Below, in pieces: positions 1 through 64,000 of a DNA stretch of 64,000 nt. Below the pieces are notes generated by a model that was not told where the DNA came from, did not search any database, and saw only the letters and a program-made list of their open reading frames with translations. Each line of letters opens with the position of its first letter. Within the stretch, counting starts at the first letter, position 1. The position numbers and the translations under genes were made by a program. Source of the stretch: an uncultured Pelagibacteraceae bacterium (GTDB lineage: Bacteria; Pseudomonadota; Alphaproteobacteria; Pelagibacterales; Pelagibacteraceae); contig CACDRY010000002.1 in the NCBI GenBank assembly GCA_902555275.1, positions 118,388 to 182,387 on the forward strand, read 5' to 3'.

Positions 1-463
1 TTGTATCAATATCAATTATTTCTCTAACTAAAATTTCATCATTTTGAAGTTTTATATTCCATTCAAAAAACTGTTGTGCAGTAATTGGACTTTGAGATAA
101 TGCATTTAACATAACGTCTTTACCTGCTTCTATCCTTTTGGCTATCGCTATTTCACCTTCTCTTGAGAGTAGTTCAACTCCACCCATCTCTCTTAGATAC
201 ATTCTTATCGGATCATCACTTTTTTCTGCAGATTTTCCCTCTTCTTTTGATCCGTTATCTTTTTTCCTAAGTACTTTGTAATCTGCTTTCTTTTCAACTA
301 ATATTATCTTTTCATCAAGAATGTGAATGAAAGCTTGCTCTAAGTTTTCATCTGATAGGTTTCTTTTTCCTAGAGATTTGTTTAATTCGTCATATGTTAT
401 AAAGCCTCTATGGACACCTCTGCCCATAAGTCTTGCAAATGATTTTGTAATTATACGTTCCAC
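1..463 (-). CDS. rpoD: RNA polymerase sigma factor RpoD, N-terminal part (runs off the window edge; start codon uncertain, possible GTG at 463..461)
   Basis: Own minus-strand translation: ...RGVHRGFITYDELNKSLGKRNLSDENLEQAFIHILDEKIILVEKKADYK...SDDPIRMYLREMGGVELLSREGEIAIAKRIEAGK..., typical sigma70 region 1.1/1.2; located downstream of dnaG as in the macromolecular synthesis operon. Confidence 0.9.
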   Translation of the reverse strand, partial: MERIITKSFARLMGRGVHRGFITYDELNKSLGKRNLSDENLEQAFIHILDEKIILVEKKADYKVLRKKDNGSKEEGKSAEKSDDPIRMYLREMGGVELLSREGEIAIAKRIEAGKDVMLNALSQSPITAQQFFEWNIKLQNDEILVREIIDIDT

Positions 464-528
464 AATAAAAAAGTTCAGAATGTATATAATGCTAAAATTA
501 AAAAAATCTATTGGATTCTGATTTTAAT

Positions 529-2304
529 TTAATTGAATTTTTGTAGTTTTTTGAGCTCTTTTAACTCATTAAATGTAGCTTCGCTCAAATCTTTAGAAAA
601 TCTTGATTCTAAATCAGATATTCTCAATTCAAGCTCATAGTTTTTCAAGTCTCTTATTATTTCAGATAAAATTTCAAGAATTTTTTGATCATCATTAAAG
701 TTTTTAGCTATTATATGCTTGATAGATGCATACTTAAAAATTCTAGCTATTAAAGCCTGATCAATTTTTAGGCTTTCAAAATCTGTATTTTCAAAATTAT
801 TAGTTTGATTTAAGATTTCTTTAAATAATAATTTATTTTCACTACTAAAAAGCTTTACATTTTCAATTAAATTTAAATTATATTTTATAAGGTCAGGTTT
901 TTTTAATATAATATATAAAAAAGAAAATTCTTTTATATCAATAGCTTTTAAAGACTTTGTTTCATTATAGTGGTTTTGGGTTGATTTAAGTGACCTAGTA
1001 AATTTAAAATTATTTTTTTTATATTTGAGGTTTGAATTTGGTGTTAACTCAGAAACTTTTTCCAAAAAATATTCAAGTACATATTTTCTAATAAATTTAT
1101 CTTTAATAGTTGATGCAATTGACCTTAATTTTTTTTCAAAGATAGCTCTTGATGAGGGATTATCATTAGTATTATTTGAATAATGATTGAATATAAATTT
1201 ATGAATAGAAACCGAGTTATTTTTAGAAAATTCTTCAAAAAAATCTTTTCCCTTTTCATTAACAAAACTATCAGGATCATGTTTGTCAGGTAAAAATAAA
1301 AAAGAAATTTCTTTTTCAGGTTTTAATTCGATAATTGAGTTTTCTGCTGCTCTTAAAGCCGCTTTGTATCCACTTTCATCACCATCAAAGCAAACAATAA
1401 TATTATGAAAAAATTGATTAAGTGTTAGTATTTGTTTTGTAGTTAAAGAAGTACCTAGATTAGCAACAACATTATAGACTTTATTTTTACTTAGTCCAAC
1501 TACGTCCATGTAACCCTCTACAAGAAATATATTATTAATGTTGTTTGAGAGTTTTCTCGCAAAGTCTAAATTATAAAGATTGGATCCTTTTTTAAAAAAA
1601 TTTGTCTCTGGGGAGTTGATATACTTAGCTAGATATTTACTATCATTTAAAATTCTTCCCCCAAGAGCTATTGGATCACCTGAAATGTTATTTATTGGAA
1701 AAATTACTCTATCTCTAAACCTATCTACGTATTTTTTTTTCTTTTCATCAAAGTAAAATAATCCTGTATTTTTGATTTCGTTTTCGCTAAATTCTTTAAA
1801 AATATCTTCTTTAAATTTCTCATCGTTTGTAACATATCCAATTTTAAATTTTTTTACTTCATCAATGGTTAAACCTCTATTTTTTAAATAATCCTTTGCA
1901 TTTATGGATGAGGGATTTTTGAAAAGATCAGTGTGATAAAATTGGACATATTTGGAATATATTAATTTGTACTTGTTCCATTTTTCTTCTCTGATCTCAT
2001 CCTCTTTTGAGAATGTATAAGGTCTCATACCTGCTAAATTTGCTAAATACTTGACGGACTCACCAAATTTTAGATTTTGAGTCTTCATAACAAAATCAAA
2101 AATATTTCCATGCTCGGCAGTACTGAAGCAATGATAAAATTCCTTTTCATCGTTTACCGTAAAAGAAGGTGTTTTCTCAGTCTTAAATGGTGAGAGCCCA
2201 ACATATTCCTTTCCTCTCTTTTTTAAACTAACGGTTTTTGAAACTACATTTGAAATTTTTAATCTAGTTTTTATTTCTTGTAAGTATTCTTTAGGGTATT
2301 TCAT
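529..2304 (-). CDS. dnaG: DNA primase
   Basis: CHC2 zinc finger and TOPRIM (EGYMDVVGLSKN..., CFDGDESGYKAA) motifs; 591 aa. Confidence 0.96.
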   Translation of the reverse strand: MKYPKEYLQEIKTRLKISNVVSKTVSLKKRGKEYVGLSPFKTEKTPSFTVNDEKEFYHCFSTAEHGNIFDFVMKTQNLKFGESVKYLANLAGMRPYTFSKEDEIREEKWNKYKLIYSKYVQFYHTDLFKNPSSINAKDYLKNRGLTIDEVKKFKIGYVTNDEKFKEDIFKEFSENEIKNTGLFYFDEKKKKYVDRFRDRVIFPINNISGDPIALGGRILNDSKYLAKYINSPETNFFKKGSNLYNLDFARKLSNNINNIFLVEGYMDVVGLSKNKVYNVVANLGTSLTTKQILTLNQFFHNIIVCFDGDESGYKAALRAAENSIIELKPEKEISFLFLPDKHDPDSFVNEKGKDFFEEFSKNNSVSIHKFIFNHYSNNTNDNPSSRAIFEKKLRSIASTIKDKFIRKYVLEYFLEKVSELTPNSNLKYKKNNFKFTRSLKSTQNHYNETKSLKAIDIKEFSFLYIILKKPDLIKYNLNLIENVKLFSSENKLLFKEILNQTNNFENTDFESLKIDQALIARIFKYASIKHIIAKNFNDDQKILEILSEIIRDLKNYELELRISDLESRFSKDLSEATFNELKELKKLQKFN

Positions 2305-2765
2305 TTTTGATTTAACAATTCTTTTATAATTGCTCCAGCCTTTGAGAAATCAATGCTGTCAGGATTACTTTTCTTTAGTTCACCCATAACTTTTCCCATA
2401 TCCTTCATTGAGTTTGCGCCTGTTGATTTAATTACCTCTTCACAAATTTTCTTGGTATTCTCTTCGCTAATCTGTTTAGGTAAATATTGACTAATTACCA
2501 CCACTTCTTGCTCTTCTATATCCTTAAGATCTGCACGGTTATTTTTTTTATACAATTCGATTGATTCGGATCGTTGTTTAATCATTTTTTTTAATAGCTT
2601 CTTAATATCCTCATCATCTGTCTCTTTTTTTTCAGGCCCAGATCTATTGTTAATATCCAAATCCTTGATCCCAGATAATATTAACCTGTAAGTTGATATT
2701 TTATTTTTATCTTTAGCTTTTAAAGCTGTTTTGTAGTCTGACTCTATACTTTCTCTTAGTGACAT
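2301..2765 (-). CDS. GatB/YqeY domain protein (start likely the internal ATG, MSLRESIESDYKTALKAKDK, rather than 2846)
   Basis: YqeY-like sequence with VVISQYLPKQISEENTKKICEEVIKSTGANSMKDMGKVMGELK; homology-like region begins at the internal Met. Confidence 0.88.
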   Translation of the reverse strand: MSLRESIESDYKTALKAKDKNKISTYRLILSGIKDLDINNRSGPEKKETDDEDIKKLLKKMIKQRSESIELYKKNNRADLKDIEEQEVVVISQYLPKQISEENTKKICEEVIKSTGANSMKDMGKVMGELKKSNPDSIDFSKAGAIIKELLNQK

Positions 2766-2888
2766 ATTTAATTTTAGCGTATTAAGAATATTCTTCAAAA
2801 AAAAAAATATTTTATTTACAAAATATACATTAGATGTGTTGCGCAAAAAAAGGTTTTATTGTATAGACCTTTAACTCATGAGTTGTAA

Positions 2889-4082
2889 TTGAACAAAAAA
2901 CAAAAAAATAGAATTGCAATTAATCATCAATTTCCCACTGGTATTTTAGCTCTAGATAATAAGCTAGTTTTCAAAGGTATTGGGCTTGGATACCAAGGAA
3001 CTGCCACTGGAGAAATTTGTTTTAACACTTCTTTAACAGGGTATCAGGAAATTATATCGGATCCGTCTTATGCTGGACAAATTATAAACTTTACATTCCC
3101 TCATATTGGAAATGTTGGAACCAACAATGAGGATTTCGAGTCTGACAAAGTTTGGGCAAAGGGTGTGATATTTAATTCTGAGATTACTTCTCCTTCGAAT
3201 TACAGAGCTTTAGGAACATTAGATGAATGGCTTAAAAAAAATAAAATAGTTGGTTTAACTGGACTAGACACAAGAAGTTTAACGAACTTTATAAGGGATA
3301 AAGGTGCTCCAAAAGGAACAATCTCAAATAACAAAAAAGGCAAATTTAATATAAAAAAATTAATTAATTACTCAATTAAATGGCCTGGTCTAAATGGTCT
3401 GGATCTTGCAAATGAAGTATCAACAAAAAAAACTTATTCATGGAAAGGTTTTAAAACTTGGAGAAAAGAGACTGGATATAAAAAAAATAACAAAAAGATA
3501 TTTAAGATAGTTGCAATTGATTATGGAATAAAAAAAAATATTTTAAGATATTTTTCAGATTATAATTGTGAGGTAAAAGTTGTTTCTTGTAAAACAACTG
3601 CCGAAGAAATTATAAAACTAAAGCCACATGGAATTTTTTTATCAAATGGTCCGGGAGATCCAGCGGCAACTGGAATATATGCAATTAAAACTATACAAAA
3701 ATTAATAAAGTGGAATTATCCAATTTTTGGGATCTGCCTGGGTCATCAAATTTTAGCTTTAGCATTAAATGCCAAAACAAAAAAAATGAAGTTAGGACAT
3801 AGGGGAGCAAATCATCCAGTAAAAAATTTAATTAACAACAAAGTTGAGATTACAAGTCAAAATCACGGTTTTGTAGTGATAGAAAGTAGCATATCTAAAA
3901 AAATTCAAATAACTCATAAGTCACTTTTTGATAATAGTATTGAGGGTATAAGATTAAAAAATAGACCGGTTTTTTCAGTTCAATATCACCCTGAAGCAAA
4001 TCCTGGACCACAAGATAGTCAATATTTATTTAACAATTTTATTCAAGATATAAAAAAATATGCCCAAAAGAAGAGACATTAG
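2889..4082 (+). CDS. carA: Carbamoyl-phosphate synthase small subunit (TTG start)
   Basis: Class I glutamine amidotransferase motifs [25 protein letters not shown]. Confidence 0.96.
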
Positions 4083-7000
4083 AAAGATTTTAGTCATAGG
4101 TGCAGGCCCAATTATAATTGGGCAAGCATGTGAATTTGATTATTCTGGTACACAAGCATGTAAGGCACTTAAAGATGAAGGTTTTGATGTAGTATTAATA
4201 AATTCAAATCCCGCAACTATTATGACAGATCCTGGAGTTGCTGATAAAACTTACATAGAGCCTATAACAATTCAAGTTCTTGAAGAAGTTATTAAAAAAG
4301 AAAAACCTAATGCAATTCTTCCTACCATGGGCGGCCAGACAGCTTTAAATTTAGCAATAAGTGCAGAAAAAGCTGGTCTACTTAAAAAATATAAAATTGA
4401 ACTAATCGGAGCTAAATCAAAAGCAATTGAAAACGCTGAGGACAGGAAAAAATTCAGAAAAAATATGTCTGACATTGGTTTAAATTTGCCGAAGTCAAGG
4501 ATAATAAATAATTTCAAAGATGCCTCAAAATGTTTAAGAGAAATTGGTTTGCCTGCAATTATAAGACCCTCATTCACATTGGGTGGATTAGGAGGGGGAA
4601 TTGCAAAAAGTAAAAAAGAATTCTTTAAACTTGTTAGAAATGGAATGAATGAGTCACCTCAAAATCAAGTTTTAATTGAGGAGTCTTTAGAGGGCTGGAA
4701 AGAGTTTGAAATGGAGGTTGTAAGAGACAGAAATGATAACTGCATAATCATTTGTTCTATTGAAAATGTAGATCCAATGGGAATACACACTGGAGATTCA
4801 ATTACTGTAGCTCCAGCATTAACGCTCACTGATAAAGAATACCAAGTAATGAGAAATGCCTCTATTGCTTGTTTAAGAAAAATTGGGGTTGAGACGGGAG
4901 GGTCAAATGTACAGTTTGCAATAAATCCTAAAAATGGAAGAATGGTTATAATTGAGATGAACCCTAGGGTATCAAGATCTTCAGCTCTAGCCTCAAAAGC
5001 CACAGGTTTTCCAATTGCAAAAATAGCTGCTAAACTTGCGGTTGGATATACTCTTGATGAATTAAAAAATGAAATAACAAAGATAACGCCCGCTTCATTT
5101 GAACCAACAATAGATTATGTGGTTACAAAAATTCCAAGATTTACTTTTGAAAAATTTTCTGACACCAAATCTGTACTTGGAACTTCAATGAGATCTGTTG
5201 GTGAGGCGATGGCAATTGGGAGAAACTTTAAAGAGTCTTTTCAAAAAGCTTTGGTTTCATTAGAAACTGGATTATCTGGATTGGATGATATTTTTAATTA
5301 TTCAAAAAAAGAGATTTTAAAAAATTTAAAAGTTAATATTCCAAATAGACTACTATTAATTGGTGAAGCTTTTAGGAAAAATATTTCGTTAAACACAATA
5401 TATAAACTTTCTAAAGTTGACCCTTGGTTCTTAAATCAAATCAAAGATCTTGTTGATGAAGAAAAAAATATAATTAGGAAAGGAATTCCTAAAACATATG
5501 ATGAGTTTAATAGAATTAAATCCATTGGTTTTTCAGATAAAAAATTATCAAAACTTACAGGAATTAAAGGCAAAATAGTTAGATCTAAAAGAGTTGCTCT
5601 TAAAGTTTTGCCGGTCTTTAAAAAAGTAGACACTTGTGCTGCTGAATTTAAATCCTTTACTCCATATATGTATTCAACGTATCAAAGAAATTTTTCATTG
5701 AATACTGAATGTGAGGCTGATCCTAGCAATAAGAAAAAAATAATTATTCTTGGAGGAGGTCCAAATAGAATTGGGCAAGGAATAGAGTTTGATTATTGCT
5801 GTTGTCAGGCAAGCTTTTCTCTTAAGGAGGCTGGATTTGAGACAATTATGATAAATTGTAATCCTGAAACAGTTTCAACAGACTATGACACAAGTGACAG
5901 ACTTTACTTTGAACCTCTTATTGAGGAGTATGTTCAAAATATTATTCTAAAAGAAAAATCAAGGGGGAATCTCATAGGCATTATTGCTCAATTTGGAGGC
6001 CAAACCCCAATTAAATTAGCAAAATTCTTACATGAGAATAAATTACCAATACTTGGTACTCAATATACTTCCATTGATCTTGCAGAGGATAGAGATAGAT
6101 TTAGAGATCTATTAATTAAATTAAATTTAAAACAAGCAGAAAGTGGAATTGCTAACAAATTTGATCAAGCAATTAAAATTAGTGAAAAAATCGGACTGCC
6201 TGTTGTTGTTAGACCTTCATATGTTTTAGGTGGAAGAGCAATGGAAATTGTTCATGATAAAAGCCAACTTAAAAAATTTATTAATGAGGCTTTTAAAGCT
6301 TCAGAACAAAACCCTATTTTAATCGATAAATTTATAGATCACGCAATGGAAGTTGATGTGGATGCTATTTCTGATGGTAAAGATGTTTATGTTGCTGGTA
6401 TTATGCAGCATATTGAAGAAGCGGGAGTACATTCTGGAGACTCTGCTTGTTGTCTACCTCCAGTTTCTATCAAAGATAATCTTTTAAAAGAAATCAAAAT
6501 TCAAACGAGAAAATTAGCTTTAGCGTTAAAAGTTAAAGGACTTTTAAATATTCAATTTGCAATTAAGAAAGATGAAATATTTGTTATTGAAGTAAATCCA
6601 AGGGCCAGTAGGACAGTTCCATTTGTATCGAAAGCTAATGGTATACCATTGGCTAAAATTGCATCAAGAATAATGGCGGGTGAAAAACTTTCAAAATATA
6701 AATTAAAATATAAAACGAATAAAAAATTTGCCGTCAAAGAGGCTGTATTTCCATTTAACAAATTTCCAGACAGCGATTTATTACTTGGACCAGAGATGAA
6801 ATCAACAGGTGAAGTGATGGGATTTGATGACGATTTTGGAATGGCAATTGCTAAAAGTCAAATTGCAGCAGCAAACTCATTACCTACCAAAGGTTTAGCT
6901 TTTTTATCAGTTAAAGACTCCCACAAACAAGAGATTATTGGAGTTGCTCAAAGATTAATAAAACTTGGATTTACTTTATCAGCCACAAGAGGAACTGCAG

Positions 7001-7284
7001 AAATATTAATAAAAAATGGAATGAAATGTAGAAAAATTAATAAGGTAAGCAGTGGAAAACCTCACATAGTAGATATCCTAAATTCTAAAAAAATATCTCT
7101 GGTTATTAATACAGGTGGTGGAAATAGTGAAAATAGAATAAGCGATGCAAGGGCACTAAGGAGAGGGACTTTAGCTAACAAAATTCCTTATTGTACAAAC
7201 ATGTCAACCGCATACTCTTTTTTGGAAGCGATAAACTCTCTCAAAACAAAGAAAATTAGAGTTAAAGCACTCCAAGAAAATTAG
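4060..7284 (+). CDS. carB: Carbamoyl-phosphate synthase large subunit
   Basis: 1074 aa, duplicated ATP-grasp halves ([44 protein letters not shown]). Confidence 0.98.
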
Positions 7285-8726
7285 GTATCGACTACCATAG
7301 TATCTTTAGATCCTCCACCTTGTGAGCTATTAACTATAGTGCTTCCTTTTCTCAATGCAACTCTTGTTAGTCCACCTGTTGTGACATAAGTTGATTTACC
7401 GTTTAATACAAAAGGTCTTAAATCCAAATGTCTCGGCTCAATTCCATTTTCTGATATAGTTGGTGTTGTAGATAATATCTCTAAAGGTTGTGCCACAAAA
7501 TCTCTAGGATTTTTTTTAATTTTTTTTATAACTTCCTCTCTCTCTTTTTTGGGAGCCTTAGGTCCTATCATTATTCCATAACCTCCAGAAGCATTTGCAG
7601 GTTTGACCACTAATTTAGAAATATTTTCAATTACATGCTGTCGATGAACCTTATCTTCGCAAAGAAATGTTTCAACTTGGTTTAATATTGGTTGTTCACC
7701 TAAATAATAGACGATCATTTTATTCACATATGAGTAAACAGCCTTATCATCCGCCACACCAGTTCCAAGTGCATTTATTATGCCGACGTTCCCCTTTTTC
7801 CAACATTTAAACAAACCAGGTACACCGATTAACGAATTTTTATTGAATACCTTAGGGTCAAGAAACGTGTCATCTAATCTTCTGTAAATACAATCAACTT
7901 TTAATTTTCCTTTAACTGTTTTCATGTAAACATAATCATTTTCAACGAATAAATCTTTACCCTCAACCAAAGCTATGCCCATCTGCTCAGCTAAAAAAGA
8001 ATGTTCAAAGTATGCCGAATTATAAATGCCAGGGGTTAAAACTACCATATGAGGGTTATCAGTTTTTTTTGGTATACACTCGATCATGCTTTGATAAAGT
8101 TTATTTGAATATTGATGAACGGATGCAACTTTATATCTTGTAAATAATTCTGGAAATACATCACGCATCACCATTCTGTTTTCCAACATATAAGAAACTC
8201 CAGATGGAACACGTAAATTATCCTCAAGAACTAAATATTCTCCATTTATATTCCTAATTAAATCTACACCTGAGATATTAGCCCACGCTTTAAACTTTGG
8301 AGAAATTCCATCGCATTCTTTAAGATAATATGGTGAGTTAAAAATTAAGTCTTTTGGTACCACTTTATCTTTAAAAATTTTTTTTTTATTATAGACATCA
8401 TCAATAAACAAGTTTAGTGCTTTTACCCTTTGAATTAAGCCTCTAGAAATTTTATTCCATTGTGTCTTAGGAATTATTCGAGGAATAATATCTAATGGCC
8501 ATTTTTTTTCCTCGGCTCTATTGTTTGCTGCATAAACTCTAAAATTTATTCCTCTGGCACTTATCGTACTTTGACAATTTTTTTCAATTTCTTGAAGTTT
8601 TTTAGTTCCATGTCTTTCTAAAATACCAGACATTATTCTTGCGTGTTTTCTGAGCTTATTGTCTTCCGTTAAATATCCATCATAAGCGGATTTAGCATCG
8701 TAGTTTTTCCAAAACGAAGTAACCAT
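7281..8726 (-). CDS. Circularly permuted type 2 ATP-grasp protein (DUF404/DUF407 family)
   Basis: [46 protein letters not shown] motifs; 481 aa. Confidence 0.9.
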
Positions 8727-8833
8727 ATCTAAGATTTTTTATTAAATAAATTTGCAAAACAAATGCTAAAATTAAATATCAGCTATGACATAAAAGGTTT
8801 GATAAATATGGCTTTTTTAAATAAGAATTGGTC

Positions 8834-9559
8834 ATGACTTATTGTATAGGAATTAAAACAAACGAAGGATTGGTATTTGCATCAGACTCTAGGACTAACG
8901 CTGGTTTGGATAACGTAAATATATATTCTAAAATGTTTACACATGATGTTGGGGACAGAACAATAGTAATTGTTACATCAGGAAATTTAGGAACTTCACA
9001 GGCAGTCTATAAATCAATCGAAAAAGATTTAAGTAGTTCATCTGGAATAATGAATTTAAATACTTGCAAAGATTTTGAACAAATAGCTTCATATGTTGGA
9101 TCTTTAAATATTGAGCACTCCTCTCCTCAGGGAATAAATACAGATAATGTTCTTTTAGGTTCTACATTTATTATTGGGGGACAAATTAAAGGTCAAAAGC
9201 CAGAGCTATATTTAATTTATCCGCAAGGAAATTATATAAGACCAGCAGACAGTAAACCCTATCTTGTTATTGGTGAAGTTAAATATGGAAAACCAATACT
9301 CGATAGAGTTATTAAACCAAATGTATCAATTGGAGATGCATCTAGATGTGCTTTAATATCTATGGATTCAACTTTAAAAAGTGACCTTACTGTTGGACCA
9401 CCAATAGATTTTGCAATTTATAAAAAAGATGAAAATAAATTAGCTTCTTTAAAATGTTTAAGTTTAAATGATGAGGATTATTCGAAAGTTTGTAATACTT
9501 GGTCTGAGGGAATTTTTAAAGTTTTTGATACTTTCCCAAGGTTCGATTGGGAAAATTAA
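8834..9559 (+). CDS. Anbu-type proteasome-like Ntn-hydrolase peptidase (start at ATG 8834 preferred over the track's TTG at 8828)
   Basis: N-terminus MTYCIGIKTNEGLVFASDSRTNAG typical of the Anbu family, Thr2 candidate nucleophile; divergent from the DUF404/407 gene. Confidence 0.88.
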   Translation: MTYCIGIKTNEGLVFASDSRTNAGLDNVNIYSKMFTHDVGDRTIVIVTSGNLGTSQAVYKSIEKDLSSSSGIMNLNTCKDFEQIASYVGSLNIEHSSPQGINTDNVLLGSTFIIGGQIKGQKPELYLIYPQGNYIRPADSKPYLVIGEVKYGKPILDRVIKPNVSIGDASRCALISMDSTLKSDLTVGPPIDFAIYKKDENKLASLKCLSLNDEDYSKVCNTWSEGIFKVFDTFPRFDWEN

Positions 9560-10221
9560 TTTTCTACTTTCCAATCAGTTTCAAAAGTAACATAATTTAC
9601 TTGTAAGCATCTTCTCTCTTTAATTATTTCTTTTTTTTCCATTCCATGCCAAGTATCAGGTCCACTTGAAAAAAAATATCCATAATTATCCTTATAAGGC
9701 AATGTTTTTATTAGTTTTAAATCATTATCATAAAAATCAGTTCCTAAACCTTCACTTTCATTATGTTTGTTAACAAATAACAAGCACGACATAAGTTTCT
9801 CTTTAATATCACAATGCGGTTTTAACCAGAAACCCTCACGATCACAAATTACTTCAACTCTTACATATGAATTTGATAAGTCTTTATTAATTAATTCAGA
9901 TATTTTTTGATATGTTTTTTTATTCTGAAGTTCTTTAATTAGTTTAGTAAGTCCTGGGAATTCATTACTATTTTCCATGGTGACAAAACATCTAAATTTT
10001 AAGGCCTTCCCACCATCTGAAATACCTTCCCTAAATTTTCCTTCTCCTCCATCTATAGCTCTAGTACCGTCATAATTGAGATTATGTTTTGCAGGATCGG
10101 TGATATCAGCTGAAACTATTTCATTGATTTGTTCATCTGTAAGAGGCTTGTTTAATTCCCAATGTACGAAAGGACTATCAAATTTTTTTGAGTCATTAAG
10201 AATTGAATGTAAATAGGACAT
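9556..10221 (-). CDS. 2-oxoglutarate/Fe(II)-dependent oxygenase-like protein
   Basis: HxD...H...R arrangement: KPHCDIKEK, DTWHGM, RRCLQVNYV. Confidence 0.6.
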   Translation of the reverse strand: MSYLHSILNDSKKFDSPFVHWELNKPLTDEQINEIVSADITDPAKHNLNYDGTRAIDGGEGKFREGISDGGKALKFRCFVTMENSNEFPGLTKLIKELQNKKTYQKISELINKDLSNSYVRVEVICDREGFWLKPHCDIKEKLMSCLLFVNKHNESEGLGTDFYDNDLKLIKTLPYKDNYGYFFSSGPDTWHGMEKKEIIKERRCLQVNYVTFETDWKVEN

Positions 10222-11165
10222 TAGCTATTTAATCTCTCTTTTATGATTTTTGCTACTCTATTTGCTTCATCAAGTTTTTGATAGGTCCAAGTTTCCATAT
10301 CTTCCCCAAGATTTCTTGTGATATTTAATTCTCTAAATAAATTTCTAAATCTTTGGAATCTTATATCATTTTTTCTAGGCAAAATATTTGCAATATAAAC
10401 TGGTTTTCCAGTTAAAGCAGCTTCTGAAATCATTGAGCTAGAGTCACATGTAACAACAATATTTTCAGAAATAGCTAGAGCTGATAAGTAAGCTTTTTTG
10501 TCAACGTTCATTACAACGGTGTGATTTTCGCCAAAAAATTCTTTAGCATAGTGAATAGTATTAAGTGGAGTTCTCATTGATGGTATCACAACAAGTTGAA
10601 ATTCATGTTTTTTTAAAAGTTTGTAAAATATTGAAAAAATATGTTTCATATTTTTTGTTGAATAATCATAGTATTTTGTGGGCCCACCCATTACTAAGCA
10701 CCAGATTTTTCTGTCATCTTTTTTTATAAAAGAGTTTAAATAATTCTTATGCTCAGCTATTTCACTTTCTGTGAGATAATGTAGAGCACCTTTAGTGGTA
10801 ATGACATTTGACCCGTTAATTCCATCATGTTCTGGAGCTACTATAAAATCAAAGTAATTTAAGTTTATTTTTGGATCTTGAATATGGATATTTAAAACTT
10901 TTTTTTTTGAAATACTTTTTAAATGGACAGATGGAATTATACTTTTTCGGCCACAAGATATTATCAAATCATAATCTGAGTGATTTATTTTTTTATAAAC
11001 ACTTTGAGAAATTGGCGTAAATTTTGATGGAATTAACTTCCACAAATTATTTAGTTCAACCTTATGGTGAGTAAATTCTATATCTAAAGCTTTAGCTAAG
11101 CCTTCAACCTGGCTCAGCATTCCGTGCATACCCTCGGTCAATAAAATACCTTTTAATTTGCTCAT
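10221..11165 (-). CDS. ELM1/GtrOC1-like putative glycosyltransferase (DUF1022)
   Basis: LLTEGMHGMLSQVEGLAKAL, CLVMGGPTKYY, VTCDSSSMISEAALTGKPVY motifs. Confidence 0.8.
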   Translation of the reverse strand: MSKLKGILLTEGMHGMLSQVEGLAKALDIEFTHHKVELNNLWKLIPSKFTPISQSVYKKINHSDYDLIISCGRKSIIPSVHLKSISKKKVLNIHIQDPKINLNYFDFIVAPEHDGINGSNVITTKGALHYLTESEIAEHKNYLNSFIKKDDRKIWCLVMGGPTKYYDYSTKNMKHIFSIFYKLLKKHEFQLVVIPSMRTPLNTIHYAKEFFGENHTVVMNVDKKAYLSALAISENIVVTCDSSSMISEAALTGKPVYIANILPRKNDIRFQRFRNLFRELNITRNLGEDMETWTYQKLDEANRVAKIIKERLNS

Positions 11166-11185
11166 TATTAACTATATAGACCTCT

Positions 11186-12133
11186 ATGAGTGAAAAACCA
11201 ACTAAACATACAAAAGTGTTAATAATTGGATCTGGTCCAGCAGGCTACACTGCTGCAGTTTATGCAGCAAGAGCTATGCTAAAACCAATGTTAGTTGCAG
11301 GTATGCAGCCAGGTGGTCAACTAACAATTACGACTGATGTTGAAAACTATCCAGGCTTTGCTGATGTTATACAAGGACCATGGTTAATGGAACAAATGAG
11401 GGAGCAAGCAAGAGCAGTTGGAACAGATTTAGTTGAAGATCATATTCAATCAGTAAATTTGAAATCTAAACCTTTTGAAGCGATAGGCGATGGTGGACAA
11501 AAATATACTGCGGACTCAATTATAATTTCAACAGGTGCACAAGCAAGATGGTTAAACATTGAGTCTGAAGAAAAATTTAAAGGATTTGGAGTTTCGGCAT
11601 GTGCAACTTGCGATGGTTTCTTTTTTAAAGATAAAACAGTTGCAGTAGTTGGTGGTGGTAACGCAGCAGTTGAGGAGGCAATGTTTCTAACAAAATTTGC
11701 ATCAAAAGTACAATTAATTCACAGAAGAAATGAACTAAGAGCAGAAAAACTTTTACAAAAAAAATTAATGGAAAATAAAAAAATTGAGATTATTTGGGAC
11801 TCTGTTGTTGAAGAAATAACAGGTGATAGTGAACCAAAAAATGTAAAAGGATTGAAAATTAAAAATGTTAAAACTAATGAAACATCAGAATTAAAAATAG
11901 ATGGTTTGTTTATAGCTATTGGCCACGACCCTGCAACTGCACTTTTTAAGGATCAATTAGAAATGGACAATACAGGATATTTAATTACTAAAAGTGATTC
12001 TACTGAAACAAATATTCCAGGCGTTTATGCTGCTGGAGATGTTAAAGATAAAATTTATCGGCAAGCTGTAACAGCAGCAGGAATGGGCTGTATGGCTGCA
12101 TTAGAAGCTGAGAAATATTTGGCTTCAAATTAG
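11186..12133 (+). CDS. trxB: Thioredoxin-disulfide reductase
   Basis: GSGPAGYTAAVYAARA, CATCDGFFF redox site, GDVKDKIYRQAVTAAGMGC. Confidence 0.97.
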   Translation: MSEKPTKHTKVLIIGSGPAGYTAAVYAARAMLKPMLVAGMQPGGQLTITTDVENYPGFADVIQGPWLMEQMREQARAVGTDLVEDHIQSVNLKSKPFEAIGDGGQKYTADSIIISTGAQARWLNIESEEKFKGFGVSACATCDGFFFKDKTVAVVGGGNAAVEEAMFLTKFASKVQLIHRRNELRAEKLLQKKLMENKKIEIIWDSVVEEITGDSEPKNVKGLKIKNVKTNETSELKIDGLFIAIGHDPATALFKDQLEMDNTGYLITKSDSTETNIPGVYAAGDVKDKIYRQAVTAAGMGCMAALEAEKYLASN

Positions 12134-12157
12134 TTAAATATCATCTATAAGAGTTAA

Positions 12158-12541
12158 ATGGAAAATATTGTTAAGCAAATACAATTGTTGGCGTTAGTAA
12201 TAATTCTTATAGCTACAATAATTGCATTTGGTATAGAAGTTTATCAAATGATTTCCATTCAAAAAGTTACACTTGCTGATCTATTACTACTCTTTCTATA
12301 CTTAGAGGTATTGGCTATGGTAAGAGTATTTTGGGAAAGTCAATCAATTCAAATTACCTTACCATTATTTATTGCGATAACTGCCTTATCAAGATTTATT
12401 ATTTTGCAAGGAAAATCAATAAATCCAGAAGTATTACTATATGAAGCTGGAGCAATTGTTTTAATTGCTATAGCAATACTTGTTTTAAGATTTAGAAATT
12501 CACCATTATTTGGTTTAGAAAAAAAGAAAAAAACTAAATAG
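12158..12541 (+). CDS. PsiE-like phosphate-starvation-inducible family membrane protein
   Basis: 127-aa multi-TM protein with PsiE-like composition (LLLLFLYLEVLAMVRVFWESQSIQI). Confidence 0.72.
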   Translation: MENIVKQIQLLALVIILIATIIAFGIEVYQMISIQKVTLADLLLLFLYLEVLAMVRVFWESQSIQITLPLFIAITALSRFIILQGKSINPEVLLYEAGAIVLIAIAILVLRFRNSPLFGLEKKKKTK

Positions 12542-12553
12542 TTTATTCACCAT

Positions 12554-13576
12554 ATGAGCGGCAAAGTATTATTAACTGGAATTAGTGGTTTTGTTGCAAA
12601 ACATGTGGCCATAGAATTGTTGAATTCAGGCTTTGAAGTTTTAGGAACGGTGAGGAATAAAAACTCAATAGATCAAACTAAAAAAACATTAGAAGAAAAT
12701 AATGTTTCAACAGATAAATTATCATTTATAGAATTAGATTTGCTAAGAGACGATGGTTGGAATGAAGCTGCAAAAGGTTGTAAATATATCATTCATGTTG
12801 CCTCTCCTTTCCCATTAAAAGTTTCAAATGATAGAGAGTCACTTACTCCAGCAGCAAAAGATGGAACTTTAAGAGTTTTAAATGCTGGAATAAATGCAGA
12901 TGTGGAACATATTGTAAAAACATCATCTATAGTTTGCATGTATAGAAAACCAAATAGAAAAAACCCTTATACATTTGGTGAAAATGATTGGACAGACTTA
13001 GAATGGAATAAAACTACAGATTATTTTGTATCTAAAACAAGAGCCGAAATAGCTGCTTGGGAACTTATGGAGAGTAAAGGTATTAAGAATAAACTCACAT
13101 GTATCAATCCTGGTTTTGTCTTGGGAAACTTTTTGAATGAGAAAAGTTGTACATCAATGGAATATGTTAAACAATTACTTCAGGGTAAATACCCGGCGGC
13201 TCCAAAATTTTCAGTCATGATATCTCATGTTAAAGATATTGCCAAAGCACATGTTTTATCTTTAAATAATAAAAAAGCTGAGGGTAGAAGGTTAATAGTT
13301 GGGTCTGGAGTAAGATCTATACTAGAATTGTCAAAAATAATGGCTGAAAATATTCCAAGTCATGCAAAAAAGCTTCCTAAAAAAGAATTACCTAATTTTA
13401 TGGTTAAACTTATAAGTTACGTAGACTCAAGTGCAAAAAATTTGGTTCCTGATCTTGGACTTAGAATGCAAACAGACTCAACTTATGCTGAAGAAATTCT
13501 TGAAATGAAATTTATAGAGCCTGAAATTTCAGTAATTGATGCAGCAAAGTCAGTTATAAAGCTAAATTTAGCTTAA
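12554..13576 (+). CDS. NAD-dependent epimerase / dihydroflavonol-4-reductase-like SDR
   Basis: LLTGISGFVAKHVAIELL Rossmann motif, extended SDR length. Confidence 0.85.
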   Translation: MSGKVLLTGISGFVAKHVAIELLNSGFEVLGTVRNKNSIDQTKKTLEENNVSTDKLSFIELDLLRDDGWNEAAKGCKYIIHVASPFPLKVSNDRESLTPAAKDGTLRVLNAGINADVEHIVKTSSIVCMYRKPNRKNPYTFGENDWTDLEWNKTTDYFVSKTRAEIAAWELMESKGIKNKLTCINPGFVLGNFLNEKSCTSMEYVKQLLQGKYPAAPKFSVMISHVKDIAKAHVLSLNNKKAEGRRLIVGSGVRSILELSKIMAENIPSHAKKLPKKELPNFMVKLISYVDSSAKNLVPDLGLRMQTDSTYAEEILEMKFIEPEISVIDAAKSVIKLNLA

Positions 13577-14755
13577 ACTTTCACAGAATAACTTAATCCT
13601 TTTCATTGCAACTTTTAATTTTTGCATTGAGGTTGCATAAGAAATTCTAAAATACCCATCTAATCCAAAAGCAGAACCTTGGACTACAGCTACATTCTGT
13701 TTCTCAAGAAGTTTTTGTACAAAATCTGTATCATTTTTTATTTTTGTTTTTTTTCCAATTAACGCTTTACAACTTGGGAAAACATAAAACGCGCCTTTTG
13801 GCATTAAACAGGTAATCCCTGTTATGCTATTTAAATAATTAACAACGAATTTTCGCCTGTCACTAAAAGATTTAGCTCTTTTTTTGATAAAGCTTTGAGT
13901 TCCATTCAAAGCCTCTACAGCAGCTGCCTGACTTATAGATGATGGATTAGAGGTCGATTGTGACTGAATTTTTCTTATTGCAGCTATAATATTTTTTGGT
14001 CCAGCTGCATAACCAATTCTCCAACCAGTCATTGCATATGCTTTGCTTACCCCATTCATTGTAAGTGTTCTATTTTTAAATTTCTTTAACTGTGCAATTG
14101 TAAAAAATTTAAAATTATCAAATTTTACATGCTCATAAATATCGTCACTCAAAATTAAAATATTTTTATTTTTTAATAATATATTGCCTAAATTAATTAT
14201 TTCTTTTTTTGTATAAGCCGCACCAGTTGGGTTTGAAGGAGAATTTAAAATTATCCATTTAGTTTTTTTTGTAATAGCTTTTTTAAGTTTGGTAGGCGTT
14301 AATTTAAATCCATCTTCTTCTCCACATTTTATAAATTTTGGTTTCCCTCCAGCGAGCAAAACCATATCTGGGTAAGATACCCAAAACGGGGCTGGAATAA
14401 TAACTTCATCACCTTTATTTAATGTTGCTACAAAAGCATTATACAAAACTTGTTTTCCACCAGTACCTACTGTTATCTGGTCTGAGGTATAAGTTAAGTT
14501 ATTTTCCCTTTTAAACTTTTTAATTACTGCATTTTTAATTGCAGGTGTTCCATCAACTGGCGTATATTTAGTATCCCCTATTCTAATTGCTTTAACTGCT
14601 GCCTTTTTTATATTATTAGGTGTGTCAAAATCAGGTTCACCAGCGCCTAAAGCAATTACATCTTTGCCTGCAGCTTTCAATTCTCTTGCTTTCTGAGTGA
14701 CTGCTATCGTTGGTGAAGGTTTAATTCTTTTTAAACTGTTTGATATTATGCTCAT
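13568..14755 (-). CDS. aspC: Pyridoxal-phosphate aspartate aminotransferase (start likely internal ATG, MSIISNSLKRIKPSPTIAVTQKA)
   Basis: Fold-type I aminotransferase, NSPSNPTGA, NGVSKAYAMTGWRIGY. Confidence 0.92.
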   Translation of the reverse strand: MSIISNSLKRIKPSPTIAVTQKARELKAAGKDVIALGAGEPDFDTPNNIKKAAVKAIRIGDTKYTPVDGTPAIKNAVIKKFKRENNLTYTSDQITVGTGGKQVLYNAFVATLNKGDEVIIPAPFWVSYPDMVLLAGGKPKFIKCGEEDGFKLTPTKLKKAITKKTKWIILNSPSNPTGAAYTKKEIINLGNILLKNKNILILSDDIYEHVKFDNFKFFTIAQLKKFKNRTLTMNGVSKAYAMTGWRIGYAAGPKNIIAAIRKIQSQSTSNPSSISQAAAVEALNGTQSFIKKRAKSFSDRRKFVVNYLNSITGITCLMPKGAFYVFPSCKALIGKKTKIKNDTDFVQKLLEKQNVAVVQGSAFGLDGYFRISYATSMQKLKVAMKRIKLFCESLS

Positions 14756-14791
14756 TGAAAATAGTTTATATTCTATTACTTTATTTAATAT

Positions 14792-16963
14792 ATGGAAAAT
14801 ACTTATCAAGATTTAATTACAAATATTCAAAGTAAAAATCCAAAAATTGGTGGAAAACTTGAAGGTGGAAAGAAATTCAAAATTAAATCAGATTTTAAGC
14901 CAGCTGGTGACCAACCAGAAGCTATTAAAAATTTAGTAAAAGGCGCTAAGAAGAACGAGTTTAATCAAGTTTTATTAGGTGTTACCGGATCAGGTAAAAC
15001 CTTCACTATGGCTAAAGTTATTGAAGAAACAAACAGGCCTGCCCTAATACTTGCACCAAATAAAACCCTTGCTGCCCAACTCTATGGTGAGATGAAAGGG
15101 TTTTTTCCAGATAATGCTGTTGAATATTTTGTGTCCTATTATGATTATTATACTCCAGAAGCATATGTACCAAGGTCAGACACATATATAGAAAAGGAAG
15201 CATCTATAAATGAACAAATAGATAGGATGAGACACTCAGCTACTAGATCACTTCTAGAAAGGGATGATGTGCTAATTGTTGCAAGTGTATCCTGCATTTA
15301 TGGATTAGGATCAGTTGAAGCTTATAGTAAAATGACTTTAACTCTTCAAAAAAATTATGATTATAATAGAGAACAAATAATCAAATCCTTAATTGCGCTT
15401 CAATATAAAAGGAATGACCAGAATTTTTATAGAGGAACATTTAGGGCAAGAGGTGAATATTTAGAAATTTTCCCTTCTCACTTGGAGGATAGAGCTTGGA
15501 GACTAAGTTTATTTGCAGATAAACTAGAAAAAATTGAGGAATTTGATCCTTTAACAGGTGATCTTGTGAGAGAATTAAATTTAGTTAAAGTTTACGCAAA
15601 CAGTCACTATATAACTCCAAAACCTACAATCGAACAGGCAGTGATTAATATAAGAAAAGAGTTAGAAATAACACTTAAAAAACATAAAGAGCAAAATAAA
15701 TTGCTTGAGGCTCAAAGATTAGAAGAGAGAACAAAATTTGATCTTGAAATGATAGAAGCAACAGGTTCATGTGCTGGCATTGAAAACTATTCAAGATTTT
15801 TATCAGGAAGAAAACCTGGCGAGCCCCCTCCCACTTTGTTTGAATATTTTCCTGACAATACATTAATATTTGTTGATGAGTGTCACGTCACGGTACCTCA
15901 ATTAAATGGAATGTTTAAAGGAGACAGATCAAGGAAAAGTACTTTGGCAGAGTACGGATTTAGACTTCCGTCATGTATGGATAATAGACCATTAAAATTT
16001 GAGGAATGGGATATGATGAGAACTCAAACAGTTTTTGTCTCTGCTACACCTGGTCCATGGGAGTTGGAACAAACAAAAGGAAAATTTATAGATCAGGTTA
16101 TAAGACCTACTGGACTAATAGATCCACCAGTTGAAATCAAACCTGCTAAAAATCAAGTCGATGATCTAATGCATGAATGCAAAAAGACTATCGAGAAAAA
16201 TTATAGAGTATTAGTCACGACATTAACTAAAAAAATGGCTGAAGATCTGACAGAATACCTGCATGAAAATGGTATCAAAGTAAGATATTTGCACTCGGAC
16301 ATAGATACACTTGAGAGAATAGAAATTATGAGAGACTTAAGGCTAGGTGTTTTTGATGTTTTAGTTGGTATTAACCTATTAAGGGAAGGACTTGATATCC
16401 CTGAATGTGCCTTAGTTGGAATATTAGATGCTGATAAAGAAGGATTTCTTCGATCTGAAACATCCTTAATTCAAACAATAGGAAGAGCAGCTAGAAACTT
16501 AGATGGTAAAGTTATTTTGTATGCAGATAAAGAGACTAAAAGTATAAAAAAGGCAATAAAAGAAACTGAGAGAAGAAGAAATATTCAACTTGATTACAAT
16601 AAAAAAAATAAAATTAGCGCCTCTACTGTTAAAAAAGAGATTAGCGATGTATTAGAGAGCGTTTATGAAAAAGATTATGTTACAATTGGTACAGGAGCAA
16701 ATGTTGGTGGTAATTTAAAGAAACATATCAAAGCACTTAATAGGAAAATGAAAGAGTCAGCTACAAACCTTGAATTTGAGGAAGCGGCCAAAATAAGAGA
16801 TGAAATTAGAAAACTTGAAAGTACTGAACTAGAGGTTACACTTAACCCAAAAGTAAAACAATACAATTTGAAAAATAAAATCTATCCAAAAGGAAGATCT
16901 ACCATGGGCATGCCAGGTACAAGAGCTCAAAAAGGTAAGAAAAAATGGAAGCAAATAAAATAA
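14792..16963 (+). CDS. uvrB: Excinuclease ABC subunit B
   Basis: Walker [40 protein letters not shown]-terminal UVR motif. Confidence 0.98.
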
Positions 16964-17700
16964 TTATTACAGGTGGAGCTACAAGAATTGGAGCTGCTAT
17001 AGCTAAAAAACTTTCTGGCAAAGGAATAGAAATTGTTATTCATTTTAATAAATCGAAAATAAAGGCAGAAAATCTTAAAAAAGAACTATCGCAAAATGGT
17101 ACAAAAGTTTATTTAGTCAAAGGGGATCTAAGTATAGAAAAAGATGTAAATAAAATTATTAAGTTTGCAAAAAATAAACTTAAATATTTTGACTGTCTGA
17201 TAAATAATGCATCACTTTTTGAAAACGATAAATTAGAGAATTTTACAACTGATAGTTGGGGGTATCACTTAAGAACTAATTTAAGAACACCTGCTCTTCT
17301 ATCAAAAGAATTTGCTAAAAATATTAAAGCAAAAAATAACAATATTATTAATATAATTGATCAAAGAGTATTTAAACTAACACCATACTTTTTTTCTTAT
17401 ACTATCAGTAAAACAGGTCTTTATACTTTAACCAAGACTAGTGCAATGAGCTTAGCACCAAATATAAGAGTTAATGGAATTGCACCTGGTCCTACAATTA
17501 AAAATAAGAGACAAAGTGAAAAGCATTTTAAAAAACAATACATGGCTACACCGCTGAAAAGACAAGTAAATGTTGACCAAGTATGCAATGCAGTTGATTT
17601 TTTTATAAAAAATATATCTATTACAGGACAAGTCTTAGCTATTGATAGTGGACAAAGCTTAAATTGGCAAACTCCAGATATAATGAAGGGAAAAGAATGA
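16945..17700 (+). CDS. Short-chain dehydrogenase/reductase, pteridine reductase/FolM-like
   Basis: [42 protein letters not shown]-terminal [12 protein letters not shown]. Confidence 0.8.
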
Positions 17701-18617
17701 AAAGTTTATGTTTATTTTTATCAGTATTGATTCTGACAATATCATCGTCATTAGCAGACAGTCATAACATTAAGAAAGACGGATTTTTATCAAAGAAATT
17801 TAAAGTAACAAAATTATCTACTATTGAAGATCCAGATAATAAGATAATTTTAATCAATAACCATGGTCAAAGTAATTTTGATGGAAAACAAAACTTTTGT
17901 ACATCTATTGATCAAATTAGAAACCGTGTCTCATTAGTAGATGAAGAAATAAATGGAAAAAAAATTATGCTCTATAATTTATGTGCACACAAAATAGAAG
18001 GAGATATGGGTAAAAAGTGGTGGTTTTCAAAAAAACCATATGAAGGTAAATCTAAATTAGATAAGAGAGTTGAACAAAATTTAGAATTGGTTGAAAATCT
18101 TGTGTCTTTAGGTGTTCCTAGAAAACAAATATTTGTCACTGGACATTCTTGTGGTGGATTAACAACACTACTATTCTTTTCAAGACATCCTGATAAAGCT
18201 GGAGGAGGAATAGCCTATATGCAAGCGTGCTTTGATAGACTAAGCAAGAAGTATAAGGTAGCAAAATTAGGAGTAGATGCAGGTTTGGCAAAATTTAAAG
18301 AAAAGAAACCTGCACAATACGAATTAAGGGCACAGTATAATGATGAAATATTAAATAATTTAAAAGTTCCATTATTAGCTTTTACTCATCCAAAAGACCC
18401 TTTTGAAGGATTGACTTCTGATTGGTTAGATCAAATTGATGGCATGAAAAGAGTCGTGATATCTAAAGATTACACAATTGATGGAAAAAAATGTTTTAAA
18501 TTAGGGAAACAAAAATCAGATAAATTTAATGTTAAAGATGGACATAGTATGGATCAAGCAACCTGTTTTCAATATTACAATCCAGTTATCTTAGAATATA
18601 TAGAGTCTAGAATATGA
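17697..18617 (+). CDS. Secreted alpha/beta-hydrolase-like protein
   Basis: Signal peptide [28 protein letters not shown] nucleophile-elbow-like motif. True start is probably 17697, not 17664. Confidence 0.6.
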   Translation: MKSLCLFLSVLILTISSSLADSHNIKKDGFLSKKFKVTKLSTIEDPDNKIILINNHGQSNFDGKQNFCTSIDQIRNRVSLVDEEINGKKIMLYNLCAHKIEGDMGKKWWFSKKPYEGKSKLDKRVEQNLELVENLVSLGVPRKQIFVTGHSCGGLTTLLFFSRHPDKAGGGIAYMQACFDRLSKKYKVAKLGVDAGLAKFKEKKPAQYELRAQYNDEILNNLKVPLLAFTHPKDPFEGLTSDWLDQIDGMKRVVISKDYTIDGKKCFKLGKQKSDKFNVKDGHSMDQATCFQYYNPVILEYIESRI

Positions 18618-19039
18618 AAAGAAATAATTTAAAAATTGTTAAGATCGATAAAAATAAAAAACTTTTCAATTACGAAAAAAAAGTACTTATTAAAGAACTT
18701 ATTTTAAATTTAAAACTTGGATATTTTGATTTTGAAAAAGAGGCTCCCCAAAAAGTTAAATTTAATTTAGAAGTAAACTACGAAGATAAAAAACCTTCAA
18801 ATGATAGGGATATAAAATCAATAGTAAATTATTCAAAAATAGTAAGACTAATAAAAAAACTTGTTAAAAATAAACACTATAATTTTCTTGAAACATTGGC
18901 GGAAGATGTATTCGATGAGATATTCAAAGATAAAAGAATTGATAAAATAAGCCTTCAAATTGAGAAATTAGAAATTATGAAAGATTGCTCTTCCGTAGGT
19001 ATTCAAATTTCAAAAAAAAGAAGTCATGCTAAGCTCTGA
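18614..19039 (+). CDS. folB: Dihydroneopterin aldolase family protein
   Basis: Typical FolB features ([31 protein letters not shown]); position between SDR and uvrC. Confidence 0.8.
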
Positions 19040-20861
19040 TATAGGTAAAGAAGCAATTAAAAAAGAGCTACCTCTTATACCCAAACTTCCTGGTGTATAT
19101 AGAATGTTAAATGAAAATAATGTGATACTTTATGTTGGAAAAGCAAAAAATTTACCTAACAGATTAAAAAATTATGTTTCAGAAAAAAATCATATTATTA
19201 GAACTGAAAGAATGCTTTCTCAAACAAGGAAAATTGAGATTACAAGTACATCAAACGAGAGTGAAGCGCTTCTTTTAGAAGCAAACTTAATTAAAAAATA
19301 CAAACCTAAATTCAATATACTTTTACGAGACGACAAATCATTTCCATTTATTTTTATTGGAAATGAGGATAAATGGCCTCAAATTAGACGACACAGAGGA
19401 AAAAAAACTAAAGATGGTTTTTACTTTGGACCCTTTGCTTCAGCTGGATCAGCTAATTGGACCATTAAAATGATCCAAAAAATTTTTCAACTAAGAGTTT
19501 GTGACGATACAGTATTTAAAAAAAGAGAAAGACCCTGTATCCTTTATCAAATTAAAAGATGTTCTGGGCCATGCGTTGGATACATAGAGAAAGATGATTA
19601 TAAATTATCAGTAGATAGTGCAATTGAATTTGTATCAGGTAAATCAAGGAAGATACAAAAAAATTTGTCGGGACAAATGGAAAAAGCAAGTTCTGACTTA
19701 GATTTTGAAAAAGCTGCAATATTGAGGGATAGAATCAAATCTTTAAATATTATTCAATCATCTCAAAGAATAAATGAGGCAAATTTAGTTGAGGCAGATG
19801 TTATAGCAGGCTACAAAGAGTCTGGTAAGACTTGTATTCAAGTATTTTTTTATAGATCAAAACAAAACTGGGGAAACCAAGCCTTTTTTCCTAAACATGA
19901 CCCTGGCGACAACTTAAAAGAAATTTTGAATTCTTTTGTTTCTCAATTTTATGAAAATAAAAGCGTGCCAAGTTCCATTATCTTAAGTGAAGAAATTAAG
20001 GAGAAAGTTTTAATTGAAAAAACACTTTCCCATAAAGAAAATAAAGAAATAAATATTTCTGTTGCAAAAAGGGGTTCTAAACTAAAAGTTATAAATCAAG
20101 CTCTTAAAAATGCAAAAGATAGCTTGAATAGAAAAATTTACGAAAGTCAAAATAATAAAGAGTTGTTTGAAAATGTTTCTAAAAAATTTAATTTAGAAAG
20201 TAATATTAATATAGTTGAGGTTTATGACAATAGTCATATTCAAGGAACTAATAGTGTTGGTGCACTCATTACATTTGGTGATGAGGGATTTATTAAAAAA
20301 AGGTATAGAAAATTTAACATTAAAATTAAGAAAAATGAACAAGATGATTATGGAATGATGAGAGAAGTTTTAAATAGAAGATTTAAAAGGGCTGTTCAAG
20401 AAAAAGATAATTATTTAACAATGCCAGACCTAGTAATAGTTGATGGAGGGAAAGGACAATACTCAGTAGCTAGAGAAACACTTAATGAATTAGGTTTACA
20501 TGATATTCCAATGATCGCAATTGCAAAAGGTAAATTAAGAAATAGTGGTAATGAAACCTTTTTTCATAATGGTAAAGTATATAAGTTTGAAAAAAATGAC
20601 CCTACCCTCTTTTTTTTACAAAGATTAAGAGATGAATCTCATAGATTTGCAATAAGCGCACATAGAGCAAAGAGAAAAAAGGGCATTAGTAAGTCTTTAC
20701 TTGACCAAATTGATGGAATTGGATCAATTAGAAAAAGAGCACTTTTAAATCACTTTGGCTCAGCCAGAGCAGTTGAATCAGCAAGCTTAGATGAGATAAA
20801 AACTGTTGAAGGAGTTGAGGAAAAAGTTGCAAAAAAGATATATAATTACTTTCACGAGTAA
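19026..20861 (+). CDS. uvrC: Excinuclease ABC subunit C
   Basis: GIY-YIG domain ([23 protein letters not shown]), UvrC RNase H-like [13 protein letters not shown]-terminal HhH. Confidence 0.97.
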
Positions 20862-20864
20862 TAT

Positions 20865-21443
20865 ATGAAAATTCCAAATTATCTAACTATCGGTAGAATT
20901 ATAATTGTTCCTTTATTTGTATTCTCATTTTATTTACCAGGATTTTATGGAGATGTAATTCCGTTTGCTTTATTTGTGATTGCTTCATTTACAGACTTTT
21001 TGGACGGATTATTGGCAAGGATGTTCAAAGAGGAGTCCAAACTTGGTGAATTATTAGATCCAATTGCTGATAAAATTATAGTAGCAACCGCATTAATATT
21101 GCTCGTTATGGATGGGACTATTAAAAACTTTGAAGTAATTGCCGCAATCATAATACTTACCAGAGAAATATTGATTTCTGGTTTAAGAGAATTTTTAGCA
21201 AAAGGAAGAGTTAAACTTCCTGTCTCAAGTTTAGCAAAAGTAAAAACATTTCTTCAAATGTTTTCAATTTCTATTTTACTAACTGGTGAAACAGGAAATA
21301 AAATTATTAATTTTCAAGACTATAATGCTCAAACAATTGGCATAATTTTATTATGGCTTTCTGCTTTTCTTACATTATACACTGGGTATGAATATTTAAG
21401 AAAAGGTATTGACCATGCAATATCTGAAGATAATAAAAATTAA
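20865..21443 (+). CDS. pgsA: CDP-diacylglycerol-glycerol-3-phosphate 3-phosphatidyltransferase
   Basis: CDP-alcohol phosphatidyltransferase motif DFLDGLLARMFKEESKLGELLDPIADK. Confidence 0.95.
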   Translation: MKIPNYLTIGRIIIVPLFVFSFYLPGFYGDVIPFALFVIASFTDFLDGLLARMFKEESKLGELLDPIADKIIVATALILLVMDGTIKNFEVIAAIIILTREILISGLREFLAKGRVKLPVSSLAKVKTFLQMFSISILLTGETGNKIINFQDYNAQTIGIILLWLSAFLTLYTGYEYLRKGIDHAISEDNKN

Positions 21444-22324
21444 GCAGCAGCTCTTTTTTTTCTTACTAGTTTTCCATAGCTTGCTGATAAATCTAAAATT
21501 AGATCACAAACTTTGTAAATATTTTCTGCAATTTGAGATATTGGAGTTATTTCAGCAGCAGTTCCAGTTAAAAAGCATCCTTCAAAATTAGGTAATTCAT
21601 CTGGTTTAATTTTTCTTTCATGAACTTTTATATTTTTTGATTTTGCCAGTTCAATGACAGTTTGTCTCGTAATACCATTTAAAAAAGAATCAGGAATTGG
21701 GGTATGAAGTTCACCATTTTTATCTTTAAAAAATATGTTTGCGCTCGTAGACTCTGCAACATTATCTTCGTGGTCTAACATTAACGACTCGCTAAATCCT
21801 TGTCTTTCAGCCTCATGCTTGGAAAGTGTACAAATCATATACAATCCTGCAGCTTTGCTATCCCAAGGTATTGTATTTGGAGCTGGTCTTCTCCAATTGG
21901 AAATATTTAATTTAATACCTTCAATTTTCAACTTAGGATCGAAATAGTCACCCCACTCCCACGTGGCAACAGCTACATTTATTTTTGTTTTTTGAGCTGA
22001 TACACCCATCATTTCGCTTCCTCTCCAAGCAAAAGGTCTTAGATAGCCATTCTGTACATTTTGAATTTTTATTATTTGATTACAAGCTTTATTAATTTCT
22101 TTTTTTGAGAAAGGAATTTTAATGTCCATTCTTTCAGCCGAATGATACAATCTATCTGTATGTTCTTGTAACTTAAAAATTTCACCATCATAAACTCTCA
22201 CACCTTCAAAAACTAAACTTGCGTAATGAAGTCCGTGACTTATGACATGAAGTTTTGCATCCTGCCATTCTACAAAATCACCATTGTACCAGATTTTTCC
22301 GTCTCTTTTATCGTATGGAATCAT
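21440..22324 (-). CDS. ilvE: Branched-chain amino acid aminotransferase
   Basis: Fold-type IV PLP enzyme, VFEGVRVYDGEIFKLQEHTDRLYHSA, EGCFLTGTAAEITPI. Confidence 0.92.
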   Translation of the reverse strand: MIPYDKRDGKIWYNGDFVEWQDAKLHVISHGLHYASLVFEGVRVYDGEIFKLQEHTDRLYHSAERMDIKIPFSKKEINKACNQIIKIQNVQNGYLRPFAWRGSEMMGVSAQKTKINVAVATWEWGDYFDPKLKIEGIKLNISNWRRPAPNTIPWDSKAAGLYMICTLSKHEAERQGFSESLMLDHEDNVAESTSANIFFKDKNGELHTPIPDSFLNGITRQTVIELAKSKNIKVHERKIKPDELPNFEGCFLTGTAAEITPISQIAENIYKVCDLILDLSASYGKLVRKKRAAA

Positions 22325-22387
22325 TTGATTTATTTTTTTTAAAAAAAATATCTTTGTATATATAATATGTCAATATAACTTACCATT

Positions 22388-22831
22388 ATGAAAAAACTTT
22401 TATATCTAAAAGACCATCAATTAAAACAATATATCGAAAAAATATTCAATGGATATAGAGAAACTGTCGCTGATGCTAAAAAGGTTTTAGATAAACATGC
22501 CTTAGGCACTGCTCACAATAAAGTAATTCACCTTATATCTTTGTATGAAGGGATAACTATCTCAAGCTTATTAAGAAAGCTTAAGGTTACTAAACAAAGT
22601 TTAAATAGGGTTCTTAATGATTTGGTAGAGATTAAGGCTATAGAATTTAAAAGAGACGAAATAGATACAAGAGTTAAACATGTATACTTAACAGAAGAAG
22701 GAGAAAAAATATTTGATGAAATTTTTTCTGCTCAAAAAAGAAGAATTTATGATGCATTTTTAAGTTCTGAATCTAACGATGTTATAAGTTTTGATAAAGT
22801 GCTTAAGAAAATTATTAATGAAAAACTTTAA
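22388..22831 (+). CDS. MarR-family transcriptional regulator (PetP-like by context)
   Basis: wHTH ISSLLRKLKVTKQSLNRVLNDLVEIKAIEFKRDEIDTRVKHVYLTEEGEKIF. Confidence 0.85.
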   Translation: MKKLLYLKDHQLKQYIEKIFNGYRETVADAKKVLDKHALGTAHNKVIHLISLYEGITISSLLRKLKVTKQSLNRVLNDLVEIKAIEFKRDEIDTRVKHVYLTEEGEKIFDEIFSAQKRRIYDAFLSSESNDVISFDKVLKKIINEKL

Positions 22832-23495
22832 AGCGCATATATTAATTGTAGATGATGATAATAGAATTAGGGATCTGGTAAAAGAGTATTTAAATCAAAA
22901 TAATTATCTTGTTTCAACTGCTAAAGATTCAAATGATGCTTTTGAAAAGACTAAAGTCATTAAATTTGACTTAATAATACTAGATATAATGATGCCAGGA
23001 AAAACTGGGCTAGAATTTACTCAAGATTATAAAAAAAAAATTGATACACCAATTTTATTATTAACAGCCAAAGGAGAACCATCTGAAAGAGTTGAAGGAC
23101 TTGAAGTAGGTGCGGATGATTATTTAACAAAACCTTTTGAACCAAAAGAATTAATTTTAAGAATAAATAATATTTTAAATAAAACTAAATCATTAGAAAT
23201 TAAAAGAGTTATTGAATTTGGCAATATAAAGATAGACTTAAAAAAGCTTTTTATCTTTAAAAACGATCAAAGACTAAAAATAAATAGTACTGAAAAGCTA
23301 ATTTTAGAAAAAATGTTAAACTCACCTGGTAAAATTTTTAAAAGAGAAGAGATTGCGAGTTTAATAGATTTGAATAAAGAAAGATCGATAGACGTTATAG
23401 TTACAAGACTAAGAAAAAAAATTGAAGAAACTCCAAAAAGTCCAAAATACTTACAGACAATAAGAGGAGAAGGATATGTCCTTTGGATTGAGTAA
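22809..23495 (+). CDS. OmpR/PetR-type response regulator (start near 22809-22818)
   Basis: Receiver (VDDDNRIRDLV, LDIMMPGKTGLEF, LLTAKGEPSERVEGLEVGADDYLTKPF) plus Trans_reg_C winged helix. Confidence 0.9.
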   Translation, partial: KLLMKNFKAHILIVDDDNRIRDLVKEYLNQNNYLVSTAKDSNDAFEKTKVIKFDLIILDIMMPGKTGLEFTQDYKKKIDTPILLLTAKGEPSERVEGLEVGADDYLTKPFEPKELILRINNILNKTKSLEIKRVIEFGNIKIDLKKLFIFKNDQRLKINSTEKLILEKMLNSPGKIFKREEIASLIDLNKERSIDVIVTRLRKKIEETPKSPKYLQTIRGEGYVLWIE

Positions 23496-24792
23496 ATTAT
23501 TAAAAGATATATTACCCAAAAGATTATTTTATAGAGGATTACTCATTGTTGCAGTACCCATATTAATTTTACAAATAACCATCTCTTTAGTTTTTTTTGA
23601 CAGTTTATGGATTAAAACAAATAAAGGTTTAACTAAAGCTTTGGTGAGCGAAATAGTTACTATTATAGATATTTATAATAATGAAAGTGAATATAATAAA
23701 AAAATAGTTACTGATCTTTATAATAAAAACTTTAGCTTTTCTGTAAGATTCCTAGAAAATGAAACTTTGCCAGATATAAAAGTTGAGAGATGGTTTAGTC
23801 CAATGGACAGGACATTAAGAAGGGAATTGAAACCTAAAATTGGTGAGCATTGGTTTAATACAATTTCATACAAAGAAGTTGTAGATTTAAGAATTAAATT
23901 TAGAGATGGGGTTCTACAAATATTTTTTCCAAAAGAAAGAATCCAGGCATCCTCCATAAGAATATTCGCATTCTGGATTACTGTTCCAGCAATTTTGATG
24001 ATTGCAGTAGCGATAATTTTCTTAAAAAATCAAACTAGACCTATAACAAAATTAGCTCAAGCATCAGAGAGGTTTGGTAGAGGTGAAGATATTGAAGAGT
24101 TTAGGCCATCAGGAGCTTTGGAAATAAGAAAAGCAGGTCTAGAATTTGAAAAGATGAGAAAAAGAATTCTAAGACATTTAAATCAAAGATCTGAGATGCT
24201 ATCCGGAATAAGTCATGATTTAAGAACACCTCTTACAAGAATTAAACTACAACTTGCTGTAATTAAGGACAAAGATCTCTCGGAAAAAATATCAAAGGAT
24301 GTTGATGAAATGGAAAAAATGCTAAATGAATACCTTCAGTTTGCAAGTACAGGTGCTAAAGATAAAACCGAAACTTTTGATATCTCAAAACTTTTGGATG
24401 AAATTATTCTTAAGCATGAAAATGAAAATATTCAGAAAAAAATAAGGAAAAACACATATTTCAATGGAAGAAGAAATTTAATCACGAGGTGTATCAATAA
24501 TTTGTTAGATAATTCAATTAAGTATGCAGAAAAAATTTCAGTAAATTTAGAAAAAAAAAATTCAACCATTCTCATATCAATTGATGACGACGGACCTGGA
24601 GTTAAAAAATCAGAATTTCAAAATATTACCAAACCATTCTATAAAATTGATAAAAGTAGATCCGAATCAAAATCAAGTGTTGGTTTAGGATTGTCTATAT
24701 CATCTGACATTATAAAGTCTCATGGGGGAGATATTAACTTTAATAAGTCAAAATTAGGTGGTTTGAAAGTAACTATTTCTTTGCCTTACTAG
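23476..24792 (+). CDS. Sensor histidine kinase (EnvZ-like)
   Basis: HAMP, H-box SGISHDLRTPLTRIKLQL, N/G boxes NNLLDNSIKYA, DDDGPGV. Confidence 0.92.
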   Translation: MSFGLSKLLKDILPKRLFYRGLLIVAVPILILQITISLVFFDSLWIKTNKGLTKALVSEIVTIIDIYNNESEYNKKIVTDLYNKNFSFSVRFLENETLPDIKVERWFSPMDRTLRRELKPKIGEHWFNTISYKEVVDLRIKFRDGVLQIFFPKERIQASSIRIFAFWITVPAILMIAVAIIFLKNQTRPITKLAQASERFGRGEDIEEFRPSGALEIRKAGLEFEKMRKRILRHLNQRSEMLSGISHDLRTPLTRIKLQLAVIKDKDLSEKISKDVDEMEKMLNEYLQFASTGAKDKTETFDISKLLDEIILKHENENIQKKIRKNTYFNGRRNLITRCINNLLDNSIKYAEKISVNLEKKNSTILISIDDDGPGVKKSEFQNITKPFYKIDKSRSESKSSVGLGLSISSDIIKSHGGDINFNKSKLGGLKVTISLPY

Positions 24793-25015
24793 TTTTTTTT
24801 CTTTTCTTTTTTTCTTCTAGTTTTTTTTCAAGATTACTAATTCTCTTGTTCAAAATATCTACTTCTTCTTTACTTGCTAGTTTCATTTTAAATACAATTT
24901 CATCTCGCTTTGATTTTAGTATTGAAATTACTTCATCAGATACATCTTTGTAATTAATCAAACCTTGTTCAATTAGTTTTGCAAATTTATCGAATACGAA
25001 TCTTGATTTTGACAT
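24773..25015 (-). CDS. Accessory factor UbiK-like (BMFP) coiled-coil protein
   Basis: 80 aa, VSDEVISILKSKRDEIVFKMKLASKEEVDILNKRISNLEKKLEE as in the BMFP family. Confidence 0.7.
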   Translation of the reverse strand: MSKSRFVFDKFAKLIEQGLINYKDVSDEVISILKSKRDEIVFKMKLASKEEVDILNKRISNLEKKLEEKKKRKKTSKAKK

Positions 25016-25065
25016 AATAATTATTTACTAAAATTATATTTAATAGCTTATAATAAATTTTACAA

Positions 25066-25851
25066 ATGTTTACTAATAATTTTGACCCAGTAGCTTTTGA
25101 AATATTCTCTTTAAGTGTAAGATGGTATTCTTTATCATATATATTTGGGATTATTTTTGGTTGGCTATACTGTAAAAAAATACTAATTAAAAATGATATA
25201 CTGCAAAAATTATTTGAAGATTATATTTCATATTTGATAATAGGAATTATTATTGGAGGAAGACTAGGATATGTAATTTTTTACAATTTTCTATATTTTC
25301 TGAATAATCCAATTGAAATTTTTATGATATGGAACGGTGGCATGTCATTTCATGGTGGTTTAATTGGTATAATTATTAGCACTTATCTATTTTCAAAAAA
25401 AAATAAAAAAGATATTTATATTTTTTTAGATTTAGTATCTATCGCAGCACCGATAGGAATTTTATTTGGGAGAATTTCAAACTTTATAAATGGAGAATTA
25501 GTTGGAAAGGTTACAAATTCTAATTGGGGAGTTTTTTTTCCAAACTATGATAATGAATTAAGACATCCTTCTCAATTGTATGAAGCATTTTTAGAAGGTG
25601 TTATTTTATTTATTATAATGAATTTAATTTTTTTTAGTAAAAATTATAAAATTGGAACCTGCTCTTTCATGTTTTTGATATTTTATGGATTTTTTAGAAT
25701 TACCTCTGAAATTTTTAGAGAACCAGATATACAAATTGGATATTTATTTGGAAATGTTAGTATGGGAATACTTTTAAGTGCCATAATGATTTTAATCGGG
25801 TTTTTAATTTATTTTAAAAGAAATGATGAAACCAAATCTGAAAAAATTTAA
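25066..25851 (+). CDS. lgt: Prolipoprotein diacylglyceryl transferase
   Basis: IGGRLGYVIFYN, WNGGMSFHGGLIG, GRISNFINGELVG, RHPSQLYEA. Confidence 0.97.
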   Translation: MFTNNFDPVAFEIFSLSVRWYSLSYIFGIIFGWLYCKKILIKNDILQKLFEDYISYLIIGIIIGGRLGYVIFYNFLYFLNNPIEIFMIWNGGMSFHGGLIGIIISTYLFSKKNKKDIYIFLDLVSIAAPIGILFGRISNFINGELVGKVTNSNWGVFFPNYDNELRHPSQLYEAFLEGVILFIIMNLIFFSKNYKIGTCSFMFLIFYGFFRITSEIFREPDIQIGYLFGNVSMGILLSAIMILIGFLIYFKRNDETKSEKI

Positions 25852-26905
25852 AATTCCTTCAAAAAAAACTTTACCGGTTGATGATTTTATCGAAAAAATT
25901 CTATATGAACCTGAGATAGGTTATTACTCTAGAAAAGATCCATTTGGCAAAAATGGAGATTTTATAACATCTCCTACTATATCAAACTTATTCTCAGAAA
26001 TCATAGGCATATGGTTGGTTTCTGCATGGGAAAAAATGGGCAAACCTAAAATATTTAATTTTGTAGAACTTGGACCAGGGGATGGAAGCTTAACTAAAGT
26101 TATAATAAGTACACTTAAAAAGTTTCCAGAGTTAAATAAAGCTATTAAAATTTACCTATATGAGAAAAGTATATTTTTAAAAGTAATACAAAAGCAAAAT
26201 ATCGATAATAAACATATTAAATGGATCAAAAATTTCAAATCAATTAAAAAGGGGCCAGTTATTTTTTTTGGTAACGAATTTTTTGATGCAATACCAATTA
26301 AACAGTTTTCAAATATTAACAATGAGTGGTTTGAAAAATGTTATGTAGTGAAAAACAATATTGACGTTATAGAAAAGTTTGTAAGAAGTAAAAAAAAAGA
26401 TGTAGCTCAAATAATGAACTTTGGAACATTAAAAAAACTCAAATTTATCGAATTTCCTAAAAAAGGATTTTTAGAATTAAATCCAATAATAAACAAAATT
26501 TCAGAACTTTCTGGTGGTATTTTACTTATAGATTATGGGTATTTGAATATTAATAATTCAAATACTATTCAGGCAGTGATGAATAATAAAAGAATCTCAA
26601 CTAGGACAATGTTAAAAAATCTTGGTAATGCAGATATAACTTCACTAGTAAATTTTAATTTATTAAAAGAGTATTTCCTTAAAAATAATCTTAAAGTTAA
26701 AAAAATAGTCACTCAAAGGTTTTTTTTAGAAAGAATGGGTATAATTGAAAGAGCACATATTTTAGAAAAAAAAAAAAATAATGTAGAGCAAATATATATG
26801 AAAGAAACATTATCTCGGCTACTAGAGGAAAAACAAATGGGTAGCCTTTTTAAGGTAATTTTTGGATACAAAAATAAAAATAATGACTTTTTTGGCTTTG
26901 AATAA
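25823..26905 (+). CDS. MidA/NDUFAF7-type SAM-dependent methyltransferase
   Basis: YEPEIGYYSRKDPFGKNGDFITSPTISNLFSE, ELGPGDGSL, GNEFFDAIPIKQF. Confidence 0.9.
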   Translation: MMKPNLKKFKIPSKKTLPVDDFIEKILYEPEIGYYSRKDPFGKNGDFITSPTISNLFSEIIGIWLVSAWEKMGKPKIFNFVELGPGDGSLTKVIISTLKKFPELNKAIKIYLYEKSIFLKVIQKQNIDNKHIKWIKNFKSIKKGPVIFFGNEFFDAIPIKQFSNINNEWFEKCYVVKNNIDVIEKFVRSKKKDVAQIMNFGTLKKLKFIEFPKKGFLELNPIINKISELSGGILLIDYGYLNINNSNTIQAVMNNKRISTRTMLKNLGNADITSLVNFNLLKEYFLKNNLKVKKIVTQRFFLERMGIIERAHILEKKKNNVEQIYMKETLSRLLEEKQMGSLFKVIFGYKNKNNDFFGFE

Positions 26906-27657
26906 TGTTTAAATCAAAAAAACTTTCTAAATTTAAAAAGATAAGACATGGGTTTTTTAATAGATTGGGAGGTGTCTCACAAGGTATTTACAAAGGTTTA
27001 AATTGTGGTCTAGGGTCTGATGATAAAATTAGAGATGTCAGGAAAAATATAGAAAAAGTTTGCCAAAAAATTGGTTGTAATAAAAATAATCTTATATTGT
27101 TAGATCAAATTCATAGCAATAAAGTCCATAAAATATTCAAAATTCCAAAAAAAAGATTAAAAGGTGACTCATTAATTACAAATAAAAAAGGTTTTACTTT
27201 AGGAATTCTGACAGCTGATTGTGCTCCAGTTTTGATATATGACCCAGTAAATAATTTAATTGGTGCCCTACATGCAGGCTGGAAAGGAGCATATAAAAAA
27301 ATAGTGTCTACTACATTAAAAAATTTTAAGTCAAGTGGTAGTAAATTCAAAGATTTAATAGTTGTAATTGGGCCTTGTATAGGAAAAGAAAACTATGAGG
27401 TAAGAAATGATTTCTTGGATAAATTTATTAATCAAAAAAGATCTAATAAAAAATTTTTTAAAATCAAAAGAAATAAAATATATTTTAGTTTAAAGGATTA
27501 TATTAAAGAACAACTTATGAAATTTGGGGTTAAAAATATTGAAATTATCAATAAAGATACATATTTATTAAGTAACAATTTTTTTAGCGCAAGGAGATCG
27601 ATAAGAAATAAATTAAATGATTATGGTAGAAATATTTCTTTAATTATGATTAAATAA
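26905..27657 (+). CDS. pgeF: Peptidoglycan editing factor PgeF (laccase-domain protein)
   Basis: [46 protein letters not shown]. Confidence 0.93.
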
Positions 27658-27671
27658 GATATTCTCAAAAA

Positions 27672-28604
27672 ATGAAGATTCTCACTGGAAATAGCAATAA
27701 ACAGTTAAGTAACAAAATTTCAAAAAATCTAAAAAATAAATTAGTAAATACCAGTATTAGAAAATTTGCAGATGGTGAGATCTATATTGAAATTAATGAA
27801 AATATAAGAGGTAACAGTATTTTTATAATTCAATCAGTGTCCTCACCAGCAAATGATAATTTAATGGAGCTACTGCTTTGTATAGATGCACTTAAGAGAT
27901 CATCTGCAAAAAATATCACTGCTGTAATACCTTATTTTGGCTATGCCAGACAAGATCGTAAGGTTGTACCAAGAACATCTATTTCTGCAAAATTAGTCTC
28001 AAACTTAATTACAAATGCAGGAGCTGACAGAGTAGTCACAGTAGATTTACATGCAGGACAAATTCAAGGTTTTTTTGACATCCCAGTTGATAACCTTTTT
28101 GCTACCCCAATCTTTGCAAAGCATATTAAAAGAAAAATTAAAAGTAATAATATAATTTGTGTTGCACCTGATGTTGGAGGAGTAGAAAGGGCAAGAGCTT
28201 TAGGAAAAAAATTAGACGTTGGTTTAGCAATAGTAGACAAAAGAAGACCTAGTCCTGGAAAGTCTCAAGTTATGAATGTAATTGGAAACGTTAAAAGCAA
28301 AGTTTGTATTTTAACTGACGATATAATTGACTCTGGTGGAACAATTGTTAATGCAGCTGACGCTTTATTAAAAAGAGGTGCAAAAGAAGTTCATGTGTAT
28401 GCAACTCATGGTGTCTTTAGTGGAGATGCAGTTAAAAAGATAAAAAATTCAAAAATTAAAAATTTAGTTATTACAGATAGTATAGATAGTTCAGAGAAAT
28501 TAAAAAAAGTAAGAAATATTGAAGTATTATCAATATCAATATTATTGGCTGAGGCTATTAAAAGGATTTCTAATTCAACATCTGTTTCAGATCTATTTAA
28601 ATAA
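27672..28604 (+). CDS. prs: Ribose-phosphate pyrophosphokinase
   Basis: [45 protein letters not shown]. Confidence 0.97.
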
Positions 28605-28646
28605 AACTTGTAAAATTAGTAAACTTCGGTTAAAAACCAGCTTTTT

Positions 28647-29363
28647 ATGAGCATAATACAAGCTACAATTAGAGAAACAAAAACTAAAGGTCAAGTGAAC
28701 GAACTAAGAAGTAAAGGTAATGTTCCGGGTATAGTTTATGGTGGAGAACAGCCAAATGAAAAAATCTCAATTACAACTAAAGAGTTGAAAAATTTAATAA
28801 ATAAAGAAAATTTTTTGTCTAATGTAATTTCTATTAATTTAGATGGGAAAGAACAAAAGGTTTTAACAAGAAATATTGCTTTTGACACTGTTACTGATGA
28901 GCCTATTCATTTCGACTTAATGAGAATTGTTAAAGGTGGAAAAATTATTTTAGAAATACCTGTGAAATTTATAAACAACGAACTATCACCAGGACTTAAA
29001 CGTGGAGGTGTACTAAATATAGTAAGACGTAAGGTAGAACTGAAATGTCCAGCAGAAAATATTCCAACTGAGCTTGTTGTAGATTTAGATGGCTTAGATA
29101 TTGGTACAAGTATAAAAATTTCTTCAGTTAATTTGCCTGAAAATGTAACCCCTACGATACAAGGGAGAGACTTTGTGATTGCAACAGTTGCTGCACCTAC
29201 TGTAGTTAAAGAGCCAGAAAAACCAGCAGAGGCAGCAGAAGGTGAGGCTGCCGAAGGAACTGAGGCAGCTGCAGAAGGTGGTGATAAAACTTCAACTGAT
29301 GGTGATAAAGCTGAGGGTGAAAAAGCTAAAGAAGAAGACAAATCTTCACCAGATAAAAAATAA
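28647..29363 (+). CDS. rplY: 50S ribosomal protein L25/general stress protein Ctc with low-complexity acidic/Ala-rich tail
   Basis: L25 start (RETKTKGQVNELRSKGNVPGIVYG) and TL5 C-terminal domain; tail EAAEGEAAEGTEAAAEGGDKTS... Confidence 0.94.
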   Translation: MSIIQATIRETKTKGQVNELRSKGNVPGIVYGGEQPNEKISITTKELKNLINKENFLSNVISINLDGKEQKVLTRNIAFDTVTDEPIHFDLMRIVKGGKIILEIPVKFINNELSPGLKRGGVLNIVRRKVELKCPAENIPTELVVDLDGLDIGTSIKISSVNLPENVTPTIQGRDFVIATVAAPTVVKEPEKPAEAAEGEAAEGTEAAAEGGDKTSTDGDKAEGEKAKEEDKSSPDKK

Positions 29364-29399
29364 CTAATAGTGAAATTTTTTTTCCAGATTTAATTTGAT

Positions 29400-29960
29400 A
29401 TGTTGTTACTTGTAGGTTTAGGAAATCCAACTCCTAATAGTCAAAATAACAGACATAACATTGGTTTTAAGATTGTAGATGCAATTAACCGGAAATTTGG
29501 ACTGTCTAAGCAAAAACCAAAGTTTAAGGGATTATTAACTACTGGAAATATTGGTGATAAAAAAATATATGCAATTAAACCTCTCACATTTATGAATAAT
29601 TCAGGAATTTGTATAAGAGAACTACTTGAATACTTTAAAATAGATGCAGAAGATGTGATTGTATTTCATGATGATCTAGATATTGAATTTGGAAAAATTA
29701 AAGCAAAGTTTGGTGGATCAAGTGCAGGTCACAATGGAATAGCATCAATTGACAAATTTATAGGCAAGGAATATTCAAGAGTTCGTATTGGCATAGGAAA
29801 GCCAGAAAATAAAATATCTGTTTCTGATTATGTGCTAAACGACTTTAATGAGGATGAACAAGTTCATTTAGACTCAATAACAAATAATATCATTGAATCT
29901 TTAACTATATTGATTGAAAAAAAATTAGATTTATTTTCTAGTACTGTTAACAACAATTAA
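29400..29960 (+). CDS. pth: Peptidyl-tRNA hydrolase
   Basis: LLVGLGNPTPNSQNNRHNIGF, KPLTFMNNSG, HDDLDIEFG, GHNGIASI. Confidence 0.96.
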   Translation: MLLLVGLGNPTPNSQNNRHNIGFKIVDAINRKFGLSKQKPKFKGLLTTGNIGDKKIYAIKPLTFMNNSGICIRELLEYFKIDAEDVIVFHDDLDIEFGKIKAKFGGSSAGHNGIASIDKFIGKEYSRVRIGIGKPENKISVSDYVLNDFNEDEQVHLDSITNNIIESLTILIEKKLDLFSSTVNNN

Positions 29961-31037
29961 ATGGGTTTTAAATGTGGAATCGTTGGATTGCCAAATGTTG
30001 GTAAATCTACTTTGTTTAACGCTTTAACAAACTCTAATAAAGCACAAGCAGAAAATTTTCCATTTTGCACAATTGATCCAAATATTGGCATTGTCGCAGT
30101 TCCGGATGAAAGACTTGATAAACTAGCTGAAATTTCGATTTCAAAAAAAAAAATTAATACTACAATCTCATTTGTTGATATCGCCGGTCTTGTTAAAGGA
30201 GCCTCTAAAGGGGAAGGATTAGGTAATAAATTCTTATCTCATATTAGAGAAGTTGATGCCATTATTCATATGATCAGATGTTTTGACTCAGATGATATTC
30301 AAAATGTTAACCCAACTGTTGATCCTGTGAGAGATTTGGAGATTATAGAAACTGAAATGAAGTTAGCTGATTTAGAATCAATTCAAAAGAGACTTGATAA
30401 AAAGAATAAAAAAAATGTTGATATTGAAGAGCTTAAATTACTTCAAGCAGCCCAAAAGATAATCGATGAGGATGGAGATTTAACATTGATCACAAATGAA
30501 TTTGATGAAAAACTTTTAAAAAATAGTGGACTTCTTAGTACTAAACCAAAACTATACGTGTGTAATGTAGACGAGGAGAGTATTAAGGTGGGTAACAAAT
30601 ATACTGAGGACTTTATAAAAAAATTTGATGAAAAAAATACATTGGTAATTTCTGCAGATATAGAAAATCAGATTAATCAATTAGAGGACGAAAATGAAAA
30701 AAAAAATTATATGAAAATGATCAATATGTCAGAGACGGGACTTAATTCATTAATAAGAAAAGGGTACGAACTTTTATCCTTACAAACTTTTTTTACATCT
30801 GGACCAGAGGAGACTAGAGCTTGGACCATTACAAAGGAGTCTAAGGCACCAAATGCAGCAGGAGAAATTCATTCCGATTTTGAAAAAGGATTTATTAGAG
30901 CTGAAACAATTTCTTATGAAGATTTTTTAGATAATCAAGGGTGGTTAAAATCTAAAGAAGCTGGAAAAATGAGATTAGAAGGTAAAGAGTATATTGTTAA
31001 AGACGGAGATATTTTAAACTTTCGTTTCAATACGTGA
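29961..31037 (+). CDS. ychF: Redox-regulated ATPase YchF
   Basis: GIVGLPNVGKSTLFNALT, ENFPFCTIDPN, FFTSGPEETRAWTI. Confidence 0.97.
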   Translation: MGFKCGIVGLPNVGKSTLFNALTNSNKAQAENFPFCTIDPNIGIVAVPDERLDKLAEISISKKKINTTISFVDIAGLVKGASKGEGLGNKFLSHIREVDAIIHMIRCFDSDDIQNVNPTVDPVRDLEIIETEMKLADLESIQKRLDKKNKKNVDIEELKLLQAAQKIIDEDGDLTLITNEFDEKLLKNSGLLSTKPKLYVCNVDEESIKVGNKYTEDFIKKFDEKNTLVISADIENQINQLEDENEKKNYMKMINMSETGLNSLIRKGYELLSLQTFFTSGPEETRAWTITKESKAPNAAGEIHSDFEKGFIRAETISYEDFLDNQGWLKSKEAGKMRLEGKEYIVKDGDILNFRFNT

Positions 31038-31799
31038 CCAGATTTTTTTCATACTGAAATAAACTAAAATTGTTAAAACAGATAGATATATTATTACCCT
31101 AAAACCTAGTTTGTGTCTTGTTTCTAAGTGAGGTTCAGCAGTCCATTGTAAAAATGTTGTCACATCCTTGGCCATTTGATCTACTGTTGCTTTTGTTCCA
31201 TCAGCGTACTCTACAATGTCATCATCCAAAGGAGATGACATTTTAATTTTGTTACCATACATATATTTGTTGTAATAAACACCATCATCTAGTTCCATAC
31301 CTGCTGGTGGCTCATCATAGCCCATTAAGACGGAATAAATATAATTTGCTCCACCTTTTCTAGCTTTTACAAGAACTGACATGTCTGGAGGATATGCTCC
31401 ACCATTTGCTGCAATAGCTTCTTGAACATTTGCGTAAGGCATTACAAATTTATCAGATAATTTTGCTGGTCTTTCAAACATTTCTCCATCACTATTTGGT
31501 CCATCTGTTACCTCAAAATTTGAGGCAATTGCTTTAGCCTCAAGCTCTGTAAACTCTGGCCCACCTTTTTCTGCAAGATTTCTATAGCTTAAATGTTTAA
31601 GCGAATGGCACGAGGCACAAACTTCTGTGTAAACTTGATATCCTCTTTGAAGGGAAGCTCTATCGAATTTTCCAAAGAAGCTTTTAAAAGACCAATCAAC
31701 TTTTAATAGCTCTTGCTGTTCACCAGCAGCATTCGCTCTGAATAAAGTTAATGATGAAATTATAATAAATAAGAAAATTAATTTTAAAAAGATTTTCAC
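31014..31799 (-). CDS. petC: Cytochrome c1
   Basis: Heme motif [10 protein letters not shown]-terminal TM anchor, petABC context. Confidence 0.95.
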
Positions 31800-33064
31800 A
31801 GTTTCTCTTTAAGATCTGAATTATTTCTAGCCATCGCCATGTCAGAAGATCCGCCTAATACAGGCTCAGTTATACTTAGAGGTAATGGAGTAGTTTTCTC
31901 TTTAAATCCTAAAAATGGAAGAATTATTAAGAAATGTGCAAAGTAATAGGCTGTTGCCACTCTTGCGATTAATAAATATAATCCTTCTGCAGGCATTGCT
32001 CCTACATAACCAAGTATTAATACATCGGCAACTAAGAACCAGTAGAACTGTTTATATATAGGTCTAAAAACTGTTGATCTAACTTTTGAAGTATCTAACC
32101 AAGGTAAAATCACTAATACAAATATTGCAGCAAACATCGCTATTACTCCAAGAAGTTTATCAGGGACTGATCTTAGTATTGCATAAAATGGTAACAAATA
32201 CCATTCAGGCACAATGTGAGCAGGTGTGACTAGTGGGTTTGCCTCAATGTAGTTGTCCGCATGACCCAGAATATTAGGTGAAAAGAATACAAAGAACGCA
32301 AATATTAATAAAAATATCAAAAGCGCAAATGCATCTTTAATCACTATGTACGGATGAAATGGAACAGTATCTTTAGATGGTTTTTTTATGTCTATTCCAA
32401 TAGGGTTGTTGTTTCCAGGTACATGTAGTGCCCATATGTGAAGCACAACAAGTCCTAAAATTAAAAATGGAAACAAATAGTGTAAGCTAAAAAATCTCGT
32501 TAAAGTTGGATTATCAACTGAATAACCTCCCCAAAGCCAATTCGTGATACTCTCCCCTACTAAAGGGATGGCACTAAATAAGTTTGTAATTACTGTTGCA
32601 CCCCAGAAACTCATTTGTCCCCAAGGAAGAACATATCCCATAAATGCAGTTGCCATCATAAGGAAATAAATCAACATACCTATAATCCAAATAACTTCTC
32701 TTGGTGATTTATATGACCCATAATACAAAGATCTAAAGATATGAATATAAACGGCTAGGAAAAACATAGATGCACCGTTTGCATGAACATATCTTATTAA
32801 CCAACCGTAATTTACGTCTCTCATTATGTGCTCTACGCTTTGAAAAGCTAAATCAGCATGCGCTACGTAATGCATACCCAAAACAATTCCAGTAATTATT
32901 TGAGTGATTAAGCAAAAAGTAAGAATCCCACCAAATGTCCACCAGTAATTTAAATTTTTGGGAGTAGGATAATCTGTTAAATGGTTTGCAAGTGTTAGTA
33001 ATGGAAGTCTATCATTAAACCATTTTCCAACTTTTGATTTAGGTGTGTATTCGTGATCGCTCAT
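31796..33064 (-). CDS. petB: Cytochrome b of the bc1 complex
   Basis: Multi-TM cytochrome b with [16 protein letters not shown]. Confidence 0.97.
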
Positions 33065-33072
33065 AAAATTTT

Positions 33073-33591
33073 CTATCCGATTTTAATAGTGTTACTATTT
33101 ACAAATTCGTATTTTGGCACTTCCATATTTGTAGGTGCCGGTCCTTTTCTTATTCTTCCAGATGTATCGTAGTGTGAACCATGGCATGGACAAAACCATG
33201 CCCCATAATCTCCTTTATCATTTAAAGGTACACATCCAAGGTGAGTACATACTCCTAACATTACAAGCCATTCTGGATTTTTTGCTCTATCTTCATCTTT
33301 TTCAGGATGTTTTAATTCACTTAAATCAACAGCTCTTGCACTATCAATTTCATCTTGAGTTCTTCTTTTTATAAAAACTGGTTTGCCTCTCCACAAAACA
33401 GTTATTGATTGACCAGGTTCTACTGCACTTATGTCAACTTCTGTACTTGCTAATGCCTTTACAGATGCATCAGGGTTCATTTGATCAACTAACGGCCAAA
33501 CAACTGCTCCGACGCCTACTGCGCCTGCTGCCGTTGTTGCAGTCACTATAAAATCTCTTCTATTTGGCTTCTTTTTTTCTGAATCGGACAT
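33073..33591 (-). CDS. petA: Ubiquinol-cytochrome c reductase Rieske iron-sulfur subunit
   Basis: CTHLGCVP and CPCHGSHYD cluster motifs, N-terminal RRDF Tat-like signal. Confidence 0.97.
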
Positions 33592-33617
33592 TAATTATTA
33601 TTTTAATTTTTTCTTAA

Positions 33618-33637
33618 TATATGATTTCATATATGAA
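33618..33637. promoter_or_regulatory. Nested palindromes in the petA/trmL divergent spacer
   Basis: TATATGA-TT-TCATATA (33618-33633) overlapping TTCATATATGAA (33626-33637). Confidence 0.4.
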
Positions 33638-33688
33638 GAAAAACGTTATTTTTCCATGGTAACAATGACACACAAAAAAGCTAAATCG

Positions 33689-34150
33689 ATGCCCAAAATA
33701 GCACTTTACGAGCCTGATATACCTCAAAATACAGCTGCGATAGCTCGAACATGTTCTTGCCTTGGGGCTGTTCTTGAAATTATAGAGCCTTGTGGATTTT
33801 TACTTAATGACAAGCGTTTTAAAAGAGTTGTGATGGATTACCTGGATGAAAAATTGATGAGGGTTTACAAAAGTTCAGATGAATTTTTTGAAGCAAAAAA
33901 AAATGATAGGGTAGTTTTGATGACTACTAAGGCCAGTAAAATTTATACTGAATTTAAGTTTAAAGGTAATGATACCTTACTTTTTGGAAGAGAGAGTGCC
34001 GGTGTACCAGATGAGGTTCATAAAAGACTAGAGAATAGGATAAAAATACCAATGACTGAAAAAAAAAGATCCTTGAACCTCGCATCTTCAGTTGCAATAG
34101 TATTGTCAGAAAATATAAGACAATCAAATATTTATGGATCAAACAATTAA
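33689..34150 (+). CDS. trmL: tRNA (cytidine/uridine-2'-O-)-methyltransferase TrmL-like (SPOUT); internal start MPKIALYEPDIPQN preferred
   Basis: ALYEPDIPQNTAAIART, LLFGRESAGVPDEV, IPMTEKKRSLNLASSVAIVL. Confidence 0.9.
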   Translation: MPKIALYEPDIPQNTAAIARTCSCLGAVLEIIEPCGFLLNDKRFKRVVMDYLDEKLMRVYKSSDEFFEAKKNDRVVLMTTKASKIYTEFKFKGNDTLLFGRESAGVPDEVHKRLENRIKIPMTEKKRSLNLASSVAIVLSENIRQSNIYGSNN

Positions 34151-34961
34151 AAAAAAATTAGCCCGAAATTGGTTTAAGACTTTGCAAGAGGTAATTTGTC
34201 AAGAAATAGAAGAATTAGAAAAAAAAAAAAATATCTTCAAAATTAAAAATTGGGAAAGAGGTAAAAACTCAAATGAAGGTGGGGGCCAATTTAGAATTTT
34301 AGAAAATGGAAAAATTTTTGAAAAAGTAGGTGTAAATTTTTCAGAAGTGTATGGAAAATTTTCAAAAGAATTTAGAAACAGAATCCCTGGGGGAGATAAA
34401 AATCCAAACTTTTGGGCAGCAGGTATATCAGTAGTAATGCATATGAAAAACCCTCATGTTCCTGCTATGCATTTTAACACTAGATATATCTATACTTCTC
34501 ATGGATGGTTTGGTGGAGGGATGGATGTTACCCCTTGCTTGAAAGATAAAAGTTTAGAAAAATGGTTTCATAATGAATTAAAGAAATCTTGTGACAAACA
34601 TAATAAAAATTTTTATAAAAAATATAAAAAATGGTGTGATGAATATTTTTATTTGCCACATAGGAAAGAACCAAGAGGTATAGGGGGAATTTTTTTTGAT
34701 TATAAAAAAGAAAATTGGGAAAAAGATTTTAATTTTGTAAGAGAGGTAGGAATAAGTTTTAAAAATATTTTTAGAGAAATAATATTAAAAAAATATAAAA
34801 AAAAATGGTCAAATAAACAAAGAGAAATTCAATTAGAAAAAAGAGGTCGATATGTTGAATTTAATTTACTTTATGATAGAGGAACAAAGTTTGGTTTACA
34901 AACGAATGGTAATGTTGAAGCTATTTTAATGTCATTACCACCTGTTGCAAAATGGAAATAA
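34134..34961 (+). CDS. hemF: Oxygen-dependent coproporphyrinogen-III oxidase
   Basis: NPHVPAMHFNTRYI, WFGGGMDVTPC, GRYVEFNLLYDRGTKFGLQTNGNVEAILMSLPP. Confidence 0.97.
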   Translation: MDQTIKKKLARNWFKTLQEVICQEIEELEKKKNIFKIKNWERGKNSNEGGGQFRILENGKIFEKVGVNFSEVYGKFSKEFRNRIPGGDKNPNFWAAGISVVMHMKNPHVPAMHFNTRYIYTSHGWFGGGMDVTPCLKDKSLEKWFHNELKKSCDKHNKNFYKKYKKWCDEYFYLPHRKEPRGIGGIFFDYKKENWEKDFNFVREVGISFKNIFREIILKKYKKKWSNKQREIQLEKRGRYVEFNLLYDRGTKFGLQTNGNVEAILMSLPPVAKWK

Positions 34962-34964
34962 ATT

Positions 34965-35441
34965 ATGGAAAAAGAACCAATCACAGTTAGAGGTTTAGAA
35001 AAGTTAAAAGAAGAATTAATTTTCTTAAAAGAGAAAAAAAGACCAGAGATAGTAACAGCTATAGCCGAAGCAAGATCACATGGGGACCTTAAAGAAAATG
35101 CTGAATATCATGCTGCAAAAGAACAACAATCTCACAATGAGGGAAGAGTTCAAGAAGTTGAGGATATAATTGCTAGAGCAAATGTTATTGATGTTTCTAA
35201 ATTAGATAACGATGGAAAAGTTATATTTGGTTCAACAATAATGCTAAAAAATTTAGATACCGATGAAAGCGTGAAATATAAAATTGTTGGAAAAGACGAG
35301 GCAGATTTAAAAGAAAAACTAATATATTTTAAATCGCCAATTGGTATGGGCCTGATTGGTAAAAATAAGGGTGATTTAGTTGAAATTAAAACTCCAGCAG
35401 GTGTAAAAAATTTTGAAATAAAAGACGTAAAATATATTTAA
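34965..35441 (+). CDS. greA: Transcription elongation factor GreA
   Basis: [33 protein letters not shown]. Confidence 0.97.
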
Positions 35442-36712
35442 TTTCGAAATACGTTATCAATTTCCTTATTACTTATTTTAAAGCTTTTATTTAACCACAT
35501 TTCCTCGAGCAATCTAATTTTTTGTCCAAATTCTTTGCCTTCTTTTAATTTGTATTTTTCAAGTAAATCCTGGGCTTTTAATGGAAAAATAGGTTTCTCA
35601 AACTGTTCAAAATATTTTTTTAATTCAATTAGTTTTTTTGGTGCTGTCTTAGAGTTAAAAATTTTTAAATCTAATAAATCAATGACATATGATTTGTTAT
35701 AAAAATAAAAAATTCTTTGAAGATTTTTCTTATTAAAGTAATCTTTTTCAGAAAATAATTCATGATTTTCAATAAGAAACTTTACTCTTTTTTTATCTTC
35801 ATTTGATAAATTATACTTAAATAAAAAATAATTTGCATTATCAGTTTCATCTATAATTAAGTAGGAAATTAAAAAAATAAATGTTTTTTTGTTAAATATA
35901 TTTTTTGAGTATTCATTTATTTTTTCTAAATTATTAAGATTAACAAGCTGGGGAAAAATTGTTGTTAAAATTTCTAATAAAAAAGAGTCTTTTGATAATT
36001 GTAAAAAATTTTTAGATAAAATAATTTTTTTTAATTCGCTCATTAATCTTTCTTTTGAAAGATTAGCTACACCAGCAATGTTTTGCTTGATTGATTTTTT
36101 AACTGATGAATTATGGGAGTGATTACTATAACTTATAAAGAATCTAATATATCTCAAAATTCTTAAATAATCTTCCTGGATTCTTTTATCTGCATTGCCT
36201 ATAAATATTACCCTACCCTCTTCTAAATGTTTGACGCCTCCATTGGGATCAAACAAATTGCCATCTTTGTCCGCATAAATAGAATTAATGGTGAAATCTC
36301 TTCTTGATGAGTCTTTTAACCAGTCTGTTGTATATTGAACTTTTGCATGTCTTCCGTAGGTATCCACATCTTCTCTTAGTGATGTAATCTCAAAATTTTT
36401 TTGGCCTATATTTGCAGTGATAGTCCCATGTTTTATGCCAGTTTCAAAGAATTTAATACCGTTTGATTGCAAACACTCTTTAATTTGATTTGGATTTAGA
36501 TTTACAGCTAGATCAATATCATCAACATCTTCCTGATTTAAAATTTTTCTAACACATCCACCTACATATCTAAGTTCACTTGTATTATTAAAATTAGATA
36601 TCGCTTCAAAAAGTTTTGAAACTTCTGTGTTATTATATATGCTTAAAAAAGAGCTATCTTTTCGTGTAAGTTTTTTGTTCGTTTTAAAGATTTTTCTAAA
36701 AAAATTATACAT
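35438..36712 (-). CDS. CCA tRNA nucleotidyltransferase / poly(A) polymerase family
   Basis: [52 protein letters not shown]. Confidence 0.92.
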
Positions 36713-36715
36713 AAG

Positions 36716-36789
36716 TGGCTGGGGTGCTAGGATTCGAACCTAGGATGGCGGTACCAAAAACCGCTGCCTTACCACTTGGCTACACCCCA
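36716..36789 (-). tRNA. tRNA-Gln (anticodon TTG), CCA encoded
   Basis: Reverse complement TGGGGTGTAGCCAAGTGGTAAGGCAGCGGTTTTTGGTACCGCCATCCTAGGTTCGAATCCTAGCACCCCAGCCA folds as a cloverleaf; acceptor TGGGGTG/CACCCCA; anticodon loop TTTTGGT. Confidence 0.96.
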
Positions 36790-36821
36790 AAATTAAATTC
36801 ATATATCACAAAAAAAAAGCT

Positions 36822-37670
36822 TTATATAGTTTTTGATAAATTACACCAATAGTTTTTATAATTTTTTCTTAATAATTTCTTTGCGTTTAGTGCGGCTTTT
36901 TTGGACTTAAAATACCCAACGATTGTTGAACCAGATCCTGTCATTCTTACATATGAATTTTTATCAATATTTAAAAAATAATCTCTAAGTTTCTGAAGTC
37001 TAGGATATTTTTTTGTAGATATGATTTCTAAATCATTTTTTAACTTTGACATTAAATTAAAGTCAATATTTTTTGACCTTATTTTTGATAATTGTGGTTT
37101 TGAGTAATGTCTTACTTGGTTAAAAATACTTTTTGTTGAACAGCCAAAATTTGGCTTAACCATTAAAGTAAACATTTTTAAATTTTTTTTAATTTTTTTA
37201 GTTTTTTTTTTATAAGAAATAATTAAATTTTTTTGATCAATACCTAAGATTACATCCGATCCTATTTTTGAACATAAATCATATCTCTCTTTTAACGTTA
37301 AATTAATTTTATTTTTTTTTTCAAAGTAATTAATTAAAGAAGCCGCGTTCATTGACCCTCCACCAAGTCCAGCTTCTTGGGGAATATTTTTTTTTATTAA
37401 AATTGAATATTTATTATTTTTTAATTTTTTTTTTTTATCGAGAATATTTAGCAAATTACTAACAGTATTTGCTTTTGGTACTTTATTAGAAAAATGTCCT
37501 GAAAATCTTACTACATGATTTTTATTATTTGTTCTTTTTATAAATATTTGATCATGTAAGTCGACAAAAGCAATTAGAGTTTCTAAATTATGAAGTTTTG
37601 ATTTTCGTTTTCCTAGCACGTTGAGAGATAAATTGACTTTTGCGTGTGACTTAATCTTTTCAAATCTCAT
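36822..37670 (-). CDS. ispE: 4-diphosphocytidyl-2-C-methyl-D-erythritol kinase
   Basis: AKVNLSLNVLGKR, IPQEAGLGGGSMNAASLI, RMTGSGSTIVGYF. Confidence 0.94.
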   Translation of the reverse strand: MRFEKIKSHAKVNLSLNVLGKRKSKLHNLETLIAFVDLHDQIFIKRTNNKNHVVRFSGHFSNKVPKANTVSNLLNILDKKKKLKNNKYSILIKKNIPQEAGLGGGSMNAASLINYFEKKNKINLTLKERYDLCSKIGSDVILGIDQKNLIISYKKKTKKIKKNLKMFTLMVKPNFGCSTKSIFNQVRHYSKPQLSKIRSKNIDFNLMSKLKNDLEIISTKKYPRLQKLRDYFLNIDKNSYVRMTGSGSTIVGYFKSKKAALNAKKLLRKNYKNYWCNLSKTI

Positions 37671-37673
37671 TAA

Positions 37674-39347
37674 TTATGATTTTTTTAAACCCTCTAATAA
37701 CTTATATTTTATTTTTGATTTCATTTTATCTTCTGTTTCCTCAAGCTCTAAAACAGCCCGCCAATAATAATTTGCTTGTAATTTTTTATTTAGTTTCCAA
37801 AGAACATCACCATAATGATCATTAACAATTGGATCGTCTGGCATAAGCTGCAAGGCTTTTTTTAAATATTTTTCAGCATTGATATAATCACCAATCAAAT
37901 AATATCCCCAACCAACAGAGTCTGTTATATATGGATCATCTTCTTTTTGTTTATAGGCCGACTGTATCATTTCTATTGCTTCATCTATTTTGTGGTTTCT
38001 CTCTAGCCAACTATAAGCAAGATAATTCATAGTATATGGTTCATTTGGATATATTCTCAAACTCTCCAACATATCTTTGTCCGCTTTTTCATAATTTCCC
38101 ATCCTTTCATAGCTGCTACCTCTTCTGTAAAGAATCCGAGAGAGTGCATAAGAATTCTTTTCAACCTTTTTCATTAATTCGGTGTAATATTCGATAGCAA
38201 TTTCATAATTTTCAAAACCTTTATTAATGTTTGCGTAGTCATAAAGAATTTTTAAAGTTGGAGACTTTATAGAATTGAAATGCTTCTTAATATAAATTGC
38301 AGCTTCTTCTTCTGAATTATCTTCAGATAGTATTCTCCCAATCTTTTTTGTTTTATACCAAAAGTATAACTTATCTTTTTTTTTGAAATCTTCTAAAATT
38401 TTATTAGCTTGGTAATTATTCTTATTTAAGTAATAATTTTCAGCAAGCAAAGTCCGATTGAAATAAAATTTAGGATTTAAGTATTCTGATATTCTTAAAT
38501 AAAAATTTGACTGATCAAAAATATTTTGCGTCGAAAATAAATTAGATACCAAATAAAAAATCTCAGCCAAAATATCATTTTCATTTTTACAAGAAAAATG
38601 AGTTTTAAATTTTTTATAATCTTCATTATCAATCCAATCTTTGATTTGATGTAATAATATACTATCTCCTAAAGGTTCAATTCTTTTTGATACTTCATTT
38701 ACTTTTTTAAGTTCTTTATTCTCAATGAGATTTGCAAAATAAAAATACATATATCTCGAATAATCTCCATCAGAACTATTTAATAACCTTTCAAAATATG
38801 AATTTGTTTTTTGTGAGTTTAAATAACAATTCTGAAAAGCAGTTGAAATTAAACTTAATGATCCATATTTATTATCTTCAATAGCTTCTTTTTTAATAAA
38901 CAGATAATTAAAATCTTTTAAAATTTTGTAAATTACGTATTCGTAAGTTCCATCATCTTTGTCCATTTGAAATTCTTTGATTCTTTTATTGGCTTGTTTA
39001 AAATCTTTTTTCTTAAAGCTATCAACTAAAAGGAGAAGGTTAAGCTCAAAGGTATTTGAATTAATATCATTTTTTGAAATTTTTATTTGGTCTATTCCTT
39101 TTTTAACTTGTCCATTTAAAACTAGTGAAAATACATACTTTTTTAAAAAATTATCATGTTTTTGGATAAGAAATTTAGATGAATTAAAATAATCAAGTGC
39201 TGCCTCATTTTTTTGATTACCTGATGAAACTAAAGCAGAAAAATAATTAGAGAGATACTTTTGATTGAATTTATTATCTTCAGAAGTACTTGAATATGTA
39301 CTGGTCTGCAGTGCTAAAAATGATAAAATTACAAATAAAATTTTCAT
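37674..39347 (-). CDS. Tetratricopeptide-repeat protein with signal peptide (start likely internal ATG, MKILFVILSFLALQTSTYSS)
   Basis: TPR-like repeats in C-terminal half (RGSSYERMGNYEKADKDMLESLRIYPNEPYTMNYLAYSWLER). Confidence 0.88.
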   Translation of the reverse strand: MKILFVILSFLALQTSTYSSTSEDNKFNQKYLSNYFSALVSSGNQKNEAALDYFNSSKFLIQKHDNFLKKYVFSLVLNGQVKKGIDQIKISKNDINSNTFELNLLLLVDSFKKKDFKQANKRIKEFQMDKDDGTYEYVIYKILKDFNYLFIKKEAIEDNKYGSLSLISTAFQNCYLNSQKTNSYFERLLNSSDGDYSRYMYFYFANLIENKELKKVNEVSKRIEPLGDSILLHQIKDWIDNEDYKKFKTHFSCKNENDILAEIFYLVSNLFSTQNIFDQSNFYLRISEYLNPKFYFNRTLLAENYYLNKNNYQANKILEDFKKKDKLYFWYKTKKIGRILSEDNSEEEAAIYIKKHFNSIKSPTLKILYDYANINKGFENYEIAIEYYTELMKKVEKNSYALSRILYRRGSSYERMGNYEKADKDMLESLRIYPNEPYTMNYLAYSWLERNHKIDEAIEMIQSAYKQKEDDPYITDSVGWGYYLIGDYINAEKYLKKALQLMPDDPIVNDHYGDVLWKLNKKLQANYYWRAVLELEETEDKMKSKIKYKLLEGLKKS

Positions 39348-39357
39348 ATTTAAATTT

Positions 39358-40062
39358 ATGACTTTAAATCTCAAAAATCAAAATGACATATTAAACCTTG
39401 AAAATCTTAACTCAAATGAAATTGAATATATATTTAACGATAAGCCAATTAACAGACTTAAAACTAAACCACAGCTAGAAGATAAAAAAAAACTTCTTTT
39501 AGAATTAAAGAATGAAATCGAAAATATAGATAATTGTGAGCTGAAGAATAATGCTACGCAACTAGTATTTGCTGATGGGAACTGCGAAAGTAAAATTATG
39601 ATAATCGGTGAAGGTCCAGGCCAAAAAGAAGATGAGCAAGGGAAGCCATTTGTGGGAGACGCTGGGGTATTATTGAATAAAATGTTAGAGGCTATTCAAA
39701 TAAAAAGAAATAATATTTATATTACTAATGTAGTTAACTATCGACCACCAAATAACAGAAAGCCTGAACCTTCAGAAATTAATAGATATTCGAATTTTCT
39801 TCGAAAACATATTTCAATTATTGATCCTAAAATTTTAATTCTGATGGGTAGTACAGCCATGGAATCACTTTTTGGATCTAAGATAAAAATTTCAAAAGAA
39901 AGAGGTATTTGGAAAGATTTAATCATTCATAATAAAACATACTTGACAATGATCACATTTCACCCAGCATATTTATTAAGGCAAGCTGAACAAAAAAAAT
40001 ATTCTTGGGCTGATTTAAAACAAATCAGGAAGAAAATTGATGAATTAAGAATATCAGCCTAA
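39358..40062 (+). CDS. Family 4-type uracil-DNA glycosylase (start likely 39358, MTLNLKNQ)
   Basis: IIGEGPGQKEDEQGKPFVGDAGVLLNKML, TNVVNYRPPNNRKPEPSEI, FHPAYLLR. Confidence 0.92.
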   Translation: MTLNLKNQNDILNLENLNSNEIEYIFNDKPINRLKTKPQLEDKKKLLLELKNEIENIDNCELKNNATQLVFADGNCESKIMIIGEGPGQKEDEQGKPFVGDAGVLLNKMLEAIQIKRNNIYITNVVNYRPPNNRKPEPSEINRYSNFLRKHISIIDPKILILMGSTAMESLFGSKIKISKERGIWKDLIIHNKTYLTMITFHPAYLLRQAEQKKYSWADLKQIRKKIDELRISA

Positions 40063-40069
40063 TTTTACG

Positions 40070-40204
40070 ATGATAGAAATACATAAAAAATATATAAATT
40101 GGTGGAGAGAAAAACTTAATCTTTCAAATTATGAATTATTATGGATTACTTTTATTAAAGGTTTGATAATTGGAGTACTTTTATATCATTTTTTTATTAC
40201 TTAA
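40070..40204 (+). CDS. Small hypothetical single-TM protein (44 aa), not in the supplied ORF track
   Basis: Own translation: MIEIHKKYINWWREKLNLSNYELLWITFIKGLIIGVLLYHFFIT; stop TAA overlaps the rnhB ATG (TAATG). Confidence 0.6.
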   Translation: MIEIHKKYINWWREKLNLSNYELLWITFIKGLIIGVLLYHFFIT

Positions 40205-40782
40205 TGAGAAAAATTATAGCTGGAGTTGATGAAGTTGGTAGAGGAAGTTTAATTGGTCCAGTGTATGCTGCAGCTGTAATTCTTAAAAAAAATATTAGAA
40301 AGAATGAGATCAAAGATTCAAAGAAGTTAACTAAGATTGAGAGAGAAAAATTAGCAAAATTTATAAAAAAAAATTCTACTTGGGCAATAGGATCTGCCTC
40401 AGTTAAGGAAATAGAAAAACTAAATATTTTAAGTGCTAGTCTATTAGCCATGAAGAGAGCTATAAAAAAACTAAAAGTTAAACCTAATTTAGTACTTATT
40501 GACGGGAATAAATCACCAGAATTAAGTAATTATCTTATTAAAACAATAATTAAAGGAGACCAAAAAATTAAAGAAATATCAGCAGCATCAATAATTGCAA
40601 AAGTTTCAAGGGATAAACTGATGCTCAAAATGTCAGAAAGTTTTAAAAAATATAAATGGGATTTAAATGCTGGTTATGGAACTAGAGATCACATTGATGC
40701 TATTAGAAAATATGGAGTAACTAGATTTCATCGAAAAACATTCAATCCTATACACAACATATTGAGTCACAGAAAAAAATAG
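40204..40782 (+). CDS. rnhB: Ribonuclease HII
   Basis: IAGVDEVGRGSLIGPVYAAAVIL, AASIIAKVSRD. Confidence 0.96.
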   Translation: MRKIIAGVDEVGRGSLIGPVYAAAVILKKNIRKNEIKDSKKLTKIEREKLAKFIKKNSTWAIGSASVKEIEKLNILSASLLAMKRAIKKLKVKPNLVLIDGNKSPELSNYLIKTIIKGDQKIKEISAASIIAKVSRDKLMLKMSESFKKYKWDLNAGYGTRDHIDAIRKYGVTRFHRKTFNPIHNILSHRKK

Positions 40783-40840
40783 TAACAAGTAGACTCAAAA
40801 TAATTCAATCTCAGGTTGACGGAGACTCTACTCTGGAGTC
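40764..40840. promoter_or_regulatory. Cluster of four GANTC sites upstream of the ccrM-type gene
   Basis: GAGTC 40764, GACTC 40792, GACTC 40824, GAGTC 40836; the first lies inside rnhB 3' end, the last two form AGACTC-N7-GAGTCT. Confidence 0.6.
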
Positions 40841-40857
40841 TAATTAATAATTAAAAA

Positions 40858-41931
40858 ATGAGTAATGAAACTTTAAAAAACAAAATTATTAATGGAGATA
40901 GTTTAGAGGAATTAAAAAAAATTCCTGATGAAACTTTTGATCTTATTTTTGCTGATCCCCCTTACAACCTTCAATTAAAAAAAGAATTAAGTAGACCGGA
41001 TACATCTAAAGTAGATGCTGTGGACGATAAATGGGATCAATTTGAAAGTTTTAAAAGTTATGATGAATTTACTTTTGATTGGTTAAAAGAATGTAAGAGA
41101 ATTTTAAAAAAGAATGGATCAATTTGGGTAATAGGTAGTTATCACAATATTTTTAGAGTGGGTGCTACAATCCAAGATTTAGGTTTTTGGATACTAAACG
41201 ATGTAATTTGGAATAAAAATAATCCAATGCCAAATTTTAGGGGAACAAGGTTTACTAATGCACATGAAACACTTATTTGGGCATCAAAAAGTGAGGGGTC
41301 GAAATACACTTTCAATTATCAATCATTAAAATGCTTGAATGATGACCTCCAAATGAGATCTACATGGAACCTTCCAATCTGTAATGGCAAAGAAAGATTA
41401 AAAAACAATGGAAAAAAAGTCCATTCTACTCAAAAACCAGAAGCGTTACTCCATAGAATAATATTAGCCTCATCAAATAAAAATGATTTTATTTTAGATC
41501 CATTTTTAGGATCAGGTACCACAGCTGTTGTTTCTAAAAAATTAGGTAGAAAATATTTTGGAATTGAAAAGGAAAAAAATTATTTTGATGCTACAAGAAA
41601 AAGATTAAACAATACAGATATTATAAAAGATGAATATCTAGATACGCTTCAAAATAATAGATCAAAACCAAGAATTCCTTTTGGATCATTAGTTGAAATG
41701 GGCTTAATTAAACCTGGAACAGAAATTTATGATCAGAAGAAAAAAGTAAATGCTAAAATTATGGTGGATGGAAGTATCAAGTATCAACAATCTGAGGGTT
41801 CAATCCATAAAGTTGCAGCAAAAATTATTGGTGCAGAAAGTTGTAACGGATGGACATTTTGGCATTATAAATCTGGAAATTCTTTAAAGCCAATTGATGA
41901 TTTGAGACAAAGATTAAGGCCTGCAAATTAA
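40858..41931 (+). CDS. ccrM: CcrM-type adenine-specific DNA methyltransferase (GANTC predicted)
   Basis: Beta-class order: DPPYNLQ, then FxGxG-like DPFLGSGTTAVV; extra C-terminal domain (SLVEMGLIKPGTEIYDQKKKVNAKIMVDGSI) typical of CcrM. Confidence 0.92.
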   Translation: MSNETLKNKIINGDSLEELKKIPDETFDLIFADPPYNLQLKKELSRPDTSKVDAVDDKWDQFESFKSYDEFTFDWLKECKRILKKNGSIWVIGSYHNIFRVGATIQDLGFWILNDVIWNKNNPMPNFRGTRFTNAHETLIWASKSEGSKYTFNYQSLKCLNDDLQMRSTWNLPICNGKERLKNNGKKVHSTQKPEALLHRIILASSNKNDFILDPFLGSGTTAVVSKKLGRKYFGIEKEKNYFDATRKRLNNTDIIKDEYLDTLQNNRSKPRIPFGSLVEMGLIKPGTEIYDQKKKVNAKIMVDGSIKYQQSEGSIHKVAAKIIGAESCNGWTFWHYKSGNSLKPIDDLRQRLRPAN

Positions 41932-43058
41932 GCTCTGTAAATTTTACCCAAATAATTTTCAAGAAATTTTTTATTTTTTGAGAGATATTTCAAAATTTCA
42001 TTTCTAATAAAAATATTGATGGGATTTGATAAGTGAAATGTAAAATGGTTCAATTTTGATTTATTATTTATAGAAGAAATACTACGGATCCTCTCTTGAT
42101 AGAATTCATTTGTACCACTAAAAATACTTTTAAATATATCGTTTGCAGTTTCAATACTTTGGGAAGCTCCTTGAGCAAATGATGGAGGGAATGTAAATAA
42201 AGCATCACCTGACAAAAATATATTTTTTTTATTTAGACTTGGAAATTCGGTGCTAACGTGAACAGGAAATGATTTCAATTCACTTAAATTTTTTGAGCTT
42301 ATTTGCGATGTTTTTTGTAAACCTGATACTAACGATGCTAAAAATTCTTCAGATTTGAATAAATCATAATTTTGCAATTCATCTGAGGATAATTTTTTTT
42401 TTATAATAGCTACAAAATTGTATTCATTATTTTGATTTACTGGGTAGATAACATAGTGACTATTTGATCCCATATATATTGAAATATCACTACCATAATC
42501 ACCATTTAATTTACCTCGCAGTGCAACATTAAGATTATATTTTGGATATATGTTTTCATTAAAAATTAGTGACTTCGTTTTTGAAAAAATACCGTCCGAA
42601 ATAATTAAGTAATCGAATTCTTCATTTTTATTATCTCCAAAAGAAATTCTGATGCCATTAGAATTATCTACTTTTGTTATATTTGAATTAAATTTTATTT
42701 TTTCTTGTGGGATGTTTTGAAATAAGAATTTTAATAATGTTGATCTTTTTAAGGTAGTGTATCGATTTAATGAATCATTAAATTGTGTAAGGTCTATATC
42801 GCAAATTTTTTTGGAATTATTTGCTTGTATGAAATTCACTTTTGACGGAAAGCTAACTTCAGATGCAGGTAGATTTTTAAATCCTATACTATTTAATAAT
42901 TTTATACTATTTACTGATAATTGAATTCCATAACCTTCAAGGAAATTATAATTATCTTTTTTTTCAAATATCTTATATTCAAAATCTTTTTCATTATTTA
43001 AAAGATTTGCAAAATATAAGCCTGATATCCCTCCACCAATAATCGCAATTTTTTTCAT
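41928..43058 (-). CDS. FAD-dependent monooxygenase (UbiH/salicylate hydroxylase-like)
   Basis: GGGISGLYFANLL, GDALFTFPPSFAQGASQSIETAN. Confidence 0.82.
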   Translation of the reverse strand: MKKIAIIGGGISGLYFANLLNNEKDFEYKIFEKKDNYNFLEGYGIQLSVNSIKLLNSIGFKNLPASEVSFPSKVNFIQANNSKKICDIDLTQFNDSLNRYTTLKRSTLLKFLFQNIPQEKIKFNSNITKVDNSNGIRISFGDNKNEEFDYLIISDGIFSKTKSLIFNENIYPKYNLNVALRGKLNGDYGSDISIYMGSNSHYVIYPVNQNNEYNFVAIIKKKLSSDELQNYDLFKSEEFLASLVSGLQKTSQISSKNLSELKSFPVHVSTEFPSLNKKNIFLSGDALFTFPPSFAQGASQSIETANDIFKSIFSGTNEFYQERIRSISSINNKSKLNHFTFHLSNPINIFIRNEILKYLSKNKKFLENYLGKIYRA

Positions 43059-43062
43059 TAAT

Positions 43063-44049
43063 TTATTTGATAGTATTAAGTATTTTCTTTGTAAACGAAG
43101 GTAAAGTCCAATTGCTTAAATCTTTAACATTAATAAAAAATCCATCCCTCTTTTCTGGTAAATTATTTTTCATATTAATTGCAATTTTCATATTCATATT
43201 TGACATTTTTATATTGATCCTTTTTCCTAAATGATTTTTAAATTTTGTCTTAGGTATCTCATTCATGGGGAATATAGGCATATCTTTTAAAAAGTTAAAT
43301 TTTCTGTTTTTTAAAAGATAGTAATTATTCTGCTTATTTTGAAAAATATTTGCTTCAAAAAACTTTTGTTTATTAAATTTATTTATTTTAATTATTTCAA
43401 AGTCATTTTTTTTAAAGGATTTGCAATTTGTTGAGATAGGACATTGATAACAAAGTGGGTTGGATGGTTTACAGATTAATGCACCTATTTCCATTATAGC
43501 TTGAGCATAATCACTAGCTCTCATTGTTCCTCCAAAAAAAATTTTTTTTTGATGTAAATTTTCTTTAGAAATTTCTTTTTCTTTTTTTAAATAAAATACT
43601 CTTTTTAAAATTCTTTCAACATTTCCATCTAAAGGAATTATTTTTTTATTGAATGCAATTGCCATAATTGCATTAGATGTATAATCCCCTATTCCAGGTA
43701 GTGATTTTAAATCGTCCTCATTTTTTGGAAGCTGGCCCTTAAATTCATTTATAATTTGTTTTGCTGATTTTTTAAGATTTCTGGCTCTTGAATAATACCC
43801 TAATCCTTCCCAACATTTCATCAATTTAGCATCTCTAACTCTTGATAAACTTTTTAAATCTGGGATTTTAGAAATAAAATTTTCAAAATATGGTATTACA
43901 GTCTTCACTTGTGTTTGCTGCAACATAAATTCACTGACTAGCGTAAAATATTCTTTTTGAGTTCTAGAGACTTTTTTTCGCCAAGGAAGGTCTCTTTTAT
44001 TATTATCGTACCAATTCAAAATTTTATTTGGTATGTTTTGACTTGTCAT
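43063..44049 (-). CDS. mutY: A/G-specific adenine glycosylase (start likely MTSQNIPNKILNWYD at 44049)
   Basis: HhH LKSLPGIGDYTSNAIMAIAF..DGNVERIL, Fe-S cluster CKPSNPLCYQCPISTNC. Confidence 0.95.
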   Translation of the reverse strand: MTSQNIPNKILNWYDNNKRDLPWRKKVSRTQKEYFTLVSEFMLQQTQVKTVIPYFENFISKIPDLKSLSRVRDAKLMKCWEGLGYYSRARNLKKSAKQIINEFKGQLPKNEDDLKSLPGIGDYTSNAIMAIAFNKKIIPLDGNVERILKRVFYLKKEKEISKENLHQKKIFFGGTMRASDYAQAIMEIGALICKPSNPLCYQCPISTNCKSFKKNDFEIIKINKFNKQKFFEANIFQNKQNNYYLLKNRKFNFLKDMPIFPMNEIPKTKFKNHLGKRINIKMSNMNMKIAINMKNNLPEKRDGFFINVKDLSNWTLPSFTKKILNTIK

Positions 44050-44529
44050 ATGAATTTTAAATATAATACTAAGCAGAGAACTAAATCTGTTCAAGGACTA
44101 AGATCTTTTAAAGATACTTTGCCCCAAGAAGCCAAAAGGATATTGAATAAAAAAGGTCAAATTTATTCAAATACTTTGGATAATTGGAAATTTCTTGTTG
44201 GCAAAGAATTATTTAATGTATCCTACCCAAGATCATATAAAAATTCTAAATTAAATGGGAGCTGTTTAAATATAATGGTAAAAAGAGGAAATGAAGTAGA
44301 TTTAGAATACTCTAAGAAAGAAATAATAAAAAAAATTAATATATTTTTTGGTTATAATGTACTCGATGATATTAAGTTAAAAACTTTTGAGGGAGAGTTT
44401 GAAAAAATTAAAGAAAACAAAATAAATAATGCGACAAAAAGCAAAAATATTAAGCAGATAACCAATATTAAGAATGATAAAATCAAAAAATCTTTGTTAG
44501 AATTAAATAAAATATTTAAATCAAGATGA
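44050..44529 (+). CDS. DUF721/DciA-like protein (start likely 44050)
   Basis: RILNKKGQIYSNTLDNWKFLVGKELFNVSYPRSYK typical of DUF721; mutY-DUF721-DsbA-smc neighbourhood. Confidence 0.75.
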   Translation: MNFKYNTKQRTKSVQGLRSFKDTLPQEAKRILNKKGQIYSNTLDNWKFLVGKELFNVSYPRSYKNSKLNGSCLNIMVKRGNEVDLEYSKKEIIKKINIFFGYNVLDDIKLKTFEGEFEKIKENKINNATKSKNIKQITNIKNDKIKKSLLELNKIFKSR

Positions 44530-45107
44530 AAAAAATACTAATACAGACAATTATAATTTCATTATTTTTTCTAATACATAATGCTAAAGCAAATATTAAA
44601 TCGATTACTGAAGGCAATGTCGATGCAAAAGTAAAACTTATAGTTTTTGAATCTTTAACATGTAGTCATTGTGCAGATTTCCATAAAAATGTTTACCCGA
44701 GCTTAAAAACTGATTTTATAGATAAAGGTTTAATTTTAATCGAATTTAGAAATTTTCCATTAGATATGGCTGCATTTAATGCATCAAAAATAGCTCATTG
44801 TAAGAACGATGGAAATTCAGAAATACTTCATCATTTATATAAAAATCAAAGTAGCTGGGTAAGAGGAAGCACTATTGAAGATCTCAACAAAAATCTAAAG
44901 AAGGTAATTCAAGAATCAAATTTTAAATTAGATTTTAATAAATGTATAGCAGACTCAAAAATTGAAGATTTTATTTTAGAAGACCGAATCAACGGAGCTA
45001 AAAACTACAAAATAGAGGCAACACCAACACTTATAATCAATGGTGAAAAGTTCGAAAATACATCCAACTATAAAAAATTAAAAAAATATATAGAAAAACT
45101 GATATAA
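44526..45107 (+). CDS. DsbA-like thioredoxin-fold protein, exported
   Basis: Signal peptide, CSHC active site, cis-Pro motif ATPTLIING. Confidence 0.88.
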   Translation: MKKILIQTIIISLFFLIHNAKANIKSITEGNVDAKVKLIVFESLTCSHCADFHKNVYPSLKTDFIDKGLILIEFRNFPLDMAAFNASKIAHCKNDGNSEILHHLYKNQSSWVRGSTIEDLNKNLKKVIQESNFKLDFNKCIADSKIEDFILEDRINGAKNYKIEATPTLIINGEKFENTSNYKKLKKYIEKLI

Positions 45108-45115
45108 GTCATTGA

Positions 45116-47689
45116 ATGGAGTTTAAAAAAATCCAATTAAATGGCTTTAAGTCTTTTGCAGAGAAAACTAACTTTTTAATTGAAAAAGGCCTTACAGGAA
45201 TTGTTGGGCCTAACGGTTGTGGCAAGTCAAACATAGTTGAATCTCTTAGATGGTGCATGGGAGAAACTTCAGCGAAAAGTATGAGGGGTTCTGGAATGGA
45301 GGATGTAATATTTTCAGGTACATCAAATAAACCATCAAAAAATATTGCTGAAGTAGTTTTAAGTTTAAACAATGATAACAAAGATGGACCACACCAATAC
45401 AATGATCTAGAAGAAATAGAAATTCGTAGAAAGATTGAGAAAGATAAAGGATCAAAGTTTTACATAAACAACAAAGAAGTTAGAGCTAAAGATGCGCAAA
45501 TGTTTTTTGCAGATTTGTCAACAGGGGCTCATTCACCATCATTGATCAGTCAAGGCAGGATCGGGGCATTAGTTACAGCAAAACCATCTGATAGAAGAGC
45601 TATACTTGAAGAAGCTGCTGGAATAGCTGGTCTGCATGTTAGAAGGCATGAAGCAGAAATTAGATTAGGAGCAGCAGAAAATAATTTAAAGAGAGCTGAC
45701 GAACTTAGAAGACAACAAGAAAAACAATTAGCAAATTTAGAAAAACAAGCTGAGGAAGCTGCAAAGTATAAATTAATTTCCGAAGAAATAAAAAAAGTTG
45801 AAGCTGGGCTTTATTATTTAAGACTTCTAGAAATTGATAAAGAAATCACCTTAGAAAATGAAGTAAATGATGAGGCAGATGAAAAAGTAAAAGAATTTAA
45901 TAAACAAATTGAAGAATTAGAAACTAAAATTAAAAATGAACTTGAAAGAGTTGAGCCAATAAGACAAAAAAATATTGAAAATTTATCTAAGATTCAAAGG
46001 TTAAACCTTGAACTGAAAGCTTTAGATGAGGAAAGTACTAGAATAAATGAGGAAATAGATACAATTAAAAGTTCTATAAAAGTTATAGATGAAGATATAG
46101 ATAGAGAAAAAAGCATAGTAATTGACGCAAATTCTAACGAAAAAAGATTAAAAGAGGAGAGAAATAACTTAATTGATACAGACTCAAAATATTATGAAAC
46201 AGAAAAACTTTCCAATCAAGATCTAGAAAACTCTAAATCAAAATTAAAAAGTGAACAAGATAGAATGGATGAATTATTAGAGAGTTTTAGCGCTGAATCT
46301 TTACAAAAAAATAATGAAATTGTTAACAACATAAAAAGTAAAATCGAAGAAGTTAAAAAACTAATTTCAGAAAATAGAAACCATCAGACAATAAAAATTT
46401 TAGATGAATGTATAATTGACTTGTCATATTTAATTATGAAAGTTAAAGAAGTTGAGAATGATGATGTGATTTCAACTCTAACATCAAAAAGTGATCAAAT
46501 AAAAAAATTACAGGACGATTATGCTGAAACTTACAGTAAAAATCAAAACATAAAAAATGAGTCTGTCAAAAGAAAAGAGAGAATAAGTATAATTGATCAA
46601 GAATTTGAGAGCTGGCAAAATCTTTTAACTAATTCTGAAAAGATGGTTAATGAGCTCAACACAAGAAAAAATAACCTTGTAGAAAAATTGAATGCTCTGG
46701 AAAAACAACCTCAGTCTCAAGCAGAAAAAAAAGGGAAAATTTCTGAAAACTTAAGGATTTCAGAAAATGAAAAAAATGAGAATGAAATTTTAGTTGAAAA
46801 AATTGATAATAATATTACAGAAATTAGAAGCCAATTAAACAACACAAAAGAAAATTCAATTGAAATTAGAGAAAAGAAAGCAAGTTCTGGAGCAACGATT
46901 GAAGGTTTAAATAAAAGAAGAAATGACCTTTTAGAAAGAGTTATGACAGAGTTAAATGTTAAAGAAGATAATATGCTTAATTATTCAAATCTTGAAAAAC
47001 ATGCTGAATTTCCTGACTTAGTTACTCAAGAAGAGTTGCTAGATGAAAAAAAGAGGGAAAGAGAAAAGCTTGGATCAGTTAACTTAAGAGCAGATGATGA
47101 AACTGAAAAATATAAAACTGACATAAAAAAAATGGAACAAGATAGACAAGATCTTGTTACAGCAATATTAAAATTAAAGGAGAGCATAACTGAACTTAAT
47201 CAAAAAGGTCGAGAAAGATTATTGGACGCTTTTGAGAGAGTGAGTAGAAAATTTAATGAGGTTTACACAAAATTATTTAATGGAGGTAGCGCTAAATTAG
47301 AACTAGTAGACTCTGATGATCCACTAGATGCTGGTTTAGAGATGCTAGTAAGTCCTCCAGGAAAAAGACTTCAGTCGATTACTCTGCTTTCAGGTGGTGA
47401 GCAGGCTTTGACAGCATTATCACTTATATTTGCAGTATTTCTTACTAACCCATCCCCTATTTGTGTTTTAGATGAAGTAGACGCTCCACTAGATGATGCC
47501 AATGTAACAAGATTTTGCAATCTATTAAATGAACTGACAAAGATTACTTCTACAAGATTTATAATAGTGACCCACCATGCGTTAACTATGTCAAAAATGG
47601 ATAGATTATACGGGGTTACAATGCCAGAGAAAGGAATAAGTCAACTAGTTGCTGTTGATCTTCAAAAAGCTGAGAGCATGGTAGCTTAG
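45116..47689 (+). CDS. smc: Chromosome segregation SMC-family ATPase, short form (857 aa)
   Basis: Walker A GPNGCGKSNIVESLRWCMGE, signature LLSGGEQALTALSL, Walker B CVLDEVDAPLDDANV; coiled coil between. Confidence 0.93.
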   Translation: MEFKKIQLNGFKSFAEKTNFLIEKGLTGIVGPNGCGKSNIVESLRWCMGETSAKSMRGSGMEDVIFSGTSNKPSKNIAEVVLSLNNDNKDGPHQYNDLEEIEIRRKIEKDKGSKFYINNKEVRAKDAQMFFADLSTGAHSPSLISQGRIGALVTAKPSDRRAILEEAAGIAGLHVRRHEAEIRLGAAENNLKRADELRRQQEKQLANLEKQAEEAAKYKLISEEIKKVEAGLYYLRLLEIDKEITLENEVNDEADEKVKEFNKQIEELETKIKNELERVEPIRQKNIENLSKIQRLNLELKALDEESTRINEEIDTIKSSIKVIDEDIDREKSIVIDANSNEKRLKEERNNLIDTDSKYYETEKLSNQDLENSKSKLKSEQDRMDELLESFSAESLQKNNEIVNNIKSKIEEVKKLISENRNHQTIKILDECIIDLSYLIMKVKEVENDDVISTLTSKSDQIKKLQDDYAETYSKNQNIKNESVKRKERISIIDQEFESWQNLLTNSEKMVNELNTRKNNLVEKLNALEKQPQSQAEKKGKISENLRISENEKNENEILVEKIDNNITEIRSQLNNTKENSIEIREKKASSGATIEGLNKRRNDLLERVMTELNVKEDNMLNYSNLEKHAEFPDLVTQEELLDEKKREREKLGSVNLRADDETEKYKTDIKKMEQDRQDLVTAILKLKESITELNQKGRERLLDAFERVSRKFNEVYTKLFNGGSAKLELVDSDDPLDAGLEMLVSPPGKRLQSITLLSGGEQALTALSLIFAVFLTNPSPICVLDEVDAPLDDANVTRFCNLLNELTKITSTRFIIVTHHALTMSKMDRLYGVTMPEKGISQLVAVDLQKAESMVA

Positions 47690-47693
47690 GCTA

Positions 47694-47969
47694 ATGGAAG
47701 AGGAAGATTTTAAAACTCGCCTTAAAAGTGCAAAAAATAAAGCAAAATCCAAATATTCTGAGAGCAAAGAACCCTCAACATCAGGGATGGGTCATGCTTT
47801 TAAAATGAGTACAGAATTAGTTGCTGCAGTGGCTGTTGGGACAATTATTGGGTTTATTTTAGACAATTGGTTTGGTACTAAGCCATGGTTAATTTTAATA
47901 TTTTTTTTTGTAGGAGTAATTGCAGGAATAACGAATGTAATTAAATCAGCAAAAAAAATGCAAAAATAA
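47694..47969 (+). CDS. atpI: ATP synthase accessory protein AtpI
   Basis: Two-TM protein, GTIIGFILDNWFGTKPWLILIFFFVGVIAGITNV; precedes atpB. Confidence 0.88.
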   Translation: MEEEDFKTRLKSAKNKAKSKYSESKEPSTSGMGHAFKMSTELVAAVAVGTIIGFILDNWFGTKPWLILIFFFVGVIAGITNVIKSAKKMQK

Positions 47970-47982
47970 ATAAGAGAATATA

Positions 47983-48717
47983 ATGGCATCAAATCCAATG
48001 TACCAATTCAATGTTTATCGGATTGGTCCGGAAATAAAGCTAGGCGCAGTTGACATTTCTTTCACTAATGCAAGCTTGTTTATGGTCATTAGTTCTTTAG
48101 CTATATTGATAATTTTTAATCTTGGAGCAAAGAAAAAAACTCTAATACCTGATAAAATTCAATTACTGTCAGAATTAAGTTATTCCTTTGTAGCCAAAAT
48201 GATTAGTGACACAGCAGGATCAAAAGCAAAACCGTACTTTTCATTTATTTTTTCACTTTTTATGTTTGTACTTTTTTGTAACATGTTCGGAATGATACCT
48301 TACGCATTTACAGTGACTAGCCACATTATAGTTACATTTGTGTTGGCAGCATTTATTTTTATTGGAGTTACAATAATTGGGTTCATGAAACATGGGTTCG
48401 GATATTTAAAATTGTTTGTACCAAGTGGAGTTCCAATGGTTTTGCTTCCATTAATAGTAGTTATTGAAATTATATCGTATTTAAGTAGACCAATTAGTTT
48501 ATCTGTAAGATTGTTTGCTAATATGATGGCTGGTCACACAATGATGAAGGTATTTGGAGGCTTTGTTATAAGCTTAGGAATTGTAGGTGGATGGCTTCCA
48601 CTTAGTTTTTCGGTTGCACTTACGGGTTTGGAGATACTAGTTGCTTTTCTTCAAGCATATGTATTTGCAATTTTAACATGCATTTATTTAAATGATGCAT
48701 TAAATCTACACCATTAA
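47983..48717 (+). CDS. atpB: F0 ATP synthase subunit a
   Basis: SLSVRLFANMMAGH, ALTGLEILVAFLQAYVFAILTCIYLND. Confidence 0.97.
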   Translation: MASNPMYQFNVYRIGPEIKLGAVDISFTNASLFMVISSLAILIIFNLGAKKKTLIPDKIQLLSELSYSFVAKMISDTAGSKAKPYFSFIFSLFMFVLFCNMFGMIPYAFTVTSHIIVTFVLAAFIFIGVTIIGFMKHGFGYLKLFVPSGVPMVLLPLIVVIEIISYLSRPISLSVRLFANMMAGHTMMKVFGGFVISLGIVGGWLPLSFSVALTGLEILVAFLQAYVFAILTCIYLNDALNLHH

Positions 48718-48733
48718 TAAAAAAGGAGGAAAA

Positions 48734-48961
48734 ATGGAATTAGAAGCAGCAAAAATGATAGGAGCAGGATTAGCAGCTATCGCACTAGCGGGTGCGGGAG
48801 TTGGTATAGGAATTATCTTTGGTAATTACTTATCTGGTGCTATGAGAAATCCATCAGCAGCTCAAAAACAATTCCCTAATTTGTTATTAGGATTTGCTTT
48901 AGCTGAAGCAACAGGGTTGTTTGGACTGGTAGTTGCGTTGATTATTTTATTTGCATTTTAG
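48734..48961 (+). CDS. atpE: F0 ATP synthase subunit c
   Basis: 75 aa, GAGVGIGIIFGNYLSGAMRNPSA, FALAEATGLFGLVVALIILF. Confidence 0.97.
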   Translation: MELEAAKMIGAGLAAIALAGAGVGIGIIFGNYLSGAMRNPSAAQKQFPNLLLGFALAEATGLFGLVVALIILFAF

Positions 48962-48964
48962 TTA

Positions 48965-49552
48965 ATGTTAAAAAAAATAGTTATTTTATTATTCGTTACA
49001 TGCTTTGCATGTTTTAATACAGTATTTGCCGCTGAAAGTGGTGGTATGCCTCAACTTAATCCAGAGTTTTGGATTTCTCAAATCTTCTGGCTTATCATCA
49101 CGTTTGGAATACTTTTTATTGTTTTGACGAAGGTTATATTGCCTAAGATTAGCAATAACTTGGAAACAAGAAAATCTCAAATACTTGAAAATATTGAAAC
49201 AGCAGATAAGCAAAAAGTGGAAAGTCAAAAAAAAATTGACGAATATGAAAAGATTATTTTAGACAGCAAACTTAAAGCTAAAAGTTACTTTAATGAAGCT
49301 AGAGAAAAGATTTTGGATGATATTAATAAAAAAAGATCTGCATTAGAGAAAGATCTTGATGAAGAAATAAGTGAAGTAGAAAAGGAATTGTCTGATCTAA
49401 AGAATAAATCAGGAGAAAAAATAAATAAAATAGCAGCTGAAACATCAGCAGAGTTAATAAAAGAGTTAATTGGTGAAGAAGTAAATAGTAGCAGCATAGC
49501 AGCAATTGTGGAAGACCAATCAAAAATAAACAGAGAGAGAAAAGATGTTTGA
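48965..49552 (+). CDS. F0 ATP synthase subunit b'
   Basis: N-terminal membrane segment followed by charged coiled coil; order atpE-b'-b. Confidence 0.9.
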   Translation: MLKKIVILLFVTCFACFNTVFAAESGGMPQLNPEFWISQIFWLIITFGILFIVLTKVILPKISNNLETRKSQILENIETADKQKVESQKKIDEYEKIILDSKLKAKSYFNEAREKILDDINKKRSALEKDLDEEISEVEKELSDLKNKSGEKINKIAAETSAELIKELIGEEVNSSSIAAIVEDQSKINRERKDV

Positions 49553-50039
49553 TGCAACTTTTTGGGTAGCAATATCGTTTTTTATTTTTATAGGTCTATT
49601 GGTATATTTTAAAATACCTCAGAATATAAACGAACTCCTAACAAAAATAATAGGAGATATAAAAAAAGAAATCGATGAAAGTGAAAAGTTAAGAGTTGAG
49701 TCAAAAAAACTTTTAGATGAAGCTCAGGCTAAACTTAATTCAGTTGAAGGGGAGTCAAAAAAGATCCTTGATCAAGCTAAAGCTGAGTCTGAACAACTTG
49801 TTATAAACATGAATGAAAAATTTCATAAATCTTCTGAAATAAAGAAGAATTTAACTCAAACAAAAATTAATCAGATGAAAGAGAGAGCAATTAAAGAAAT
49901 CAAAGACACTTCTGTCAAAATTGCACTGGAGTCAGTGAAAAAAATTATAACAACTACAGTTGATAAATCTAAATTAGATAATCTGTTTGAAAAAAATCTT
50001 GAAGAAGCAAAGACTCAATTAAAAAAAATTAATTCATAA
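49545..50039 (+). CDS. atpF: F0 ATP synthase subunit b
   Basis: MFDATFWVAISFFIFIGLLVYFKIPQ TM segment plus coiled coil. Confidence 0.9.
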   Translation: MFDATFWVAISFFIFIGLLVYFKIPQNINELLTKIIGDIKKEIDESEKLRVESKKLLDEAQAKLNSVEGESKKILDQAKAESEQLVINMNEKFHKSSEIKKNLTQTKINQMKERAIKEIKDTSVKIALESVKKIITTTVDKSKLDNLFEKNLEEAKTQLKKINS

Positions 50040-50083
50040 CTAAATTACGTTACATTTTCTTAAAATAATATAAAATCCAAATT

Positions 50084-51541
50084 ATGAATTCGATAGTAAT
50101 AGGATCAGGTTTTGGGGGTATGGCTGCAGCATTAAGGTTAAAAGCTAAAGGCCATAATGTAACCTTGATTGAAAAACATGAAGATTTAGGTGGACGAGCA
50201 AGAGTTTTTAAAAAAAATGGATTTACATTTGATGGTGGTCCAACTGTGATAACAGCACCTTACTTGATTGATGAATTATTTAAGCTTTTTAACAAGAATT
50301 CAAAAGATTATTTAGAAATAAAATCTTTAAAAACCTGGTATCAATTTGTTTTTGAAGATGGTTTTAAGTTTGACTATTCTGGTAATGAAGAAGAAATGGT
50401 TAATCAAATAAAAAAGATTAACGAAAAAGATGTTAATGGATATAAAAATTTAGTTAATTTTACAAAAAAGATTTTTGATAAAGGTTTTACTGAACTATCA
50501 GATGTCCCATTTGATAAACCCTCTTTTATGTTAAAGCAGATACCCTCTTTATTTAATTTAAAGAGTTATAAATCTGTTTATGGTTTAGTTTCTTCTTACA
50601 TAGAAAATGAAAAATTAAGAAGATTACTTAGTATGCATCCACTATTAGTAGGTGGTAATCCGTTCACAACAACATCAATATATGGATTAATTTTATATTT
50701 AGAAAAAAAATGGGGAATTCATTATTCAATGGGTGGTACTGGTCAAATAATAAATGGCATGGAAAAACTAATGAATGAAGAAAATATAAAAATATTAAAA
50801 GGTTGCGAAGTAAATAAGATCATATCAAATAAAAATAGAATAACTGGGGTTGAACTTAACAATGGGGATAAAATAGAAGCAGATAATGTTATTTGTAACG
50901 CAGATCCACCTGCAGTTTACTCAAAATTAGCAAACACAAATATTAGTAATTCTATTTTTAATTGGAAAATGAAAAGAATGGAATATTCAATGGGCTTGTT
51001 TGTTTATTACTTTGGAACCAAAAAAGTTTACGACAATGTTGAACATCATACAATTAAATTTGGAGATAAGTACAAGGAACACTTGGACGATATTTTTAAT
51101 AATAAAAAATTAAATAACGATATTAGTTACTATTTACATAGACCAACAGCAACAGACAAATCGATGGCGCCTGATAATCATGATTGTTTTTATGTGTTGG
51201 TGCCAGTTCCTAATAACCAATCTGGTATAGACTGGTCTATTGAGGGAGATAAGATGAAAAACTTAGTTATTAAAAAAATGGAGGAAAGTTTACTACCTAA
51301 TCTAAGTGAAAATATTGTTGAGGATTTTTACTTAACTCCTGATTATTTTGAGAAAGAGTTAAATACAAAATATGGCTCAGGTTTTTCTATTCAACCAAAA
51401 TTTACTCAATCAGCTTATTTTAGATTTCATAATAAATCAGAGATTTTTGATGGTTTATATTTTGTTGGAGCAGGTACTCACCCTGGAGCAGGTGTGCCAG
51501 GAGTACTATCTTCAGCAAAAGTCTTAGACAAAATTTTGTAA
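50084..51541 (+). CDS. crtI: Phytoene desaturase
   Basis: VIGSGFGGMAAALRLKAKGHNVTLIEKHEDLGGRA, C-terminal YFVGAGTHPGAGVPGVLSSAK. Confidence 0.96.
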   Translation: MNSIVIGSGFGGMAAALRLKAKGHNVTLIEKHEDLGGRARVFKKNGFTFDGGPTVITAPYLIDELFKLFNKNSKDYLEIKSLKTWYQFVFEDGFKFDYSGNEEEMVNQIKKINEKDVNGYKNLVNFTKKIFDKGFTELSDVPFDKPSFMLKQIPSLFNLKSYKSVYGLVSSYIENEKLRRLLSMHPLLVGGNPFTTTSIYGLILYLEKKWGIHYSMGGTGQIINGMEKLMNEENIKILKGCEVNKIISNKNRITGVELNNGDKIEADNVICNADPPAVYSKLANTNISNSIFNWKMKRMEYSMGLFVYYFGTKKVYDNVEHHTIKFGDKYKEHLDDIFNNKKLNNDISYYLHRPTATDKSMAPDNHDCFYVLVPVPNNQSGIDWSIEGDKMKNLVIKKMEESLLPNLSENIVEDFYLTPDYFEKELNTKYGSGFSIQPKFTQSAYFRFHNKSEIFDGLYFVGAGTHPGAGVPGVLSSAKVLDKIL

Positions 51542-52392
51542 TGGAGAAAAAGAGTTTTCTATCAATATACGCAAAATCATTTAACTGGGCTGGTTTTTTT
51601 CTTCCAAAAGAAACTTATTTGAAATGTTCTAATTTATACGATTTTTGTAGAACTTTAGACAATATAGCAGACGACGAAGGTATAATTGATGATAAATTAA
51701 GAAGATTTTTAAACTTCAAAAATAATTTTATCAATAAAGAATTTCAGAACTATATAATTAAAAATATGTGGGTATTAATAGATGAATATAATATTTCCAC
51801 AAAAATTGTAGAGGACTTATTCGATGGTGTGGAGTCTGATATTCAAAATGAAATAAGATTAAATTCAAAAAAGGAATTATTAATTTATTCATACAGGGTA
51901 GCAGGAACTGTTGGATTAATGATGGCAAAAATTTTAAATGTCACTAACTCTGATTCTCTTAAATCGGCTATAGATTTGGGAATAGCTATGCAACTTACAA
52001 ATATTTCTAGAGATGTAATAGAAGACTCTAAAAATAAAAGGTTTTATATAAAACATAATTTTGAATCCATAAAAGAAACGTTGGCAACTGCAGATTTATT
52101 TTATGATAGTAGCTTTTCTTCAATAAAGGATATTCCATTAAGTCTTAGATTTTCAATCTTAGTTGCAAGAAGAGTTTATAGGCAAATAGGTAGAAATATT
52201 ATTAAAAAGCAAACAATTCAAAATTATAACCAATCGGGTAAAATTTTTGTTACTAATATCGGTAAGTTATTGCAAACATTATTATCTATATTTGACTTGC
52301 TAAAACTATCATTGATTAAAAAACATAATCACCTTAGAGATAAAGAACATGAATTAATTAATGAAGAAATAAATTTAAATGAAAGATTTTGA
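51541..52392 (+). CDS. crtB: Phytoene synthase
   Basis: YDFCRTLDNIADDE and TNISRDVIEDSKNKRFY motifs. Confidence 0.94.
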   Translation: MEKKSFLSIYAKSFNWAGFFLPKETYLKCSNLYDFCRTLDNIADDEGIIDDKLRRFLNFKNNFINKEFQNYIIKNMWVLIDEYNISTKIVEDLFDGVESDIQNEIRLNSKKELLIYSYRVAGTVGLMMAKILNVTNSDSLKSAIDLGIAMQLTNISRDVIEDSKNKRFYIKHNFESIKETLATADLFYDSSFSSIKDIPLSLRFSILVARRVYRQIGRNIIKKQTIQNYNQSGKIFVTNIGKLLQTLLSIFDLLKLSLIKKHNHLRDKEHELINEEINLNERF

Positions 52393-53443
52393 TTTTGTAA
52401 TAATTGGTGGAGGTTGTGCAGGATTATCTTTAGCATATGAATTAGAGACCAATAACAAGTTAAAAAATAAAACTTTAGCTATTATTGAGCCAAGAGATGA
52501 ATATAAAAAAGATAAAACTTGGTCTTTTTGGAAAACATTCCCACATAATTTTGAGGATTGTGTAAAAAAAAATTGGAAACATTTCTCTATAAATGTTCCT
52601 CAAAAAACTAGACATCTAGAGTGCGATAATTATCAGTATCAAAGTATTGATAGTGGGTTATTTTATGAGAAGATAAACAACAAATTAAAAGAAAATAAAA
52701 ATATTTCATTTCACAAAAATGATCAAAATATAAATTTTGATAACTCTTTAGTATTTAATAGTGTTCTAAATTTAGATAATCAAAACTCTGGTCTTTGGCA
52801 ACATTTCTGTGGGATAGAAATAGAGACAAAAAAGGAATTTTTTGATGAAGAAATGATGAATCTAATGGATTTTGATTGTGAGCAGAGAGGAAGTGTTCAT
52901 TTTTTTTATACACTTCCGTATTCAAAAAAGACAGCATTAGTTGAAACAACTTGGTTATCTGAAATGAATGACGACTCCCAAAAAGATTATGATCATCAAA
53001 TTAAACATTATATTGAGAATAATCTAAAAATAAAAGATTATAAGATTACATACAAAGAAGTGGGTAAAATACCTCTTTTTTACCCAATAATTGAACAAGC
53101 AAAAAATAAAATTAATATTGGAACAGCTGGTGGTATGACAAGGTTAAGTACTGGTTATACTTTTTTAAATATTCAAGAACAAAGTAAATATATAAGGGAA
53201 AATATCGAAAACATAAGTAAATTGAAAACTTTTCAAATTAAAAAAAAATATCAATTTCTTGATAATATTTTTTTAAATGTTCTGAAAAATAATCCAAACA
53301 AGATGCCAAATATTTTTTTTAGGATGTTTAACAACAAATCTAATACTGTTATAAAATTTTTGTCCAATAAAAGTAATTTTTTTGAAGATTTATCAATAAT
53401 ATCAAAAATGCCTAAATGGATTTTTATAAAATCACTTTTTTAA
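52379..53443 (+). CDS. crtY: Lycopene beta-cyclase (CrtY type)
   Basis: FVIIGGGCAGLSLAYEL, KTWSFW, GTAGGMTRLSTGYTF. Confidence 0.93.
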   Translation: MKDFDFVIIGGGCAGLSLAYELETNNKLKNKTLAIIEPRDEYKKDKTWSFWKTFPHNFEDCVKKNWKHFSINVPQKTRHLECDNYQYQSIDSGLFYEKINNKLKENKNISFHKNDQNINFDNSLVFNSVLNLDNQNSGLWQHFCGIEIETKKEFFDEEMMNLMDFDCEQRGSVHFFYTLPYSKKTALVETTWLSEMNDDSQKDYDHQIKHYIENNLKIKDYKITYKEVGKIPLFYPIIEQAKNKINIGTAGGMTRLSTGYTFLNIQEQSKYIRENIENISKLKTFQIKKKYQFLDNIFLNVLKNNPNKMPNIFFRMFNNKSNTVIKFLSNKSNFFEDLSIISKMPKWIFIKSLF

Positions 53444-53448
53444 ATTAA

Positions 53449-54342
53449 ATGATTAAAATTAATTTTTACCACTCTTTAATTTTTTTTAATTTATGTATAC
53501 TTTTATCTGGCATAGAGTATCTGAGAGAAGGCAGTTTCTTGATAATTTCATTGTTTTTAATTTTAACAATTGGAATATCTCATGGCTCTCTGGATCATAT
53601 TAAAGGTAAGAAACTAATTAAATACTTTGGATATAAATCAATGAGTATTTTTTATTTGAGTTATTTAATTACTGGTGCAGTTATAATATTGATTTGGTTA
53701 TTATTTCCAAAATCATTACTTTTATTGTTTTTAATTATTGCTGCTTTTCATTTTGGTAAAGAGGACTCTGAATTTATTAATCAAAAGAAAAACTTTGAAT
53801 TAATTTATTTTTTTAAAGGATCATTAATAATTACCTCACCCTTATTTTTTCATAAAGAAGAGACAATTGCAATATTCGAGACATTAAATTTTAATATTTC
53901 AAATAATTTAATGATATCTGACGAGATATTATTCGTACTTGTACTTTTATCTTTGATCTCTGGGATTATTTTATCATTTAAAAAAAATATTGAAGTTAAA
54001 TCATTGTTGTTAATGGATTATTTATCGATAATAATTCTAAATTATTTTCTTAATCCAATAATTGCTTTTACGATTTACTTTTGCTTTCTGCATTCTATTA
54101 GGCACTCGATTTCTTTGATCAGAGAAATAAATAAAAATTTGACAAAAGGTTTACCAATATTCATTAAAAAAGCCCTTCCACTAACAATTTTGACAATTTT
54201 AGGATATATTATTTCAATATCAGTTCTAAGTAATTATAACGAATTTAACGAAACTATATATCGGGTTATTTTTATTGGATTGGCCTCATTAACTTTTCCA
54301 CATATATTGCTTGAATATTTAATTGAAAAAAATGAGCAATAA
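53449..54342 (+). CDS. blh: Brp/Blh-family beta-carotene 15,15'-dioxygenase (retinal-forming)
   Basis: Multi-TM, GISHGSLDHIKGKK, AAFHFGKEDSEF, CFLHSIRHS conserved His motifs; follows crtY. Confidence 0.9.
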   Translation: MIKINFYHSLIFFNLCILLSGIEYLREGSFLIISLFLILTIGISHGSLDHIKGKKLIKYFGYKSMSIFYLSYLITGAVIILIWLLFPKSLLLLFLIIAAFHFGKEDSEFINQKKNFELIYFFKGSLIITSPLFFHKEETIAIFETLNFNISNNLMISDEILFVLVLLSLISGIILSFKKNIEVKSLLLMDYLSIIILNYFLNPIIAFTIYFCFLHSIRHSISLIREINKNLTKGLPIFIKKALPLTILTILGYIISISVLSNYNEFNETIYRVIFIGLASLTFPHILLEYLIEKNEQ

Positions 54343-54505
54343 AAATATTAATTTAATTGGTTGGATTTTATTCATTATTTCTGCATTAGGTTTTATCATA
54401 TCAAGTGTAGGAAGTTTTTGGGCTATGTTTGGCAGTCTTTTTTTTCTAGTTGCGTGTATTGTTTTTTTAATCCCTTTTTTTAGAAAGCACGAGAGTGAAA
54501 AATAA
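54332..54505 (+). CDS. Small two-TM hypothetical protein between blh and ispH
   Basis: MSNKNINLIGWILFIISALGFIISSVGSFWAMFGSLFFLVACIVFLIPFFRKHESEK; overlaps both neighbours. Confidence 0.7.
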   Translation: MSNKNINLIGWILFIISALGFIISSVGSFWAMFGSLFFLVACIVFLIPFFRKHESEK

Positions 54506-55439
54506 TCATATAAAAATACTTTTAGCAGCTCCGAGAGGATTTTGTGCCGGTGTTGACAGAGCAATTGAAATTGTCAAGAAAAGCATAGAAAAATATGGTG
54601 CCCCTGTATATGTAAGACATGAAATAGTTCATAACAAGCACGTAGTAGATAGCTTAAAAAAAATTGGTGCAATATTTGTTGAGGAAATTGATGAAATTGA
54701 AGATAAAACAAGGCCTGTTATCTTTTCAGCTCATGGTGTACCAAAATCTGTTCCTCAAGAAGCAGAAAGTTTAAACATGATTTTTGTTGATGCGACATGT
54801 CCATTGGTATCTAAAGTTCACAGAGAAGCAGAAAATTTAAATAAAAAAGATGTTCAAGTTTTGCTTATAGGTCATAAAAACCATCCAGAAGTAATTGGCA
54901 CAATGGGCCAAGTAGCTAGTGGAAAGATTGATCTTATTGAAACTATAGATGACGCAAAAAATTATCAAAGAGGTAAAAACGATAAACTTGCTTATATTAC
55001 ACAAACAACATTATCGGTTGATGATACTAAAGATATTATAAATGTTTTAAAAGAACGCTTTCCTGATATTCACGAGCCAAAAAAAGATGATATTTGTTAC
55101 GCAACAACAAATAGACAAGCAGCAGTCAAAAAAATTGCAAAAGACTGTGATAATCTTTTTGTAATTGGAAGTAGGAATTCTTCTAACTCAGTTAGATTAG
55201 TGGAAGTAGCTCAAAATAATGGATGTGAAAATGCTGAATTAATTCATTCTGAAAGCAGCTTTCCACTTGAAAAAATATCTAAATGCAAAACAATAGGTGT
55301 TTCATCTGGTGCCTCAGCTCCTGAAGTATTAGTTAATGAATTCATAGAAAATATTAAAAAAAAATTTACAGTAGAAATAGAGGAAGTTGAAATAGTCAAA
55401 GAAGACGTAACATTTAAAATCCCAGGAAAATTAAATTAA
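54495..55439 (+). CDS. ispH: 4-hydroxy-3-methylbut-2-enyl diphosphate reductase
   Basis: LLAAPRGFCAGVDRAIEIV, DATCPLVSKVHREA, CYATTNRQAAV. Confidence 0.97.
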   Translation: MKNNHIKILLAAPRGFCAGVDRAIEIVKKSIEKYGAPVYVRHEIVHNKHVVDSLKKIGAIFVEEIDEIEDKTRPVIFSAHGVPKSVPQEAESLNMIFVDATCPLVSKVHREAENLNKKDVQVLLIGHKNHPEVIGTMGQVASGKIDLIETIDDAKNYQRGKNDKLAYITQTTLSVDDTKDIINVLKERFPDIHEPKKDDICYATTNRQAAVKKIAKDCDNLFVIGSRNSSNSVRLVEVAQNNGCENAELIHSESSFPLEKISKCKTIGVSSGASAPEVLVNEFIENIKKKFTVEIEEVEIVKEDVTFKIPGKLN

Positions 55440-56404
55440 TGGCTGTATATACAAGGATAAATCAGAGCGATTTAAGCTTGATCGAAAAAAACTTTAATAT
55501 TGGTAAAATCGTGTCTTTTTCAGGCATAAAAAAAGGAATTGAAAATACTAATTACCTAATAAAAACAAATAAAAAAAAAATAATACTGACTATATTTGAA
55601 AAAAGAGTTCAAAAAAGAGATTTACCTTTTTTTATGAACCTTATGTTTGGTTTATCAAAAAATAAAATCAAATGTCCAGAGCCAATAAAAAATAAAAAAG
55701 GGAAATATTTATTCAAAATTAAAAATAAAACTGCATGTTTGGTAAGTTTTTTAAAAGGAAAAGATAAAAATAAACTAAAAACTAATGACTGTTTTCAAGT
55801 TGGAAAAAATGCTGCTATGTTACATTTGGCTGCTAAAAAATTAAAATTATACAGAAAAAATTCACTATCAATAAATTCCTGGGGACCTTTGCTCAGCAGA
55901 ATTGATCAAAGAATTAATAAACTTTCAAATAATTTAATTAAGACCATGAAAACTGATTTAATTGATATTAAGAAAAAATGGCCAAAAAATATGCCAAATG
56001 GAATAATTCATAGTGATCTTTTTATTGATAATATTTTTTTCTTTAAAAAAAAATATTACGGTTTTATTGATTTTTATTTTTCTGCAAATGATTTCTTAGC
56101 TTATGAATTAGCCACATGTGTAAATGCATTATGTTTTAAGAAAAGAAATAAAGTTTTTGTGCTAGACAAAAGTAAATCTGCTCAATTATTAAGAGGTTAC
56201 CAATCAATACGTAAACTTACTATCAAAGAAAAGAGTAATTTTAATACTTTATGTAGAGGATCAGCTTTAAGATATCTTCTTACAAGATCATATGATTACC
56301 TAAATACTCCAAAAAAGGCATTGATAAAAATAAAAGATCCAAAAGAATATTTAGATAAATTAAATTATCATAGAAAATTAAATTCTTTTAAGGATTATGG
56401 CTAA
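55439..56404 (+). CDS. thrB: Homoserine kinase, ThrB2 / aminoglycoside phosphotransferase fold
   Basis: GIENTNYLIKTN, NGIIHSDLFIDNIFF, GFIDFYFSANDFLAYELA. Confidence 0.93.
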   Translation: MAVYTRINQSDLSLIEKNFNIGKIVSFSGIKKGIENTNYLIKTNKKKIILTIFEKRVQKRDLPFFMNLMFGLSKNKIKCPEPIKNKKGKYLFKIKNKTACLVSFLKGKDKNKLKTNDCFQVGKNAAMLHLAAKKLKLYRKNSLSINSWGPLLSRIDQRINKLSNNLIKTMKTDLIDIKKKWPKNMPNGIIHSDLFIDNIFFFKKKYYGFIDFYFSANDFLAYELATCVNALCFKKRNKVFVLDKSKSAQLLRGYQSIRKLTIKEKSNFNTLCRGSALRYLLTRSYDYLNTPKKALIKIKDPKEYLDKLNYHRKLNSFKDYG

Positions 56405-56826
56405 TGATAAAAATCTATACTGATGGATCGTGCTTGGGTAATCCAGGAAATGGTGGATGGGCTGCAATTATTATAGATGATAAAAAGAAGACCCATATAA
56501 GAGGAAGCAAAAAAGATACCACAAATAATCAAATGGAATTACTTGCTCCAATAAAAGCTCTTAAAAAAATTCCTAAAGGAAGTAATGTACAGATTTTCAC
56601 AGACTCTAGATATGTAAAATCAGGAATAACAGAGTGGATACATAACTGGAAAAAAAATGGTTGGAAAACTGCAAATAAACAACCTGTAAAAAATAAAGAC
56701 CTATGGTCTGAATTGGATCTTTTGACTAATGAATTTAAAATAAAATGGATTTGGGTGAAGGGTCACTCAACAGATTCTTTAAACAATGAAGTAGATTTAA
56801 TCGCTAGAGAAGCTGCAAATTTATAA
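56404..56826 (+). CDS. rnhA: Ribonuclease HI
   Basis: IYTDGSCLGNPGNGGWAAII, NNQMELLAPIKAL, TDSRYVKSGITEWI, VKGHSTDSLNNEVD. Confidence 0.97.
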   Translation: MIKIYTDGSCLGNPGNGGWAAIIIDDKKKTHIRGSKKDTTNNQMELLAPIKALKKIPKGSNVQIFTDSRYVKSGITEWIHNWKKNGWKTANKQPVKNKDLWSELDLLTNEFKIKWIWVKGHSTDSLNNEVDLIAREAANL

Positions 56827-56858
56827 AAGGGCACCTGGCAACAGAACTGCACTTCTTG

Positions 56859-57344
56859 CTAAATAATATCTAAAATTCCCTCTGCTGAAGATATTCCACA
56901 ATTTTTAGTTTCTTCTTCTTCTTGAATATTTTGCACTTTAAGATTTTCAATAATCATTGCATAACGGCTTGATCTCATACCCATACCTTTTGAATTTCTA
57001 TCAACTTCAGCACCAATTAGCTTTGTAAATGATAAATAAGGATCAGCTAACATAGTTATATTTTCTCCTATATTATTCGCCTCACCCCAAGCATTCATTA
57101 CATAGGGGTCATTTACTGCTAAGCAAAATATTTTATCAATACCTTTATCTAAGATTTGTTGGGCATTTTTAACATAACCCGGCAAGTGAAATTTAGAGCA
57201 TGTAGCTGTGAATGCACCAGGTAAACCAAATAATATTATTTTTTTTGATCCTAAAACCTCAGATACATTTTGCTCTTTAGGTTCTCCATCAGCTAAATGG
57301 AAGATTTTTACATCTGGGATTTGATCATTAACTTTTAGCTTCAT
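56859..57344 (-). CDS. Peroxiredoxin (Prx5/AhpC-TSA-like redoxin)
   Basis: GLPGAFTATCSKFHLPGYV active site. Confidence 0.93.
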   Translation of the reverse strand: MKLKVNDQIPDVKIFHLADGEPKEQNVSEVLGSKKIILFGLPGAFTATCSKFHLPGYVKNAQQILDKGIDKIFCLAVNDPYVMNAWGEANNIGENITMLADPYLSFTKLIGAEVDRNSKGMGMRSSRYAMIIENLKVQNIQEEEETKNCGISSAEGILDII

Positions 57345-58711
57345 AATTTACTTTTAACAAAATTTTTTACTGCCTCTATATCATTTTTTAATAGTTGAAA
57401 ATTTTCATCTTTACTATGAACATATTGAAGCTCCTTAGGCAGTTCTTCATGTTTGTTTATTGCATTATCGGTAGCAGCTGGAAATTTACATGGATGAGCA
57501 GTAGATAATACTACACAGTCCCTAAAATTAAGCTTATTTGCAGCCCCTACTCCAACTGCAGTATGGGGATCTAATATGATATCATTTTTCTCGAAATTTT
57601 TCTTTATAATTTCTAAAGTTTCATTTTCATTACAACTTTCTGAAATAAAATCTTTTTGAATGATATCCAAGTTTAATTTTTCTATTTTATATTCATTTTG
57701 CTTAACTTTCTTCATTATATCTAATGTAATATCGGAATTAGAATTATTCACATAATAAATTAATCTTTCAAAATTACTCGCTAATTGAATATCCATACTT
57801 GGAGAAAGTGTTTCTTTTACTTTTTTTGAAACATAATCACCATTTGAGATTGCTCGATGTAAAATATCATTCTCATTTGTTGCAACAATAAGTTTATCTA
57901 TCGGCAATCCCATTTCTTTTGCAAGATATCCTGCAAAAACATCTCCAAAATTTCCAGTTGGCACTGAAAAGGAAATTGGTTTATCACCACCAATTTTAAA
58001 ATAAGTGTAAAAATAATAAACTGCTTGAGCAATTATTCTTGCCCAATTAATAGAATTAACCCCTGACATATTTATTGATTTAGAAAAATCTAAATCTGAA
58101 AACATTTGTTTAACAATATTTTGGCAATCATCAAAATTTCCATCAATTGCAATATTGAAAACATTTTCATCCTCAACTGTTGTCATTAATTTTCTTTGTA
58201 CTGGTGAAATTCTATTATTAGGATGTAAAACAAAAATATTTAAGTTTGATTTTCCCTTAATTGCGTCAATAGCAGCTGCACCTGTATCGCCAGATGTTGC
58301 CACAACAATATTAATTTTTTTATCATTCTTACTTAAATAATATTCATACAAGTTACCAATAAACTGCATTGCTACATCTTTAAAAGCTAATGTAGGGCCA
58401 TGAAATAACTCTAATAATTTGAGATCTCCAATATTTGATATTTTAACAACCTCTTTTTCTCTAAAAGTTGAATAAGATTTTTTAATTAATGATGAAAGAT
58501 CATCTTTTGAAATAAAGTCTGATGAAAATTGATTGATTATTTCGGTAGATAAATCATTATAATTAAGGTTTTTAAGCTTTGACAATTCATCTGAGCTAAA
58601 TTTTTTTAAAGATGTAGGCACATAAAGTCCGCCATCATCGGCAAGGCCTTTGATGAAAACCTCTTCAAAACTATATTCCTTAGAATTATCTCTTGTGCTT
58701 ACGTATCTCAT
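57341..58711 (-). CDS. thrC: Threonine synthase
   Basis: HGPTLAFKDVAMQFIGNL, SGDTGAAAIDAIKG, PTGNFGDVFAGYLAKEMGLP. Confidence 0.97.
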   Translation of the reverse strand: MRYVSTRDNSKEYSFEEVFIKGLADDGGLYVPTSLKKFSSDELSKLKNLNYNDLSTEIINQFSSDFISKDDLSSLIKKSYSTFREKEVVKISNIGDLKLLELFHGPTLAFKDVAMQFIGNLYEYYLSKNDKKINIVVATSGDTGAAAIDAIKGKSNLNIFVLHPNNRISPVQRKLMTTVEDENVFNIAIDGNFDDCQNIVKQMFSDLDFSKSINMSGVNSINWARIIAQAVYYFYTYFKIGGDKPISFSVPTGNFGDVFAGYLAKEMGLPIDKLIVATNENDILHRAISNGDYVSKKVKETLSPSMDIQLASNFERLIYYVNNSNSDITLDIMKKVKQNEYKIEKLNLDIIQKDFISESCNENETLEIIKKNFEKNDIILDPHTAVGVGAANKLNFRDCVVLSTAHPCKFPAATDNAINKHEELPKELQYVHSKDENFQLLKNDIEAVKNFVKSKL

Positions 58712-58732
58712 GAATTTTTTTTACCATTTTCC

Positions 58733-58762
58733 TATAAAATAAATAGAATTATTTATTTTATA
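58733..58762 (-). repeat. Perfect AT-only hairpin at the ctaB stop / thrC upstream region
   Basis: TATAAAATAAATA-GAAT-TATTTATTTTATA: 13-bp arms, 4-nt loop. Confidence 0.6.
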
Positions 58763-59667
58763 ATCTGGTCTACCAAAAATAAGACAAAAAGCAAAAATAA
58801 GTAAAAAATTGAGTAAGAAAATACCTTTTTAGCCTTCTTTATTTCAAATTTGTTTTTTTTAAATTTAAGAAGATCATAACAAACATAGTTGTAATAAAAG
58901 GTAAGTAATAATGAAATTATTAAGAATGTTTCACCTGCGAAACCAATATAATAAGGCAAAACAACAATTGGTAACATTATTAAAGAATAAACAAATATAT
59001 TTTTCTTCGTTTCCTCAATACCATTAGTAATAGGAAGCATAGGAATTTTAGCTTTTTGATAATCGTCTGCTTTATAAAGGCTCAATGCCCAAAAATGAGA
59101 TGGGGTCCAAAAGAATATAATTAAGAAAAATGTTATCGGTTCTAATGTTAATGAGTTAGTAGCTATAGTCCAACCTATAACTGGTGGCAATGCACCTGAT
59201 GCACCTCCTATAACAATATTTTGAGGAGTTTTTCTCTTTAACCATATCGTGTAGACAAAGACGTAAAATGCGATCGTTATTGATAATAAGATTGCTGATG
59301 TTAAATTTGAAAAATGATAAAGTCCAACTACAGATACTATCGATAATACTGTTCCAAACAATAAAGCATGTTCCCTGTTGACCTTTCCAGTAGGGATAGG
59401 TCTAAGACAAGTTCTTGTCATTAATTTATCAAGATCAGCCTCATACCACATGTTTAATGCACCAGCTGCACCCGCACCCATTGTTACAAAGAAAATTGCA
59501 ATTACTGCATTTAAAAAAGAAACCGATTCAGGGGCCGTAAGTAACCCAACAGCACAAGTAAAGATGACCAAGGACATTACTCTTGGCTTCATTAGTAATA
59601 ATAAATATTTTGAATAAGAAAAAAAACTTATAGAAACTGATTTTTTTTTAATTGTATTTGCAGTCAC
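58753..59667 (-). CDS. ctaB: Protoheme IX farnesyltransferase (heme O synthase)
   Basis: UbiA-type NMWYEADLDKLMTRTCLRPIPTGKV; cox context. Confidence 0.96.
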   Translation of the reverse strand: MTANTIKKKSVSISFFSYSKYLLLLMKPRVMSLVIFTCAVGLLTAPESVSFLNAVIAIFFVTMGAGAAGALNMWYEADLDKLMTRTCLRPIPTGKVNREHALLFGTVLSIVSVVGLYHFSNLTSAILLSITIAFYVFVYTIWLKRKTPQNIVIGGASGALPPVIGWTIATNSLTLEPITFFLIIFFWTPSHFWALSLYKADDYQKAKIPMLPITNGIEETKKNIFVYSLIMLPIVVLPYYIGFAGETFLIISLLLTFYYNYVCYDLLKFKKNKFEIKKAKKVFSYSIFYLFLLFVLFLVDQIIK

Positions 59668-59669
59668 TA

Positions 59670-59933
59670 TTACTCAACATTAAGTGAAACAAATATTACA
59701 AGTAATATAACGCCTGCTATTAAAATATGATTTCCAAGATCGAAAATACCTACTTTGCTATTTTTCTTATCAATTAATCTTCTACTTAAAGGTATTTGAT
59801 CGTAAGGATTTATTGTAACTTTATCACCTTGTTCTTTTTGGTTTTCAACTTTTACCGAATAACCAAACCAAACAATATAAATAAAAAAAACAAATAAAAT
59901 TAAGAAAAAAGCTAAGTATCCGTAGGCATCCAT
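59670..59933 (-). CDS. Small membrane protein in the cox cluster, unknown function
   Basis: 87 aa, N- and C-terminal TM segments, between ctaB and COX4-like gene. Confidence 0.65.
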   Translation of the reverse strand: MDAYGYLAFFLILFVFFIYIVWFGYSVKVENQKEQGDKVTINPYDQIPLSRRLIDKKNSKVGIFDLGNHILIAGVILLVIFVSLNVE

Positions 59934-59934
59934 A

Positions 59935-60294
59935 TTAAGCTCCCCCTACTACAAAATAAAAAAATCTTGAAAACAGTGTATATTTAAATTCTGCAGTCAT
60001 TAAAAATATAAAACAGGCAATTGCTGTCATTGGCCATAACAGAACATTTACTAAAGCGTATCTTTCCCAAAATAAGTGCATGAAAAAGGCCATAATTAAC
60101 CCTGCTTTTAGAAACATAAAGAATAATATTAATGACCATCTCAACATTCCTTGAAATTGGTACCAGTCAACCATGTAAGAAAAAAAACTTAGAACAAATA
60201 ATAACAACCAAATCCAAAGATAAATCCCTATTTTTTGAGTACTTGTTTGCTCGTCTTTTTTTGTTGTTTCTTCCATTTTGTTAGTCTCTTCCAT
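59935..60294 (-). CDS. Prokaryotic cytochrome c oxidase subunit IV-like protein
   Basis: Three TM segments, FLKAGLIMAFFMHLFWERY motif. Confidence 0.8.
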   Translation of the reverse strand: MEETNKMEETTKKDEQTSTQKIGIYLWIWLLLFVLSFFSYMVDWYQFQGMLRWSLILFFMFLKAGLIMAFFMHLFWERYALVNVLLWPMTAIACFIFLMTAEFKYTLFSRFFYFVVGGA

Positions 60295-60302
60295 ATTTTA
60301 TT

Positions 60303-61013
60303 TTACCACAAATAGAAAAATGCGAAAATGAAAACCCAAACTAGATCTACGAAGTGCCAATAAAGACCTAATATCTCAATTTCAACATAATCCCCTTTCA
60401 TTTTAGTAAACCAGCCTCTTTTTTTGCTCTCATAATGACCAGCAAAAACTTTGTAAGTGTAAATAAATAAGAAAATTACCCCAATAGAGACATGGAAACC
60501 ATGAAAACCTGTTATCATAAAAAAGAAAGAACCAAACTGTGATGCACCAAAAGGATTTCCCCAAGGTCTAACACCTTCATGAATTAATTTAGACCACTCA
60601 AACACTTGCATTCCTACAAAAGTAAGACCACCTACAGCAGTAGCTAGAATTAGCCAACCGCACATTTTACGATTTTTTTCGTAACCATATTTAACTGCTA
60701 AAGCCATTGTTCCACTACTTGTGATCAACACAAAAGTCATTATCGCAATCAGTAGAAGTGGTACAGGTACACCTCCTACATATAAAGAAAAAACCTCACT
60801 CGTATTAGGCCAATCAACAATGGTTGATCCTCTACCTTTCATATAAGAAATTAAAAAACAGCTGAATACAAAAGTATCACTCAATAAAAAGATCCACATC
60901 ATGGCTTTGCCCCAATGCACACCTTTAAACATTGTTTGGTCTGAACCAGTGTCAGACGCCATGCCCTTAAACCCAGGTTTAAGTTCGAAGCCGTCTATTT
61001 TTTGTTCAGACAT
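60303..61013 (-). CDS. coxC: Cytochrome c oxidase subunit III
   Basis: Multi-TM, GFHGFHVSIGVIFLFIYTYKV, YWHFVDLVWVFIFAFFYLW. Confidence 0.95.
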   Translation of the reverse strand: MSEQKIDGFELKPGFKGMASDTGSDQTMFKGVHWGKAMMWIFLLSDTFVFSCFLISYMKGRGSTIVDWPNTSEVFSLYVGGVPVPLLLIAIMTFVLITSSGTMALAVKYGYEKNRKMCGWLILATAVGGLTFVGMQVFEWSKLIHEGVRPWGNPFGASQFGSFFFMITGFHGFHVSIGVIFLFIYTYKVFAGHYESKKRGWFTKMKGDYVEIEILGLYWHFVDLVWVFIFAFFYLW

Positions 61014-61023
61014 TATTTTTCTC

Positions 61024-62862
61024 TTAAGTTTTCTCTACTTCTGTGTGTATTACTTCACTAGGTGCTGTTGTTTGCGGAATAAAGTCATCTTTTGCTCCTG
61101 GAACACTAAAATCATATGGCCATCTGTGAACAACTGGAAGTCTTTCACCAAAGTTACCATGTTCTGGTGGAACAGTAGAAGTATACCATTCAAGTGAATT
61201 AGCTTTCCAAGGGTTTTGTTCAGCTTTTTTACCTGTTTTTAATGTTTTAATGATATTGAAAACTAAAATAAACTGTGCTGCACCAACTATAAATGCTGCA
61301 ATACTTATAAATTCGTTCATACCAACTGCTGATGTCATATACGGGCTATCATACATTTCAAAATATCTTCTTGGAACTCCAATAAAACCTAGGTAATGCA
61401 TTGGGAAATAAATTGAATAAGCTCCTAAGAAAGTAATCCAGAAGTGCCATTTTCCTAGACCTTCATGTAACATTTTTCCAGCTACTAATGGGAACCAATG
61501 ATAAACCGCTCCCATAATAACCATTAATGGTGCAATACCCATGACCATATGGAAGTGGGCTATTACAAAATATGTATCAGATAATGGAACATCAACTGAA
61601 ACATTTCCTAAAAATATTCCCGTAATTCCACCATTTACAAATGTAACGATAAATCCTAGGCACCATAACATTACAGTATTAATTCTAATATTTCCTCTCC
61701 ATAAAGTAAGTATCCAATTATAAACTTTCATGGCTGTCGGAACGGCAATAATTAATGTCGTTGTTGCAAAGAAAAATCCGAACCAAGGGTTCATACCGCT
61801 AACGTACATGTGGTGAGCCCATACGAAGAAACTTAAACCTCCAATACCAACAATTGCCCAAACCATCATTCTGTATCCAAATATGTTTTTTCTGGCATGA
61901 ACTGATATTAAGTCAGAAACTATTCCAAATGCAGGTAATGCAACAATGTAAACTTCAGGGTGTCCAAAGAACCAAAACAAGTGTTGGAAAAGAATTGGGC
62001 TTCCTCCACCATATTCAAGAACCTCTCCTGCCTTTAATATTGTTGGCATAAAGAAACTTGTTTGTAATACTTTATCTAACGTCATCATTATAGCGCTAAC
62101 TAGTAGTGCTGGGAATGCTAACATTGCTAGTACAGTTGCTGTGAATATACCCCATACTGTTAAAGGCATTCTCATTAAGGTCATTCCTCTGGTTCTAGCT
62201 TGTAAAATTGTAATCATATAATTTAGTCCACCCATTGTGAAACCAATTACAAATAAAGATAAAGATATAAGCATAAGTAAGATACCCATTCCTGATCCAG
62301 GAGTTCCCTCCAAAATAGTTTGTGGAGGATACAAGGTCCATCCGGCTCCTGTCGGTCCACCTGGAACAAAGAAGCTTGCCATTAAAACTGCAACTGCAAC
62401 AAAGAACATCCAGAAGCTAAGCATATTCACATATGGAAAGACCATATCTCTTGCTCCCACCATGAGTGGAATTAAATAATTTCCAAACCCTCCTAGGAAT
62501 AGAGCAGTTAAAAAGTAAACTACCATTATCATACCGTGCATAGTTACAAATTGATAATAATGTTCTGCTGTCATAAAACCTGCTAATCCAGGAAAACCTA
62601 ATTGAAGTCTCATTAACCAAGATAAAATTAAACCTACAATTCCAGTAAAAACTGCAGTTAAGAAATATTGTACTCCAATAACTTTTGCATCCTGGCAAAA
62701 AACCCATTTTTCGATAAAACTATGTCCATGATATAAATCTTGCTCTCCAACTTCTGCTGGCCTTACATAATCTATATCTGGATTTACAGAACCAGCTGAT
62801 CCGTCCATTACTTCTGATGACTGAGCTTGATATGATTTGTTATTATCGTATTCGTCTGACAT
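61024..62862 (-). CDS. coxA: Cytochrome c oxidase subunit I
   Basis: LFWFFGHPEVYIVALPAFG, WAHHMYVSG, AHFHMVMG. Confidence 0.98.
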   Translation of the reverse strand: MSDEYDNNKSYQAQSSEVMDGSAGSVNPDIDYVRPAEVGEQDLYHGHSFIEKWVFCQDAKVIGVQYFLTAVFTGIVGLILSWLMRLQLGFPGLAGFMTAEHYYQFVTMHGMIMVVYFLTALFLGGFGNYLIPLMVGARDMVFPYVNMLSFWMFFVAVAVLMASFFVPGGPTGAGWTLYPPQTILEGTPGSGMGILLMLISLSLFVIGFTMGGLNYMITILQARTRGMTLMRMPLTVWGIFTATVLAMLAFPALLVSAIMMTLDKVLQTSFFMPTILKAGEVLEYGGGSPILFQHLFWFFGHPEVYIVALPAFGIVSDLISVHARKNIFGYRMMVWAIVGIGGLSFFVWAHHMYVSGMNPWFGFFFATTTLIIAVPTAMKVYNWILTLWRGNIRINTVMLWCLGFIVTFVNGGITGIFLGNVSVDVPLSDTYFVIAHFHMVMGIAPLMVIMGAVYHWFPLVAGKMLHEGLGKWHFWITFLGAYSIYFPMHYLGFIGVPRRYFEMYDSPYMTSAVGMNEFISIAAFIVGAAQFILVFNIIKTLKTGKKAEQNPWKANSLEWYTSTVPPEHGNFGERLPVVHRWPYDFSVPGAKDDFIPQTTAPSEVIHTEVEKT

Positions 62863-62905
62863 ATTTTTATCCTTTATATATATATTTTTTTAAATTAATA
62901 AATTG

Positions 62906-63742
62906 TTATTTTTTAGCTAATTTATTCCCACCTACGTTTAATTTTTCATATCTTGCTGATAGTTGCTCAAAAGTTTCTTGTTCGCTCAGCCAAACTTCAT
63001 AATCAGCTTTATCTTGTACTTCAACTCCACCTCTCATGGCATAGTGACCAACTCCGCAATATTCTGCACATAGAACTTCGTATTCACCTACCTTATTAGG
63101 CTCAAACCAATAGAAAGTTACTGTACCAGGCACAGCATCCATTTTTGCTCTAAATTGCGGCACATACCAATTGTGAAGTACATCTACTGATCTTAATAAA
63201 ATTTTTACAGGTCTGTTGTTTTCTAAATTGATAACATCACTTTCAACCATTATATCATCTTTTCCAAACGGGTCGTCTGGATTTATGCCAAATGGATTGT
63301 TGTCTGCAATATTTCTAACTTGAGTCGTTCCTAATTTTCCATCTGCACCTGGTAGCCTATATTGCCAGCCCCATTGCCATGCCATCACATCAACTTCAAT
63401 TGCATTTTTTGGAACGTTTACATATTGGTTCCATATAATAAGACCAGGAGCCAACAGTGCACAAACTCCTAATGTCGTAGCCCAAGTTAAAATTTTCTCT
63501 AATTTTTTATCTTCTGGTTTGTACTCAGCTCTTCTCTCTTCTTTATGTTGATATTTGAAAACGCAGTAAATCATAAAAAGACAAACAGCTACAAAAACTC
63601 CTCCACCTACCCAAAAAGTAAGAGTGATGGTATCATCCATTCCACCCCAGTTTGATGCTATATCAGTCCAATACCATGGTGTAAAAATATGAAATAAGAC
63701 AGATCCAATGATCACTAATAAAAAAATTATTCCTGCATGCAT
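62906..63742 (-). CDS. coxB: Cytochrome c oxidase subunit II
   Basis: VDVMAWQWGWQYRLP, CuA site CAEYCGVGHYAMRG. Confidence 0.97.
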   Translation of the reverse strand: MHAGIIFLLVIIGSVLFHIFTPWYWTDIASNWGGMDDTITLTFWVGGGVFVAVCLFMIYCVFKYQHKEERRAEYKPEDKKLEKILTWATTLGVCALLAPGLIIWNQYVNVPKNAIEVDVMAWQWGWQYRLPGADGKLGTTQVRNIADNNPFGINPDDPFGKDDIMVESDVINLENNRPVKILLRSVDVLHNWYVPQFRAKMDAVPGTVTFYWFEPNKVGEYEVLCAEYCGVGHYAMRGGVEVQDKADYEVWLSEQETFEQLSARYEKLNVGGNKLAKK

Positions 63743-63776
63743 AATGTTTATATAGAAGAATAATCCTATAAATACC

Positions 63777-63793
63777 TATGACAAAATGTCATA
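63777..63793. promoter_or_regulatory. Perfect inverted repeat TATGACA-AAA-TGTCATA in the coxB divergent spacer
   Basis: 7-bp arms, 3-bp spacer. Confidence 0.45.
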
Positions 63794-63823
63794 AAACATA
63801 TTAATTGTACTAATATAATCAAT

Positions 63824-64000
63824 ATGTTTATGCTTGGTAAATTAGGTATTTTAATAACGATTCTCGCTTTAGTGTTGGCGTTCTATTTTGTTATCTCTTT
63901 AGGTGCTGGAAGATTTTCAAAGGGAGAGACAAAACCTGAAACTAAAAGGTATCTGAGATCTGTGAACATACTATTAATTATAATTGCTGTGTTTGGGTCT
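63824..64000 (+). CDS. N-terminal part of a membrane protein of unknown function (truncated by window end)
   Basis: Own translation MFMLGKLGILITILALVLAFYFVISLGAGRFSKGETKPETKRYLRSVNILLIIIAVFGS; open to the end. Confidence 0.55.
   Translation, partial: MFMLGKLGILITILALVLAFYFVISLGAGRFSKGETKPETKRYLRSVNILLIIIAVFGS

Follow-up and report, generated by a model that had tools for sequence, protein, structure and literature searches.

What purpose is served by the GANTC sites that lie immediately ahead of the gene for the very enzyme expected to modify them, in SAR11, the most abundant bacteria of the ocean? CcrM, an adenine methyltransferase, and GcrA are paired as conserved epigenetic factors of the alphaproteobacterial cell cycle, and control of ccrM has to our knowledge so far been studied mainly in Caulobacter and its relatives, where it is driven by CtrA. 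The stretch of DNA analysed, here called the window, is 64,000 nts (G000:C2:118388-182387) of a SAR11-like genome, G000, which is 1.23 Mb in 32 contigs and 83% complete and whose nearest relatives in the database belong to the Pelagibacteraceae; counts given for that genome are from pattern searches. In the window the solitary methyltransferase gene ccrM (40858..41931, + strand; assigned by NF050803, Pfam and alignment to 6pbd) is preceded by rnhB for ribonuclease HII (40204..40782, + strand; an ORF matching NF000595 with E=7.8e-71, above cut-off), which in 78 of 90 loci from across the class likewise lies next to ccrM, upstream and on the same strand. The product has the Pfam domains N6_N4_Mtase and C-terminal RAMA, and aligns end to end, C-terminal domain included, with the Caulobacter CcrM structure 6pbd (residues 15-362, E=4.3e-142). 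Its score against NF050803 (E=1.4e-174, 580 bits) is under the curated NCBIfam equivalog cut-off of 830, though the name of that model, DnaMtaseCcrMCaul, suggests that the cut-off was tuned to Caulobacter. Both the full-length alignment and work on cultured Pelagibacter NP1, where reportedly 99.86% of GANTC is fully methylated and an ori-ter gradient is present in growing cells (PMC9516812), agree with GANTC being the motif of the enzyme.

The sites, GAGTC at 40764, GACTC at 40792, GACTC at 40824 and GAGTC at 40836, and the ATG at 40858, are exactly where a first-pass annotation of this DNA had placed them. Its description of all four as just upstream of ccrM holds for the three that are intergenic; the remaining one (40764..40768, unstranded) is within the 3′ end of rnhB and outside the conserved core. 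The expectation given there of one GANTC per 350–400 bp follows from composition alone. Dinucleotide shuffles lead to an expectation of 175 for the window, and its actual total of 100 (1 per 640 bp) is 57% of that. As GANTC is thus avoided across the window, the cluster is more striking than had been supposed. No other four sites of the window lie as close together (77 bp, against 236 bp for the runner-up), and random placement of 100 sites yields an equally tight set of four in 1.9% of trials, so the claim of a local cluster is borne out at P of about 0.02. Taken alone this statistic is moderate, and conservation is far stronger evidence. There are 2–4 GANTC sites in the region upstream of ccrM in 35 of 36 SAR11 relatives, and each of 309 upstream windows of 110 bp from other genes in these 36 relatives has none or one, never two or more.

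For a closer view of the conservation, 67 distinct SAR11 ccrM loci were chosen by CcrM protein alone, and the sample was therefore not selected for GANTC sites. Upstream of ccrM they have, in order, TTCAATC, four free bases, GTTGAC, two or three free bases, a GANTC (site B), a variable stretch, T-N-GAGTC (site C) and TAAT. In the window the TTCAATC box is at 40804..40810 (+ strand) and is almost invariant in SAR11 family f1; together with the GTTGA of the following element it makes a dyad, TCAA-N7-TTGA. That following element, TTGACG at 40816..40821 (+ strand), resembles a −35 hexamer whose TTGAC is invariant in 162 aligned loci. Sites B (40824..40828) and C (40836..40840), both unstranded, start at +8 and +20 from TTGAC and are kept in 64 and 66 of the 67 loci, respectively. 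Both fall within the spacer of what looks like a promoter, TTGAC-N15-GAGTCTAAT, with site C overlapping or abutting the −10 and its bottom-strand methylatable A opposite T40839. A further site, A (40792..40796, unstranded), 24 bp upstream of TTGAC, is carried by 39 of the 67 and has been repeatedly gained and lost.

A conserved AT-rich −10-like block is present 20 bp past TTGAC. The probable −10 is TCTAAT at 40839..40844 (+ strand), at a spacer of 17 bp and with five of six consensus bases but C at −11; an alternative is TAATTA with a 19-bp spacer. In sigma70 promoters the A at −11 is the base that is flipped. TTGACG-N17-TCTAAT has 10 of the 12 sigma70 consensus bases, lacking that A, and a strict consensus scan returns no promoter, so the register of the −10 is uncertain. 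From either register the putative message would start about 6–8 nts ahead of the ATG. We infer promoter activity for this stretch. The sixth base of the −35 is C or G in 65 of the 67 unbiased loci and never A, the base that makes up 44% of nearby sequence.

The pattern of change on the ccrM tree of the 67 loci tells what is being kept. TTCAATC columns have 0–1 changes and those of GTTGAC none, compared with an average of 9.4 at third codon positions. The fixed columns of site B changed 2, 0, 0 and 1 times, its N column 6 times and the flanking columns 11–20 times, and among the 64 loci with the site the central base is free (A29 C28 G4 T3). Site C keeps its distance from the −35, whereas that of site B varies by 1 bp. 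That GA and TC are held as N drifts is the mark of selection on a methylation site, and on this comparison site B is under selection as such for a GANTC-reading protein, not merely as promoter sequence. Site C gives no separate signal of GA and TC against N, as its N is always G.

The arrangement is almost specific for ccrM. TTGACN{2,6}GANTCN{4,9}GANTC has one match in the 1.23 Mb of G000, at ccrM, and the reversed pattern none. A tighter SAR11 pattern finds at least 119 stretches in GTDB; among the matches listed 115 lie 12–18 bp before a ccrM start, and all listed are in Pelagibacteraceae except one Bdellovibrionales contig. A search of 37 SAR11 genomes gave three twin-layout matches away from ccrM among those listed. 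One relative, G227 of another genus in the same family, lacks both spacer sites (about 40 bp upstream of its ccrM, site B is absent and site C reads TTTAGTC), and its −35 is TTGACA, as though help from methylation had given way to a stronger −35; this natural experiment on methylation-dependent promoter strength is afforded by a single genome.

Several wider sets of candidates were discarded. TTGACN{1,5}GANTC occurs 16 times in G000 and, besides ccrM, 14 occurrences are intragenic and one, on contig C9, has no ORF of at least 60 aa nearby, so that no wider set of SAR11 twin-site promoters emerges. Single-site promoters with −10 overlap have six matches in that genome and are convincing only at ccrM. 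The gcrA gene does not have the same promoter, there being no GANTC within 150 bp of it in G000 and one at −172. Two other places in the genome may be recorded here. On C9, GTTAAC...TTTTGACTCC is present twice at an interval of 181 bp (L113:1306-1506). The DNA around it is richer in GC and has no ORF of at least 60 aa near the match; it may be foreign, or a site at which a mobile element recombines. GCGAATCTAAT at G000:C1:16998-17025, with TTGA 19 bp upstream and about 150 bp before an ABC-transporter ATPase gene, is a possible single-site GANTC promoter.

Beyond the SAR11 family, the twin layout is present in 18 of 21 loci of the second family of the order, with site C in all 21, and in 39 of 88 non-SAR11 alphaproteobacterial ccrM loci, from 26 of 59 families (0.00 expected from shuffles). 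In these 39, site B is 8–10 bp after the T of TTGAC, and site C is at exactly 19 bp in 37. An A comes right after the GANTC in all 40 twin matches from other families, which gives a CA-type −10 at 17 bp, its first base being the last base of the site; the predicted −10 register is clearer there than in SAR11. A third GANTC, often within TTGATTCAA, recurs 13–16 bp upstream of TTGAC in class loci (e.g. L147, L285, L309 and L321), and the TTCAATC box aligns with this GANTC-bearing palindrome, which is at the same place in many other alphaproteobacteria. SAR11 family f1 retains only its TTCAA half, as TTCAATC. As about half of class loci are without the twin layout, it has often been lost or replaced, and loss in part of the Caulobacterales was likewise inferred by PMC7987155. 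The first-pass annotation had named three results that would speak against it, namely lack of conservation in relatives, no excess over background and an enzyme with another motif. None turned up, and the two promoter-proximal sites are kept in SAR11 and in the 26 of 59 other alphaproteobacterial families sampled. It had passed over the promoter layout, the GcrA partner and an existing Rfam entry.

That entry, RF01784 ‘bablM sRNA’, matches 40792..40861 (+ strand; 51.3 bits in a covariance scan, with a gathering score of 38) and most of the SAR11 relatives tested. It raises the alternative that the conserved block is a structured RNA, the small RNA of Rfam or a 5′-leader element regulating ccrM, and for this the score, the z of −2.1 for the fold of the spacer and the about 540 marine copies at the same place (PMC2704228) can be cited. 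Its source, Meyer 2009 (PMC2704228), lists it among the less well supported candidates, reports stem 1 without mutations and stem 2 with few compatible ones, and does not discuss promoters. Stem 1 is TCAAT/GTTGA, i.e. the dyad that ends in the −35; its U.G pair is invariant, and the stem as a whole is unvarying apart from rare breaks. Stem 2 is GA.TC of site B against GA.TC of site C with the two Ns an unpaired mismatch, and these N:N positions could pair in 19 of 50 unbiased and 33 of 92 distinct cores. In both sets no stem pair covaries beyond shuffles; the only pair with double changes is kept in 72 of 92, where shuffles average 68.6 and reach 75 at most. The RF01784 structure is unsupported. 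Moreover, the conserved block extends to within 14 bp of the ATG, so a start past the −10 leaves hardly any leader, and the GANTC layout persists in other alphaproteobacteria where RF01784 fails to match (it has no match there, in the second family of the order or in G227). The inverted repeat AGACTC-N7-GAGTCT, to which the first-pass annotation drew attention, does exist in the window but is not conserved. Only 28 of the 67 relatives have complementary N bases in sites B and C, as expected for two independent sites, each palindromic by definition. An RNA hairpin or terminator arising from it was rejected on that count and for want of a terminator and of covariation, the fold z of −2.1 notwithstanding. 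Two palindromic methylation sites beside a −35 dyad explain the apparent RNA, and we give a functional RNA hardly any credence; RF01784 is probably a DNA promoter misread as two RNA stems and wrongly catalogued as a small RNA. Only marginally more credible is an ordinary conserved promoter, in which GANTC would be accidental to the needs of RNA polymerase or of a factor binding TTCAATC. TTCAATC-N4-GTTGAC is almost invariant and has a single copy in each of the 15 genomes having it (31 searched), for which reason a dedicated factor may bind there. Yet GA and TC of site B are fixed with N variable and the site moving by 1 bp relative to the −35, GANTC is at the same two positions in distant families whose sequence is otherwise different, and other genes have no such sites upstream.

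What, then, could read the sites? A GcrA is encoded in G000 (C7:62274-62708, E=7.5e-34), and 124 of 150 relatives have one too. In the G000 protein both the region that binds DNA and the one that binds sigma match Caulobacter GcrA structures PDB 7ye1, 5yiu and 5yix; in the GcrA of this SAR11 subclade the latter region is diverged, with CKYMEGHP where the other SAR11 GcrAs read have CKWPIGHP. In Caulobacter, GcrA brings RNA polymerase to methylated GANTC (PMC3667746); it is a sigma70 partner with which the polymerase binds methylated promoters more tightly and opens them more readily (PMC7403470). The reading we hold to be probably, though far from certainly, correct is that 40804-40844 is the core promoter of ccrM, that it senses the product of CcrM activity and that it mediates GcrA-assisted, methylation-dependent autoregulation. 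CcrM would methylate both spacer sites; GcrA would read N6-methyladenine in the spacer, hold RNA polymerase and speed opening of a weak promoter, so that ccrM would be transcribed only from DNA already marked by its own product. After replication, half-methylated sites would tie ccrM output to passage of the fork, and the GcrA-CcrM loop would be closed with no need for CtrA. Autoregulation by the gene's own GANTC had been suggested in the first-pass annotation, and as a reading of the conservation it stands well, with the amendment that only two of the four sites make up the conserved core.

Several points count against GcrA-assisted autoregulation. The extended Caulobacter motif YGAKTCK is absent, sites B and C reading AGACTCT and GGAGTCT with neither strand fitting; for this reason the promoter is said to work like a Caulobacter-type GcrA promoter and is not classed as one. 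The twin layout does not track GcrA, which is undetected in 4 of the 39 genomes that have the layout and in 6 of the 49 that lack it. The strict promoter scan is empty, G227 is a single case, and ccrM of Caulobacter is CtrA-driven and described as transcribed from hemimethylated DNA only (PMC2217572). The last point leads to the opposite sign of control: once fully methylated, the sites in the spacer and at the −10 would block RNA polymerase, with or without GcrA, and ccrM would fire only while hemimethylated behind the fork and turn itself off when both strands had been marked, in a homeostatic pulse. Caulobacter ctrA P1 behaves likewise (PMC4287350), a methyl group on the template strand at site C could disturb sigma contacts at the −10 which it overlaps or abuts, and four twin-site genomes, L278 (G322), L281 (G262), L319 (G216) and L321 (G328), have no detectable GcrA. 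Against this, GANTC between −35 and −10 is the layout of GcrA-activated promoters in Caulobacter, where its mutation lowers, and does not raise, expression (mipZ and podJ promoters by 60–80%, PMC3667746; ftsN to 14%, PMC3885167), and a strong promoter in need of repression would not need an off-consensus sixth −35 base. Those mutations, avoidance of the consensus sixth base in SAR11 and TTGACA in G227, where the spacer sites are missing, are why activation is the favoured sign; we infer both it and the dependence on GcrA from the Caulobacter precedent and this layout, and consider the opposite sign unlikely, yet deserving of serious attention. The four genomes may reflect assembly gaps (missing contigs) or a GcrA-independent reader. 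In the simplest form of such reading RNA polymerase alone would read N6-methyladenine at the −10 edge, an ancestral, class-wide and self-contained ccrM switch to which GcrA was added later; this we regard as doubtful.

That a double-site core promoter has been retained both in SAR11 and in 26 further families of the sample suggests that ccrM was ancestrally under methylation-dependent control, with control by CtrA superimposed. If so, SAR11, whose genome is tiny and reportedly lacks CtrA, would run the minimal form of the loop. A second implication is for RNA discovery: what Rfam lists as an ‘sRNA’ family is probably a promoter, and paired palindromic methylation sites can mimic RNA stems. The promoter anatomy and the Rfam correction appear to be new (a search of open-access literature found no paper giving that anatomy or tying it to RF01784), but ccrM as a GcrA target had already been predicted (PMC7987155).

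That prediction, by Adhikari and Curtis 2021, places the same gene among the core targets of GcrA across many orders of alphaproteobacteria. It came from location-blind scoring of the YGAKTCK motif in 13 species, without promoter anatomy, and very few high-probability GcrA targets were found in Ca. Pelagibacter ubique (PMC7987155). The RF01784 of Meyer 2009 (PMC2704228) is this very stretch of 70 bases, lying between rnhB and ccrM (babIM), there annotated as a structured RNA and here read as a DNA promoter. The closest experimental counterparts are the Caulobacter GcrA/CcrM sigma70 promoters of mipZ, podJ and ftsN (PMC3667746, PMC3885167, PMC4287350), which, like the putative one of SAR11 ccrM, have GANTC between −35 and −10, in an organism that also encodes both GcrA and CcrM, the latter as a solitary methylase. 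The SAR11 promoter differs from them in having two nearly fixed sites, one touching the −10, in driving ccrM itself, in lacking the extended motif and, in G000, in being found at one gene only. Caulobacter ccrM is likewise tied to the GANTC state of its own upstream region (PMC2217572, PMC3973325). The analogy which the first-pass annotation drew with it is nevertheless imperfect, for the Caulobacter gene has CtrA as its activator (PMC3667746, PMC2217572), whereas CtrA is reported absent from Pelagibacter (PMC2877005, PMC7987155), where the spacer sites, presumably methylated in this genome also, would act without it.
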